Program-made: the position numbers and the translations under genes
DNA from: Delphinus delphis
Lineage: Eukaryota; Chordata; Mammalia; Artiodactyla; Delphinidae
Assembly (NCBI RefSeq): GCF_949987515.2
Contig: NC_082683.1
Location: 128,054,582-128,118,581, forward strand
Direction of reading: 5' to 3'
Length of the DNA stretch: 64,000 nucleotides
Shown: piece after piece, positions 1 to 64,000 of the stretch
How the letters are laid out: each line of letters begins with the position of its first letter
Position numbering within the stretch: position 1 is the first letter of the stretch
Notes under the pieces: generated by a model
Databases searched by the model: none
What the model was told of the DNA's origin: nothing
The model's input: only the letters and a program-made list of their open reading frames with translations

Positions 1-3000
1 TTAAGGCATCTCATGAGGCTACTATGTAACAAAATTAGTTACAGAAACCCCAAATGTAATTAATAATTTGTTGCAGGTTTAACATGAGTTGTCACGATGC
101 TTAACATATTGTAATGAAAATGGGAATTTGGCCACAAGATGCTCACTAAAGAAAAGCGTCCAATTTAATCTGAGCCCCACAATTAGATATTTCATCAAAA
201 TCATTCAAATGCCACAGTGATTCTGGTTGTAACATAATAATTCACTGAAGTGAATCAATGGTTAATGTCAAAGGTTTTCATTCTTCAGGTCTTGGTTTCA
301 TTCTGGTTCAAGTGGAAGTAAAATTAGCCTGGTGGTTTCCTTCTTGGGTATAGCAAACTTGAGTCTACTTTATACAAACATCTGCCTCCCGCCACAGTCC
401 AGAATGACTGGCAGTCTGTTTAGGCAAAGCCCAGGAATTTGGGAGCTTTGCAGATGTGTCAAGGTAGATTTCAGATTGCCTTTCAGTTTTCAATGTGCCC
501 CTTATCTCACTTTTCCAAACTTCTGATGGTGCAGGAGGGTACAAGAAAACGGAAAATAAGAAAGGATCTGCATGAGGCAAAGTACAAACAGCAGAAATGC
601 AGACAGGCAGCAGGGCAGTAAATATAACAATATAGCATATACCATACCAGCCCCGTGCTAACTGGCCTTGAGTTAAGGGAACAACTGCTTCCATGTCCCA
701 CGACCAAGAATAGCAAATAGCTCTGTCATTGTTCTCGTTTGGCACTCTAAATTGCTAAGCTTCAACAGTGTAGGGAAAGCCTTTCTGAGTTTCAGGGTAC
801 CTAATCCTGCCCCTGGTTCCACCTGATTGAGGAAGACAGCCAAGACGGGAGTCTGGCACAAGAGCCACTGACCAGTGAAAAACGCACGGCCAATAATTGT
901 TATTCTTCCTGCAGCCACTCAGCAGCAAACTGTCACCAGTTGGAATCTGCTGAATGTTCCTATATATAAGTTGATGTCAGCTCAGAGAAAAGAATTCTAC
1001 CCAGTGTAAGCAGACCCACAGTCTTGCAGACGCACACAAGCTAGTACTTCTGTTTCATCACTGCCCTCTTTTGTCTCCCTCACTGTAAGAAAAGAATGAT
1101 TTTACAGGGAAAATCTTCATTTTCAGGCAGTTGTGGTCAGATGGCATGTTTTTCAATGACTTGAGAGATTCATGGCACAACATGATCCATGGCTCTTTCA
1201 CCTCTAAATTTTATATAAGCAGCAAACTCCAAGAATGAGCTGCTGGATGCCTCTTCCTCCCTCTGACTTATCAGCTACGAGGAGAAATTAGAAGTGAAAT
1301 TTAGCTTACCGGAGCTGCTTTAGCCGATAGCCAGGAAATTAAACATGAAAATGTGAATGCTGCATCTTTCTCTCAGAATGTGCTTTACATGCCTCCCTCC
1401 AGCAGAATGAGAAAGGAGCTGAGGATTCAACTGAGGGTTTGACGGCTTTTGTCTGCTTGTCATAACTTTACTGCTGCTTAAACATAGAATTTTTAAATGC
1501 ACAATGTTAAAACCTTTAGCTTACTCTAGCCAACATATTGTAACCATTGTCCAGGGGAACCTCTGAATCAAAACACATATTTACACCCTTTAGTTGCCAA
1601 ATGAAATCCACCTGGCTTACCCAATGCTGTTTCCCAAAGAATATTACACTTTTGGTCTGGCCAGTATTTTTAAATGCAGGAGACCAGGGGGCTGGGGTGT
1701 TGGAAATGCATTGGGTTTGCAAGAATCTGCATGTGTCCTGATGCCACATTACCGGGATTTAGGTGAAGTTTAGATCATACGGCAACTCTGACCAGAAATA
1801 GAATTCCTACAGAGGGCAAAGTCCAAAGCCACAAGGAACTGAGGCAGCCTCATCATGGCACAGTACTTTCTTTTCTTTCTGGCTACTTTTCAGGCGTCAG
1901 AGCCACATGATAGGCAAACCTGCAAATAACAAGTGCTCTAATTTCTGAAATTATTTTTTAACCATTCCCATGAACACCAGGAAATGTCCACTCCTGTTTT
2001 CCAGTCAAAATTGTCTGCTCACATGAATTCTAGAAAGAACACATTCCATCCAAGGATCAGGAAAAAAATCCTTAATCAAAATGGCAAATAGCAAAATTCT
2101 CAATCATTCATGGTCAATGACAAGGCCAGACCGTCTTGATTTTAATTGCTCAGACACGTGGAGAATTCCAAATCTTTGTGACGTCAGCATTTTCCCCCAT
2201 TGGGATTAGTTTAAACACTGAAAAACAGGATAATACTGTTCTTGCTGCTATTATGGGAACCCAGTAAATATGCAAGTTAATATAAAATTTAGAAATATGC
2301 TTCATCCCTTTCCTATTTTTTTTGTTTGTTTTGTTTTGTTTTTTGTAGAAAGGCTAATGAACCAAGTGAGACAGAGAATAAGCTAAAGGCTAGATAACCA
2401 CCAACTAGATATACCACCACAAGTGAATCCCCAAGCTTCTGCGGCAATGTTGAAAACCAAGAGAAAGGAGACCTCAGGTGGCTTTGAATATGATTTGGAA
2501 AATAATCTTATTTTACAATCAAATATGCCAGTTGCCTCCACCATGTAAATACTACCTGTATTAGGTTTCAGATTTTCATGATCAGCCTTATCTAAATTTC
2601 AGTGAATTTTGCATTCATCTAGAATGAGACCTTTTATGAGAGTAGGAGACAGGAAAGCCTTTTCCAAGGTATTTTGCAGCCCAAGAACCTAAAATGGAAT
2701 TATTCCACTTGGGAATGGATAATTATGTAAGATATATTCTGTACCACGTGTATTTTTTTAACTTTGTATTAGGATTACTCTCAAAGCCAGTTTTAAAAGT
2801 GAATGAAGTTTTTCCCTCAAATAAATCTCCTAGTCTCGTGTTCAAGGGTCTCCGCCAGAAAGTCTGCACACTGCTTTGCCTTTAGACCACCATTCATGGA
2901 GGAAAGCTATAAAAACTGAGGAAAACGCCTACTTATTTTTAAAACAACTAGAATTTCTTCTTGCTTCTTAGTAGTATTGGAAAATATTTTAATAACTAAA

Positions 3001-6000
3001 ATAATAAAACTTCATGTGAGGCCAATTCTACATTAATTATTGCCTCTTGGGGTGGAAAATTAAGGAAACATTAGTAAATGTGTTAACTAGAGAAACCACT
3101 GCACTAATTTCCCTGCATGTATCTGGGTCTAAGGTCACAATAAAATCCATACTGTACATAGCCCTTAAAAGAAAGCAAACTCACAGTTTTAGCTCTAACA
3201 ATAGTAGTATCAGAATACTCAGGACTGAAATTAATGGACCATAAAAATCCCTGTGATTCATCAGTAGAATTTGATTAACCTACTTAAATGCTCTACAGTT
3301 CAGTTTAGGGATCTGTAATGAGGGTTGTTGATATGATTGCTTGATTTGTTTTAATATTTCAAACACTCTACCCCATTACCATCTTAATACTCGAAAACTA
3401 ATGAGTATTTGAAAACTCATTTTAAAGCACCGTATCTTTGAATAAACATGTTGAAATCGTGTTTCTTGCTTTTGCTTAAAACTTTGGTGTGTGATTGATG
3501 CCACCTTGTAGATTTCCCTCTTTTTTTTTTTACTGTACTCGCCTCCTTCAACCCGGGACCTTTTCTATTTGATATATAGTGTTTATCCAGTCTTCTAGGT
3601 GTGTGGACAACACATGGGGCACTCATACCAATGACCATTGTTACTGTGTTGTTCCCTTCCCTGTAGAGCAAGAAGTCTCAGCAAAATATTCTTGATGGTC
3701 CCAAGGAATCTTTGCAATTTACAAATACTTTCACAGTCTCCGGAGACTCTTCAGGTTTCTGTCAAAATGATATCATTTTTATCATTAGAGTTAACTTTTC
3801 TATTTTTGTCTATAGATTTCATACCACTTATTAAAGTGCATTTTGAGGTACAAAAATATGAAGCTAGAATAAGGAAGGTAGCACTGACCGTTGTCTCCAG
3901 TCCAGAAAGCAATGTTAAATCGGCAAGGCAAGGTTTTAGGACATTCTTTTTACTGCATTCTCATTGCACTCCTGCTTTGTACCCCAGTCCTTCTGATTCC
4001 CCTTGTCTGTCAGTTGGGCCCTACACCCAGTTATACAGGACAGTCTTCCTTTGGTTACTTCTGTCTGACACCTGCCTTCTAGCTGTGTTTGGCAGGCCAG
4101 CAGGATGAGGTAATAATCAGAAGAAAATGTTCTGGTTCTTTGGCCTCATCCATGTACAACATTATTCAAAACAGTTTTCTGTGAGTGAGAATAGAGTTGC
4201 TTTGAGGTCCCTTGGTCTAACATTCTGTGGTGATGTGGAGGAACAAAACTGTAAACTTTTTTGATCCCTTCTAGAATAGTGGAAATATAAATTATACCTG
4301 CCTTTGTCCATCCTCTCACTGATGTTTACAGACAGATATATGTAGAAATGAGAGCCTTTCATTTGTAAACATTCTGGCTTTACTCTCTCCAAGTCCAGCC
4401 ATCTTCTTAAGCACAGCTCCCGTGGTCGTTACAGTCGTGTTTTCCTAGAAGCATATTTTGTGAACTATTTCTCCAAGATGATGGCAGTTTTTGTAAGCCA
4501 GATGCCTAAAAGACATATGGTTTTCATAGATTTTTCCGTCTAGACTCGCTTTATTTAGTGACTTTCGGTCTGAATTGGTCCAGTTAAATTTTCTGTAGGA
4601 GCTTGTATAAAATTTTTAAACGTGGGCATACCACTAAGGTGTAAAACAAAAAGTTTGACTTCTTGTTGGCGAGCGATTAAAAGGGATTGGTTGAAACTTT
4701 CCTTCAGGTTAAGTAATTCTGATCATACTGTACGCCCACTCGTCTATTCCTCTCCCACAACACTGTCCAAAATGGAAAGGCTTACCCTAAAAATCCGGTA
4801 ACTGTTAAATTCATATACTTCTCACTGTTTTCCTGAGTAAATTTTTTGTATTCCAGTTGATGTATGTGAGTGTGTTAGAAAGCTCTGATTCTTTCTGCAG
4901 ACTCTTTACATGGCCCAGGGGACATATGATTCCTTGCCCTTTTAGCACCAGTTTTTACAAACACAGCATTTCCCTCATTTTAAAAAAACACCCAACAAGC
5001 CACTGAGTAAAGGAGACGAACATACAGGAGTTTTTGTAGTGCCTTCGAACACCAATGAAAAATTTCATTCTAAAATGCGGTTTTTGAGCCGGCATCAAAG
5101 ACTCATTTAGCAACAATATGACACTTCAAGAGAAAAAGAATAACTTCTAGACTTGCCCAGAAAGCAGCCTTTTGCTCCCTCTTTTGTAAGAGCTAACACC
5201 GCAGATCCGTTCCCAGTTTAACTGCATCAGGACGAGGAGACTTGTGGAAGGGAGAAAATGTGGGCCGTTCTGTCTCCACCAGTATCATCACTTGGCTTCG
5301 CACTAAGCATTTAATTGGACTCGGTCACATATTTGTTCACTGACATGGCAGCTTGCAAGGCACACCACCTCTCTGTTTTTCTGTTTGCTTTCAACTTTTT
5401 TGTTTTTAAAATTTGAACTCTAAGGCATGTTAGAGCTCCTCCTGCTGGAATTTTTTTTTTTTTAATCACTGGGATTCTAATTAGTAAACAGTAACTCGTC
5501 TCCATTTTCTCCACTCTGACTGATACGAGTGACCGGAAAAATACCACATGGTGCATTTAAAACTGGCCTTTTAATTCACCGGGTATCACAGGTCAGGCAG
5601 AAATGAAACAATGGCACAACGTAAATCTTCTGTAAGTCTTCAAATTCCCTGTGCTCAGTTTTTTCTTGTTGTTGTTCTTACAAAAATAAGAGGAATTGGA
5701 AAGTTAACTTTTGCATCAGTATTCCTAATTACATATTTACCCTCTTTGAGATAAGGCCTCAAGTCAGATATCATGCCCGAAAGCTTCTTGCTCTCTATCA
5801 GAAAGGGGCAAAAGGTCTTTTCCACCTTTCCAAAGCAGAAATGAATTTTACACTTTCTTATAGAGATCCAGTGTTGCCTTTTCCCTCCCCATCCTTGCTT
5901 GTTTTGCTTCTTCTCCCTGACTTGAGATGACAAAGGAATATGCATCTCAGAAGTAGAAGTTTGCCTCTCCCAGTAGCTAGTCCTTAGCACCTCCTTCCCA

Positions 6001-6203
6001 ACTTCTCCTCCTTCCCCCAGATGTCTGAGTTGGCCAACCCCTTCCCCTGGTGCCTGGGGTGGGAGTGAGGGGAAGGGCAGGGAGAAGAGGACAGAAGAAG
6101 ATGAAGAGGGTTAGAAATAGTTTTACCCCAGCTACCATCAATGGGAGTAGGTTTCTACATACAGCATGTAAGTTCTTAGATCTCTTTGGGCATTTCTTGA
6201 AAA

Positions 6204-6258
6204 AGAGAGAGAAGGGAGGAAGGGAAGGAGGGGGAGAGAGAGACAGAGAGAGAGAAAG
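6204..6258 (+). repeat. GA-rich low-complexity tract
   Basis: GAGAGAGAAGGGAGGAAGGG continuing into AGAGAGACAGAGAGAGAGAA. It accounts for the open frames on both strands at 5977-6448. Confidence 0.85.
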
Positions 6259-7911
6259 TCTTCCGAGGGGACACTGCCTAACTTCTTTCAATAGCCATGT
6301 GTGTGTAAATCTCTTTAAAAGCCACATCCTCTCTCTCTATGTAGTTTTCTCATCACTGTATTCCTCTTACCTTCTGCTTCTCTGCATACCTTTTAGTCTT
6401 TTTCTCTACCCAACTTATCTGTCGTCAGTGATACAGTACAGAAGCTAAAATATAAAAATTAATCTCAGAAGTAATGCTTTTTAGGAATCATATTTTAAAA
6501 CAACTAAAAGCCCTCCAAAAGTTATTTGTTTTATGAATTAGGACTTGGAGCAAAACAAGTAATTTTGCCACTTGTGCTAAAGAATATGACAATACTTGAT
6601 TTCTCAAACTGACAGTACTTTTTCTAGCTTTTTTTCCCTTCATACATACTATCTCCTATTCCTGGAATGCCAGTCCCCTCAACTTGTTTTGTTTTCTTCA
6701 AGTCCTTCCAATCCTCCAACCTCTTTCCATCCCCAGGCTAAGACTCCAGGTGTCCCTGAAACTCTTGAGGCATAATCCTGCCGTAGCACTTACCCAACTG
6801 TGGACACTGTTTACTTGTCTCTCTTCCCAGCTCAAGTAGAAACTCCTGGGCAGCGACTGTCTTTACTTCTGTACCTCTAACTCTTAATACAGCACCTAGC
6901 ACATAAACAGGGCTTATTGAGGTAATGAAAGAAAACAAAATGTGTTGATGTTTGGTGTTTAATCAAAGTTTATTTTTAGAATTAGCCCAATATTTAGTGT
7001 ATTTTAAGGAACAATTTAAACACACTTTCTCTCTTGTTCTGTTCTGTTGAAAACCTTGCCTGGCTAATTCTTTTTACGGCTCATAAACTGAGCAGATTTA
7101 ATGTGGGTAAATCATCCCTTAAGCTGCCTTTTTGCTGCAGCCACAGAAGTGGGTTTATCAGTACCATCCTTACGGGTGAAATCCAAGTCAGATATTTAAA
7201 ATAAAGTAAGGAAAGTGTGGCAAGGTAGGTTATATTAGCACTTATCTCAGAGACTAAGTTATACAGTATACTATATGTTTGCATCATCAAATAAAAACTG
7301 TGGACTGTTTTTCTCCTTATGTTCTTATTTCAAAGTCTATCAATTGATTCATACTTTCCCAATAGCATACATTATAAAATCGTGGGTTCATTTTCACAGG
7401 GGAAAGAAATGCTGGCTCTAAAATGTAGCAAGAATCATATTAGAGAATTTTTTGAATCCTTTAAATGGACTCCAAGTTCTCTGTTCTTTCCAACATCTAC
7501 TGTAAACTATTCTTGGACAGTATCGGCTTATTCTGTTACTAAAGCTAAAAGGCCAAAAATACGCTGGATAGCATCCTATAGTATTTTTGATAATAAATTA
7601 CAAAATATTATCTTCCATGTGGACAAAATCATGACTGTTTATAGCATTTTTCTGAACTTATTAGCCTTAGATTTTTTAGATGTGTAAAACCTGTTTTTTG
7701 AATAAATGCTCAAATCAAGAAGCAAAGCACAACACAATGCTGAAATTTAAAATGCTGTGTCCCATAACCTGTTCTCTTAGAGCAGACATTAGCAAGAGGA
7801 AGTCCTGGGTCATAGTTAGTTACCTTTCCATTTCACCGGGAGGTGTGCTCCTGTCTGATTTATCCTTGGGGATGTTCACTCATTCATGTTCTTGAACTTC
7901 TGGTTGGGACA

Positions 7912-7925
7912 CTGCCCCCTGCAGG
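7912..7925 (-). promoter_or_regulatory. Weak CTCF-like motif
   Basis: Minus-strand CCTGCAGGGGGCAG matches CCASYAGRKGGCRC at 12 of 14 positions. It lies in a DNM3 intron. Confidence 0.25.
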
Positions 7926-8367
7926 TGCTGTGGAAGGCTGCAGGCAGGGTAAGGAGTAATCTCAGGTTTTAGGAAAGTTTATAACGTTGTTCAGATGCCT
8001 TAAACTTTGAAAAATGATGCAAGGATTAAATAATTCAAAAGGGTCGTGGAGAAGAAAGGCGTTTCAGTTCCTGGGAAGGAGATACTATGGGCATCTCCCA
8101 ACTCAACTGATTCTGACGCCACCAGAGCCATTTTTGCCTGGAGCCACTCTAGAGCCGAACGCAGCAGAGTGCACTGTGGGAGGCTCTCTTCACAATTTTA
8201 GAAAACTCAGAAGCAGTTTTTGCTTTTTTTCTCTTTTGTTTTCTAAGAAATTCGTCCAATGTAGCCCTCAAAAAGGAGGTGCCTTACTTCTTGTGCTTAG
8301 GTAGAGAAAAACCTTCATTTTGGGGGGGGGGGATCTGTTTCATCAATAAAATTAAAAAGTTGTGCAA

Positions 8368-8574
8368 CGGCTTCCCTGGTGGCCCAGTGGCTGAGAATCC
8401 GCCTGCTGATGCAGGGGACATGGGTTCGTGCCCCGGTCTGGGAAGATCCCACATGCCGCAGAGTGGCTGGGCCCGTGAGCCATGGCCGCTGGGCCTGCGC
8501 GTCCGGAGCCTGTGCTCCGCAGCGGGAGAGGCCACAACAGTGAGAGGCCCGCGTACCGCCAAAAAAAATAAATA
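8368..8574 (+). mobile_element. CHR-type SINE, plus strand
   Basis: Runs from CGGCTTCCCTGGTGGCCCAG to GCGTACCGCC and an A-rich tail. Flanks AAGTTGTGCAA and AAGATGTGCAA form a near-perfect TSD. GGGTTCGTGCC is the B-box region. All overlapping open frames are SINE-derived. Confidence 0.95.
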
Positions 8575-9250
8575 AAGATGTGCAAGTTGGTATTAGATTC
8601 TCATGGCTCCTAGTAACCTGAGATGTATAACTCTCTCCTGATCCTAAATGCAATTATCTGTAAATTAAATTTTGAGACAGTTATATCTTAAAGCTTCACC
8701 TATATCTAATAAGTAGAACTTACAGTATAAATGAAGCCTATTGCATATCCTTTTTTTATGCAAATAACTATCCTCTTAGGCAGATAGCATTCCCCTAGAA
8801 GTATCAATCTTTGAATATTTTTTTGAGGGTTTTCCTTTTTTTTTTTTTTTTTTTTTTTTAAATTTGGGTCCACCTAGCTAACTAGGTTGGATTTCAATCA
8901 TACCCTCTCCAAAGATGAGAGTTTGGAATGCATGGTTAGATGTGCTTAGTTTCTATACCTACTGCCATTTTCATGAGCAAATACAAGCTTCCCTAAACAA
9001 GTAGTTATTCTTCTGGTGATGACTAACAAGAAAACTACCATAGCATAATATCTTTGTCTTTATAAAATAAACCTAAAACTGACCCATGCTTGAGTCTAAT
9101 TTCCAAAGGTATCAAAGTATTTCTACAACCATTTCTTCATCTTTCTTAAGATTTTTTTCCAGCACTTTCTCTTTTTGCTTTTACTTTACCTGGCAAGTGA
9201 AATGAATTGCTAATGAAGCAAGGACAAAATCATTTATTATGTCTTAGAAC

Positions 9251-9411
9251 AGTTTTCAAAGCACAATCCCAGGACCAGCAGCATCAGCATAATCTGGGAA
9301 CTTGCTAGAAATATCTCACCCCTTTAAAAATTCTGTGTGGGACCTAGAAACCTGTGTTTTAACAAGTCCTCTGGGGAATTCTGATGCACTGTCCAGTTTG
9401 AGGACCATAGC
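9251..9411 (+). mobile_element. MER5A-like hAT transposon
   Basis: AGTTTTCAAAGCACAATCCC, CCAGCAGCATCAGCATAATC, TGTGTTTTAACAAGTCCTCT and CAGTTTGAGGACCATAG follow the MER5A order. The 8-bp TSD CTTAGAAC is perfect (9243-9250 and 9412-9419). Confidence 0.9.
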
Positions 9412-10876
9412 CTTAGAACATGCCAACATAACTGCCCAATAGAAAGAATCCTGGCCTGGGAGTCATGATATCTTGTTTTAAGCACAGGAAAGGACAGAGC
9501 CTGAGCTACATAGACCCAGGCTGGCTCACATACTTGCCAGATAGATAAATCCCACTTCCCATCTTGAAGAGGAATAAGGGCAGGGGCAGAAAGACCAAGC
9601 CATTTCAGTAATCAGTGTTATGCTGATTACCAGGAAGCAGGGAGCTAGAAGAAAGGTAGCTTCCATCCTCACCCCCATTCTGATGCACCCCTGTTAAGAC
9701 AGTCTCCCGTCATGAATACCGAGAACCAGTTAACCCAAAGAAGAGCAGATGAGAATTTAGTTCTTCCATTCTTAGAAGAGAATCGAACAAAACAATAAGA
9801 CAGCTGACCATTCTTCTCTCTTATCAGTGTAGCCAGTTGCTCCCCCACCATGCGTCCCACCCCAAGTGACCGTTTGACTTTCTTACAAAATTTGTCATTG
9901 TCCAAAATACTGCAAACGGTCCATCCCTACAGCTACAAATGCAACGTCAAGTATTACATCTTTCCCTTTGATTTGGAAGCAGAAACATAGCTTTTCTATC
10001 GTAACCATGAGCCACCCACACACAACAGTGTTTCAATAAACACTAAGTGATGCAAGATGCTCCATTGCAATGTAATGGGTAACTTAATGAAGCCCATCAC
10101 TGCACAAAGTAACAGAGGAAAATTTGGTACAAAACAAATAACTCTGCTTGGCCCAAAATAAACTGTCTTATGAGGTGAATGTCTTTGGAAACTCTGAATG
10201 GTTAGGACCTAGACCAATGAAATGAACCTTAACAGTAAACCTTAAATGTTTTTCTGGTGTTGAAGTTGGCAAACATCTTAGCATTACTTATTAAGAAAAT
10301 TCACACTGAACAACTTAATGCTTCTCTTGAATTGCTTTCTATAGAGATTATTGGGGGATTATTGTTTTAGAAATAAGATGATGCTCATTTCTTCCAGTAG
10401 GGTTGACAGACTTTTTTTTATAAGTAAATTATTTATATATAAATAGTGAAGAAGTTAGTAATCATAAGCTTTCATAATCTATGACACTGACACATTAAAA
10501 AAAACACAACAAAACACCAAAACACTGTAATCTTTACTTAAACATTCTAAGACCGAGACAGTGAAGCATTTGAACACACTTTTTAGGGTTGTTTTTTATT
10601 CCCTGAAATAATGGCCAGTTATGCTATTGTAGTTACCTAAGCAAGCTGTTGTAATTACCATCAGTCAAGGGTTGACACACTCTAGGATTTTTAATTACTC
10701 AGTACGTATATGGGTTACTTTAACCTGAAACCAAGCATATTTTAAAGATGTTATAATTATTTTAAGAGAACATGATGGAAATTTTATCTTTCTTTTTCTT
10801 TTTATCATTAATTCACCACACAGGTGTGCAGTGCCTAGTCAATGCCTTAGGGACTCCGTTAAAGTGCTCATAATGG

Positions 10877-11244
10877 GGGGCTTCCCTAGTGGCGCAGTGG
10901 TTGGGAGTGCGCCTGCAAAGGCAGGGGACGCGGGTTCCGGCCCTGGTCCGGGAAGATCCCACGTGCTGCGAAGCAGCTGCGCCAGTGCGCCAGAACTGCT
11001 GAGCCTGCGCTCTGGGGCCCGCGAGCCACAGCTGCTGGGCCTGTGTGACACGGCTGCTGAGGCCTGCGCGCCTGGAGCCTGAGCTCCGTAGCAGGGGGGG
11101 GGCCGCCGCGGTGAGAGACTCGCGCACCGCAGTGGGGAGTGGCCCCTGCTCACAGAAGCTAGGGAGAGACCGCGCGCAGCAACGAGGACCCAACACAGCC
11201 AAAAATAAATAAAACAAAAAATAAATAAATTTATTTTTTTTAAA
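10877..11244 (+). mobile_element. Long-form CHR-family SINE, plus strand
   Basis: Starts GGGGCTTCCCTAGTGGCGCAG, contains GGGTTCCGGCC (B-box region), and ends CCAACACAGCCAAAAATAAA and an A/T-rich tail. A perfect 16-bp TSD AAAGTGCTCATAATGG lies at 10861-10876 and 11245-11260. Confidence 0.96.
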
Positions 11245-12197
11245 AAAGTGCTCATAATGGATAGGTTCTCCTGATTTATTTATTTGAAAAAAATATTATG
11301 AGCCAAAGGCAACGCCGAGTTCTGGGATACAGTGGTAAACAAGACAAACAAAAGACCTGGCACATAGCAGAAAGTTACACTTTTCTGGTCTCCTGCCTTG
11401 CCTTCTATGTGCAATTGCCCATTACCGTTGACCTTGTTGTGTCCCATCAGCATGGTCCAAAGATTGGGGTGGAGATTAATGAGAAGTTGCTGTTCCATCA
11501 GAGTATTTCAATCTTTCTATTCTCTGTCTCCATCATTGAACTCCTCCATTCCACCTCATCACTTAATTTCTAGTTTCTTTAACCTCATTATAGACCTTCA
11601 TTCTCTTATGACTTTCACATTTTATGTGTCACAGTTAAAATCATATTTGCCCCTGCTTTGACCACATTATTGTATTTTCAGGCTCTGAGAATATATTCTC
11701 AGAGTCTGACTTACAAAATTTTGCCTCATTTTTTCCACATAAATGGGATGCTATGGTAAAACCACTTGCATACTTCTCTTATCCCATTCATCTTCCACTA
11801 TGAATAATAGGTTTTGAGTTTTTAAAAATCATGCAGCATAATACAGTCCACATAGTACATGCTCAATAAATAACACATGCAATGCATAAGTGGAAAGCAT
11901 GTTATAGATCACCTAGTCTGAGTCTCCTGTGTCATAGATGAGAAAACTGAGGCTTAGAGAAGTTTAGTGATTAATGATTATACATACTGGCAATTGGAGC
12001 TAGAATCCACATCTTTTGACTTCTGTGTAAACTTGCTGCCTCAAATATAAACCTCTGACAAATGCCTCAAAAGATTGCATTTCTGGCCTCATTGGACCCG
12101 CTCACCTTGACCTGGTCTGTACTCTAACCTGGCTAAACATCCTTGTGTAGGTACTTTTCAGTCATTCATTTGTTTGTCTACTATTTAATAAATATTT

Positions 12198-12386
12198 TTA
12201 TTTTATTTTTTTGCGGCACGCGGGCCTCCCGTTGTGGAGCACAGGCTCCAGACGCGCAGGCTCAGCAGCCATGGCCCACGGGCCCAGCCGCTCCGCGGCA
12301 TGCGGGATGCCCCCGGACCGGGGCACGAACCCGCATCCCCTGCATCGGCAGGCGGACCCTCAATCACTGCGCCACCAGGGAAGCCC
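12198..12386 (-). mobile_element. CHR-type SINE, minus strand
   Basis: T-rich start, GCGGCACGCGGGCCTCCCG, ending CACCAGGGAAGCCC. A perfect 13-bp TSD TTAATAAATATTT lies at 12185-12197 and 12387-12399. Confidence 0.95.
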
Positions 12387-15149
12387 TTAATAAATATTTA
12401 TTCACTGCCTTCTAACCACATTATACAATGATGAATATACATAATAAATACAGAATATGTCGTCTCTGCACTCAAGAAATTTGCAATCTACTGGAGGACA
12501 CAGGCAATAATCTAGTAAATAAATACATAATGGCAAACAGAGTTAAGTGCTATGAAATACATAAAACTATGAAGCCATGAGGAGTGGTGGTTGGAAACTA
12601 TAGGATGGTCAGGAAGTGCTGAGGAATGACATTTAAGCCAAGAACAAAAGGATCAGAAGAGAACTCAGTTTGCATTCCTTTCTGTCTTGGCTACAACCCT
12701 TGGTCAAACCTATCACACATGCATGAAACAATTTCCAACCCACCATGCCACACTGTACTCTGCCCCTCACTGCGATTGTCATTTAAGATCCACTTTTTTC
12801 AAATAAAATCCCCTAATTAAGTCCATCCCATTATTAAGCCTCTGGTAGAGTTTCCCTTTTTCAAGTTCAAATTCTGGCCAACTCTCTTGCCCCTCCTGTA
12901 ACTGCTTAAATGCTAAGAATATATTTCTATAGGTTATGTGACTAATTGTCAAACTCCCTGAGGAAGAGCCTATGATTTACTATTTATTCCAAACATCTGC
13001 TGAACAACTGAGCAGTCAAATACCCTGTAGGTAGCGTTTCCAAGAGTCTAAATCCTACATGCCATTGTAGCTTTTTTTTTTTTTGCAAGAGCAATGATTT
13101 ACTAAAACAAAAAAAAAAACCCTTAATATAATGTAAAGATCAATGGTTATCACAAGTATTCATAAGTTGTTTCTTACTTCTAGGAGTAACTTTCATTTAT
13201 TCATTTTGTCAAACATTCAGTGGCTGAATGACAAGCCCTGAGCTAGACACCACAAGAAAATGAAGATAAGTGAGACACAGCCCATTTCTAATCAGTTGCA
13301 ATAAGCATATAAACCTAATTCTAGAAATATGTTGAGATTCTACAGAAGCATCAAGATAGGGAAAGGTAGGTCAGAGAAGACTTCACCAAGGTTAGCCTTG
13401 CGGGAGGAATAGCAGGTTCCAGCAGATAAACAAAAGAACATTGAGAACATAATTGAAGGAAACACCCTGCTAAACACTCTATGAAACAGCTCAAGTGGAC
13501 ATGACCTCTGGCCTCTGGAAACTTCACATCAAAGGAGAAAATGATGTAGGTTCAAATCCAGGACATAAGTTAAACAAATATGGCCATTTCAAATGAAAAT
13601 GAGCAGTATGCTAGTGAAAGCGCAGCTGTTTTTGCATGGTCATAAGTGAAAAGGAAATTATAGGAGGATTTTTCCCAGCAGGAAATTACTGAAACATTTC
13701 AGGTGGTCATGGTAGCAGGTAGACTTTCTGCAGGAAAAGGACTTACTTGTTTACTCAAATTAAAGAGCTGGTAGGGATTGGTTTAGTTTCATAACTGTGC
13801 CTATAAAGTATCTCTAATTACACTTTCAAAAACTGAGCGCCTGCTTAGTAATAATGAGACTTAGTAGAAGAGGTTAAACTGAAATGCACCTTCCCAAGGA
13901 AACCTTTCCTCTCAAGCCTCCTGGACATTTTTCAAGTACAGGAGGCAAAAGAAACTCCACTAAGATCTATGAGTTTGTGCTTAAGTGGTCAGTATTTGTA
14001 CCATTAATCAACAATATCCCTTTTGCTTTGATCTTTCCTTGACCATCTAATTTTATCTTATAGCTCTGTAATTTTTTAACATTTCATAACCATTTTCTTT
14101 AACTTTTCTAACTTCACTCCTGAGAGTTTCCTGAGAAAAAATATTTGATTTGATTAATTTAGTGTGTCCAATACAGAAGAAAATTTCATGACATGACTGT
14201 AATTCCAGAAAGGTTCTTTCTGAAAAAAATCAATGGGAGAGTTTTATCAAGAAGAAAGGTTTCAGTTTGCAGAATTTGTTGAATTTTGTTGACTATAAAC
14301 ATTACTCTCCGAGATATGACATATAAAGTCAAGTACACACCCAAAAAAGCTTATTAATACATTTAGGAAATAAATGTATGGGTTCAGGGAATAAAGAGTA
14401 TTAGTTGGTAAAGCTGAGATTCTCAGATATAGTAATATTTCGTTATCTGGAGTTTATTCAGCAACCTCAGCTATTAGAAACACCATTACCAACCAGAAAG
14501 TGAGCAATACTGTTGCTAAGAATAAAACTTTTAGGACCCAAAATAGGAACCAGAGCTCATGCAGTTTACTCAGGCGCTCACCTTGAGCCTGTTTACACTT
14601 ATTGTGGAGAACTCTAAAAACCTTAATTTTTCTTTCTACTGCTTAGCAAATTAGAAGTAAAATACAGGATAAATTGGAGAAAGCTACTGCTAAAGACAAT
14701 GAGAAGTGATAATTAACATCCAGACAGGGAGAAAAAATAAGAAGAAGATTACTCAAAGGGAAATAAAAATTCAAACCCCATCAGTCTCTGAGGCCTAAAT
14801 ACCTTATTAGTTCCTGGAGTGGGCATCATATAGTACACTTCATACTCTGCTGACCGAGAAAAATGCCGTGTATTTCAGATGGCTTTTAAATGACTTAATA
14901 TTTATATTAGTATTGGGAGGGACGACTTCAGTTTTTAGCAACATTTGTATATGAAAAAATACCTCATTTAAAAACAAAAATGCTAGGTGAATGAAAGGTG
15001 ACAGTATTAAATTATTACAAATGGCAGCCACTCCTGCTGACCTGTCTGTGCATGAGCATGTGCGTGACGGCTCTTTCTCAATGTCTTTGGGATAACCTTC
15101 TGCTAGATATTCTACTTGTGTCTTTACCTGTCTCTTTCTCTCTTTCTAG

Positions 15150-15219
15150 CCGGAGACCACCCCCATCACCTACTCGTCCCACTATAATCCGTCCACTAGA
15201 ATCCTCCCTGTTAGACTAA
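15150..15219 (+). CDS. DNM3: Dynamin-3, terminal coding exon (tail ending ESSLLD), partial gene
   Basis: This is the last coding exon of dynamin-3, the large GTPase that pinches off endocytic vesicles and is enriched in brain (postsynaptic) and testis. The exon opens after a good acceptor (pyrimidine tract, then AG at 15148-15149). One base completes a split codon, and the frame then reads RRPPPSPTRPTIIRP followed by LESSLLD and TAA at 15217-15219. I recognise this as the C-terminal tail of vertebrate DNM3, the end of the proline/arginine-rich domain that binds SH3 partners such as amphiphysin and endophilin. The GTPase, middle, PH and GED exons lie upstream, outside the window. A second in-phase terminal exon at 24482 gives an alternative tail. 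Confidence 0.93.
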
Positions 15220-17850
15220 ACGAAGTGTCTGGCATGGCAATTAATTACTAATGAATTATGCAAAAGCAAAATATTTGGTAACCGTTGCAGTAAATCATGA
15301 GTAGTCGCATGTGTGGATATCAGTCGGCAAGTAACCAGTTTTACTAATGCATTCATCACTCACCTTCATTGCTCATGATATGTCAAACTTTTGGGGTTTG
15401 ACTCTTGAAAACTGCTGACTCTTTGAGGCTTTATATGTTGTATCAACCAAAGTAGATTGTATAGCAGCCCGCTACTTTGTGGACCATTGGCCTACCCTGG
15501 CATATATTTGGAATTGCTTTGACAACTTTCCCAGGTTGCCTACCAGATAGCCCATTTAATATAATTCCTAAGAGATAAGAGATGGTGGGCTTAGACCTAA
15601 ATGATACATATTTATTTTTCCACATTCTGTTTTGACTGACGGAAATTATGTTGTCTATTATACATGTTTCCGCCTATGCCATGATTAACTATTTAGATCC
15701 TTTCTCCTTCCTCTTTATTTCATAAAACTGCTAAGAAGTGATTTTTTAAAAGTTAGGATTCCTTAAAAATAAAACTTTTCCAGAAGCATGAGGTAGTTTG
15801 CAAAGGAAAAGTTAATGCATTGCTTGCTCTAGAGGGCTTCTCATGGCAATGTGTTTTGCTTCAAGCTAGAAGCATATTCAACAGTGAATTAAAGCTTGTT
15901 TTTTGGTAGTCAGTCAGTAAATCGGGCTACTTTCAGAGTTCAAGGAAGAAGCAAAATATCACATCTCTAGAAGTGTCTGTACAAATGTAATTTCTTTATT
16001 CACGTATATACTTAGCTCCTCACAAGTTGCAGTGAAGGCTGATATGGAAAATATTTAATTTTTTATATTGATCTAATTTTAAGCATGGCTACTTATACTT
16101 CGACACTAACTCCAGTTGATTTAGTTAGTTAGTTAGTGCAAAAATATGTCTCCCTTTCCATGCTAATATGTAACTTTCTAATATAAAAATTTAGCCTACC
16201 TTTTAAACAGTTTAATGTAACTTTTTAATCGGTTCTAGGCTTTCTTAATAAATCCTGAGCCTTACTATGGGATAGCCATATTTAAAGAATGGGACCTGGA
16301 ATGGAAAGAAAAGATGCCCTAGTTTGAGAGCAGAGCTCACATTCCTACAGTCGGACAACTTCAGAGTCTCTTTCCAGGTCATTCCAGAAAATAGTATTAA
16401 GACATCGAGATTTAAAGCAAATTGGCAAATTCTAACATTTCTAAAATTTATAAGAGCAGCTTAGCCTGAGGGTTAATAGTTCAGTCTTGAGGCTGACTTT
16501 TGGACTACCTAGAACTAGATGATTAGCATGTAGGAAACAGCCAGAAGCCAACTGGAATTTTGTCTGCTAACTGTTCCCAGACAGCAGACCAAGTATGCAC
16601 TGCATAGTTGTGTCCCATGACACCATTTCATATTCTACAGAACTAAATCAGGTTTAACCAACTGAAATACCTCCCTTTGAAAGCAGCAAACATGATTTGT
16701 ATGTTAACTTTAATTTCCTGTGTAGTTTATACCCAAAGCAGACGCCCATAAAGTATGAAGTAAAACTTTTAACCGTTATTAAAAAGAGACCTTGCCAAGT
16801 TGAATGGCATTGTTTTGAACTTATTCTAAAGGGTTAAAAGTAGTCCACTTAGGCAAAAATCAGAGAATACAAGATTTACAAAAAGGGCATTTCAACTTTT
16901 AAATTGCAAGTGATTGTATAAGAACGCCGCCCTAAATCACCACCCTAAATCTTCTCATATCTTTTTTTTTCTCATGGAAAAAAATTAACTCTTTGTGAAT
17001 GGAACAGATGTGCAAAATACATACTGTATTTTTAAAATAGTGTTGCAGCTAAGTGGGAATAAGTTAAGTAAACATCCATAGTAAAATGAATAGTCTAAAG
17101 TGATATCTTTTCACAAAATTCCCTCTTTTTTAGGATCCCCTTTGCTCCTTCTTTTGAATTCTCTAAAATAGGCATCTAACAGATTATATACTTCAGGGTT
17201 TGGCTTTGTGCTGTATGTGGTTTTGCGTTTTGCTGTATTTCAAAAATTTCCTTTGGTTAAAGGAAAATGTTGTGGATAACCACTGATGTGTTCTTAGATC
17301 AGCACAAACCATGTCAAAGAAAACTGGGGATTTTTTTCCCAGGTTTCTTTGCACCGATTTTATGCATCATAAACAATGGCATTCGTCACCTTTGGCTTTT
17401 GCTCTCAGATTATCACCCCACAGTTTCACTGTCCCAATTGTCTCTTCTTGTGTGTACATTTTTGTTTTATTTTACTTCTAAGTTATTTCTAATAGAACCC
17501 AGCCTCCCCTGGAATTTCAGCAGTCATGTTGGAGAATATTTTCAGTTTACTGCAGTATTGTGTCATATGATTAGTATTAATCCCATTTCCCAAAGGGTTT
17601 GTATCCTGCTAAAAGGAGATGTCAAGGTAAATGAAGTCAGAAGCCCTAGGATGTGCGGAGTGTGAAGTACAGCGTTCATATCAGGCCTTAAGATGGGAAT
17701 GTCGCTTAATGAGCTTTCTAAGTATTTCCCACACACTTCAGATCTTTTGTGTAACTTCATCCTGATTGCTCTGATGTTGTCTACACAACAGATGTAGCTC
17801 CATCATGTCTAGTATAATAAAACGTACAGTGTTTTTAGGATTTGGAAAAG
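15220..17850 (+). other. DNM3: Probable DNM3 3' UTR of the ESSLLD isoform
   Basis: AT-rich, free of SINEs and without a plausible ORF, lying directly after the stop codon. A canonical AATAAA at 17816-17821 would give a 3' UTR of about 2.6 kb. Another AATAAA at 20042-20047 could extend it to about 4.8 kb. The end point is inferred; only transcript data can fix it. Confidence 0.45.
17816..17821 (+). terminator. Candidate poly(A) signal AATAAA
   Basis: AATAAA in the context GTATAATAAAACG, followed by a T/G-rich stretch (GTGTTTTTAGG) of the kind found downstream of cleavage sites. It lies about 2.6 kb after the DNM3 stop at 15219. It is one of several AATAAA strings in this AT-rich region. Confidence 0.35.
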
Positions 17851-20800
17851 TAAACTGTATATGTTTATTTGATGGGTAAATCTGTTTTATTGTCACATGC
17901 TAATTCTTGCATGCTTATTGACTAACTGGAATAGCCATTTACTCAATTGTGGACAGATGGTTGAAATAGTATTGATTTAGAACAGATATATTGAATTTCC
18001 AGAAATCATCTACCAAGATTACTCCTCTGAATATTGCGTTTAGCTGTGTTTCGTAACATAGAAGAGCAGTAGGGTCTGTTTAGTTAGCAAATTGCCTACT
18101 TGTTCAGATAAAAACTCACTCTATTCCAAAACATTATAATAAAACCAAGTTCCTGTGATATAACTATAAGCCTTCTGACCTTAGAATTAAAGAGTAATCG
18201 TATAGATTCATTTTATGACTTTTTAGAATAGACTGTAGCCATAATTCTCAAATATGAAATGGGACCTAATACCAGTATGTGATAAATGTTGATGTTTTCT
18301 GTGTACACACGTATTTTCTAAGCATGTGTCCCTATGTATACAGTATATACATAGTAAATTTGTGTAAGTACATGTATTTTGTGCCCCTGTGGGTAAGTAG
18401 CTTTAAAAATCACTTGTTAAAATGCCATGAGCATGTGTGTGATTGTGTGTGTATTGTATATATATGTATATGTTTGGGTGTAAATATTTATACATGTGTG
18501 TATGTGTGGGTATGAATATATTTTTTAAACTGTGTTAATACAAGAGTTAGCTTTAGAGTATTTGCCATAATATGTGATAAAAGTGGTTCATTTCTCATAA
18601 CATACACGAGGTGTACAAAATTTTCTCCAGATTACATTCATTCTGAGAGGCACAAGGCTCAGAACTTCCATGACAACATGGTAGAATAACATCTACAGGC
18701 ATTTGCATCTAAATTCACAGCATTGCTATCGAAGAAGAAATTATCTTTGCCAATATAGCTAGCTCATAGTAAGTGTAAGATCTGGAAACCTACCTTTAAG
18801 GTCTCTGATTAGAATTATAAATTATTCTTAGATTGCTGAGGTGAATCTTAAAAAGCTGTTTGTCTACATAGTCATTTTCTTTCTCTACAGTAACTGTCAA
18901 AAAATAAAAATAGAGGGATACAGCAGTATAACACAAGTAGTGGATTTTCTGAGTAAGTTTGCTTAAAATGCAGGGAAGAAGTTATGTAACACCTCAGAGG
19001 CAGGTCATCCATCCACTTTTTCAGGTAAACATTTTTCATTTGTCAAACAATGTAATTATTTGAAATGGACAGGAATCTCCTTAACATTAAGAATAAAGCT
19101 TAAATAGTAGGTCTCTAAACTATGGAACTCGATGAAAGAAGATAATATTTGAGACTCAAGCCATGAGTTTTATATCATTTCACTAAGAGGACTGCAAGCT
19201 GTGAGCTCAGAGTTTAATGTGAATGAAGCTAGATGGTTTCTAAGAAACAGTTATTGGTTCACTAGATCCCTCATTCCTTTCTTAAAAGCTCAAATGTGTC
19301 TTCTAGAACCTTCAGTCATCCTGTCTAGTTGGTATGTTTAACATTACGTGGTGCTCTGTATGGTGAAATTTTAAGAGTATTTTGAAGCATATGTAGTATA
19401 TGCATTGCTATTTGTATATACGTGTAAGAATGTATGTATGTATGAGAGCAAGAGAGAGGAAACTCAAGGAAGAGTCTCCTGTTTGTCTTAAGACCTGCTC
19501 ATGCTGGTATATTGGTGAGACTTTTCACCTCTCTGGTCTGGGGTTTCACACATGGCTCAGCTCAAGGCTTCATTCCTTTTTAATTTTTACCCTCAAATTC
19601 CTTAATGTAATGTTTTTTAAATTACGATAAAATTACTCTGTCTAATCTCTTGCATTGTATGTTGCCAATTTGCTAAAAATGATTCCTTCCGATCAGAAAT
19701 TCTACCATTACTTGATTTGTGTTTAATTTTACATGTACAGCCTTTGTTTTGCTTGCCTGTATGTTTCTTTTCTCTCCCTTTTCTGAATCAAACTCCTCTT
19801 TTGCTTTTTTATATTAAGAAACAGTGTACAGAAGCAAAATCTTGCCTTCTCTGTTGATTCTTTAATTAATTGGAGCCAGAGAACTTTCCCCTGTCTTCTT
19901 GGCACTTTCAGGCTTTCTTAATGCTGAGATATGGATGGACTCTATGAATGGAATTTTTGAAGCAAGTTCCTAAAGCTTGTATCATTCTTGAAGGTCATGT
20001 GTACCTATTGTGAAAATGTGAAGCTGTATTTCTGAACCTGAAATAAATGATAACATTTGAAGGACTCCCCCCTTCCTCATTCTTGTATATATTTGAGTCA
20101 TGTCTATGCTTATCAGTAAGATCTGAGACTTGTAAATATTTGTAACTCTTTCGATCCTGTTGGTACCAATGTGGAGAACGATAGCATTTGGCATTACTGT
20201 CATTAATTTGGGGAAGGATGAGATTTTTAAAGGGAGCAAATTGGACAAATCAAAGGCAGGAGAGTGGGAAACATTTTATTCCTGATTTGAAGTCATCGTT
20301 GTACTAAGTTAAAGAAGAACACAAACCTTAGGCAGCTGGAGGGTACAAAGTGACACTTGCCAAGAAGCACCGTGACATTTTGCTATTGAAAAGGAAGTGA
20401 TCCCGAAAAGCTAGGAAACAGAAAGTTGAAGAATACTCTGCCCAAATGGTAGGTCTACAGAAGGCATTTCTAACAGAAAGTAATTAAGTTCCTGACTCAA
20501 CAGTTGGCCTCCATTGTTCATTCATTCGGCGTTGAGGGGAGAAGTTACCCCTTTCAGTTTCCCCAATATTAAGAGAACAGAAGAGTGTTCACTCTTACAC
20601 ACGTCCTTATCCTGAGTTTCCAGAGAATAGGGAAAGATTCCTTGTTACAAGAGTTTTGATGATAGGTCCCTTATCAACATACATAGACTCAGATTGTGCC
20701 GTCTAAAAGCAGGAGACAAGAAGGGAGTGGGAGGGGAGAAATGTTGGTTTACTTTCCCTTTGTGTTCAGGGTATGCTCTTTGTGAAAAGATGAATTGGAA

Positions 20801-23800
20801 AGACTGTTGGGTTAATTCACACTTTCTGTTGTGATTTCTTTCTCATGTCTATACATCTTCCATGAGTGGAGCCATCAATGCCTTCAAAGGAAGCTTTTTA
20901 ATGGAAGAAAGAGTCAGGATGCGAATCATTCTGTGCACTGTGCTGTGAGTGTGTGTCTTACCGCATGATTCTGTATTCAGAATAGTTCCTGGTAGAAATT
21001 ACCAAAACCAAAGGACCTTATTGTAACTATCTGGCAAATTTCCATTTGTATTTTAAAAATAGTTCTGACATCAGTGTAAGTATCTACTCAATTAGTTTTC
21101 AAGATTCTTGTTTTTCAGCTGAAACCTTTAAATTTCGTACTGAGAAGTACTAATTTCATCACACACCTGGCATTGCCACTTTTAAGACCACTTCTTGGTG
21201 TTCTTTCACACTGAGGCAGACTGATACTTAGAGTACATGCAAGAGATGTTGGCTAAAACTACAACCTTAATTTGAAGTTTCCCAAAGTCCATTCCATGAG
21301 ATTTTAGTAAGTTTTACACAGACATACACCAAGGATTTCTTGATTGACTATACTTGGGAAATGATGACTAAAAATTAGATGTTTCTTTACTGGAAGACTC
21401 TATAGAAGCTTTAATATCAGATGGCAGGGCTAGTGTCTCCATGTTTCTCAGATTTATTTGACCATCAATGCTTTGTTCATAGAGCATCTCACAGGACTAG
21501 TGCTCTGAGGTACATGCCTTAGGAAACACTGCTTTAGTGGCTTTAGGCCAGAGGGGAAAGGCATTGAGTGAGATTGTCCCAGTACAGACTGTCACTAACA
21601 CAAAGTTGGGTGATAAAATCAAATGTCATGGCAACTGGAGCTCCCAGCTTAGGACCATCCTCCTGGAGCTCTGATGCTTGGGGAGATCCAAGGAGGTAGG
21701 TCGCATAGGAACAGGGGGCATGAAAGCAGATAGAGACAGACATGCAATGAGTCCTAGGGGGGCATTGTGGAGGACTCAGATCACTTTCAATATTACCTTT
21801 TCTCTCTCACTTGCCAAAAAAAGAGCTCCTTTGAATTAATTACATTACCCCCATTGTATTCTTGTAAAGGGAGGGATCTAGGCTGACTTAAAAGTGAAGA
21901 TCAGCAGAAAAGCATTGAGAAGAACGCTTATTCTTACTGCCTTTGTTGTGTCACTTTCCCAAGCCTTCAGGCTCACCAACTGCTCTGGGATATTAAGTTA
22001 TCTGAGTGATGGGCAAAGAAAACAAGCAGGGAATGTTTTGTGAGATTGTAACAGAAAAGAAAAAAGTTATAAGGAAGACCTTCCCAGGGCTCTTGCCAGA
22101 GGAATGTCACCCTAGGAACAGCGTGCAGCACTGAGGTAGATCCAAGAGAATGTGGGTAATCCATCATTCTTCTTAATAATGGAGACTTTTATATATGAAT
22201 TATGCCCATGTTCCACACACAGCTTTTCCTACCACCTTACCTTCCTGTTTCAGCCAAACGATTCTCCGAAGTTGTTTTTAAGAAAGCTTAAGGAGGTATA
22301 ACCTGCAATTATAACCTTAAGTAGGTAGAATTTGCTTCTATGGTGAATGCTAGTATGATGAGCTTTAATATGTTAGCAACTCAGTATCCCAACTGAGTGT
22401 TCCAAACTCAATACTTCGAGTTTTGTGTTAGAAGTGGCAACGGTATAAGGTAACTTTGTAGCCCTTCATATAAAAAGCCCCAATATTTTCAGCACGTGAC
22501 CTTCAAGCACTTCAGCACTGTGTTAAGTAGTATGGAAAATTCTGGAAAAGAAATAGTAAAAACCCAAACTGCCGAGATCCGTAATAGAAGTAACTCTGAG
22601 CCAGTGTACGGTGTCATCACCAACAATGCTTTTTTGGCAATGAGAGGAAAGTTAGATACAGGATGAGTGAAGAGGGAAAGAAAAGAGCTAAGGGGATAGA
22701 TGTCACTCTGCTGTTTGAAGCAAACGTTCTAGCTGTCCATGAAATATATTCCAAGACATAAAGTTTCTGATCCTGTTTCTAGACTAGAACACCAAACTAG
22801 CTCAAACAGAAAAGTGTTTTGGCATATGCTGACAAAACGTCCCTTTAGCACTGTGGACTTGCTGTTCAGTTTAATGGCTCACCTCCCCACCCTGCTGAGG
22901 TAATTAAAGTGTTCTAAAGCCCCTTCAGAACTCAAAAATAGTTTCGGTTTGCTGGGCAGGTGATAAATCTCATTGAGCCTGACAGGAATTTCATTACACT
23001 TTCTTCATGAAAACACCAGGGATAACCATTACCTGGATCTTGCAGACCCCCCCCACCCGCCCCCCCGCAGTTGAAAGGTTACAGACCACTAACAAGTTCT
23101 TCATCATTTAAATGGATAGGAGGCCTCCTTAAGTTCAGCCAGCTTAAATTGGACCAAAGAAAAATTGGTCTTGGACTTTGGGGAAGGTAAGGTCGTTTTT
23201 TACTGCTGCTCAGAAATAGCCCAGTCAGTGTGGCTCCATTAACATCTCATAGAAGATGAAACAGAAGTTTGCTTTTGTTTTTGCTTTTGTTTTCTTGTAG
23301 ACTTCATTGCACCACTCACTGAAGTGTTACAGAAGTAAGATGGAAGTGAGTATGTTGTTGAACACCTGGATGAGTAGCCAAAAAGGAGTCCCACAGGGAG
23401 TAGGGTACTGAACTAACCTGCCGTTCTATGGCTTGCTGTAATGTTGAGCTCATTACCAGTTGGGTTAGAAAGAGGAAATTAAATGTAGACTTCTGCTGGA
23501 AACCCGTGGGAAAGCTTCATTGGGCCTGCTGTTTTCCTACTTACAGAGCTGTCCATTGCCATGTAGCGTTTACCGTATCTTCCCTAGCAGCCCATCATCC
23601 AGAGAGAGGCTGCTGTCAAAACGAAGCAAAACTCTGGATCCTTCTTTCACCACCCGTGGGCCTGACAAGATGCAAGCCAGGCTAGGGATACGGAGAAAGA
23701 GCCAGCAAACCAAATTTCATTTACCCTGGACCTGGTTCAGAATAAATAAGAACTTCAGTTGCACCTAACTCTAAGACAGAGGGAAACCTTACCCAAAAGC

Positions 23801-24481
23801 TTTGGGGTCACCATGGAACAGACATAGCCTCATAGTTTGCCTGGGCCTGGAAAGGCTATCACATCAGGATTTCACCTGAAGGAAATTCTTATTTACAAAT
23901 CCTTTTCTCCAAGATCGACCCCAGTTATTTTCTGCATTGTGATTACATTGCTCATTTGATCCCTTGCCGCCTTCTACTTTCCCTCATCTTAAAGAAATCT
24001 CACATGTCATATTTCTATATCAACTCCCTCTCCCCCTATGGAGATTTCACAACATTTACTGAAATCTTTGGAAATAACCGAATGTCACAAAATCAGGGTT
24101 GGGAAACATACTCAAGTTATAAAGGTATGCGGCTCTTGTACTGTTCCCAGTTCTCCTGAATATGATTGCATGGATTTATCATTCCATGGTACAAAATAAC
24201 AAGGTTTTGGAGTGGGCTCAAATGGCTTATACCTAGCACATGGCTGGAAGCCAGGAAACATCCTAGGAGCTGCTCACTATGCCATGTGATATTCTCTCAT
24301 TTCCCCTGCATGTCTGCATCTGCATGTTTTCTGTCTGATTTGAGTTTGATTTTTGTGGGATATTTATGCATGCTGTTATTTGGATTTATTTTCTAATTTA
24401 AACATTGTTTTCTTCCTCTGCATCTGTGTTTTTCTTTTTCTTTTGTTTTATTTTGTTTTTTTGTTGTTTTGTTTTCACTAG
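17851..24481 (+). other. DNM3: Intron between alternative DNM3 terminal exons, or extended 3' UTR
   Basis: AT-rich non-coding sequence. It contains TG/TA-rich simple sequence (about 18425-18515), a second AATAAA (20042-20047), a possible old hAT/MER remnant (about 21270-21540), a poly-C run (23048-23067) and a T-rich tract running into the acceptor at 24480. No CHR SINE is present. No gene other than DNM3 is evident. Confidence 0.6.
21270..21540 (+). mobile_element. Possible old hAT/MER remnant
   Basis: The left part AGTTTCCCAAAGTCCATTCC and right part CTTAGGAAACACTGCTTTAG are roughly inverted, as in Charlie-related elements ending 'ggaaacactg'. The interior CAGATTTATTTGACCATCAATG is also typical. 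Strongly decayed; low certainty. Confidence 0.35.
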
Positions 24482-24518
24482 GCGACCCCCTCCTGCAGTT
24501 CCCGGACGACCATCCTAA
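24482..24518 (+). CDS. DNM3: Dynamin-3, alternative terminal coding exon (tail ending PAVPGRPS)
   Basis: A long T-rich tract ends in CACTAG (AG at 24480-24481). One base completes a split codon and the frame then reads RPPPAVPGRPS followed by TAA at 24516-24518. The entry phase is the same as that of the exon at 15150, so either can splice to the same upstream donor. The proline/arginine-rich peptide fits the dynamin PRD and resembles the PAVPGRPS segment of dynamin PRDs. AATAAA lies 120 bases after the stop, as expected for a short terminal exon. That it is an alternative end of DNM3 is inferred from phase, composition, strand and the poly(A) signal. Confidence 0.8.
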
Positions 24519-24665
24519 CCCCCATCATTCATCTCCTTTTGTTTTCGACAATATGTCTGTACTTGGTATTTAAAAGCCTTTCATTTGCACTATATGTCAT
24601 ATGTACATAAAAACTTTTATTTTTGATCCATGTCTATAATAAAAACAAAGTTTATTCTATATAAA
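24519..24665 (+). other. DNM3: Short 3' UTR of the alternative DNM3 terminal exon
   Basis: Untranslated sequence from the TAA at 24518 to just beyond AATAAA at 24638-24643. A T/G-rich element (GTGTTCTGTTTCTTTTTC) follows near 24675, so cleavage probably falls around 24655-24670. Confidence 0.65.
24638..24643 (+). terminator. DNM3: Poly(A) signal AATAAA of the alternative DNM3 end
   Basis: AATAAA in the context TATAATAAAAAC, 120 bases after the stop codon of the 24482 exon and followed by a GU-rich stretch. Confidence 0.7.
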
Positions 24666-27092
24666 AAATGAAATGTGTTCTGTTTCTTTTTCTAAAGAAG
24701 ATCCGAGTTAAAATAGGAGTTTGTTTCAACTAAAACCACGTAAGGTGAAAAATACATAATTTGACCTTTTAAGGTGCTTAAATTGAAAATGATTGATTTT
24801 AAGTTCTTAAAGCATTGTGATTTGGAATGCCATTTGGTGGAGAAAAATAATCTATCTTCAGTTGAAATGTCTGTCCAACAGAAGAGTGAAACAAGTAAAA
24901 ATCCTGGGTGTCTAGAAAAGACACAGAGGACTGAATAATTTCACTCTGCCCCCAGGAATCCCATTAATAATTATGATTGCACCAAGAGCTTTTTTCTATT
25001 TTCATTATTTTTCTAGGAGATAAAATATGTATGATTATGGGAGAAATTGTTGGTCTGAAACACATCAATCTCATACTTTGGCAAATTCAGAGGGAAAAAC
25101 ACATCATCTGAATAAAAGTACAAGACAAGGAAATGTTGCCACCTTGGGAAGATTCTTAATGATGTCAGTAAAATACTGGAAGAATAGAATCTTTATGAGT
25201 GTTCGGGAAAAGACAACTTTTTTTCTACTTTAATCCTCGAATGGTAATTCCAACAGTGAAATTCTAAGCTATCGTTAAAAACAAATCCCAAAGATTTATC
25301 CAAATAAAATGTTTATTATTAAGGTAATGTAGTCCACAAATATGTGATCTGAAGGCTCCCTAAAGGTTTGAGATTTAATTCAGAGTTTTCTTTTTGAAGA
25401 TTTACTTGGTCTAAATTAAAATTTTAAAGGATCTCATCTTGGATGAGATCACTTCTGAATGTGCCTCACTTTAGCATATGAAGAAAAAAACTATAGGACA
25501 GGAAAGTAAAGTACTGTTGATCAGGACTTGGTGGTCCACTCACTTCCTGGCTGACTTAGACAAGCCCTGGCAAAGAGAGGCAGCGCCGGAGATGTAGGCA
25601 GGAACCTCAGTTCAACAATGGGGGACCCTCACTACCAATACCCTTTCTCTGGGCTGTAAAAATCTTTTTTAAGGACTATGTTCTCCTCCCCAAAATGGAA
25701 AAGTGGTTTATTTCTCAGGTGAAAACTTTCATATGGCACGTTACGTTGGTGTGTACTTGCATCTCAAGTTCAGAGACTGCAAGTTAGAAGCGCTCGTGAC
25801 TAAGGAAATTCAAAGGCGCCAAAGCTGGGGATCAACAGAAGCTCAAGTTTACCTGGAGGCGGCTGAATTGATGCAAAATATCACACAGCACGCAGTTTGT
25901 TGCCCTTCCCTTCACCTTCAGTCCAGGCGTTTAATTCCTTTTAATCAGTATTCTTATCGGGTAGCTTTCTCATCTGATAGCATGCTCATCCCAACAGACC
26001 CGGTTTTCCTGGATTATATCACACCATCTCCGCAAACACAAAACAGAGGTTGTCAACAGGAAGGTTTTTGCCAATTATCTTTTTTAAGTGTTTGGTACTT
26101 TTCCACTTTGTCTTAACCTTGAACTTATTTTTATGCGCAGTGTTACACCATTTAGATGTTTAAACCTTAGACTGACCTGATGACCATGAGAACGTAAGGC
26201 TCGAGTCATGGCAGAATGAAATGATTCCCTGGCGATCTTACTCGGTCTCCTCAACAACTAGGTATGGCCCCTTCCTCACATTCGATAGGCGAGAAGAAAG
26301 GGGGCCTCCTCTTTGAATGGGAGGGGGGAGGAAGCAGCCTGGAGTAAAATTAAACTATGCTGAGGTTTGTTCATATTTACCGCTCATAGTGTTTCTGTGT
26401 TTCATAACATCCCCTTCCTCAGCTCTCCCACCTCCACCCTCAATATTGGATAGAGAACTGAAGAAGTATAGTTGAACTGTACTGACTCAGGATCTTCGGG
26501 AGAAACAAACCATTATATCTTTAGTAAACATAATATTCCTTAAGTATTCTCATCCCTTTATTTATTCATCAAACATTTCTTGAATTCATAAGAATGTCCT
26601 AGTTACTGGGAACACTAGAGAAGAAACAGGATAAAAGTAGCTGACAAAATACCTAAATAAGCAATTCCAATATAAGCTATGACAGGAGAAAATTTGAGTC
26701 CTTTTTTCCAGGGAGAACTGTTACTGACTTCCATGCTGAAGCAGTTATTTGAGTCCTAGAACCAGATTATCTGCTTGACCCAAAGCCTGCTAACATTCCA
26801 GAATGTGGTGATTTTGACCTCTGACAAAGAAGGGAACAATAGAGCTCATTTCAGCCAATCAGAAACCAAACTTTTCATTTCTAATGGAATAGTATAAGAC
26901 TCTGAATCACATAAGTGTTGGTTGAGAAAGACATAGTGCTATTGAAAGTGAAGTAGTCTGTTAACTTTGCTTTGGCTTCTAACAAAAAGGTTTTTGATTT
27001 AGAAGACACCCTGTAGCAGTCTCCCACTGGATGCAGTGAGGGGAATGAGAATCCCCGAGTCTCCAGCTAGAAACACCCAGGACACCTAGGAG
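24666..27092 (+). other. Intergenic interval between DNM3 and C1orf105
   Basis: Non-coding sequence between the DNM3 poly(A) site and the first coding exon of C1orf105. A fragment around 26555-26720 looks like an old L2/MIR-family remnant. The 5' UTR and promoter of C1orf105 presumably lie just before 27093. There is no CpG island here, so the promoter would be of the CpG-poor, tissue-restricted type. Confidence 0.5.
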
Positions 27093-27113
27093 ATGGAGAA
27101 AAGAGAACTAAAG
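27093..27113 (+). CDS. C1orf105: C1orf105 ortholog, coding exon 1
   Basis: ATG and seven codons (MEKRELK) run straight into a strong donor (AAAG|GTAGGA). I recognise MEKRELK as the N-terminus of the uncharacterised human protein C1orf105. The next exon (39727) continues in phase 0 with VSVPRFDK, and human reads SVP-FDKIPW at this point. The start is fixed by this match and by stop-containing sequence upstream. It is too short to show up as an ORF. The gene is on the plus strand as in human, between DNM3 and the later exons, with PIGC nested in the intron that follows. I know of no established molecular function for the protein. Confidence 0.85.
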
Positions 27114-29400
27114 GTAGGAAAAAATAAACGAAACGACCCATGCTTTCCTTGGGGAGTTCCACTGTTAAATAAATGTCTGTAAGCCTTGGGAGCCACATAT
27201 ACAGTGAAGGGTGTTTCAACAAACATCCTAGAAGTTGAAATCCAAGAGTAGATAAGGAAATAACCTCAGCTGTTCATGCACAAACATGGATACCTTCGGT
27301 GGGTTCAGATCCTGTACCCTTCAGTACTCTTTATCCCAGAGTTTGAAAAAGACTGTACTTGCCAATGTCTGTTTTATAACTCAGCACTAAGTATGATTCT
27401 TTAAAAAAAACTCAGAAAATGGATGTTGCAATCTTTAGTCCAGTTCCATGAGATTCACAGTCTTCACAGCTGTAAGTCCATCTTAAAGACATGAACCTCA
27501 TCCACAGAAAGAAAAGATTGCCAAAAAAGAAAAAAAACTTCTATACCCTTTATAATACTACAGAGTCTATATCTGAATAAATCAAATGGAGCTTATGCTA
27601 CCACACCACTGTATGTCCCCCATTTAAAGAGACATACCAGCTGCCTCCACTACCATCATATATACCTATTTTTGTTTGTTTGTTTAATACTACAAGTTTC
27701 TATCGAATTGCAATACTGTCAACATTTAAGATCGGATGGCAGGTTGTTGGATGAGTCAAGACTATAAACTGCTACTCTCGAAGTGTTCTTAATCTAATCA
27801 CATTTTACAATACTTTATATCAGGTTTTGATTCTCACTGCAGTTCACGTCTTCAGTGATCCTCTTGAACACGAGCCATGAGCGGGCAGAGAATAAAGAAA
27901 GCCTTAGCCTGTGGCCCCCAGGAGCCAAAGAGACTTAAGGATCCTCAAGACAGTAACAGAGAAGTCACTGAAGTGGGTCCTCCATCTCAAAACAGCTGCT
28001 AACAGACTAACAGAGGATATTTTTGAAGCTCCATATAACACAGTGGAAAAACTAGCCTTTCAGATTCTTTGTTTTTGTTTTTGTTTTTTAGTCTTTTGGA
28101 TTATTAAGGGCTAGCTTTTCTTCCCCCAGCCCTCCTCTCTGTGGCTGTGTTTCAGTTAGAGCCAAGGAGATACTTACCTCTGCCTGCTGCTTTTTTCTCT
28201 TTTAAAGACAAAAATACTCTCAGCCTCATACGCAATAGCTGCCTGGGGCCTAAAGATCTGTTTATTCTGCAATTTAGAAAGAGTGGGAGGCCCACGGTGT
28301 TCTCACCGACCAGAGTCCAAATGTTCCTTGGGCCCCGCACAAGGCCACGGGGCCGTCCTGGAGCGTGAGCCGTGTGCCAGCGGAGCTTGGGAAAGCAGAA
28401 GCAACTCCTCAAGCCAGCTCTCTCAGGGGCCCGAGGGGACAGTATCCCTCGACCTCAGCACTGGTAAAATCAATGTGCTCCAACACCCCAGCAAAAGTAT
28501 GGTCAAGAGATTGGAGAGCTAGTCTGTTTAGGGCACAAGACCTCACTCAGGCTGATCCTGGGTGTCATTTGAAACCCAGGTGCCAGTTGGCACTGGACGG
28601 TGACAGAAAAGGCCATTTGCCTTTCTAAGCCCCTTCCTCTGGCACTCTTAGCCCTGCGGCACCTGACGGTGCGAGGAGGCACCAGTACCGTGGAGTTGCC
28701 AGGCCCCAGGTGTCGAGCAAATGTTGGGCTGTTGGGAAACAGAACTACCTTATCGCTGGGGAGTCCTCCTGTTAATCACAGTAATAGATCTGGGAAGAAA
28801 ATGGTGTTTTGATTTGGCTGGTGATTGCCACTGTTCCCAAGGTAAATGAGCCAACATTAATTGCCAACCTGTGAGTTGTAAAAGAAGAAAGACACCAAAA
28901 GCAGTGGCATGGTCTAAGCTAGCTCACTCCTACAGAACTTCAGCTGTTTCTACTCTGCCTCTTGCCTGCAGCTGAGCTCGCCAGAGCCCTCTCAGTGGTC
29001 AGAGGAGCGTCCCTCCTCAGGCCTGATGGTTCCCAGGACCTTGGTCAAACCCTGGCTCTCACTTCAGCTCTGATCACTTTCCCCAGAATCCAACTTTCTA
29101 GAACACTACAAATGGCCCTGCCCCACTGTTGGAAGTTGGCATGGTTCTCGGGAAATTAGTCATTAGCCCCACAAGGCTCTTGTCAATATGTCCATTACTC
29201 AGAGAATCAGCACATGAATTCCATTAGGGAACAATAAAGAACATGTTCGTGATGACATGAGGATGCCTGCACACTAAGACCACACCTCCTCTGAGGTAAA
29301 AAGGAGGCCCCCAGAAATCTCCCCAGCCCTACCCACCAACACTCATATTCTCATCATCTGCCTTGAACCCGCCGGGACTTACATAGCTCTTTATCCCAGC
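27114..29400 (+). other. C1orf105: C1orf105 intron 1, first part
   Basis: Intronic non-coding sequence. It includes a moderately GC-rich stretch (about 28280-28760) with several short overlapping open frames in different phases. I see no recognisable protein, splice-site pair or CpG density that would support a gene there. Confidence 0.55.
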
Positions 29401-29439
29401 CTAGGTCAGTCTGCCAAAAAGCCCTAGACTGCTGGGTCG

Positions 29440-32400
29440 CTGTCCTGTATGGAGATTGGAGTACATATCTATTCCATGCTCTTCTCCCCACCTCTCCAAC
29501 TTCTGAAACCTTTACCCTGTACCCTCTATAATTCGCTGCCCATGATCAGTAAACTTCCCCTAGATCTTCAACCTGTCCTCTGGATGTGTCCGTCACCTTC
29601 TTTCTCTAACAGGACAGCTCTAAGCGTACTGCTTTCCGGCAGCCTTCTCCAAAGGGGGTGCTTGTCTCCCACAGCCCTTGTACTGCTGAGCCTCACGTGG
29701 GGTAGGTATCCTTGTTTCTCATTTTTGCTTTCAGACCATTCATCCTTCCTCCTCCATAAAACCTTCAGCTTTGAACCTCATGCACCAGATTATAGCACAT
29801 ACCCCTCATTGTTGCACTTATCTACCAATCTCCAGTTCATTCTCTCTTATTTCTTGATGATTTTAGCTCCTGTTTCCCTGTCATTCTTTCCAGTACCACT
29901 CTTGTCTTAATTCTTGGGGATTTCTACCTAAGTGTAGGTATTCCTTCCAACACCGCCCCCCATCTCACTTCTCATTTCCTTGGACTTCACTCCTCCAGTG
30001 ACGTTGCCCTCCACCCTACCTCAGCTGCTCACTCCCAAAGTCATAACCTTGTCTTTATCTATTCTCTGACATTTACTTCCTTTCAAACCCCTTGAACCTC
30101 CAATCCATTGACCTTTGCTCTGTCCCTCACCTCCCTGTCCTTCACCCTTCTTGAGGTTCACTCTCCTTCTCACCTAACTTAAATTCCACGGTCAACCATT
30201 ATAATCAGGCCCATGCATAGCTACCGTTCTCCCTTGCCCTTCTCTCAATCTGATTAATCACCACCCTGGGTAAATTCAATTCTCTGTCTACTCTAGTTTG
30301 CACTCATGTAGCTGTACATGGTTAGGAAAATGCACACACAACCCACACACAACCAAGCTTCACTTTAAATTCATGACTACCATTCTCAAGAGAGCCCTTA
30401 CTACTGCTGGGCAATTATACTAGGCATCCCTAGTTCATTCACTCTCCCAATGTCCTGAACTGTTTCATACCTCCTCACGTCATCACTTCCCCCTTACTCT
30501 CACATCTCAGCTGATTCTTTGCCTCCTACTTCCCTGAGAAAATTGAAGCAATCAGAAAAGAATTAACAAAGATTCCCATCACCTCATTTATCCACTAACC
30601 ATCTACCCACTTACCAGCATCTGTATCTATATTCTCTGCCTTCCCACTATGTTACCATAGATCAACTATCCCTTCCCATCCTAAAGCCAGTCCCTCCACT
30701 TGTGCAATAGATCCCATCACCTCTCACCTGCCCAAGAATATTGCCCCAGCAATTAATTCTTCCCTTTCTCACATCAAATATTACTTTCTACTGTTTCATT
30801 TCCATCAGTATACAAACATGCTGTCATTTCTCCTATCTTAAAAATAAAAAGGTTTCTTGCCCTCACCTCCCCTTTCAGTTTCTGTCCTATTTCCTGTTTC
30901 CCCTTTGACGTAAAACTTCCAGAGAGTTGCCTGTACTTGCTGCTCCAATTTCTCTTCTCTTATTCTCTCTTAAATCCACTTCATATAGTTTTTATTCCCA
31001 CAACTCCACAAAAAAAATGTTCTTTTAAGGGACACCAATCACCTCCTCCTTGCTAAATCCGATGGTCAATGCTCAGTCCTTGCTTTCTTTTCTTTCTTTT
31101 CTTTTTTTTTTTTTTTTTTGCAGTACGCGGGCCTCTCACGGTTGTGGCCTCTCCCGTTGCAGAGCACAGGCTCCGGACGCGCAGGCTCAGCGGCCATGGC
31201 TCATGGGCCCAGCCGCTCTGCGGCACGTGGGATCTTCCCAGACCAGGGCACGAACCCGTGTCCGCTGCATCGGCAGGCGGACTCTCAACCACTGCGCCAC
31301 CAGGGAAGCCCAAGCCATCAGTTTTGACTGAACTTCAGCTGTCAGGCTAAGTAGAGGATCACATACTACTATTGCAGTATTGGGTTGCTTTCTTGATTTT
31401 TCAGATTTTGATCTGATTACAGTTGATCACCCCTTCTTCCTTGAGTCATCTGCACTCGGTTTCCAGGACTCTAAACTCTTGATTTTCCTCTTGTCTCAGT
31501 GGTTGTGCTTTCCAAATCTTTTTGCTTATTCTTCTCTCCAACCTTTTACTTTGGATTTCTTAGTCCTCTGTATATATAAACTTCCTTGGTGATGTCATCC
31601 AGTCACATAGCATTCAATGCCATTTATATACCAACAAGTCTCAAATTTATATCTCAATCCCATACATTGCTCCTAAAACCCAAACTCATATCTCCAACTC
31701 CCTACTCAACATTTCAGTTTGGATGTCTACATTTCATACCCTACATGCCCCAAACTGAATTCCCAATCCTCCTCCACAAAATCTTTATCCATATCCCCTT
31801 GGCCCCCATCTCAATTGATGGCATCTCCATCTTTCAATTTGTTCAGGCCAAAAACCGTAAGAGTCACTTACGATTCTTCTCTTGCATCCATACCCTACAT
31901 CTAATATGACAGGAAGACCTTGACTCTACTTTCAAGTTATATCTAGAATGTGACTATTTTTCACCACTTCTCCGCTATCACTCTGCTCTGAGGCACTGTC
32001 ATCCCCTGCTTGGATTAATATCAGAGCCTCCTAATGCTTATTTCTGCTCTACTTTTCCCCACAGCAACCAGAATGAGCCTGTTAAAATTTATGTCAGATC
32101 ATGTCCCTCTTTTTCTCCAAGACCCTCCAGTGTTTCCCATCTCAGAGTAAAAGCCAGAGTCCTTTTAATAGCCTACAATGTGCAGGTGACCCGTCCTCCC
32201 ACTTTCCCTCTCTGGCCTCCTCTTCTGCTCTCCTTTATCACCCCACCTTGGCCACTCCTGGCTATTCCCCAAACATGCCATGCAGTCTTCTGCCAGGGCC
32301 TTTGCAGCAGCTCTTCCCTCGGCCTGGAACTCCCTTCCCCTGAGAATCTGAATAATTCCCTCACCTCCTTCCACTCTTTGGTTAAATGTTACCTTTTCCA

Positions 32401-32640
32401 TAAGACCTACCCTGACCCCCTTACTGAATACCATTGCTACTTTTTTCTTCTTTTTTCAATAGCATTTGTTACCTTCTGCTTATGTTTATTGTCTCTCTCC
32501 TCCTGCTAGAATGTAAGCTCCATTAGGTCAAGGGAGTTTGTCCCTTTTACTCGTAGGTGTATCTCAAGCACGCAGGGCAAACAGTATCTGTCATGTAGTT
32601 AATGTTCAGTAAGTATTTGTTGAATGAATAAATTTCTGAG
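29440..32640 (+). mobile_element. Long degraded L2 LINE copy, plus strand
   Basis: About 3 kb of pyrimidine-rich sequence whose 3' half follows the L2 consensus. An RT-region remnant runs about 31410-31910, where the AAACTGAATTCCCAATCCTCCTCC segment is the worn L2 'KTE-L-IFPP' region. The C-terminal region follows (32040-32400: AGTAAAAGCCAGAGTCCTTT, CAGGGCCTTTGCAGCAGCT, CTGGAACTCCCTTCCCC). The typical 3' tail AATGTAAGCTCCATTAGG ... TATTTGTTGAATGAATAAA ends near 32635. Upstream, TTGGGGATTTCTACCTA (about 29913) resembles the endonuclease GDFN motif. A CHR SINE at 31102-31311 interrupts it. All frames are broken. The 5' boundary is uncertain. Confidence 0.75.
31102..31311 (-). mobile_element. 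CHR-type tRNA-derived SINE, minus strand
   Basis: Begins with a poly-T run (tail of a minus-strand copy), then GCAGTACGCGGGCCTCTCAC, and ends CACCAGGGAAGCCC, the reverse complement of the SINE 5' end. It is inserted into the L2 copy. A B-box-like GGGTTCGTGCC is present on the minus strand. The ORFs here are SINE-derived. Confidence 0.93.
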
Positions 32641-32862
32641 GCTAAACATCATAAAATGCAAATGGTAGAAGTGAGTAGAGGTGGTCCTAGGTGGACAATA
32701 CATTTTTTAATAAATAGATGTTGGAGGAAGAGAATAAGGGATAAAGGGGATGATGAGGGGCTTTCTAAAGCATTAAAAGCGACTGCCTACCAGTTAGCCT
32801 TTAGCCCTAGGAGCAATTCAAGACACATTGAATTTCATTGTAAAAGGGAACATCAATAACTT

Positions 32863-32876
32863 CCACAAGATGGCAC
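32863..32876 (+). promoter_or_regulatory. CTCF-like motif
   Basis: CCACAAGATGGCAC matches the core CCASYAGRKGGCRC at 13 of 14 positions by eye (mismatch at position 5). A second motif in the opposite orientation lies 61 bases downstream. Binding is an inference. Confidence 0.4.
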
Positions 32877-32937
32877 TGTGTCCAGTCCTGTTTTCCCGCA
32901 TTCGAAGGGTTTGAAATATCGTAAAATTGTGTGACTG

Positions 32938-32951
32938 ATGCCCTCTGCTGG
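32938..32951 (-). promoter_or_regulatory. CTCF-like motif, opposite orientation
   Basis: On the minus strand CCAGCAGAGGGCAT matches CCASYAGRKGGCRC at 13 of 14 positions. With the plus-strand motif at 32863 it forms a convergent pair. Not experimentally supported here. Confidence 0.45.
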
Positions 32952-33776
32952 CTTGTTTTTGTTTTTCTGGACCTTGAGCCTTTGGCTTAAAGATGTAAAC
33001 GATGGCTCCATATGCTTCCTTGAACATGCTCAGTGTGATTCTTACATCCATAATTTAAGCCAGCTGGCCAAAAGCACACTCAAAAGTTTATAGTACTGAC
33101 ACAGCATACAGGCATAACACTGACACCGATTTGATCACCACACAGAACCACTGTGGTGTGGTGACACTCAGATCCCTGCGACGCATTCTAGCCGCATGCC
33201 AGTCATGCATCACGCCAAAATATCAAGCACACGTGCTGCCTTGTGGCTCTACCTGTCCTTCATCCTTCCATCTCAACTACAATCCCTGGTACCATTTTGG
33301 AAAGATGGGTAACACTGCCTTCCCATTCCTCCCTCCTTGCTCTCAATTGCCACCACCACCCTCCAGCCTTCCTTATAACTTAGGGTGACAAGAAACAGAG
33401 CTGGGAGGAAGGGGTACATCTTCTTATACAGGCAAGTATTTGACAAGTTGGGGTTTTAATTCCAAAGCTACCCTAACCCTCTCCCCTTCCCTGCCCTCCC
33501 CGACCTGCCCACAAACACACAGCGTAATACTCTCTGGAAATTTAGATCATTAATATCCTATTTGTACCCTTTCAGTGTGGTTTAAATTTAAAAGACTGAC
33601 TGGATTACTATAGTTAAGTGATAGGTAACTTTCCCAAGAACTGTCACATTAGGTCATACCAATTGTTAAGTAGGCGTGCATCCCTATGCCAGCAGCAACC
33701 CAGAGAAGCATGCCATAAGTGAGCCTCATCATCCTTCGGGTAGCAACACCTAAAGGCTTGGGATTTCTTAACATTT

Positions 33777-33973
33777 ATTTATTTGTTTGTTTGGTTGTGC
33801 TGGGTCTTAGTTGTGGCATGTAGGCTTCTCTCTAGTTGTGGCACGTGGACTCTAAAGCACGCAGGCTTAGTTGCCCCTCAGCATGTGGGATCTTAGCTCC
33901 AAGACCAGGGATCGAACCCACATCCCCTGCATTGGAAGGCGGATTCTTAACCACTGGACCACGAGGGAAGTCC
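33777..33973 (-). mobile_element. Older CHR/tRNA-Glu-type SINE, minus strand
   Basis: Starts with (TTTG)n-like sequence and GGTTGTGCTGGGTCTTAGTTG, and ends GGACCACGAGGGAAGTCC. The internal GATCGAACCCACATCCCC holds the B box. It is more diverged than the short CHR copies. Flanks CTTAACATTT (33767) and CTTAACACTT (33974) form an imperfect TSD. Confidence 0.85.
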
Positions 33974-36089
33974 CTTAACACTTTCTTACAAGACAGTTAT
34001 GGCTTTTTTATGTGCGTTTTTTCCCAAAACTTTTTGGAACCCATTTATATCCCTGGCTTGTGAAACTTCTTAGACTTACATGTAGACAGTGTATAAAATT
34101 ATTTTTTCATTTGTCTTAAATTTGCTCTGTTCAAATTTCAAAGGGTGTCTCCTCCTATAAGTCATGATTTGGTAGGCAAATAACATCCACTTTCACCCTT
34201 ATAGTTTTATAGAAATGACTGTATCTCTTTCGAGGCTTCCTTCCAGGCTGTGGTGTTCTATTCTCTAATCCGTTTTCATAGGCCAGCTTCCTTTCCCTCT
34301 GATTCCTACCATTTTGGTTATTGCAGTTATCCTTCTGTGATCTAATTCCACTATAGCCTGGTTGTGAGGCAACCAATTCTGTACAAAGAATTCCAAACAC
34401 AAAAGCACTGGATTCTATTCTCAGTAACCTTCTAGATAATGCCCAGAATTCTGAACCAATGTCCTTCAGGTACTACACATGGAACACCTTAGCTTGGGTG
34501 TACCATCTCAGGTACCTTGAACTTAACATGCTTCATTCTTATTTTCTTATCTACTTTACTTCCAAACCTGTTCTCACATCTGTTTTCTCATGGTATAGTT
34601 ACTAGAAAGAATCCACTCAAGGCAGAAGCCTCCCCCCACCCCGCCAGTTCTCTTTCCCTCCCATTGTCCAATATGAATTTACCAAGTTCTGAAAATCTCT
34701 CTAATCAGAATCGACACCTCCTTGGCGCAGTCACCACCCTTAGTCTAGACCCTCATTTTTCACTCTTACCACAAGAGCTTCCCATGCTCAGCATCTGTAG
34801 TTCAGCCTGAATCCTGCTACCAGAATTTTATAAACACACACACAAAAGTGTGTTTGGTGGGAGCCCTATATCCCTTTTCAAAAGCTCCTTAATTTGCCAT
34901 TGACTCCAGGATCCAGGAATTCAAGGTATTCACCACGCTCAGACCTCAGCCTCTCACTGCAGCCCGTCCATTCTGCACTCCCCTCTCCTGCCAGGATGAG
35001 TCAGGCCCTGTGCACCTGGACATACACACTGTTCACTCCGGTTGAAATATTCTTCTCCCCACAGTCACCTCTTTTCTCTTTGAACTGAATCTGCTGCCCC
35101 ACCCTGCACCCTCACATCCAGCCCATAACACCCCATCCCCTGCCACCTCCACGGGGAACTTCTACAACCATCAGACTGCAGAGGATCAGGCCTCGGGTAA
35201 TTCCAAATACTATTGTGTGGAAGAGCTGAACATGACAGCACAGGCACATTCATTCATCCCACTGAAGAAGTATTTTTGAAAGGGATTCAAATGTGGGCAA
35301 CTCTCTGCTCACCTACGTGGATGCAGTTGCTATGTGAGTTCCCTAAAGTTGATCATTGGAAATCCATTCAAATAAGGAAAGTGTATTAAAACATTAAAAA
35401 GCAAAAGCTATTTTATACAACTCTTTACTATATTCACCCACTAAGCCCTGGCCCCATTTCTGATGTGGACTAAATAATAATTATAAGCCAATTCTGGTCA
35501 GTCCAGGCATGCAGAGTAGTGGTTACCCTCTTTGGACTGGGCACGCTCTCCCCATAGTTCTAGCTGCCATTAGTCCCACAAAGCATGCCAGCTTCAGCTG
35601 CTCGTATTGTTGACCTGGCTCCTAAAGGTCTCTGCCACCTTGGCCCCCAAACCATCTTTTGCTTGCTTGAATCCCACCTGACCTCTAAGACTAAGCTCAA
35701 GTGCCATCTCCTCTAATAAGTATTTCCTCATTACTCCAGCTAATTTGACCTCCAGCCTCTTTGAAGTCCCCCAACATTTTGCTAGTGTATTATGACACAT
35801 CATATGCCCCTTGTAGCTAGTTGCATCCATGCTTCATTAAGAACTAAGTGGAAACTGTGAGTCAAGGTTAAGTGACCAATTCTGTGATCTCAGGCCACAA
35901 AACTGGACACAGCATCCAGGGTTCTAGGATTTGAGCTGTAGATAAATAACAGAGCCTGCATTTAGTTCACTGAAAAAGGTAAAAGTGACTTTATATGCAC
36001 ACACATTCTCTTATTCTCTCTTCATGTCCCTTCTATCTGCCTTCTGCTCACAGAAAAATCATAAGACAATTTGATGGATGTGTTACTTT

Positions 36090-36095
36090 TTTAAT
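36090..36095 (-). terminator. PIGC: Candidate PIGC poly(A) signal ATTAAA
   Basis: On the minus strand ATTAAA lies about 270 bases after the PIGC stop codon. I found no AATAAA on that strand in the first 400 bases after the stop, so this common variant is the best visible candidate. Confidence 0.4.
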
Positions 36096-36366
36096 AAATA
36101 GAAACCACATCATTTCATTTGTTACAGAGAATAATAATGAGAGGCAATAATTCAAGAGGGCCCCGGGAAGCTTTTTCATCGACAAAGTAACAGAAAGGAG
36201 AAGCACCTTCACTGCCCAAGCCTATGGGTAATTTTTTTCTTTTGATTTCTGATCTCCCACCCACATCATTATGCCACTTCCAGAATGGAACTCTGCCTTC
36301 AAATCTCCTACTAGTTGGAAGGCTGGTCTATCAGCTTGTCTCAGTAACGGAATGGAGGTCCCTAAC

Positions 36367-37478
<1,112 letters not shown>

Positions 37479-37659
37479 CTAGAAAAAGAGAGACTATGAA
37501 TCTATGAAAGTTGTGACAGGTCAAGGGTAGGACTGAGTTAAAATCAAACCAACTTATTGCTTTATTAGAAGTTGATTAGCAGTCTGAACAGAATACACAC
37601 GGTGGCCATCTTATAATTATGGATATTAAAATTTCATTTCAGATTTTACATTATAATCC

Positions 37660-37880
37660 CTTGTCAGCCATCACTTATGGAGTGCTCTCTATGTGCTAAG
37701 CGTGTTACGTAGCTTCTTTCAGTTAATCTCCACAACCTTGCAAATTAGTATCAACCTCACTGTAACTAGTAAAAAAGCTGAGACTCAAAGTGCTTAGGTA
37801 ACTTTAGCCCAAGTTAACAGTGGTAAATAGTGGATCCAGATTTCAATGAAAATTCTGCCCCAAAGCCTGTGCCTCTAAAC
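37660..37880 (+). repeat. MIR-family SINE remnant
   Basis: TGGAGTGCTCTCTATGTGCTAAGCG ... AATCTCCACAACCTTGCAAATTAGTAT ... GAGACTCAAAGTGCTTAGGTAACTT ... GTGGATCCAGATTTCAAT follows the MIR consensus order. It is strongly diverged. It lies in the PIGC first intron. Confidence 0.7.
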
Positions 37881-38389
37881 CAGTTCTTAACTCAGGAGTT
37901 CACATATCCTTGAGGTCTATAGATGGGCTTCAGACCGTTCAAAAACCCTGTCAATGCATACTTGTAGTTGTAATTTATGCAAATTTCTAGGATTAGGTTC
38001 CAAGCTTTTATTGGGTTCTCAAAGGCATCTGTTACTTAAAATAAAAACAAAAAAGTTACCGGTCTAAAGACAAAAGTAAACCTCACAATACAGAAAGATA
38101 TGTGCTTTATGGTTTATTTAACCAAAACCAAGGACTCAAGATTCTTAATCCGTTAACTGAGCTTAACATCCTTTAAAGAGCTATCATCCTACTTATTAAC
38201 GCCGAAACTCGGGAGGATCAAAGATAATGATACGCTTTTCACAATGGGAAAACTATGAGTCAGAAATACCAAGTTCATCCAGCAAGTCTGCGAGGAAAAT
38301 TCTTATTGCCCGACCTAATTTCTTCCATAGAGAGCACGATAGGTTTTGCATCACAAGCCAGACACCCTGAGAGCCCCCCTCACTGCAGC

Positions 38390-38900
38390 AGGGAATCCAG
38401 CCCGGGGATCTCACGGCCACCACGGGGACTGGAGGGTCAGAGGCGCCGAAAAGGGCAACGCCCGCCCGCAGGGCGGGGGAGGGGGCGGGGGTGGGGCAGG
38501 GTAGGGCGTCCCCGCGGGCGCCCTACTCCCCCTCCCGGGCCTCCCCCGCCCGCCGCCGCCCCTCACCCGGCCTCGGGCCTGCGGGGGATGGCGGAGGAGG
38601 CCCGGACACACTGACTCCCACTCGGAACCCACCTGCCCGCGAGTGCGAAGGGGTGCGCGGCAGCGGGAGAGCGGCCGCCCGCCTCCTTCCCCATCCGGGG
38701 CGCCGGGGTCGGGTCGGCGGCCGAGCATTTCCGGGGCTGCCACAACCTCCGCGGTTAGAGCGCCCTTCCTCGGCCTTCGCGGCCGCTGCTGCTCCCTCCT
38801 GGCCGCTCAGAGGAACTTCCGGCTTCTATCCCGGAAAGAACGCTGTGAGCCAGGAAAGCGGCTGCTCAACGGGGAGACTGAGACGTAGCGTCCGAAGGGC
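38390..38900 (-). promoter_or_regulatory. PIGC: CpG-island promoter and first exon region of PIGC
   Basis: About 500 bases of very GC-rich, CpG-dense sequence, the strongest CpG island in the window. It lies 1.2 kb upstream of PIGC exon 2. On the minus strand there are two good splice donors for a non-coding exon 1: GGGCAG|GTGGGT (exon end 38633) and GCCGG|GTGAGG (exon end 38567). A G-quadruplex-type tract sits at 38471-38506. The long open frames here on both strands reflect the base composition. Assigning the island to PIGC is inferred from position and donors. It lies inside intron 1 of C1orf105 and could also fire on the plus strand. Confidence 0.8.
38471..38506 (+). promoter_or_regulatory. 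G-quadruplex-type G-run cluster in the PIGC island
   Basis: GGGCGGGGGAGGGGGCGGGG followed by GTGGGGCAGGGTAGGG: six or more G3+ runs separated by 1-3 bases. It also supplies several GC-box (SP1-type) cores. Confidence 0.6.
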
Positions 38901-38994
38901 AAGGGAGAGAGGCTGGGCTGAGAGAAGAGAGATTATAACGGCTACTTTGATGGAGCTCCTATTATGAACTCAGGCCCTCAGCTGGGGACTTCCC

Positions 38995-39320
38995 ATGCAT
39001 CCGTGCATCCACTGGACACATATTCACTAAATATCTACAGGTACCAAGCACTGTTTTAGGTGCTAGTGGTAACAGCAGTGAAGAGAACAGACAAAAATCC
39101 CTCGCCTCATGAAGGTTTCTGTCTTGTGCATTGACCTGTAAAGTGATGATATCGTCCTCTTCTCATGGAAGACAAAACTGAAGCTCAGAGAGGTTGTGAT
39201 TTTTCCAAGGCCATACAGTTGGGAAGTGGATTAACCAAGATTAATATCCAATTGTCTATAGCTTCAAAGTGCAGTTCTTTCCTCTGCCTCCTAGAAGGGA
39301 TGAGGGTGGAGGGCCCCATG
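38995..39320 (+). repeat. Old L2/MIR-family remnants
   Basis: ATTCACTAAATATCTACAGG...CAAGCACTGTTTTAGGTGCTAGTGGTAACAGCAGTG (38995-39120) and the MIR-core-like CTGAAGCTCAGAGAGGTTGTGATTTTTCCAAGGCC (about 39150-39260) follow common mammalian-wide repeat patterns. Both are diverged. Confidence 0.6.
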
Positions 39321-39474
39321 ACTGAAAACAGCCAGACACTTTGAATAGGTGCTAATGTTCAGCTGAGGTCATGGAAATACAAGCAGATGCATGAACAGAT
39401 GGGAGTAATGAAGAAGCAAAGGGATATAGTAGAATACAAGATGTAGTGGACACAAAAGTCAGAAAACCTAAATC

Positions 39475-39660
39475 CACTCACTAGCTGTGTGACTCAGCAA
39501 ATCACACTGTCTAAGCTTTGATTTCTTCATCTGTAAAATGGAGATAACACTATTTCCTCTTGGCTACTTAATGGGAGAGTCAACAGGGTCAAATATGAAA
39601 CATAAAAATGCTTTGTAAAGGGTTGACTGCTGTGTAGCTGCTATTAGCTTACTTTGATCA
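39475..39660 (-). repeat. MIR SINE remnant, reverse orientation
   Basis: CACTAGCTGTGTGACTCAGCAAATCAC...TTTCTTCATCTGTAAAATGGAGATAAC is the reverse-complement MIR core. It ends just 65 bases before C1orf105 exon 2. Confidence 0.75.
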
Positions 39661-39726
39661 TCCTAATGATGGAAATAGCCAAGTGCAATAAACCCTGCAA
39701 AATGATCTCTTTCCATTTCCTTCCAG

Positions 39727-39812
39727 GTTTCTGTTCCAAGATTTGACAAGATTCCGTGGTTTAGTGAGGCTAGCCTCATAAACAAGCCATTAGTGCTCAG
39801 CCTCCCGAAAAG
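39727..39812 (+). CDS. C1orf105: C1orf105 ortholog, coding exon 2
   Basis: The acceptor TTTCCTTCCAG (AG at 39725-39726) opens a frame of 28 codons beginning [17 protein letters not shown] and ending VLSLPK, plus two bases (AG) before the donor GTAATA at 39813. The peptide matches the human C1orf105 N-terminal region ([17 protein letters not shown]). Entry phase 0 fits exon 1. The exit phase fits exon 3, whose first base A completes an Arg codon. No stop or frameshift is seen. There is no recognised domain; the protein family is short, basic and uncharacterised. Confidence 0.9.
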
Positions 39813-42800
39813 GTAATAGCTCAGCCGCTGAGGGCAAAGGTTTCAAGCAAGATCTCATGGAAGATGATTTCTTAAGGGTTAAGGGCAATCATCTGAGGGG
39901 CACAGCTGATCAGTTGAGAGACATTAGTCAGGCGCTCAAAACCCAGAAAGGGCCAGGGTTTCTAAGACAAAAGTGAGCCCTGAGAATTGGCCTGGCTGGA
40001 GGAGATAAGACCTCAATTAACCTCCCTCTGTACCACCACCACTTAACAATGCAAGAGAATTTTGCCCATGGACACTGCCTTTCAAAAGACTTCTGTCCTC
40101 TTCATCATCTTTTCTCCCTGCTTTAGCTTGAAGTTTTAAAATTTTAACCATCAAAAGTCTAGAACCATAAATTCCTGTCTTTACAGAGTAGCAACTTCCT
40201 ATATTTAAACTTTGAGACAATCGCCTCCAATCTCACCAGTCCTGCCCTTTCAAACTAACTGCTATGGAACACGTTTCTATTTTTCAAAATTGGGGAAATT
40301 CATGTGTAGGGAGCTGCCACTTGAAATAAGTGGGTTTCCTCATTCCTCCCCCCTTTTTGATCCCCAGGTGTAGTGATATACCCCAAGGGGGGATGAAAGG
40401 AAGGGTGAGTGTGAAAGCTAGAAAGATTATGCTCTCTGAAAACAGTCTTTCCTCCTGTTGGTAACTGTCACGTACCCTCCTGCCCATGGATAAATGACTC
40501 TCCATGAGGGATATCCCCTCCACATCCCCACTTCAATAACATGTACCTTTGCTTTGTCTGCTGCAGTTTAAAACACCACATTCTCAGTAAGCAGCTAAAC
40601 AGTTTTGTGTATTTTCAGAGCACCTATGAAATGTTTGTTGTTCGATTCTGGGTTTTTCTTTTTTTCCGTAACTTTGAATATATCTAAACTCTAGCTAATG
40701 TCTTAGTATAAAGCAGGCAATCAGAGATTGAATAAACCCAAAGGCTTATTTACTAAATAAAAACACAGGTAACATAGTTCTTATTAAGAGTCGTTAGCAG
40801 TTCAAGGATCACCATGAGTAATGACAATTTAGCACCTTTTAATTGGAGGCAGGGTACAAACTCACCTAACAACGGTAGTCAGATGGTCGGCATAAATGAA
40901 TAGAGCTGGCCAAAGGGAACTGTAGTGAAGGGGAGATCACCTCCCTTCAGGATTGGGACTGCCTGCAGGTATGTGACCCCAGTGGCCAGATCTGCTGGGT
41001 TTTCCAACAATAGCAGAAATCTGGATTTTCATGTGAAATGGCTCGTGTCTGACATCGAAATAGGGTAACACTCCACTATCCCATCCCACCCCAGCCCCTT
41101 AGACTTGCCCCTGCAGCCAGGAGCAAAGCATCCCTATGCGTGGCTCTCTCACCCCCAGCTCCCTTTTTCCTTGATTGTACAAACCTCTGGTAGGGGGTGG
41201 GGGAGGGGACTCAGGGTGGGGGGCTTGAAAAAGGCAGGCCCAGAGCACAACTGATCACCCTCAGAACTTGCTCGCTTTCACAGCCAGACCCCCGAGTGTC
41301 AGAGGGGACGGCCAGCTGAGAAGGGAAAGAGTAGTTTTTCCTGCAGCCAGACATGCTTGAGCTAGTTGCAAGGAGAAATTACCTCACATGGTCTGCTGAA
41401 GCTCTACTCATGTCTGTACTGGGAGGATTTGGGCAGCAATCTCAACTCTTGTTAAGAGACATGGTGCTTATCTACCTCGCAAGAATTCTAAGATGACTGG
41501 ACAGCACCTGTGAGGTGCCCTGAGCTTTCAGAAGGACAAGATAGAAATGGAAAGTCTTTTGGAAGGATGCTTTAAGTATCAACAGTTCCTAAGGATTGGA
41601 AACTCTTCATGTGGCCAAAGCTCTGAGTTCCAAGCTGTTTATTTTCAGCAAAACCCTTTTTTGAGAACTTGGTTAGAAAGTTCTGAATGTGCTTTAAGTA
41701 TTACCTAGCTTTGGACAGGCAATTCCAACACAGAACAGTCTGAAAAAGAGAAAGGAACATTTAGCGAAATGTGCTCAGAGCACCCCTAATTGTGAGCTCT
41801 GGAAACACACCTACAGGCTTGGAGGAGGTGAGACCTGGGTCTGAAGATCACTGCCTACAGACCACTTCCTTCCAGGAGGTCTCTCTCAGGTTGGCCTGAC
41901 TGTGCTGAGCCACACCCATCATCAGTCTCAAAAGCCCTCAGGTCACACCAGGTCCTGTTTGTTTGAGATTGTTGTGTGCTGAAGCAGTTTCAAAGTGGCC
42001 TCTGGTCTCTCCTGGTCAGCAGTTGGGTGTCAAGTCCAAGGCCAACTGTTCACATATCAAAGACAAAGGCAGTGAAGTCAGACCTGGGTCAGACCTGCCT
42101 CCCCACTCTCCCAGGGCCCAGGAAAATGGTGGGAGAAATAAAACAATAAATGCCTCATGGACACCAAACTCCCTGCTCATGCCTTTGTTATAAATGAACA
42201 AGAGACAGTGAAATCTTTCCTCATAAGAGAGGAGAGGTGTTGTTGGCAGAACTACCAGCGTTCCGAGTGAGTTTCCATTTCTAGGGAGGCCGGCCCAGGC
42301 ACAGGGCTGTACACACAGGCTGTTTACAATGCTCAGGCCCCCTGCACACCCTGGCTCCTTACGCTGTAATAAAATGCACTACAGCAGCCAGCAGGGCGGG
42401 TCACCCTGGGAAGAGAACTGATGTTATCTCTGCAGCATCTCTGCCTCACCTTCTGCCTGGAAAGAAGGAGTGTTCCAGAGGAAAAGTGTAGTTGGAAGGA
42501 GATGTTTCATGGGAGGAAATGGATGGATTGTTTCAGGTTGCAGAGACAGAAACTGAGAAAGCAGGGCAGGCAGGAGAGGACTGCTTTTGTTAAATATCAA
42601 TTAAATATCCATCTGCTTTTCTGAACAATTATTTTCTTGCCTTGTTTGCACACTGTCTCTGACAATCTAGAACTGGCATTGGTTAGTTCAAAACCAAAGG
42701 GACAGAGAAGCCAGAGTGACTAAAGAGGGAAAATCTTGTGGCAGCTCCAAAATGACCTGGGCCCTCCAGGATCGGAGTGGGGAGCAACTCCTTGGGTGTC

Positions 42801-42886
42801 CCTAGGGTCCTCTCTGAAACAGCCAAGAGCCTGGTTCTTCAAACCAGCGACTACGGTTCTAACTTGCTCTTGTTTTGATTCCTCAG
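39813..42886 (+). other. C1orf105: C1orf105 intron 2
   Basis: Non-coding. A G-rich tract (41189-41222, several G3+ runs) could form a quadruplex. No gene, CHR SINE or clear LTR is seen. Short open frames around 41960-42620 have no recognisable product. Confidence 0.6.
41189..41222 (+). repeat. G-rich tract with quadruplex potential
   Basis: GGTAGGGGGTGGGGGAGGGG followed by ACTCAGGGTGGGGGG gives at least four G3+ runs with short loops. It lies in C1orf105 intron 2, 2.5 kb from the PIGC CpG island. Confidence 0.5.
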
Positions 42887-42977
42887 ATATCCTCATTCCT
42901 CTGCCACTTTTCTGGTTTCATCCAAGAAGGCTATGAATTTGCCAATTTTGTTCCAAGTTCCAGATGTCTTATCTAAG
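42887..42977 (+). CDS. C1orf105: C1orf105 ortholog, coding exon 3
   Basis: The acceptor GATTCCTCAG (AG at 42885-42886) is followed by one base that completes Arg. Thirty codons then read [14 protein letters not shown] and [16 protein letters not shown], up to the donor AAG|GTACTC at 42978. The peptide matches human C1orf105 closely ([23 protein letters not shown]). Length and phases agree with exons 2 and 4. An old SINE begins only 36 bases past the donor. Confidence 0.92.
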
Positions 42978-43560
42978 GTACTCAATTTTGTTTTTTAATT
43001 GAAAAGAAACCTGGGACTTTCCTGGTGGTCCAGTGGTTGGGAATCCGCCTTCCAATGCAGGGGACGTGGGTTTGAGCCCTGGTCGGGGAGCTAAGATCCC
43101 ACATGCCGCTGCAGGCAACTAAGCCCATGCACTGCAACTACTGAGCTCGCACTCTGGAGCCCACGCAGCGTGACGAAGACCCAGTGCAGCCAAAATAAAA
43201 ATTAAGAAAAAGGAAGAAAACACCATAGCTAGTTCTAGAATGACAGAAAATTTGGATACAGAGTCATTTCCTATCTCCTTAACACAGCCCTGAGTCTGGA
43301 TCATCGTCAGTGTTTAACAGAGATTTGTTGAAAGACGTGAATGAACCCCTCTCCTGCACCCTGTCTTGAGTGTCTTAGGGCTCCGTCCACTAGAACTAAG
43401 AATCAGGTTAGAATCATCAAAAAGGGACCCCCCAAAAATTCATATTGAGGGATCTTCCCTGAGACCTTCAGAGACTGCTTCTAGCCTGTGTCCAGGACGA
43501 ACCCTTTTCTGCAGTCTCTAACCCCCTACCCCACCCACCATGAACCCCTCTGTCTCCCAC
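42978..43560 (+). other. C1orf105: C1orf105 intron 3, first part
   Basis: Starts with the GTACTC donor, followed by a minor spacer, a SINE (43014-43211) and unremarkable non-coding sequence up to the CpG-rich region. Confidence 0.6.
43014..43211 (+). mobile_element. Older CHR/tRNA-Glu-type SINE, plus strand
   Basis: Starts GGACTTTCCTGGTGGTCCAG, has a B-box-like GGGTTTGAGCC, and ends in GCAGCCAAAATAAAAATTAAG. It resembles the older copy at 33777 rather than the young short type. No clear TSD is visible. Confidence 0.85.
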
Positions 43561-43579
43561 CTACAACGCCCTAAACCCA

Positions 43580-44830
43580 TGGAATTTCGCGTTAAGAGCT
43601 CGTGATCTCCCCTTCACCTCACGGAAACCTGCCACGACTGGCTGCCGAGTGACACTCCGGGACGCTGCGCTCCAGGGGCCGGGGGGGGGGCGGTACCCAC
43701 ATCAGGGGTGTTTGTGCAGCGAGCATCTGCCCCAGGTGGAGGCAGACAGAGGACTCTCGGGGATGAGAGCAGTTTCTCCACCCGAAAGATCACAAGTCAC
43801 AGCCAGGGCCACTGAAGGCAGCGCGCGAAGCGGCGTTCCGAGAGCAGCCGGCGCATTGCCCACTCGCAGCCAGAGCCAAGGGTGAGCCGCGGTGGGGACG
43901 AGCCCCCGTGTCAGGGGATAAACGCTTACAGAGTCCTCGTGTCGCTGGGCTGAACGCAGATACAGAATAAGTCAGATGCCACCCACACAAATGAGTGGGC
44001 GGACGGCCAGGTACGCAACCGCGGAATAAGAGAGAGAGGGGCAAAGTACTGGCGAGAGGAGGTGGGAGGAAAGGTCACCTGCGGGCTGGGGGCGGGGCGA
44101 GCGGAGATGGGGCGAGGGAATGATTCAAGAGGAAGCGGCATCTGCACTGGGTCTGGAAGATATTCTTTCCACAAGCGGAGGAACAGCCGGGGGAGCAAAG
44201 ACAGGGAGACAGCGGGCGGGCAGAACATCAAGGAATCAGGCCGGCAGGAGCACTGGCTGAAGTGGGAGGGACCTAAGGAGAGGGGTGGACCCCGCCCGGG
44301 CGCAGAGGGGACGTGCGAACGTTCCCGGTTCACAAGCACAGAAGTGCGTCAGGGCTGTGCTTGAGAGTCAAGCACGAATCCCCCTAACACCCTAGACTGA
44401 ACGGGCAAGTAGGTAAGAAATGCACCGAGGGGCCTGGGCGGAGACAGGGCTGACCCCTCTGTTGCTGCAGAGCCAGCAAGAAGCCTACTAGTCACTCGTC
44501 TCTGAACTTCTTACTGAGATAGGCTCTCCCCTGCTACCGAGCGCCTCCTCGTCCGGGTCTGTTCTGGGTCTCAGTACACCGTGCCATCCTGGGCACTGAG
44601 GTTCTGAGGCCGGGGAGGAAAGCGTCTCTAATGAGCGGGTCGAGCGAGAGGCACCCACTTCAGCAGAGCTTAGAATTTCACGGCTGCAATACTCACATGC
44701 GGCCACTAGATGGAAGCCAAGAGCAACAGCTTCCGCGGCCTGGCCAATAGGCTGGGCCCGCGGGGAATGGTCTCTAGGCGGACCCAGGAGGTCGCAAGTC
44801 CGTCGCTCCTACTGGGACAGGAGACTCAGG
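43580..44830. promoter_or_regulatory. Second CpG-rich, promoter-like region (unassigned)
   Basis: About 1.2 kb of GC-rich sequence with roughly 60 CpGs in the densest 900 bases by my rough count, including GC boxes (GGGGCGGGGCGA near 44089) and a CCAAT box (44744-44748). Plausible plus-strand splice donors occur at CAAGG|GTGAGC (about 43882) and CTCAG|GTACCT (about 44830). No protein-coding frame is recognisable. It lies in C1orf105 intron 3. It could drive an alternative C1orf105 transcript, a lncRNA or an enhancer RNA, or be an inactive island. The call rests on composition only. Confidence 0.5.
44703..44716 (+). promoter_or_regulatory. Weak CTCF-like motif
   Basis: CCACTAGATGGAAG matches CCASYAGRKGGCRC at 12 of 14 positions, at the edge of the second CpG-rich region. 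Confidence 0.25.
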
Positions 44831-44939
44831 TACCTCATGAACCCCTAACCCTCACCATCACCCTGTCGAGGGCTGACCCTCCACCAGAGAAGGAGAGAGA
44901 GAGAGAGAGTTGCTCTTGCTGATTGGAAGGGCTAACAGG

Positions 44940-45442
44940 CGTAGGGGAGACAAAAGTTTACTGTACCTTTGCTGTCTTAGGGTTTGGGGCTGGGCCTGAG
45001 AATTAAATTGACAGAGTAACAGGAGAAAAGCATGTAAATTTATTTACTAGAAGTTTTATGTGACACAGGACCCTTTATAAGGAAATGAAGACCCAAAGTG
45101 GCAAAACCTGAATGTTTTTATAGTAGGTTAAAAAAAGAGGGGCAAGTGTGGAAAAGTAACTAAACTGTGGGGAGGCTAAAGGAGGATAAGAATTATTTTG
45201 AAAAGGTCTGTTTGTACAGAATTCCCTTGGCTTCAACTTCTTGTCCTTGAAGATAAGAATGATGGTTTCCTCCTGGTGTTAGGACATCTCCTATTTGGGG
45301 TTTTTTCTCCTGATTTTCAGAAGAAAAGGAGGAGGGTCAGAGCACCCTTCTTGCACCTGCTGTTTTTTCCAAGTGTCTTAGCTCAAAATGATGCTGAGGC
45401 CAAAGTGGCAGATTTGGGGGAGGCATATTCTGCCACCCTTCA
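44940..45442 (-). mobile_element. Probable solo LTR of an endogenous retrovirus, minus strand
   Basis: Read on the minus strand, the segment starts TGAAGGGTGGCAGAATATGCC. It contains a TATA-like ACTATAAAAACATT, then GGGTCTTCATTTCCTTATAA, an AATAAA (AGTAAATAAATTTACATG), TTTTCTCCTGTTA and a terminal TCTCCCCTAC. This is the layout and wording of an old mammalian retroviral LTR (promoter, poly(A) signal, C/T-rich 3' end). No internal gag/pol/env sequence flanks it, so it is a solo LTR. The family and exact borders are uncertain, and no target duplication is visible. Confidence 0.55.
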
Positions 45443-46857
45443 TAGAGACCTGGGATCCCTGTTCCGTTGGGGCACCTGGCAGCTACCTCACATCAGATCC
45501 TTGCCTGCCACACAGACCTCCTCAGATCTGAATCCAGCCCCCAGAGTCGGCTGCGAGCTTGAGGCCTGCATGTGTGCGCTGCTCCTTTCTAGAGAGAAAC
45601 TGTGCTGTACCTTGTGGGAGTGGAATGCACTATCTCTTATCTCTTTCTACTCCTCCAAATCAGGGACCTGTCAGGAAGCTGTGGTAGCCCCGCAGCCAAC
45701 TAGAGGTCCAGGCCCCAGGGCACAGGTGCAAAGGTCCTGCCACCTGGCGCCTGTCCTCCTCACCATCACAGGTCAAAAGGCAGAACTTCGAACATCCACA
45801 TTCCAAATGGCCTTTCTGTCCTGCCCAGGAGCCCTCCCAGGGCAGGGGCGAGTCTCTGTGTGACTGGAGCACGATGCCTTAGTGAGCAGCCAGAGAGACA
45901 GAGAAGAAACAGAGGCTCAGAGACAGAAAGACAGGGAGAGGGAGACAAACATCAAGACAGCAGAAGCCAGAGACACATAGAGAGGTCAGGGGACAACAGA
46001 CACCAAAAAGGAAACAGAAGAGGAGAGTCGGAGCTACCAAAGAAGAAAAACAGAAAATGCAGACAGAGAAATGAGGCCTAAACACGTCCGCATTTAAACA
46101 CCTGTGGAGCAGCTTCTTTACTAGGCAGGGCTTTCACCTGCGTTTTCCAGGCCTTGACAAAGGACTCCTCCCGATGCCGTGAAAAAAGAAAGCGAACCGT
46201 GATAATTGGATACTTGAGGTCAGGAGGTGACTTAGAGCTCACGGACAGGCAGAGCCGACGTGGGGCTGATCGGGGAACTGCAGCGGGAGCCCCTGGAGCC
46301 CCTTTGCCTGCTTGCAGGGTTGGCTGTGACCAATTCTTCGAGGAGAATAAAGTGCCCCCCACTCCCTCCATTCCTGCCCCCAGCCCCGGCTACTCTCCTT
46401 GACTGGCTATGTTGTTCCAGTCTTAACGAGTCAGGGGAAAGAGGAGGGCATTGTTTATGTTGCTTTGGGCAGACCTGTGACAAAAAGCCCTGGGTGACAA
46501 CACTGTACAGTGGAGATGTGGCTGGGAACACATATAGGAGGCGACTTCTGGTTTTCTCACCACTGAGAACTCTATTATTTTTCTCTCATTGACTCTCAGT
46601 TTTTGAAAATTCATGACCACCAGGGAAACATCCTCATATACTCCCCATCCCTTCTCCTGTTGATGAAACACATACAACAAGTACAACGTTTAAAGGGAAG
46701 TACTGATGAATACCACTGATCTGAAATAATGATCTAAGTGTAAATAATGATATAAATAATGAAATAAAAACCAAGTTTAACAAGTCTGGATGGGAAGTAC
46801 ATGGCTGTCGACCATTTCGTGTATGTTTGAAATTTTTCCTAGTGAACAGTAAGAGTA
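45443..46857 (+). other. C1orf105: C1orf105 intron 3, middle part
   Basis: Non-coding, including a purine-rich GA low-complexity stretch (about 45890-46075, many GAGACAGA-like words). Overlapping open frames on both strands result from low stop density, not from recognisable proteins. Confidence 0.5.
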
Positions 46858-47077
46858 TTTTTTTTTTTTTTTTTTTTTTTTTGCGGTACGCGGGCCTCTC
46901 ACTGTTGCAGCCTCTCCTGCTGCGGAGCACAGGCTCTGGACGCGCAGGCTCAGCGGCCATGACTCACCGCGGCCCCGCCACTCCATGGCATGTGGGATCC
47001 TCCCGGACAGCGGCACGAACCCACGTCCCCTAGCATCGGCAGGCGGACTCTCAACCACTGCGCCACCAGGGAAGCCC
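46858..47077 (-). mobile_element. CHR-type SINE, minus strand
   Basis: A poly-T run is followed by GCGGTACGCGGGCCTCTCAC, and the element ends CACCAGGGAAGCCC. A near-perfect TSD (AGTAAGAGTATTTTT) flanks it at about 46848 and 47078, indicating a recent L1-mediated insertion. Confidence 0.95.
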
Positions 47078-47579
47078 AGTAAGAGTATTTTTAAAACTGT
47101 GTTCAGCTTTGTTCTTTAATTGAGATGCTTGGTATTGTCAGAGAGCAGGAAAATGTGTAATTATGATAGGGTTTTCTTTGTTTGAATATTGAAAATAGTT
47201 CTCTGACCACTACTTTTTGGATCCTAAGGGATACAGGAATCATTATGTCCTGATATGGACCCTAAGAGTCCACTCTCTTCCTGAGAAAAGGTAGTCTTTC
47301 TTTGACCCTTTATCCAAAGAACTTTCTGGCTGATGGAAACTAAATGTATGTGCTGCTGGACCTTTCTGGGCCAGTTTCCTCACTGTGTTCAAGGAAAGAG
47401 TTGAAGTAGGTGACTGATGAGGTGCCTCCCAGTTAAGGCAGGAGAGGGAAGGAGGAAAGGAGTGGAGGCCTTGGGCGAGATCAGAGGCACATTTGCTGGT
47501 GCCCCTCGACTCATGCTTGTGGTCCTATTTTTAAAATTGCCATCTGGTGCTTCCATTTTTCAGTTTTTGTTATGTGGAC

Positions 47580-47645
47580 AGGTGTGTGTGTGAGAGAGAG
47601 AGAGACAGAGACAGAGGAGAGGAAGAGGGAGGGAGAGGGAGAAAC
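47580..47645 (+). repeat. TG/GA microsatellite
   Basis: GTGTGTGTGTGAGAGAGAGA runs on into GA-rich AGGAGAGGAAGAGGGAGGGA. It is likely length-polymorphic. Confidence 0.85.
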
Positions 47646-49266
47646 AATTCTGTTTCTTTCCCAAAGATTCAAGGAGGCCAAGGACTTGGGCCACGAGCCG
47701 GAGCTTAGGCACCTGAGCAGACACTGAGCTCAGATACGAAGGTGTTTCCAGGTGTGAAGTCTGAAGAGCAGGCTTCGGCCTCTGGGGCCCAGCTGAGCTC
47801 TGCGTCATGCCTTGTCCTGGCTGTCCTGTCACACTGCCACCTGCTCTCCTGGGGACAGCTGCTCGGGAAACGAGAACCCCGTGAACATTTCCGAGCCTCC
47901 TTTCTTGGTGGCTCTGACTGTACAGATGATACAGCTGGGGGTCCTGTGCTCAGAACCACCGGTCAGTTCACTCTCCCTTCCTGCTAGTGTGCTGAGCGGG
48001 CCCGAGGGAAACCGGGAGTGAGAAGGACGTGCTGAGGAAGGAAAAGGCCTTGGTTTCAGGGCTGAGGAAGGAAGCTGAGGCCCAGGGAGAACACAGAATC
48101 CCAAACTGTCTGTGTCGGCTGCTTTGTAGACAGGCCAGGCAGGATTGCCCATCACGGCTGCCTAACAAACACATTGCACAGACAGCCCCAGGGCCCTTGC
48201 CCGCCTCTCCAAGTGAGGAGGGATACAGTGGCTCTTCTCAGGGATGAGGCTTTGGCTGACAGCGAGTCTCAGGCGGAGTCACTGCCACTTTCCTGGCAGA
48301 GGTGACTGAAGCCACACATCAAAGACTTTTTCTTCTCTACATAGACAGCGTGGGCAGGATTAGAGTTGGCCTCTGGCCTATTGGCTGCAGAAACCAGCAG
48401 CACCAGGGGGATGAGAGGCCCGGGGCGTATCTGTGACTGACCACGGCCAAGTCTCTCAGCGCCAGGTCTGGAGCCGAGCAATTTGCTTCCAGCCTCTGCG
48501 TTTCCTAAGAATTTGGTACAGATGAATTTGTTGCACACAAATGTCCTGTAATGTTTCCCTGAGCACAGTGCTGTTATAATAGTGATCTTCACACATGTGT
48601 GTCTTGTAGGGACTTATGGACATACATGTATGCTGGTCATGTCTCTGTTTATACCTGAGAGCTTAAAACGCTTACACTGATTCATTCATTCAGCCAACAT
48701 GTGTTGAATGCCTACTGTGTGCCGATTCCGAGACAGCTTCTAGATTCCTGTCCTATTTCGGGTCAGTGGTGTTCATCAGTACTTCCCTTGGAAACTTGTA
48801 CTTGTTGTTATACATGTTTGATCAACATAAACAGGAGAAGGACTTAGGAGTACGCAGGGTAGTTCCTGTGGTGATCACGAGCTTTGAAAACTTGAGTCCA
48901 GCGGAAAGAAATAATAAAAAGAGTTCCCGGTGGTGAGAAAATTGGAAGTCAGCCTCTTATACATCCAAAGACGTGTGAGATACGTTCTTGCTCTTAAAGA
49001 ACTCTCAGCCTGGAGGAGGAAACAAACACATTAAAAAAAAAAAGAATAACAGTACAAATTGCAACAAGAGTTATACCAAATCTGTGATGGAACCCGAGAG
49101 GCAGACACCCAGGTAAGGGGGTCAGGAGAAAGATTTTCTGAGAAAGAAACATCTAAGCTATATCATAAAGGGTAAGGAGTTAACAAGGCCAGATAGGGCA
49201 ACATATATGGCATTTTTTCCCTCAGATTCCAAAGGATGACAGTCATCGTGGTGGGGCACCTTGTGG

Positions 49267-49468
49267 TTTTTTTTTTGCGGTACGCGGGCCTCTCACTGTT
49301 GTGGCCTCTTCCGTTGCGGAGCACAGGCTCTGGACGCGCAGGCTCAGCGGCCATGGCTCACGGGCCCAGCCGCTCCGCGGCATGTGGGATCTTCCCAGAC
49401 CAGGGCATGAACCCGCGTCCCCTGCATCGGCAGGCGGACTCTCAACCACTGCGCCACCAGGGAAGTCC
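49267..49468 (-). mobile_element. CHR-type SINE, minus strand
   Basis: TTTTTTTTTTGCGGTACGCG opens the copy and CACCAGGGAAGTCC closes it. Its open frames are SINE-derived. Confidence 0.94.
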
Positions 49469-50016
49469 GTGGTGGGGGACTCTGGAGTCACAGTTTCAGC
49501 TGTCATTCACCTAGCAAGCTCCTGCCGTGCTCCATGCGTGTCTGTTGCTTGGTTTGCCATGAACCCCGTGATTCCAGTCCCTGTCGGGTCTGGTGTATTC
49601 TTATGCAGAAACCAGAAGTCCGGAAAAGATGGCAGAACCAACTGCAGGAAAGACAAGCATCCGCTTCTAACTCGACTAAAACCAAACCTGCCTGAGAACA
49701 TTCCCACCCCACCTCCAGCATCCAGGCCTTCCTCATCCTTTCAGGCCAAGCAAAGATGCCACTTCCAGAAGCCATTCCTGATTCCTCACGTGGGATGCAG
49801 TCGCTCTCTTTGCTGAAGGCCCAGAAGCATCCTTGCTTCTTCAGTGATACCTGGCACATCCAGCCTTGAATCGCAATTTCAGACCAGTGTCTTAGTCTCA
49901 GAACTGAAAGATGTGAGGGACAGTGGGAAAAGCCTGGGCCCCAGGAGATCCCACCCCCAGGGTACAAGGAAGATAAGGTAGGAGGTTGAATCGGCCCAGA
50001 AGAGTAAAGGAGTCAT

Positions 50017-50112
50017 CCCCGGGGGGTGGGAAGGGGGGCTTGATGGGCTTGATGGTGGGTGGGGTGGGGGTGGGGGTCCTCTCCAGCCTCCCTCCTCCCT
50101 CCTCCCTCCTCC
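50017..50112. repeat. Adjacent G-rich and C-rich tracts
   Basis: The plus strand first carries clustered G runs (GGGGGGTGGGAAGGGGGG near 50020; GGTGGGTGGGGTGGGGGTGG from 50054). About 10 bases later it carries a (CTCC)n-like tract (50086-50112). Quadruplexes could form on both strands, or the two tracts could pair. Confidence 0.7.
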
Positions 50113-50548
50113 CACAGACAACTGGCCATTCCAGGCTGTCCTCACTTACCTGAAGCGGGTTGGCCAGGTCTTTCTTCCATGCTGTTGCACAGTGTTCCTA
50201 GGTTGGAATGCCACCCCCCTCCTTGCTCACCACCTCCAACACCTACCTGAGCACCACCTGTTCTTTCAACCTTCCTCAGACCCTTTCCTTGATGCCCCAC
50301 TCCCACCAGATGAGCTCAGCGCCTCCCTTCCACTCCCCTGTGGCCTCAGTATATTTCTGCCCTTCAACACCAGCACACCTCTTGGTACCCAGGCTGCTGG
50401 GTGGTGAGCAGCTTGCAGTCAGTAGCTGTGTCTTCTTTATCTTGGTGTCCCCAGTACGTAGCAAATGGACAAATACATAAGTCTGCATTCTTCCCTGGCC
50501 TTCCTTTGGGCTAGAAACCTTCTTATTCACCTTTGTGACTCCATCACA

Positions 50549-50562
50549 GCGCCCTCTACGTG
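50549..50562 (-). promoter_or_regulatory. Weak CTCF-like motif
   Basis: Minus-strand CACGTAGAGGGCGC matches CCASYAGRKGGCRC at 12 of 14 positions, in C1orf105 intron 3. Confidence 0.25.
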
Positions 50563-51945
50563 GTGGCCTCACAAAGAAGGTTTGTTGCTGAATGATAAAT
50601 CTAGCCGTTCCCACTCATGCTTTCCCGTGCCAGCCCACAGTGTGGGGATACTGAGTTGATTCTTTGAAAATGGCCTGTACATATGAAATGTATTTTAAAT
50701 ATTTGTCAAAAGAATCCAACGTGGTACATCGTTTACAGTCCTCGATCCCCAATAATGCCGCACCCAAGCGCCATGTGTCTCTTACGAGACAATCCAGCAA
50801 AAGTCACCTTAGGAGCACAGCCCAGGCACTCACTCCCCACGCTGCACAGGTATATTCCTCCTTTCCTGTTGCACACACCCCACAGGGCAGCCCAGGAGCA
50901 GATCAGGGCACAGGCGTGCACACCTGCAGTGCTAGGTCACCAACTCGACCTCATGAAAGAGGAGACTTCAGTTCCTAGTGACTGCTTGTCCCTGTGGGCC
51001 CTCCTCTCCCCTGAATTCTATGCTTCCTGAGAACCTATCTCACGACTCTGGTGTCAGTGTGGATGGGGAAGGGTAAGAGAATCCCCAGACGGAATGTTAA
51101 CCTCAAGCTGCCATTTGCTCCCTTACCAAGCTGTCATCAGTCATGCGAATGAGAAGCCTGTGTTTCAGGTGGAAATGCCCTGAAGCCCACTCTTCCACCC
51201 TTTGGCAGAAGTGGAGTCAGAAAGGAAGCAGGGGTTCCAGTGAGCAGAAGGGGTGCCCCACTCTCCCTGCACTGGTTGTTTCTGTGCCTCCCTCCTCTAG
51301 GGGAGGGAGCGGGCTCAGGACCCACACACCAGCTCCAGTTCTGCCTAGGGCTTGATGGGCGGCTCCAGGGAGGTGCAGAAGGGCCACGTGGTGCTGGGCA
51401 GTGCAGGCTTGAGAGCTGATGTCAGACCAAAGTGAAGGCGTGAGAAAAGAGGGCCGGATTTCAGAGGGACCAGAGAAGGGAGGTTTGCAGAAGTCTCCTA
51501 TTCATTTTTCTCAGGCCATCAGAGGTCTTCAACTAGTCCAGATGGTGGAACTTTTGTATGAAATGTAGGAAGTGTGTCACCCACGAGAGAGCGCAGCCCC
51601 TCAGACTGCGTGCTCGGGTTGGAAAGAGGGACCTAGCTGGATTTCAACCCCCAGCCCCATCCCCGCTGCCAGCTGTCTTATTCCTGTTCCACTGCACGCA
51701 GGGGCCCGAGGTCACCATTTAGTCTGTGGGTCAACCCCTCCTGCCTAAACCCTCTCTGAATTTACCAGCCACAGACAAGCCTGGGTTTCATATCCACCGA
51801 GATGGGGCTGAGACCGAAGTGTCCATCTCTGTTTCATGGAAGAAATAACGGTTACTTCTCTCACCCCTCCACCCCTTACCCACTTCTTTGCTGCCCCAGA
51901 TTCCCCACCATTTCCTCACCTCTCTGTCTCTCTCTCTCCGCACAG

Positions 51946-52020
51946 GCCGGGAGGAACCGGAGAGACCCCACGCTGATCAGAAACAAGCAGCTGTGCTCCA
52001 CGTGTCGAGAAATGAAAACA
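51946..52020 (+). CDS. C1orf105: C1orf105 ortholog, coding exon 4
   Basis: A long TCTC-rich tract and CCGCACAG (AG at 51944-51945) open 25 codons reading AGRNRRDPTLIRNKQL then CSTCREMKT, ending at the donor GTAGTC (52021). The peptide matches human C1orf105 (RN-DP-L-RN-QLCSTC-EMK). The pair of cysteines in CSTC is conserved as I recall the human protein. Entry and exit are both phase 0. If the donor were not used, translation would run about 30 codons into the intron before a stop (52108). Confidence 0.9.
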
Positions 52021-52798
52021 GTAGTCGTGGAGGGTGGCAGACATGGGCGTGAGCATCCCCAGGGCACAGCTCTACCCCTTCCCCACCAAAGCCCAGCAGA
52101 GAGACCATGACGGGGCTTTGCAGGAAGGGCTGCAGATGAGCAGCTGCTGGTCCTGGGCACACCGTCTCCTGACACGATATGGTAAATCTCCCCATTTACA
52201 ACAAACCAAATGATAAATGAACCAAGGCAGCTTGGACCAGAGGGGAAGAGGCGAGACGAGCCATGCTGCTTTGGGCTCGTCGGGTAACTGCGCCTTACAG
52301 AGGTGCCGGAGGCTGTGGAGCCTCTACTCCCCCTTACCATGTCTCCAGCACAACACTCCAGCATCACAGCCATGAAACAAGCAGCTTCATCTTGGGGTTT
52401 GTCGTAAATTCAGACACGACCACAGTGGTGGTGGAGTTGGGGAGAGGTTCTCTGGTTCTTCCTGGCTATAGGGGTCGTTTGTAACTGGTGGTGGGGGATG
52501 GTGGGTGGGGGGAGTTTTAGGAAAAGAAAGGCTATCGGAGGGATGTGGGCTCCACAATTACGTAGCTCTGCCATCAGAGCTGCTGAAGAAAGAGGCGTGT
52601 TTTGGGGGGTGCTGTACATGTTGGAGCTAGGACTTGGGTCAGTTTAGGGGGTAGGGTTAGGGGCCTTCAGAGCGAGCACCAGGCTGAGTGGAAGGTTAAT
52701 ATAGCTAAACGGTTAGGTTAGGGTTTGGGAAGAGTCTCTCCAATTCCAATAGCCTGTGATTCTCCTTTGACTCGGGGAGGAAGGTGGGGCTAGATGTA

Positions 52799-52831
52799 CA
52801 CGTGAGAGAGACGTGAGAGACGTGAGAGAGG
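52799..52831 (+). repeat. Short tandem repeat of ACGTGAGAG(AG)
   Basis: Three tandem copies of ACGTGAGAG with variable AG extension. The first creates a palindromic E-box CACGTG (52799-52804). Confidence 0.7.
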
Positions 52832-53489
52832 CTCCTTTGATGAGTTCATGGCAAAACTGCTTCCAACCAGCAAGCACTTCTCTGGCTTGTCATGCGGGAT
52901 TTGGAAATTTAACTGAAGCTACCATCAAAGGTGTACCTGGATGTTCCGACCTCTGTTCATGTTCTGCATAATTAGGATCACAGTGTTCAATATTAGCATT
53001 GACTGGGATCTGAGAAGCTGGGATTGGGATTTCTCCTGGTCTCATTCCTGGAATCACTGTGTCCACATTTAGAATGCCCTGATGCCAGGCCTAAGCGGGC
53101 CCTGGCCAGCTGGCTCACTTGGGACCTTGTCACATGTTCTCTTTCTCAAGACCTCTTTTCTGACCTTTACTCTTGCCCAAACCTGCCCCAAGTGGAAGCA
53201 CACACCATGGTTTTACCATTCCTGCAGATGCCCAAAGGAAGGGCCTCAGACACAAAAGTGCCCAAGGGCCCTTCCCTACCATTGTCGAAACCGGGGCTCA
53301 CAGACCCTGGTGGGAAATGATAGAAAATGAGCGTGAAATACCCTTGTCTCACTATGTGCAGTAACAGCTCCCCTTCCTTCTGGGGCGGGGACTGGGGAGA
53401 GGAGGGGCTGTCTGTCTGCTGTTGTCACTGAGACCCCTCCATTCTCTGCAGGGGGTTGAGCGGAGATACTGGGAAAGTATAAAAAGACT

Positions 53490-53965
53490 CCTAAAAATAG
53501 AAGGGACTTCCTCAACTTGATATAGGGTGTCTACAAAAAACCCACAGCTAACAACGGACTTAGTGAGGAAAGACTGGATATTTTCCCCTAAGACCAGGGA
53601 CAAGACCAGGATGTGTGCTCTTGCCACTGCTGTTCACCATTGTACTGTACGTTCTAGTCAGGACAGTTAAGCCAAGAAAAAGAAATTAAAGGTATCCTGA
53701 TTAGAAAGGAAAACATAAAACTCTATTTGCAGATGATGTGATTTTATATATAGAAAGTCCTAAGGGATCCATAAAAAATCTGCTAGAGCTAATAAATGAG
53801 TACAGCAGAGTCACAAGACACAAGATCAATACACAGAAAATAATTTGATTCCTAGATATTCACAGTGGACAATCCAAAACTGAAATTAAGAAAACAATTC
53901 CATTTATAAAAGCATCAAAAAAGTAAACTACTTAGGAATAAATTTAACAAGAGAAAGGAGAAAGC
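53490..53965 (+). mobile_element. L1 LINE ORF2 fragment, plus strand
   Basis: The segment from GAAGGGACTTCCTCAACTTGAT to AGGAATAAATTTAACAAG follows the L1 ORF2 reverse-transcriptase region. TTTGCAGATGATGTGATTTT encodes the FADD catalytic motif. It is 5'- and 3'-truncated with broken frames. It ends 120 bases before C1orf105 exon 5. Confidence 0.9.
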
Positions 53966-54085
53966 AGAAAATGATTTATTAATGACTCATATTAAATACA
54001 ACCTGAGTTTGCTAAGGCAGTACGTTATTTCTTTAAATTAGAATGCAGTTTGGGGCATTGTTCTACATGGGACTTTCTTCCATTG

Positions 54086-54167
54086 GTGCAACCAAGAACT
54101 ATGATAATCCCAGATGATCTGAAACTATCCTTTAGCAACTATCCACAGCAAATACTATGAGTCATAG
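54086..54167 (+). pseudogene. C1orf105: C1orf105 exon 5, apparently inactivated
   Basis: From 54086 the frame reads VQPRTMIIPDDLKLSFSN, clearly the human C1orf105 segment VQPRTMKIPDDLK-SFEN. Two defects are visible. The bases before GTG are TG (54084-54085) where an AG acceptor is required. After the SFSN codons there are 28 bases where 14 are expected before the donor ATAG|GTAACT. This net 14-nt insertion shifts the frame, giving TGA at 54158-54160. Using the nearest AGs instead (54047-54048 or 54095-54096) leads in both cases to TGA at 54115-54117. Skipping the exon makes exon 6 read out of frame to a TGA. Without the 14 bases the exon is 68 nt and all seven exons sum to 184 codons, close to the 183 I recall for human. 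Confidence 0.75.
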
Positions 54168-56037
54168 GTAACTCAAAGATTTAAATTAGGACACAGCTTT
54201 GTATCTGGTTATATCGGTTGTGGATTGAGAAATACAATAAGTAAAATGCTTAGGGAATGCTTTAGGGATGAGCTTCTTGAGTGGTTTCATTTTCTGGTTA
54301 TAGTACACAGTTAGACAAAAAAAGTTGTTTTTAACCTCTTTGCCTGAACAGCTATGGAAACTACTGTAGAAACTGTAATCTTCCTTTCTACCTTCATAAG
54401 AATAGTACAAGGCATAGGGTAGGAGATATCTTTGATAAAACTTAGGCAGAACTAAATACAAATTCTCCATGTGAAGGACATATCTAATTCATAAAGTATG
54501 GGAGGTTGCACATAAATTTTCTTGAGTCTAAGACAGCCTCTGCTACTTTATATTGACTAAAATTACTATTATCAGTTTGTTGTCATTTGCTGCTTTCTTA
54601 TCAAGATCAAATATATCAAAAATAAAATCCAGTCAAAGTTGGATTAGTTGGATTTCAGGGTTTTTTCTGCATTTAACTACCAGACCGGGAAGAAGGACTA
54701 ATTTTTCACTTTATTAAAAAACTCAAAACGTGGAGTCACCCTGGATAAGGCACCAAGATAGGTGGACTTGCCTTGCGGTAGATGGTTGAAATGTAAACAT
54801 ACAGTCACCCTTCCATATGACTAAACAGAAAAGTGATATGTGATCTAATGGCAATCTTTAATTTGTTTCCTCTACAGAGAGCAGTAACGTGGGAAAATAA
54901 ATAGGTCTTTTTGTAACCTTAGATGACAGCAGGAGTTGTTATATTTCCCTGTATGAGCTCAGAGCCATTTGTACAAACTAAAATATAGACTCAGATACAC
55001 CAAAACCACGTCCTGGCCCAAGCAGACAGGGCCGTGGAAGAACTGTGTATTTGAGCATTACAGACTCCAGCACTAGTGACATTTACTGCCCCCCGACTCT
55101 ATACTATTGAAGTGCTCTTATATTGGATCACAATAAGAGTCATTCTAAAAAATATTCCTTACAGACTTTAAATGGAAAATTGGAATTTCTGAGCCAAAGG
55201 TACTCTTCTATGAAAGAGACTTTTGAAATGTTTTGTTCCAATTTATTTATCTTGCAAGTTTGGTACTTTAAAGAAAGTCTCAAATCCTGAGTCATTAATT
55301 GTGTGTGTGTTTTTTTAAAACAAGCTCTTATTCCTTTAAAGCTAAGACTGAAGTTTGAACCAATCNNNNNNNNNNNNNNNNNNNNNNNNNNNNNNNNNNN
55401 NNNNNNNNNNNNNNNNNNNNNNNNNNNNNNNNNNNNNNNNNNNNNNNNNNNNNNNNNNNNNNNNNNNNNNNNNNNNNNNNNNNNNNNNNNNNNNNNNNNN
55501 NNNNNNNNNNNNNNNNNNNNNNNNNNNNNNNNNNNNNNNNNNNNNNNNNNNNNNNNNNNNNNNNNTAGAAATGGTTTGAGCTTATATACCTTTTGGTTGA
55601 AGGTCACTTCCACAGTCTCAGCCACCAGGAGAAATAGGGAGTGATCAAGACATTTTTCTTGAGAATTGGAAGGTTCTAAAAAAATATTCTCAGTTTTGCA
55701 CTGATCTGGAAGTGTTGTTACTTTTTTTTCTGAGAACTGGAAGATTCTCTCCTTAATCCCTTCTATTTTCAGACCATATATTATCTGACAGTGGAATAAA
55801 ACATTTTTTTAAATGAAGGTTTTATCAAAATCCATGAAAATACTACTAAAGTAAAAAGAGCTTCAGAAGTGGTGGTCTTTGGCCAGTCATCTCACACTGC
55901 TCCCAGGTGGTCTGAGCACCAGGTTAACAGGTGCTGGGGTCGAGAGACCACCTGTGTTTTAAAATGTACAATGACACATTCCTTTCCACCAAGCTCTAGC
56001 CAAATCACTAATGTGTGTTCTTGCTTCTTCCAGTCAG
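54168..56037 (+). other. C1orf105: C1orf105 intron 5, with assembly gap
   Basis: AT-rich non-coding sequence with a run of 200 Ns. No gene or young repeat is recognised in the visible part. Open frames that cross the Ns are artefacts. Confidence 0.6.
55366..55565. other. Assembly gap (200 N)
   Basis: Exactly 200 unresolved bases, a round number that suggests a placeholder gap of unknown true size. Confidence 0.99.
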
Positions 56038-56105
56038 AATGATGAGTCTTCATCCACCAAAGGCCCAGACTGTACCCAGACGTCCTCGTGATGACATCCC
56101 AACAG
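56038..56105 (+). CDS. C1orf105: C1orf105 ortholog, coding exon 6
   Basis: The acceptor is taken as CTTCCAGTCAG (AG at 56036-56037). One base (A) completes the Arg split with exon 5's terminal AG. The frame then reads MMSLHPPKAQTV then PRRPRDDIPT and one base before the donor GTTTGC at 56106. It matches human C1orf105 MMSLH-PK-QTVP---DDI. An alternative AG four bases upstream would change the phase and is not favoured. The exon itself is open, but it can only be reached in frame if exon 5 is spliced correctly. Confidence 0.85.
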
Positions 56106-58795
56106 GTTTGCTTTCTTTTGGAGTACTTGTAGTGGGAGACATACCACCCCCAGAGTAACACCTAAGATAATTTCTAAATTTTCTGAACAAATTCCCATTC
56201 TCCATCCCTTCTCTTTCACGTACTGCTTATTGACCTGTTTCGCCAGGTCCACAGCCCTCCCTTCACTCCAGCCCTACCTGTCCCCTCTTCAGGCCTCACT
56301 TGCATTTATCCATGGTGTGTTCCTTCCCAGGTCCTCTCCACGCCACAGGGCTCTGCCCCATTCTTTCTAAAGAGCCCCATAATCCACTTGCTGAAGAATG
56401 TCTGTAGGGATGGGGCACAAAGTAGATAATTCCCTTCTCAGGCAGTCTTGATAGTACCAGTTAAGCTGGGAAGGGAAATGTGTCCCCACACCCAAGGCAT
56501 GGCCTCGCCAAGCCCTGAGCCCTCCCTTCCACAGGCTCCCTAGAACACCTGCCTTCCCCTGGCAGCTTCCCAGTGCTATTCTTATGTTCATGTGCTGGTA
56601 TGGAAAAAAAGGACAGCACAACTCTATCTCCAGCTTCAGCATTGACCTAAGTCTTATCTTTTAGAGAAGCCAACACTGGGCTGGCAAAGAGGAGGTGGGT
56701 CATTCTTTGGAGTGATATGATTCAAGGGTTTAATGCAGTATAGGCTGCCACTTTAGTAACTTTGTCCATCTTCTCATTTGCTCCCAGATTAACTGAAGCC
56801 ACTTTCAGTTTTTCTCTTATTTGATACACACAGTAAGGAAAATCAAGTTCACTTTGTACTGATGGGAAAGTCTAATCTCTATCCTGGGTGGTTGCAGAGA
56901 AGCTAGAGCCAGAACTGAACTGAGAGGACATCAAGAAAGGACATTTGAGGGTAGAAGGGATATCTTGAAGGGATGTCAAGAGGGAGGACCAGAGACTCAG
57001 GCGACAGCTGAGGTTAGGAGATAACCACTCTAGCGGAGTGAAAGACTGCTATAGTCCCAATCCCTTCTTATGTATCCAAAAATATTGGCCTCACTCGTGA
57101 CTTTCATTTAGCCAAAGTGGACTGAATTTCCAAGAGCTAAGAGCATCCTCCCAATGAAAGCTGCCCCCATCTGCCTGCAACCACTTCATTCTCCTGAAGC
57201 CTAGGGAACACTGGGTGACAGGCACGTGCAGTTGGTTTCAGGGTTCTCCGTACCAGCCATACATTCATTCTGAGTTTCCCTTAAACCTGAATTTTTTTTC
57301 AGGTCTGCCTCACAAAGGATAAAACACACATACACGTGTACACACACTCACACACAATTACATGCCCTTCCCTCAGCAGGAATGTTTATTATCTGATTCT
57401 ACAGGACCGTGTGACAAGATGCCTTTCATCAATTTATTAACCCTGGGAGTGTATTTCAATTACCAGTGTGAGAACTAGACTCAGTGCACATAGATCAGCA
57501 CATTATGTTCTGGACAGACCTCGTTCTTGCCCATAGAGTTCATTCAAGGGCAGCAGTGTTGGAGGTGAGACTTCAGAGAGAGTGCTTATGGAGCTGAAGC
57601 TTGGTAGATCTGCAGTTGATTCCAGTTGCAACCCTTCTGAGCTGAGCTTTGCTCTTGTGTGTGCTCTCTGAGGTCAAAGAAAAATCCTAGGAGCAAAGAG
57701 ACCTGCATTCACATCCTAGTCTTGCTAGACAGGTTTGGCCATATTGTTGAAACTATCTGGGTCTCTGTGTTCCCACCTTTAAAACCAGAGAAGCATTTTG
57801 CCCACCACCACCCGCAAGAGCCAGACGCTCAGTACAAGCAGCCTTCACCTTTGACTGACCCAGAAAACCTGCTGACACTGCCCCAGCCCCACTGGTTTAT
57901 ACAGTTTAGACATGTCCCTGTGCTACGTAGCCTGTGGACATGCTGCAAACACCAAATGGCTGACTCATCCCAGCGACCATCCCTGCCAGTGACTGTCTAA
58001 CTCATTCTGTTGATCATGACAGTAATCTCTAGTATTTTTCTGGATTCAGCTAAACTTGATATGTCCTCAATAATTATTAGTGAGGACTAAGTAAATGGAA
58101 AGAGCCTATCTCTAGTAAGTGATGGGGTTTCTTCTGGATTTGTTTATCTTGACTTTGGCCTTGAGTCCAGAGTTCTATGACACTCACAGGCTCTTGTCCA
58201 TAAACATTGGTAGAGCTACTAACCACCTGACTTAGGTCTACCACCTGGCCCAGTGCTGAGATATGGCACAGAGGGTTAGGATTAAGGAGATCTGGGTTCT
58301 GGTCCTCAGTCCGTCATGACCCTGGACCTGTTTCCTCTTCATTACAGCAATGACACTGAACTGGGTCCTAGGTTTGTGATCTTGTGACATCTCTTAGCTC
58401 TCATTCAGCTGGACTAAAGAGCTTCTTCCAGAGAATTCAGGACTCCAGTTCCCTTAGTCATTCAGTGATTTCCAATGGGAAGATGCTATTTTATGCACTG
58501 ATTTACTCTCCTGCACAATGAGTATTTTCAAAGAGTTGAATATTAACTAACTTCCTGTATATAAACTCATATTCAAAGAAGAGGTCAGGATGGTAAGGAT
58601 TTTAAGGAGCACTAAAATAAATTATTTCATAAAATGAAGTTTCCTTTTGAAATACAAGACTTTTCCACTACTGTAGCCTTTCATAAGATCACGTTTGTTT
58701 GAAGAGCAGAACCATATACGTGTCCCTGAAAAGTCTTCTGAGAATTGAATCCTCTTTTCCCTTTGACCTGTGTTACAACTCCAGACACACTTTAT
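56106..58795 (+). other. C1orf105: C1orf105 intron 6
   Basis: Non-coding. MIR-like stretches occur around 57650-57780 and 58240-58380, and a CA-rich stretch at about 57325-57360. No gene was recognised. Confidence 0.55.
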
Positions 58796-58810
58796 CTTCA
58801 TTTATAATTT

Positions 58811-59141
58811 TTTTTTAAATTTCAATCATTCTTTGGCAAAGACTAGTCCTTTGTTTTATTAATTAATTAATTTATTTTTGCTGTGTTGGGTCTTCGTTTC
58901 TGTGCGAGGGCTTTCTCCAGTTGCGGCAAGCGAGGGCCACTCTTCATCACGGTGCGCGGACCTCTCACTGTCGCGGCCTCTCTTGTTGCGGAGCACAGGT
59001 TCCAGACGCGCAGGCTCAGTAGTTGTGGCTCACGGGCCTAGTTGCTCCGCGGCATGTGGGATCCTCCCAGACCAGGGCTCGAACCCGTGTCCCCTGCATT
59101 AGCAGGCAGATTCTCAACCACTGCGCCACCAGGGAAGCCCC
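58811..59141 (-). mobile_element. CHR-family SINE with probable 3' transduction, minus strand
   Basis: The SINE body runs from about 58857 (AATTAATTAATTTATTTTTG) to CACCAGGGAAGCCCC at 59141. The flanking 15-bp direct repeat CTTCATTTATAATTT lies at 58796-58810 and 59142-59156. Between the left repeat and the SINE A-rich tail are about 46 further bases. On the minus strand these read ...AAAACAAAGGACTAGTC..., then AATTTAAAAAAAA. The whole inserted unit is therefore SINE, tail, unique sequence and a second A-run, as expected for read-through past the SINE's own end before retroposition. Confidence 0.8.
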
Positions 59142-59393
59142 CTTCATTTATAATTTAATTGGCAATGTCTCCAAATATTTGAGTTATGTTTCTAAGCACT
59201 CCTTTCTGGCCTCTTTGTCAAGATTTGTAAAAGCTCAAGTTGGTGGGGGCTAAGATGGTTCTAGTAAAATGGATTCTCATGTGAACTTTGAAGCTGTTTT
59301 ATAAGGTTAAAGAAGTCTTTGGTGACATCGGTTATTTTGAGTAGATTTTAAAAATAGACTCTAAGGAGCCCTTGTCCTTCCTTCTTACACTGT

Positions 59394-59407
59394 CCTCCAG
59401 AGGGCGC
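59394..59407 (+). promoter_or_regulatory. CTCF-like motif across a splice acceptor
   Basis: CCTCCAGAGGGCGC matches CCASYAGRKGGCRC at 13 of 14 positions. It overlaps the exon 7 acceptor and its first seven coding bases, so the match may be incidental. Confidence 0.35.
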
Positions 59408-59546
59408 TCGCTACAGACTGCCCATTCTGGGCCCCAGAACAGCTGTCTCCCGTGGACTGCTGTCAGATGCCTACGACACACTGCAGGACATGCAACTCTC
59501 TTCCTTGCCCAGAAAGGAACCAGTGGGCAAGACAATGAGGCAGTGA
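59401..59546 (+). CDS. C1orf105: C1orf105 ortholog, last coding exon 7
   Basis: The acceptor ACACTGTCCTCCAG (AG at 59399-59400) leads to two bases that complete Glu. Forty-seven codons then read [31 protein letters not shown] and [16 protein letters not shown], ending in TGA at 59544-59546. The match to the human C1orf105 C-terminus is strong ([26 protein letters not shown]). No defect is seen within the exon. The survival of this long, well conserved frame suggests that any loss of the gene is recent or that the exon is still used in some other way. Confidence 0.93.
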
Positions 59547-60190
59547 GTGGTCGGAGCTCATCCGCTTCCAGACTCTCAGAGAGAAAGCATCCTCACCAAG
59601 CCAGTTTCTGACACTAGTGCCTTCTCATCACTTCCTCTCAGCATGAAAAAGATGACTCAGGGGCTTCCCTGGTGGCGCAGTGGTTGAGAGTCCACCTGCC
59701 GATGCAGGGGTCATGGGTTCATGCCCCGGTCCGGGAGGATCCCACATGCCACGGAGCGGCTGGGACCATGAGCCATGGCCGCTGAGCCTGCGCGTCCGGA
59801 GCCTGTGCTCCACAACGGGAGAGGCCACAACAGAGAGACGCCCAAGTACCGCAAAAAAAAAAAAAAAAAAAAAATGATGGCTCAGTTTTGCCTTCCTAAC
59901 TGTTGCTAGAATTCTAGCTCTTGCCATTGTCTTATCACTCATTTCTCCTAAAAACAAAATGGTTTAATGTCCATGATTATAAAGATATGTTGATTAAAAT
60001 GGAACATATTGAGTGTCGTTCATTTTACTTTGCTAAAGATTCTTTATAATAGACAAAATCTTTCTGTTTCTAAGACATGAAATTTCTGTGAAAATTATTT
60101 CTTCCTTCAGGACAGGGGGCTAGAGATGGCCCCAGGAGGTCCCTCATGAATTCAGCCTAATAAGAATAAAAGAGAGAAATGGAGGTCACC
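59547..60190 (+). other. C1orf105: Probable C1orf105 3' UTR with embedded SINE
   Basis: Non-coding sequence after the stop codon. A CHR SINE occupies 59661-59874. The first plausible AATAAA is at 60165-60170; the true end is not determinable from sequence alone. Confidence 0.4.
59661..59874 (+). mobile_element. CHR-type SINE, plus strand
   Basis: Runs from GGGCTTCCCTGGTGGCGCAG to a poly-A of more than 20 bases. The TSD is GATGACTCAG (59651-59660) against GATGGCTCAG (59876-59885), one mismatch. Confidence 0.96.
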
Positions 60191-60566
60191 CTTCTGTCCT
60201 TATCTCTGTCAGTTAACTCTGATAGATGACAGAGGATACTGGGATGCAGTAACTGGAAAATGACAGGTGATTAGCTGTTGCCACCCTTGAGGACAGGAAC
60301 AGTGTCTGTTTTGCTTTCCTCATGCCGCCTTCTTTAGTGCCTTGCATATAACAGATGTTCATCTAATCTGTGTTCAGTCGAATCCAAAACAAATGCTTGT
60401 ATTTGGTAGTTTGGTTACTTTAGTTTGAGGATATATATCTCCAACTCTGTCATAGTCCATGTGTGTGAGGGAGACAAAGGAAGAGTCTAGGCTTGTAACT
60501 ATTATATTTATGGGCACACATGCTCCATGCCCAGCTTCAGGAGGGCTTGTATAAAACAAAAGGCCA

Positions 60567-60892
60567 GGACTTCCCTGGTGGCGCAGTGGTTAAGAATCCG
60601 CCTGCCAATGCAGGGGACACGGGTTCGAGCCCTGGTCTGGGAAGATCCCACATGCCACGGAGCAGCTAAGCCCATGTGTCACAACTACTGAGCCCGCGTG
60701 CCACAACTACTGAAGCCCGCGCGCCCAGAGCCTGTGCTCCGCAGAAAGAGAAGCTACCGCAATGAGAAGCCCGCGCACCACAATGAAGAGTAGCCCCCTT
60801 TTGCTGCAGATAGAGAAAGACTGCACATAGCAACAAAGACCCAACGCAGCCAAAAATAAATAAATAAAAATAAATAAAGAAATTTATTAAAA
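60567..60892 (+). mobile_element. Long-form CHR-family SINE, plus strand
   Basis: Begins GGACTTCCCTGGTGGCGCAG, has the B box GGGTTCGAGCC and a long central part with repeated CACAACTACTGA. It ends CCAACGCAGCCAAAAATAAA with an A/T-rich tail. Flanks AAAACAAAAGGCC and AAAACAAAAAGGTC form an approximate TSD. This is the long subtype lacking the internal deletion of the 200-bp copies. Confidence 0.93.
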
Positions 60893-61581
60893 AAACAAAA
60901 AGGTCGCTTCCATTGCTTAGGAGGCAGTGGCCTTATGGAATCTCAAGCTCCTGACTAAATGGGCACTGGACCAACATGTGAGAACCAACCTCTGTGCTGA
61001 CTGTGTTTGAAGAATGGGATTCAGAAATATCTAACAAATGGCCTGGTGACCAAACTGACCTCATTTCTTGTGCGCACGTGGGCACAAACAGGCACACACA
61101 CAGACTCCCAAACCAGAAAAACTTGCTTGATTGCCCTATATTCCTGGTAGGCCATGGATTCTTGGTTTCAGTTCATTTAGAGTTCAGGAATTCCAAAAAT
61201 AGCACGCACTGCCTTTCAAGGTGAAAGCTGTATGCGTGAATTATGATCCCATTTCAGATGATTGTCAAAGGACAGACAAATCACAGATAAAGATGTTTCC
61301 TTCTCTTTTTTTTTTTTTTTTTTGCAAATTAGCATATCCAGTAAAAGGATTTGGGGCACCTATACCCATACATTAGGGGAGGATACAAGCCCCCAGCACA
61401 ATTATTTAGAGCTTTTGAGGTAATCTGAATATTATGTACCTAGACAGGTAGAATGCTTCCTAAATCTCTTTAAGAAGTCTTCATCTAGAATACTTGGGTA
61501 TTTCCAAACTCTCATCAAAAAGAATAACAGTATGGTGTTTGCTAGTGTTCTAGCATGGTGACTGAGAATGATGGTCTATAT

Positions 61582-61812
61582 CAGCAGTCCCCAACCTTTT
61601 TGGCACCAGGGACCAGTCTTGTGGAAGGCAATTTTCCCACGGACCGGGGCAGTGAGGCGGTGGGAGGGATGATTCAGGCAGTAATGCGAGCGATGGGGAG
61701 CCGCAGATGACGCTTTGCTCGCTAGCCCGCCTCTCACCGCCTGCTGTGCGGCCCGGTGCCTAATAGGACACAGGCCGGTACCAGTCTGCGGCCTGGGGGT
61801 TGGGGACTCCTG
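61582..61812 (+). mobile_element. hAT-type non-autonomous DNA transposon (MER1-like)
   Basis: Terminal inverted repeats CAGCAGTCCCCAACC at the left and GGTTGGGGACTCCTG at the right, flanked by a perfect 8-bp TSD GTCTATAT (61574-61581 and 61813-61820), which is diagnostic of hAT transposons. The interior (GGCACCAGGGACCAGTCTTG, CACGGACCGGGGCAGTGAGG, CTGCTGTGCGGCCCGGTGCC) matches the MER1 group of Charlie-related elements as I recall it. Confidence 0.88.
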
Positions 61813-61825
61813 GTCTATATCATGG

Positions 61826-62150
61826 TTCTTAAAATTTTTGATCTTAGCAACCTTTTGCACTCCTAAATAGTGGGTTATATCCACTGACAATTATATTATA
61901 AATTAAAATGGAGAAATTTAAAAACACAAAAATACACAGTACACCTTCCAGTTTCTATCAGAGTGATAACATCATCACATGTCATGTAGCCTCTGGAAAA
62001 CTCCACCATACCCTTGGGAGGCAAGAAAAGTAAGAAAGGCAAATAACATCTCAGTGTTATTATGAAAATAATTTTGACCTCACAGAAATCCCAAAAAGGA
62101 TTTCAGAGACTCCAGGGGTCCCCAGACCATGCTTTGAGAACATCTAGTAT
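61826..62150 (+). mobile_element. Old hAT/Charlie-type DNA transposon remnant
   Basis: TTCTTAAAATTTTTGATCTTAGCAACC at the left and GACTCCAGGGGTCCCCAGACC then ATGCTTTGAGAACATC at the right correspond to the ends of a Charlie-family element ('ggttctcaaagttttt...gggtccccgaaccacactttgagaac'). The interior is AT-rich and eroded. It begins 14 bases after the MER1-like element. Confidence 0.55.
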
Positions 62151-62292
62151 ACAGCATATACCCTTGCATCTCCAGCCTTCCAGGGAAAGGGATGCCAGGA
62201 TGCTTAACTCACCTACCTGAGAAATCTGGTCCCTTGGCAGAGATTAGAGAGAAGGCAGCAGCAGTTTTTCAAAATTTGGTGGTATTGACTTT

Positions 62293-62613
62293 TTAATTAA
62301 TTAATTAGTTAATTTGGCTGCATTGGGTCTTTGTTGCTGCGCACAGGCTTCTTCTCTAGTTGCGGCGAGCAGGGGCTACTCTTTGTTGCGCTGTGTGGGC
62401 TTCTCATTGCGGTGGCTTCTCTTGTCATGGAGCACAGGCTCTAGGTGCGTGGGCTTCAGTAGTTGTGGCTCACGGGCTCTAGAGCGCAGGCTCAGTTGTG
62501 GCGCACGGGCTTAGTTGCTCCGTAGCATGCTGGATCTTCCCATACCAGGGCTTGAACCCGTGTCCCCTGCATTGGCAGGCAGATTCTTAACCACTGCGCC
62601 ACCAGGGAAGCCC
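62293..62613 (-). mobile_element. Long-form CHR-family SINE, minus strand
   Basis: An A/T tail in reverse (TTAATTAATTAATTAG) is followed by GGCTGCATTGGGTCTTTG, and the element ends CACCAGGGAAGCCC. It contains internal TTGTGGCTCACGGGCTCTAG repeats. Confidence 0.93.
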
Positions 62614-62811
62614 TTCAGATTTATTTTTTAACATGGATAATCTTGGGTAGACTTGTTTGATTCAAGGCTAAAGCCAGATTTTGCTGTTTTAAAAATAAAT
62701 GACGCTTGTTATAATAAAAATCTACAGACATGAGTCAGACTTACTCCTACTTTTTATCTTCTTTCACCCCAACAGGGAACTTAAAAAGCAATCAATCAGC
62801 ACAATTCTTTT

Positions 62812-63107
62812 TTTTTTTTTTTTTTTAATTAACTTATTTATTTTTGGCTGTGTTGGGTCTTCGTTTCTGTGCGAGGGCTTTCTCTAGTTGCGGTGAGCGG
62901 GGCCACTCTTCATCGCGGTGCGCGGGCCTCTCACTGTCACCGCCTCTCTTGTTGCGGAGCACAGGCTCCAGACGCGCATGCTCAGTAGTTGTGGCTCACG
63001 GGCCTAGTTGCTCCACGGCATGTGGGATCTCCCCAGACCAGAGCTCAAACCCTTGTCCCCTGCATTGGCAGGCAGATTCTAAACCACTGCGCCACCAGGG
63101 AAGCCCC
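62812..63107 (-). mobile_element. CHR-family SINE, minus strand
   Basis: Poly-T, then TTTTGGCTGTGTTGGGTCTT, ending CACCAGGGAAGCCCC. A perfect 16-bp TSD TCAGCACAATTCTTTT lies at 62796-62811 and 63108-63123. It is similar to the copy at 58857 in its central GGTGCGCGG segment. Confidence 0.95.
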
Positions 63108-64000
63108 TCAGCACAATTCTTTTACTGCCAGAAATGGAGAGAAATTCTGTATTTAGGAGAATCCATGCAAAAAATCAAGTATGTAACACAAAGCCATTGT
63201 CACCTCCAGTCCCCAGTTTAACCCTGGGAAATCCCACAGGCCTTTACTGCCTCTGCCTTCATCAGGGTCACTCATCTTTTCCCTGGCCCCCAACTGTCAA
63301 AGCTCATAGGAGGCCTGTCAAGGGTCTGTTGGCTCCTGGGCCCTGTGGTATTACACATTAGAGCTGCCCATCTACCTGAAAATGTGCAAGAATCATATAA
63401 CTCCAGGGAGCAGAAGTGTAACAGGGTTGGCAGAATGGCCTTGTCTCCTCCTAAGGAAGCCCTGTCTAGAATGCCTGTGTGGATGTAGCTACTGCGGTTG
63501 GGGGAGGTCTGAAGGATGAGGACGGCCCTGCCCAACAGAATACAGAAAATGTCCAGGAAGAAGAGGAAGCACAAACTTGTTTCTGTTAATGAATCTATAA
63601 ACTACAGTCTTAAGAATCAAGATTAAAGAAATGGATAAAACTTAACTAATCTCTAGAAAAAACTGAGATGATCAATCATGTTTCAACCATGTCCCCCTCA
63701 AGCCCATCTTAATTTCTCACCTTAGTAAGTACTGTCCCTATATCATACGTGTAATTCTTGCCTCTCTAGAAAAATGTGTCACTTCATGAGGATGAGAACA
63801 ATATCTCATGCTCCCACCATATCCCCATGGGAGCTACCCAGACACATATGCAAGAGATACTTAGAAGGAAGAAAATCCATTTCTCAGTTGCTAAGCAATA
63901 TGAAAAAAATAAGAGGTGAGATCCTTATATTCGGGGATCTGAGGATACAAAGGGTTTAGGTATTAGGACCCTGCCTTTGACTAACTTATCATTGGAGAAA

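Follow-up and report, generated by a model that had tools for sequence, protein, structure and literature searches.

The question raised by this locus is whether Delphinus delphis still makes the normal protein of C1orf105, a gene of which one coding exon appears broken. The window analysed here is the whole stretch of 64,000 nucleotides (G000:C1:128054582-128118581), taken from an assembly of 2.66 Gb in 630 contigs. Judged by similarity, the seven-exon gene in it is C1orf105, because homologs of that name match exons 2 to 5. The joined exon peptides, with an X at the break, match the Pfam profile PF15081 (DUF4548) with 278.8 bits (1.9e-83). Each of five exon-derived pieces also matches DUF4548 in a profile search, the exon-5 piece with 22.8 bits against a curated cut-off of 27 that is set for whole proteins. 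The sperm whale homolog named C1orf105 exhibits 94% identity over 99% of exons 2 to 5, and a Sousa chinensis protein without a product name exhibits 100% identity over 83%. The MEKRELK start is common to hippo, sheep and other homologs. Two homologs carry different names in the database, the pig protein P0013 ("SUN domain containing ossification factor") and the horseshoe bat protein P0030 ("Dynamin 3"); these names presumably belong to neighbouring genes. An overlap with PIGC on the opposite strand, which we take to be the arrangement of this gene family, is expected of C1orf105 and is present at the locus. PIGC itself is intact, with a GPI2 domain match of 315.5 bits, which speaks against a generally poor assembly in this region. 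Within exon 7, positions 59411-59428 are identical, in a by-eye comparison, to an 18-base portion of a human C1orf105 primer from the literature (PMC12620476). The features of the locus are as follows.

27093-27113, plus strand: C1orf105 exon 1, coding part (MEKRELK), followed by donor gtaggaaa
36367-37260, minus strand: PIGC open reading frame, 297 aa from Met (open frame 36367-37275), between C1orf105 exons 1 and 2
39727-39812, plus strand: C1orf105 exon 2, intact; the exon 2-3 piece matches DUF4548
42887-42977, plus strand: C1orf105 exon 3, intact; the exon 2-3 piece matches DUF4548
51946-52020, plus strand: C1orf105 exon 4, intact; last codon ACA, weak native donor ACA/gtagtc
52021-52048, plus strand: predicted 28-nt extension of exon 4 for a bypass of exon 5, ending at donor GGGC/gtgagc
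54084-54085, plus strand: TG replacing the AG acceptor of C1orf105 exon 5
54086-54167, plus strand: C1orf105 exon 5, broken, 82 nt against 68 (Pfam and homolog length); single DNA match
54136-54167, plus strand: alternative 32-nt exon opened by the AG at 54134-54135, whose use would preserve the frame
54143-54156, plus strand: 14 surplus bases in exon 5, edges uncertain by a few bases
54158-54160, plus strand: in-frame TGA in exon 5
55366-55565, no strand: assembly gap of 200 N between exons 5 and 6
56034-56037, plus strand: TCAG between the tandem exon-6 acceptors (bypass start 56034, native start 56038)
56038-56105, plus strand: C1orf105 exon 6, intact; DUF4548 match
59401-59546, plus strand: C1orf105 exon 7, intact, carrying the normal stop; DUF4548 match

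The six exons other than exon 5 contain no stop and no frameshift, and their ten splice dinucleotides are all GT or AG. The original prediction had described them as open and correctly phased, and both translation and the splice sites bear this out. The damage that it placed in exon 5 is likewise present. The acceptor AG is replaced by TG in the sequence, and translation confirms that the frame runs to SFSN before shifting to a stop. Reading through the exon gives VQPRTMIIPDDLKLSFSN-YPQQIL and then TGA, for a total of 115 residues, and the stop lies 75 nt upstream of the last exon junction (79 nt if the upstream exon-6 acceptor is used). The expected length of 68 nt, which the original prediction took from the human protein, is supported by two further comparisons. 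In the PF15081 profile SFSN ends at position 93 and MMSLH starts at 99, and among the 88 proteins with a recognised exon-5 start motif in a homolog set of 105 database proteins, residue 23 is R or K in 84, which is where a 68-nt exon puts it. Exon 5 thus has 14 surplus bases, of which there is no second copy on either strand within the window. Where the C1orf105 family has a 68-nt exon with four residues and R before MMSLH, 82 nt and a TGA are found here. Under a unitary-pseudogene criterion of at least two independent inactivating lesions, the gene carries the TG acceptor and the 14-nt frameshift with its stop, both of them in exon 5; the probability that two random lesions fall in one exon is 0.17. 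The exon 5 donor (gtaactca) is good, and the 18 residues upstream of the insertion show no private amino-acid change. Exon 5 is almost certainly dead in this genome; it cannot be spliced and translated in the normal manner, and the normal protein has likely been lost.

A technical explanation would be that the assembly or its consensus is wrong close to a contig break, or that the 200-N gap conceals a second, intact exon 5. The gap does lie 1.2 kb downstream of exon 5. This explanation is nevertheless very improbable, as the lesions are of two different kinds, exon 5 with its flanks has a single DNA match in the assembly (100%), and the Sousa model, which comes from a separate assembly, also lacks exon 5. 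A relic resembling L1 ORF2, with name and bounds assigned by eye, lies in the sense direction at about 53500-53960, roughly 100 nt upstream of exon 5; its reverse transcriptase match of 20.1 bits (E 0.00058) does not reach the curated cut-off of 29.6. Fourteen matches to a toothed-whale SINE consensus, down to 75%, are found in the window, and the best four are 93.5-96.5% identical; like the near-identity to Sousa, they indicate a dolphin.

The consequences of the TG acceptor depend on what the spliceosome does in its place. In a human survey TG acceptors occur in genes, and among the sites surveyed TG is never the only 3' splice site; in human AG-to-TG mutants the exon is skipped or neighbouring AGs are used (PMC2374985). 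A functional TG 3' splice site would be expected as an alternative beside an AG no more than 28 nt away; in the dolphin gene, AG-opened exon starts 11 and 28 nt downstream are candidate sites only. The original prediction held that the nearest AGs and exon skipping all lead to early stops, and with native sites this is so. None of the four nearest AGs (exon starts 54042, 54049, 54097 and 54114) gives an open frame with the native exon-4 and exon-5 donors. A skip of exon 5 between native sites yields 108 residues, with the stop 14 nt upstream of the last junction; if the upstream exon-6 acceptor is used instead, the product has 93 residues and its stop lies 63 nt upstream of that junction. The claim fails for two other routes that stay open to the normal stop, one through the AG before 54136 and one that skips exon 5 from the donor after 52048 to the exon-6 start at 56034. 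The enumeration covered 11 exon-4 donors, 7 exon-6 acceptors, the TG and all exon-5 AGs in 53990-54167, and exon-5 donors in 54090-54300; 81 site combinations are open to the normal stop, and 0 of the 81 use the TG at 54084-54085.

Partial use of exon 5 could take two forms, an internal AG or the TG itself as acceptor. The internal AG would start a 32-nt exon at 54136 that is open with native donors and yields 172 aa, and the product matches DUF4548 with 242.6 bits. The AG at 54134-54135, however, is the third AG downstream and scores only 1.3, the 64th percentile of AGs in the window. For the TG, the occurrence of such acceptors in human genes is set against their never being the sole acceptor in the human survey (PMC2374985), and against the lack of any open route through 54084-54085 among the enumerated combinations. 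Partial use is very improbable.

The second route would amount to exon loss without gene loss, in which the donor after 52048 is joined to 56034 and a predicted 172-residue protein is kept. This is the best-scoring open route; the ten residues VVVEGGRHGL stand where the 22 codons of exon 5 were, and the product matches DUF4548 with 231.9 bits. By approximate splice-site matrices, both of its sites outscore the native ones, at 3.8 against -1.0 for the exon-4 donor and 10.5 against 6.9 for the exon-6 acceptor. The native donor score is the 51st percentile of GTs in the window. The last base of exon 4 is A (codon ACA); the residue before exon 5 is M in 61 of the 88 homologs, which as ATG implies a last base G, and T in 17 of 88. 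The two exon-6 acceptors lie 4 nt apart; the upstream one has the better score, yet it is the downstream one on which the family frame depends. The intactness of the other exons also favours the bypass. Against it stands a shuffle control in which an open route appears in 185/300 shuffles at a threshold of 2.0 and in 226/300 at 1.0, so openness alone is expected by chance; a threshold of -1.0 is uninformative, as one route sits in the unshuffled exon 4 and leaves all 300/300 shuffles open.

The bypass was listed by the enumeration before any homolog was seen, and was then met in cetacean annotation. The Sousa chinensis protein P0009 is the predicted bypass product with one residue different in the extension (CREMKTVVVEDGRHGLRMMSLH), and the gray whale protein P0097 is built in the same way and is equally long (CREMKMVVEGDGRDGLRMMSLH). 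The humpback protein P0047 does not use this path; it continues from exon 4 into intron sequence and terminates after 120 residues, a peptide whose fit suggests that the gtgagc donor is present in the humpback as well. All of these cetacean proteins are gene models, and none demonstrates the transcript in a tissue where expression of C1orf105 is likely. The Sousa gene set was built from protein projection and leucocyte RNA (PMC6531461), so the Sousa model may be a mechanical product of the same sort as the enumeration, and its database cluster contains one sequence. The sperm whale cluster contains two, and clusters of this size mean that few dolphin-like C1orf105 proteins are in the database. 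Among the alternatives to loss of the protein, a working bypass ranks first, as a possibility with perhaps one chance in a handful or slightly better.

Models without exon 5 are not confined to the dolphin's relatives. Seventeen of the 105 rows miss the exon-5 motif, and three of these (P0042, P0064 and P0067) carry a variant of it by eye, which leaves 14 rows with no recognisable exon 5: the three cetacean proteins P0009, P0047 and P0097, and 11 that are not named as cetacean. Among the latter, bear P0062 and donkey P0078 read from exon 4 onward with exon 5 skipped, and the sheep-hybrid P0039 runs from exon 4 straight to exon 7. These non-cetacean models deserve little weight as biology. They indicate that a model can lack exon 5 with no lesion behind it, which weakens the evidence from the cetacean ones. 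Three models from cats, P0068, P0077 and P0093 (cheetah, Geoffroy's cat), are isoforms with an extra segment, KRKRTARGNGGHKDK..., directly after exon 4, which suggests that the exon 4-5 region is prone to extra exons.

The exon is kept in the 68-nt frame in the rows for hippo, deer, sheep, goat, bison, buffalo, camel and pig, and in the sperm whale protein P0001, where it ends in NCISFR. This sperm whale end (SSSNCISFR) is unlike the one common in mammals, for example SFANIMSHR in hippo, and possibly reflects an early relaxation of the same exon. The original prediction proposed a recent, lineage-specific loss; a recent event limited to a single lineage is doubtful, given that exon 5 is absent from the models of three of the four named cetacean species (Sousa, humpback and gray whale). 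The sperm whale groups with the dolphins. Since it keeps the exon, the exon would have been lost at least twice in cetaceans, provided that the models are right. More than one lineage is probably affected, and by more than one event. An extended form of this idea, which is unlikely but worth stating, is that cetaceans lost exon 5 at least twice (in dolphins and in baleen whales) and substituted a predicted 28 nt of former intron for it. Such a replacement would work by moving the exon-4 donor and the exon-6 acceptor together, so that a shortened protein stays in frame.

Constraint on the remaining exons was compared by amino-acid branch lengths on a fixed topology. From the cetacean ancestor to the window the branch measures 0.036 over exons 2-4 and 0.093 over exons 6-7. 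The sperm whale branch gives 0.048 and 0.044 for the same two sets, and the hippo branch 0.049 and 0.089. The humpback value for exons 2-4 is 0.074, above that of the dolphin, and the gray whale value for exons 6-7 is 0.0145, its row for exons 2-4 being left out because of a mis-annotated start. The dolphin value of 0.093 is no larger than the hippo value allows and is by itself no sign of relaxation. With numbers this small, and a family that is fast elsewhere too, the branch lengths do not decide the matter of constraint. Residues private to the dolphin pair occur at 1 site in exons 2-4 and at 4 sites in exons 6-7; one of these private residues is an S at a site that is F in all 20 of the 20 other rows. 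The absence of further lesions was assessed by neutral simulation on a target of 486 coding bases and the ten splice dinucleotides other than those of exon 5. The coding target comprised exons 1-4, 6 and 7, with the stop codon excluded and the two final bases of exon 5 included. With assumed rates, indel ratios and divergence times, the probability of no further lesion is 0.37-0.61 at 10 My and 0.03-0.20 at 34 My. For a young loss, therefore, the intact frame says nothing in favour of function; for an old one it would count to some degree.

Taken together, the explanation that is somewhat favoured is that the normal C1orf105 protein, of about 184 residues, is no longer made and that the gene is decaying. 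It is supported by two different lesions in one exon measured against a family length of 68 nt, by the single assembly match to exon 5 and the lack of an open route via the TG, by the Sousa, humpback and gray whale models, and by the scarcity of dolphin-like proteins in the database together with the private S. It is opposed by the six clean exons and by an in-frame bypass annotated in relatives, by the argument for remaining constraint that an old loss without further lesions would carry, and by the unchanged part of exon 5 before the insertion and the eleven non-cetacean models that lack the exon. The spliceosome would likely skip exon 5 or take neighbouring AGs, as in the human AG-to-TG mutants (PMC2374985). 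A skip between native sites would give the 108-residue protein, whose transcript would likely escape nonsense-mediated decay with its stop so close to the last junction. A transcript in which the 82-nt exon is read would likely be degraded, its stop after 115 residues lying well upstream of that junction. Exons 6 and 7 may then be drifting, with translation still covering the first half of the coding sequence; the lower divergence of exons 2-4 than of exons 6-7 would be weakly in keeping with this. The original prediction was that C1orf105 appears to be losing or to have lost its function. Its narrower part, that the normal protein is gone, is likely. Gene-wide loss cannot be concluded from this, because open splicing routes exist and one of them is annotated in Sousa and, equally long, in the gray whale, though routes of this kind are common by chance. 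Loss of all C1orf105 function is somewhat more likely than not.

C1orf105 is listed among human reproductive tract-specific genes (PMC7436996), and its protein is reported in human atrial tissue with a function that remains to be elucidated (PMC12620476). The literature search returned no paper pairing C1orf105 with cetaceans, the supplementary tables of gene-loss screens lying outside its coverage, and no paper on DUF4548; of the 37 papers listed for C1orf105 by itself, none has cetaceans in its title. No solved structure matches exons 2-5 at E values up to 1, and a scan of viral contigs with a word from exon 3 gave no match. The dolphin break, the baleen models without exon 5 and the intact sperm whale exon allow one to ask what C1orf105 is dispensable for, and make the locus a clean test case of exon loss against gene loss.

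The locus can be set beside three known systems. The main text of the Gene Loss DB paper on cetacean gene inactivations (PMC12462620) contains no word starting with C1orf. The cases it describes are similar in that lesions disrupt reading frame or splicing while the gene is still recognisable; they differ in that C1orf105 has both lesions in one exon with the rest open, and in that dolphin and baleen models lack an exon that the sperm whale keeps. The C1orf105 family itself (PF15081, DUF4548) is alike in its other exons, their phases and the antisense overlap with PIGC, whereas exon 5 of the dolphin cannot be read through. The human AG-to-TG mutants (PMC2374985) share a TG where the AG of a 3' splice site is normal, but the dolphin TG stands in an assembled genome rather than in a patient and has a frameshifting insertion beside it.
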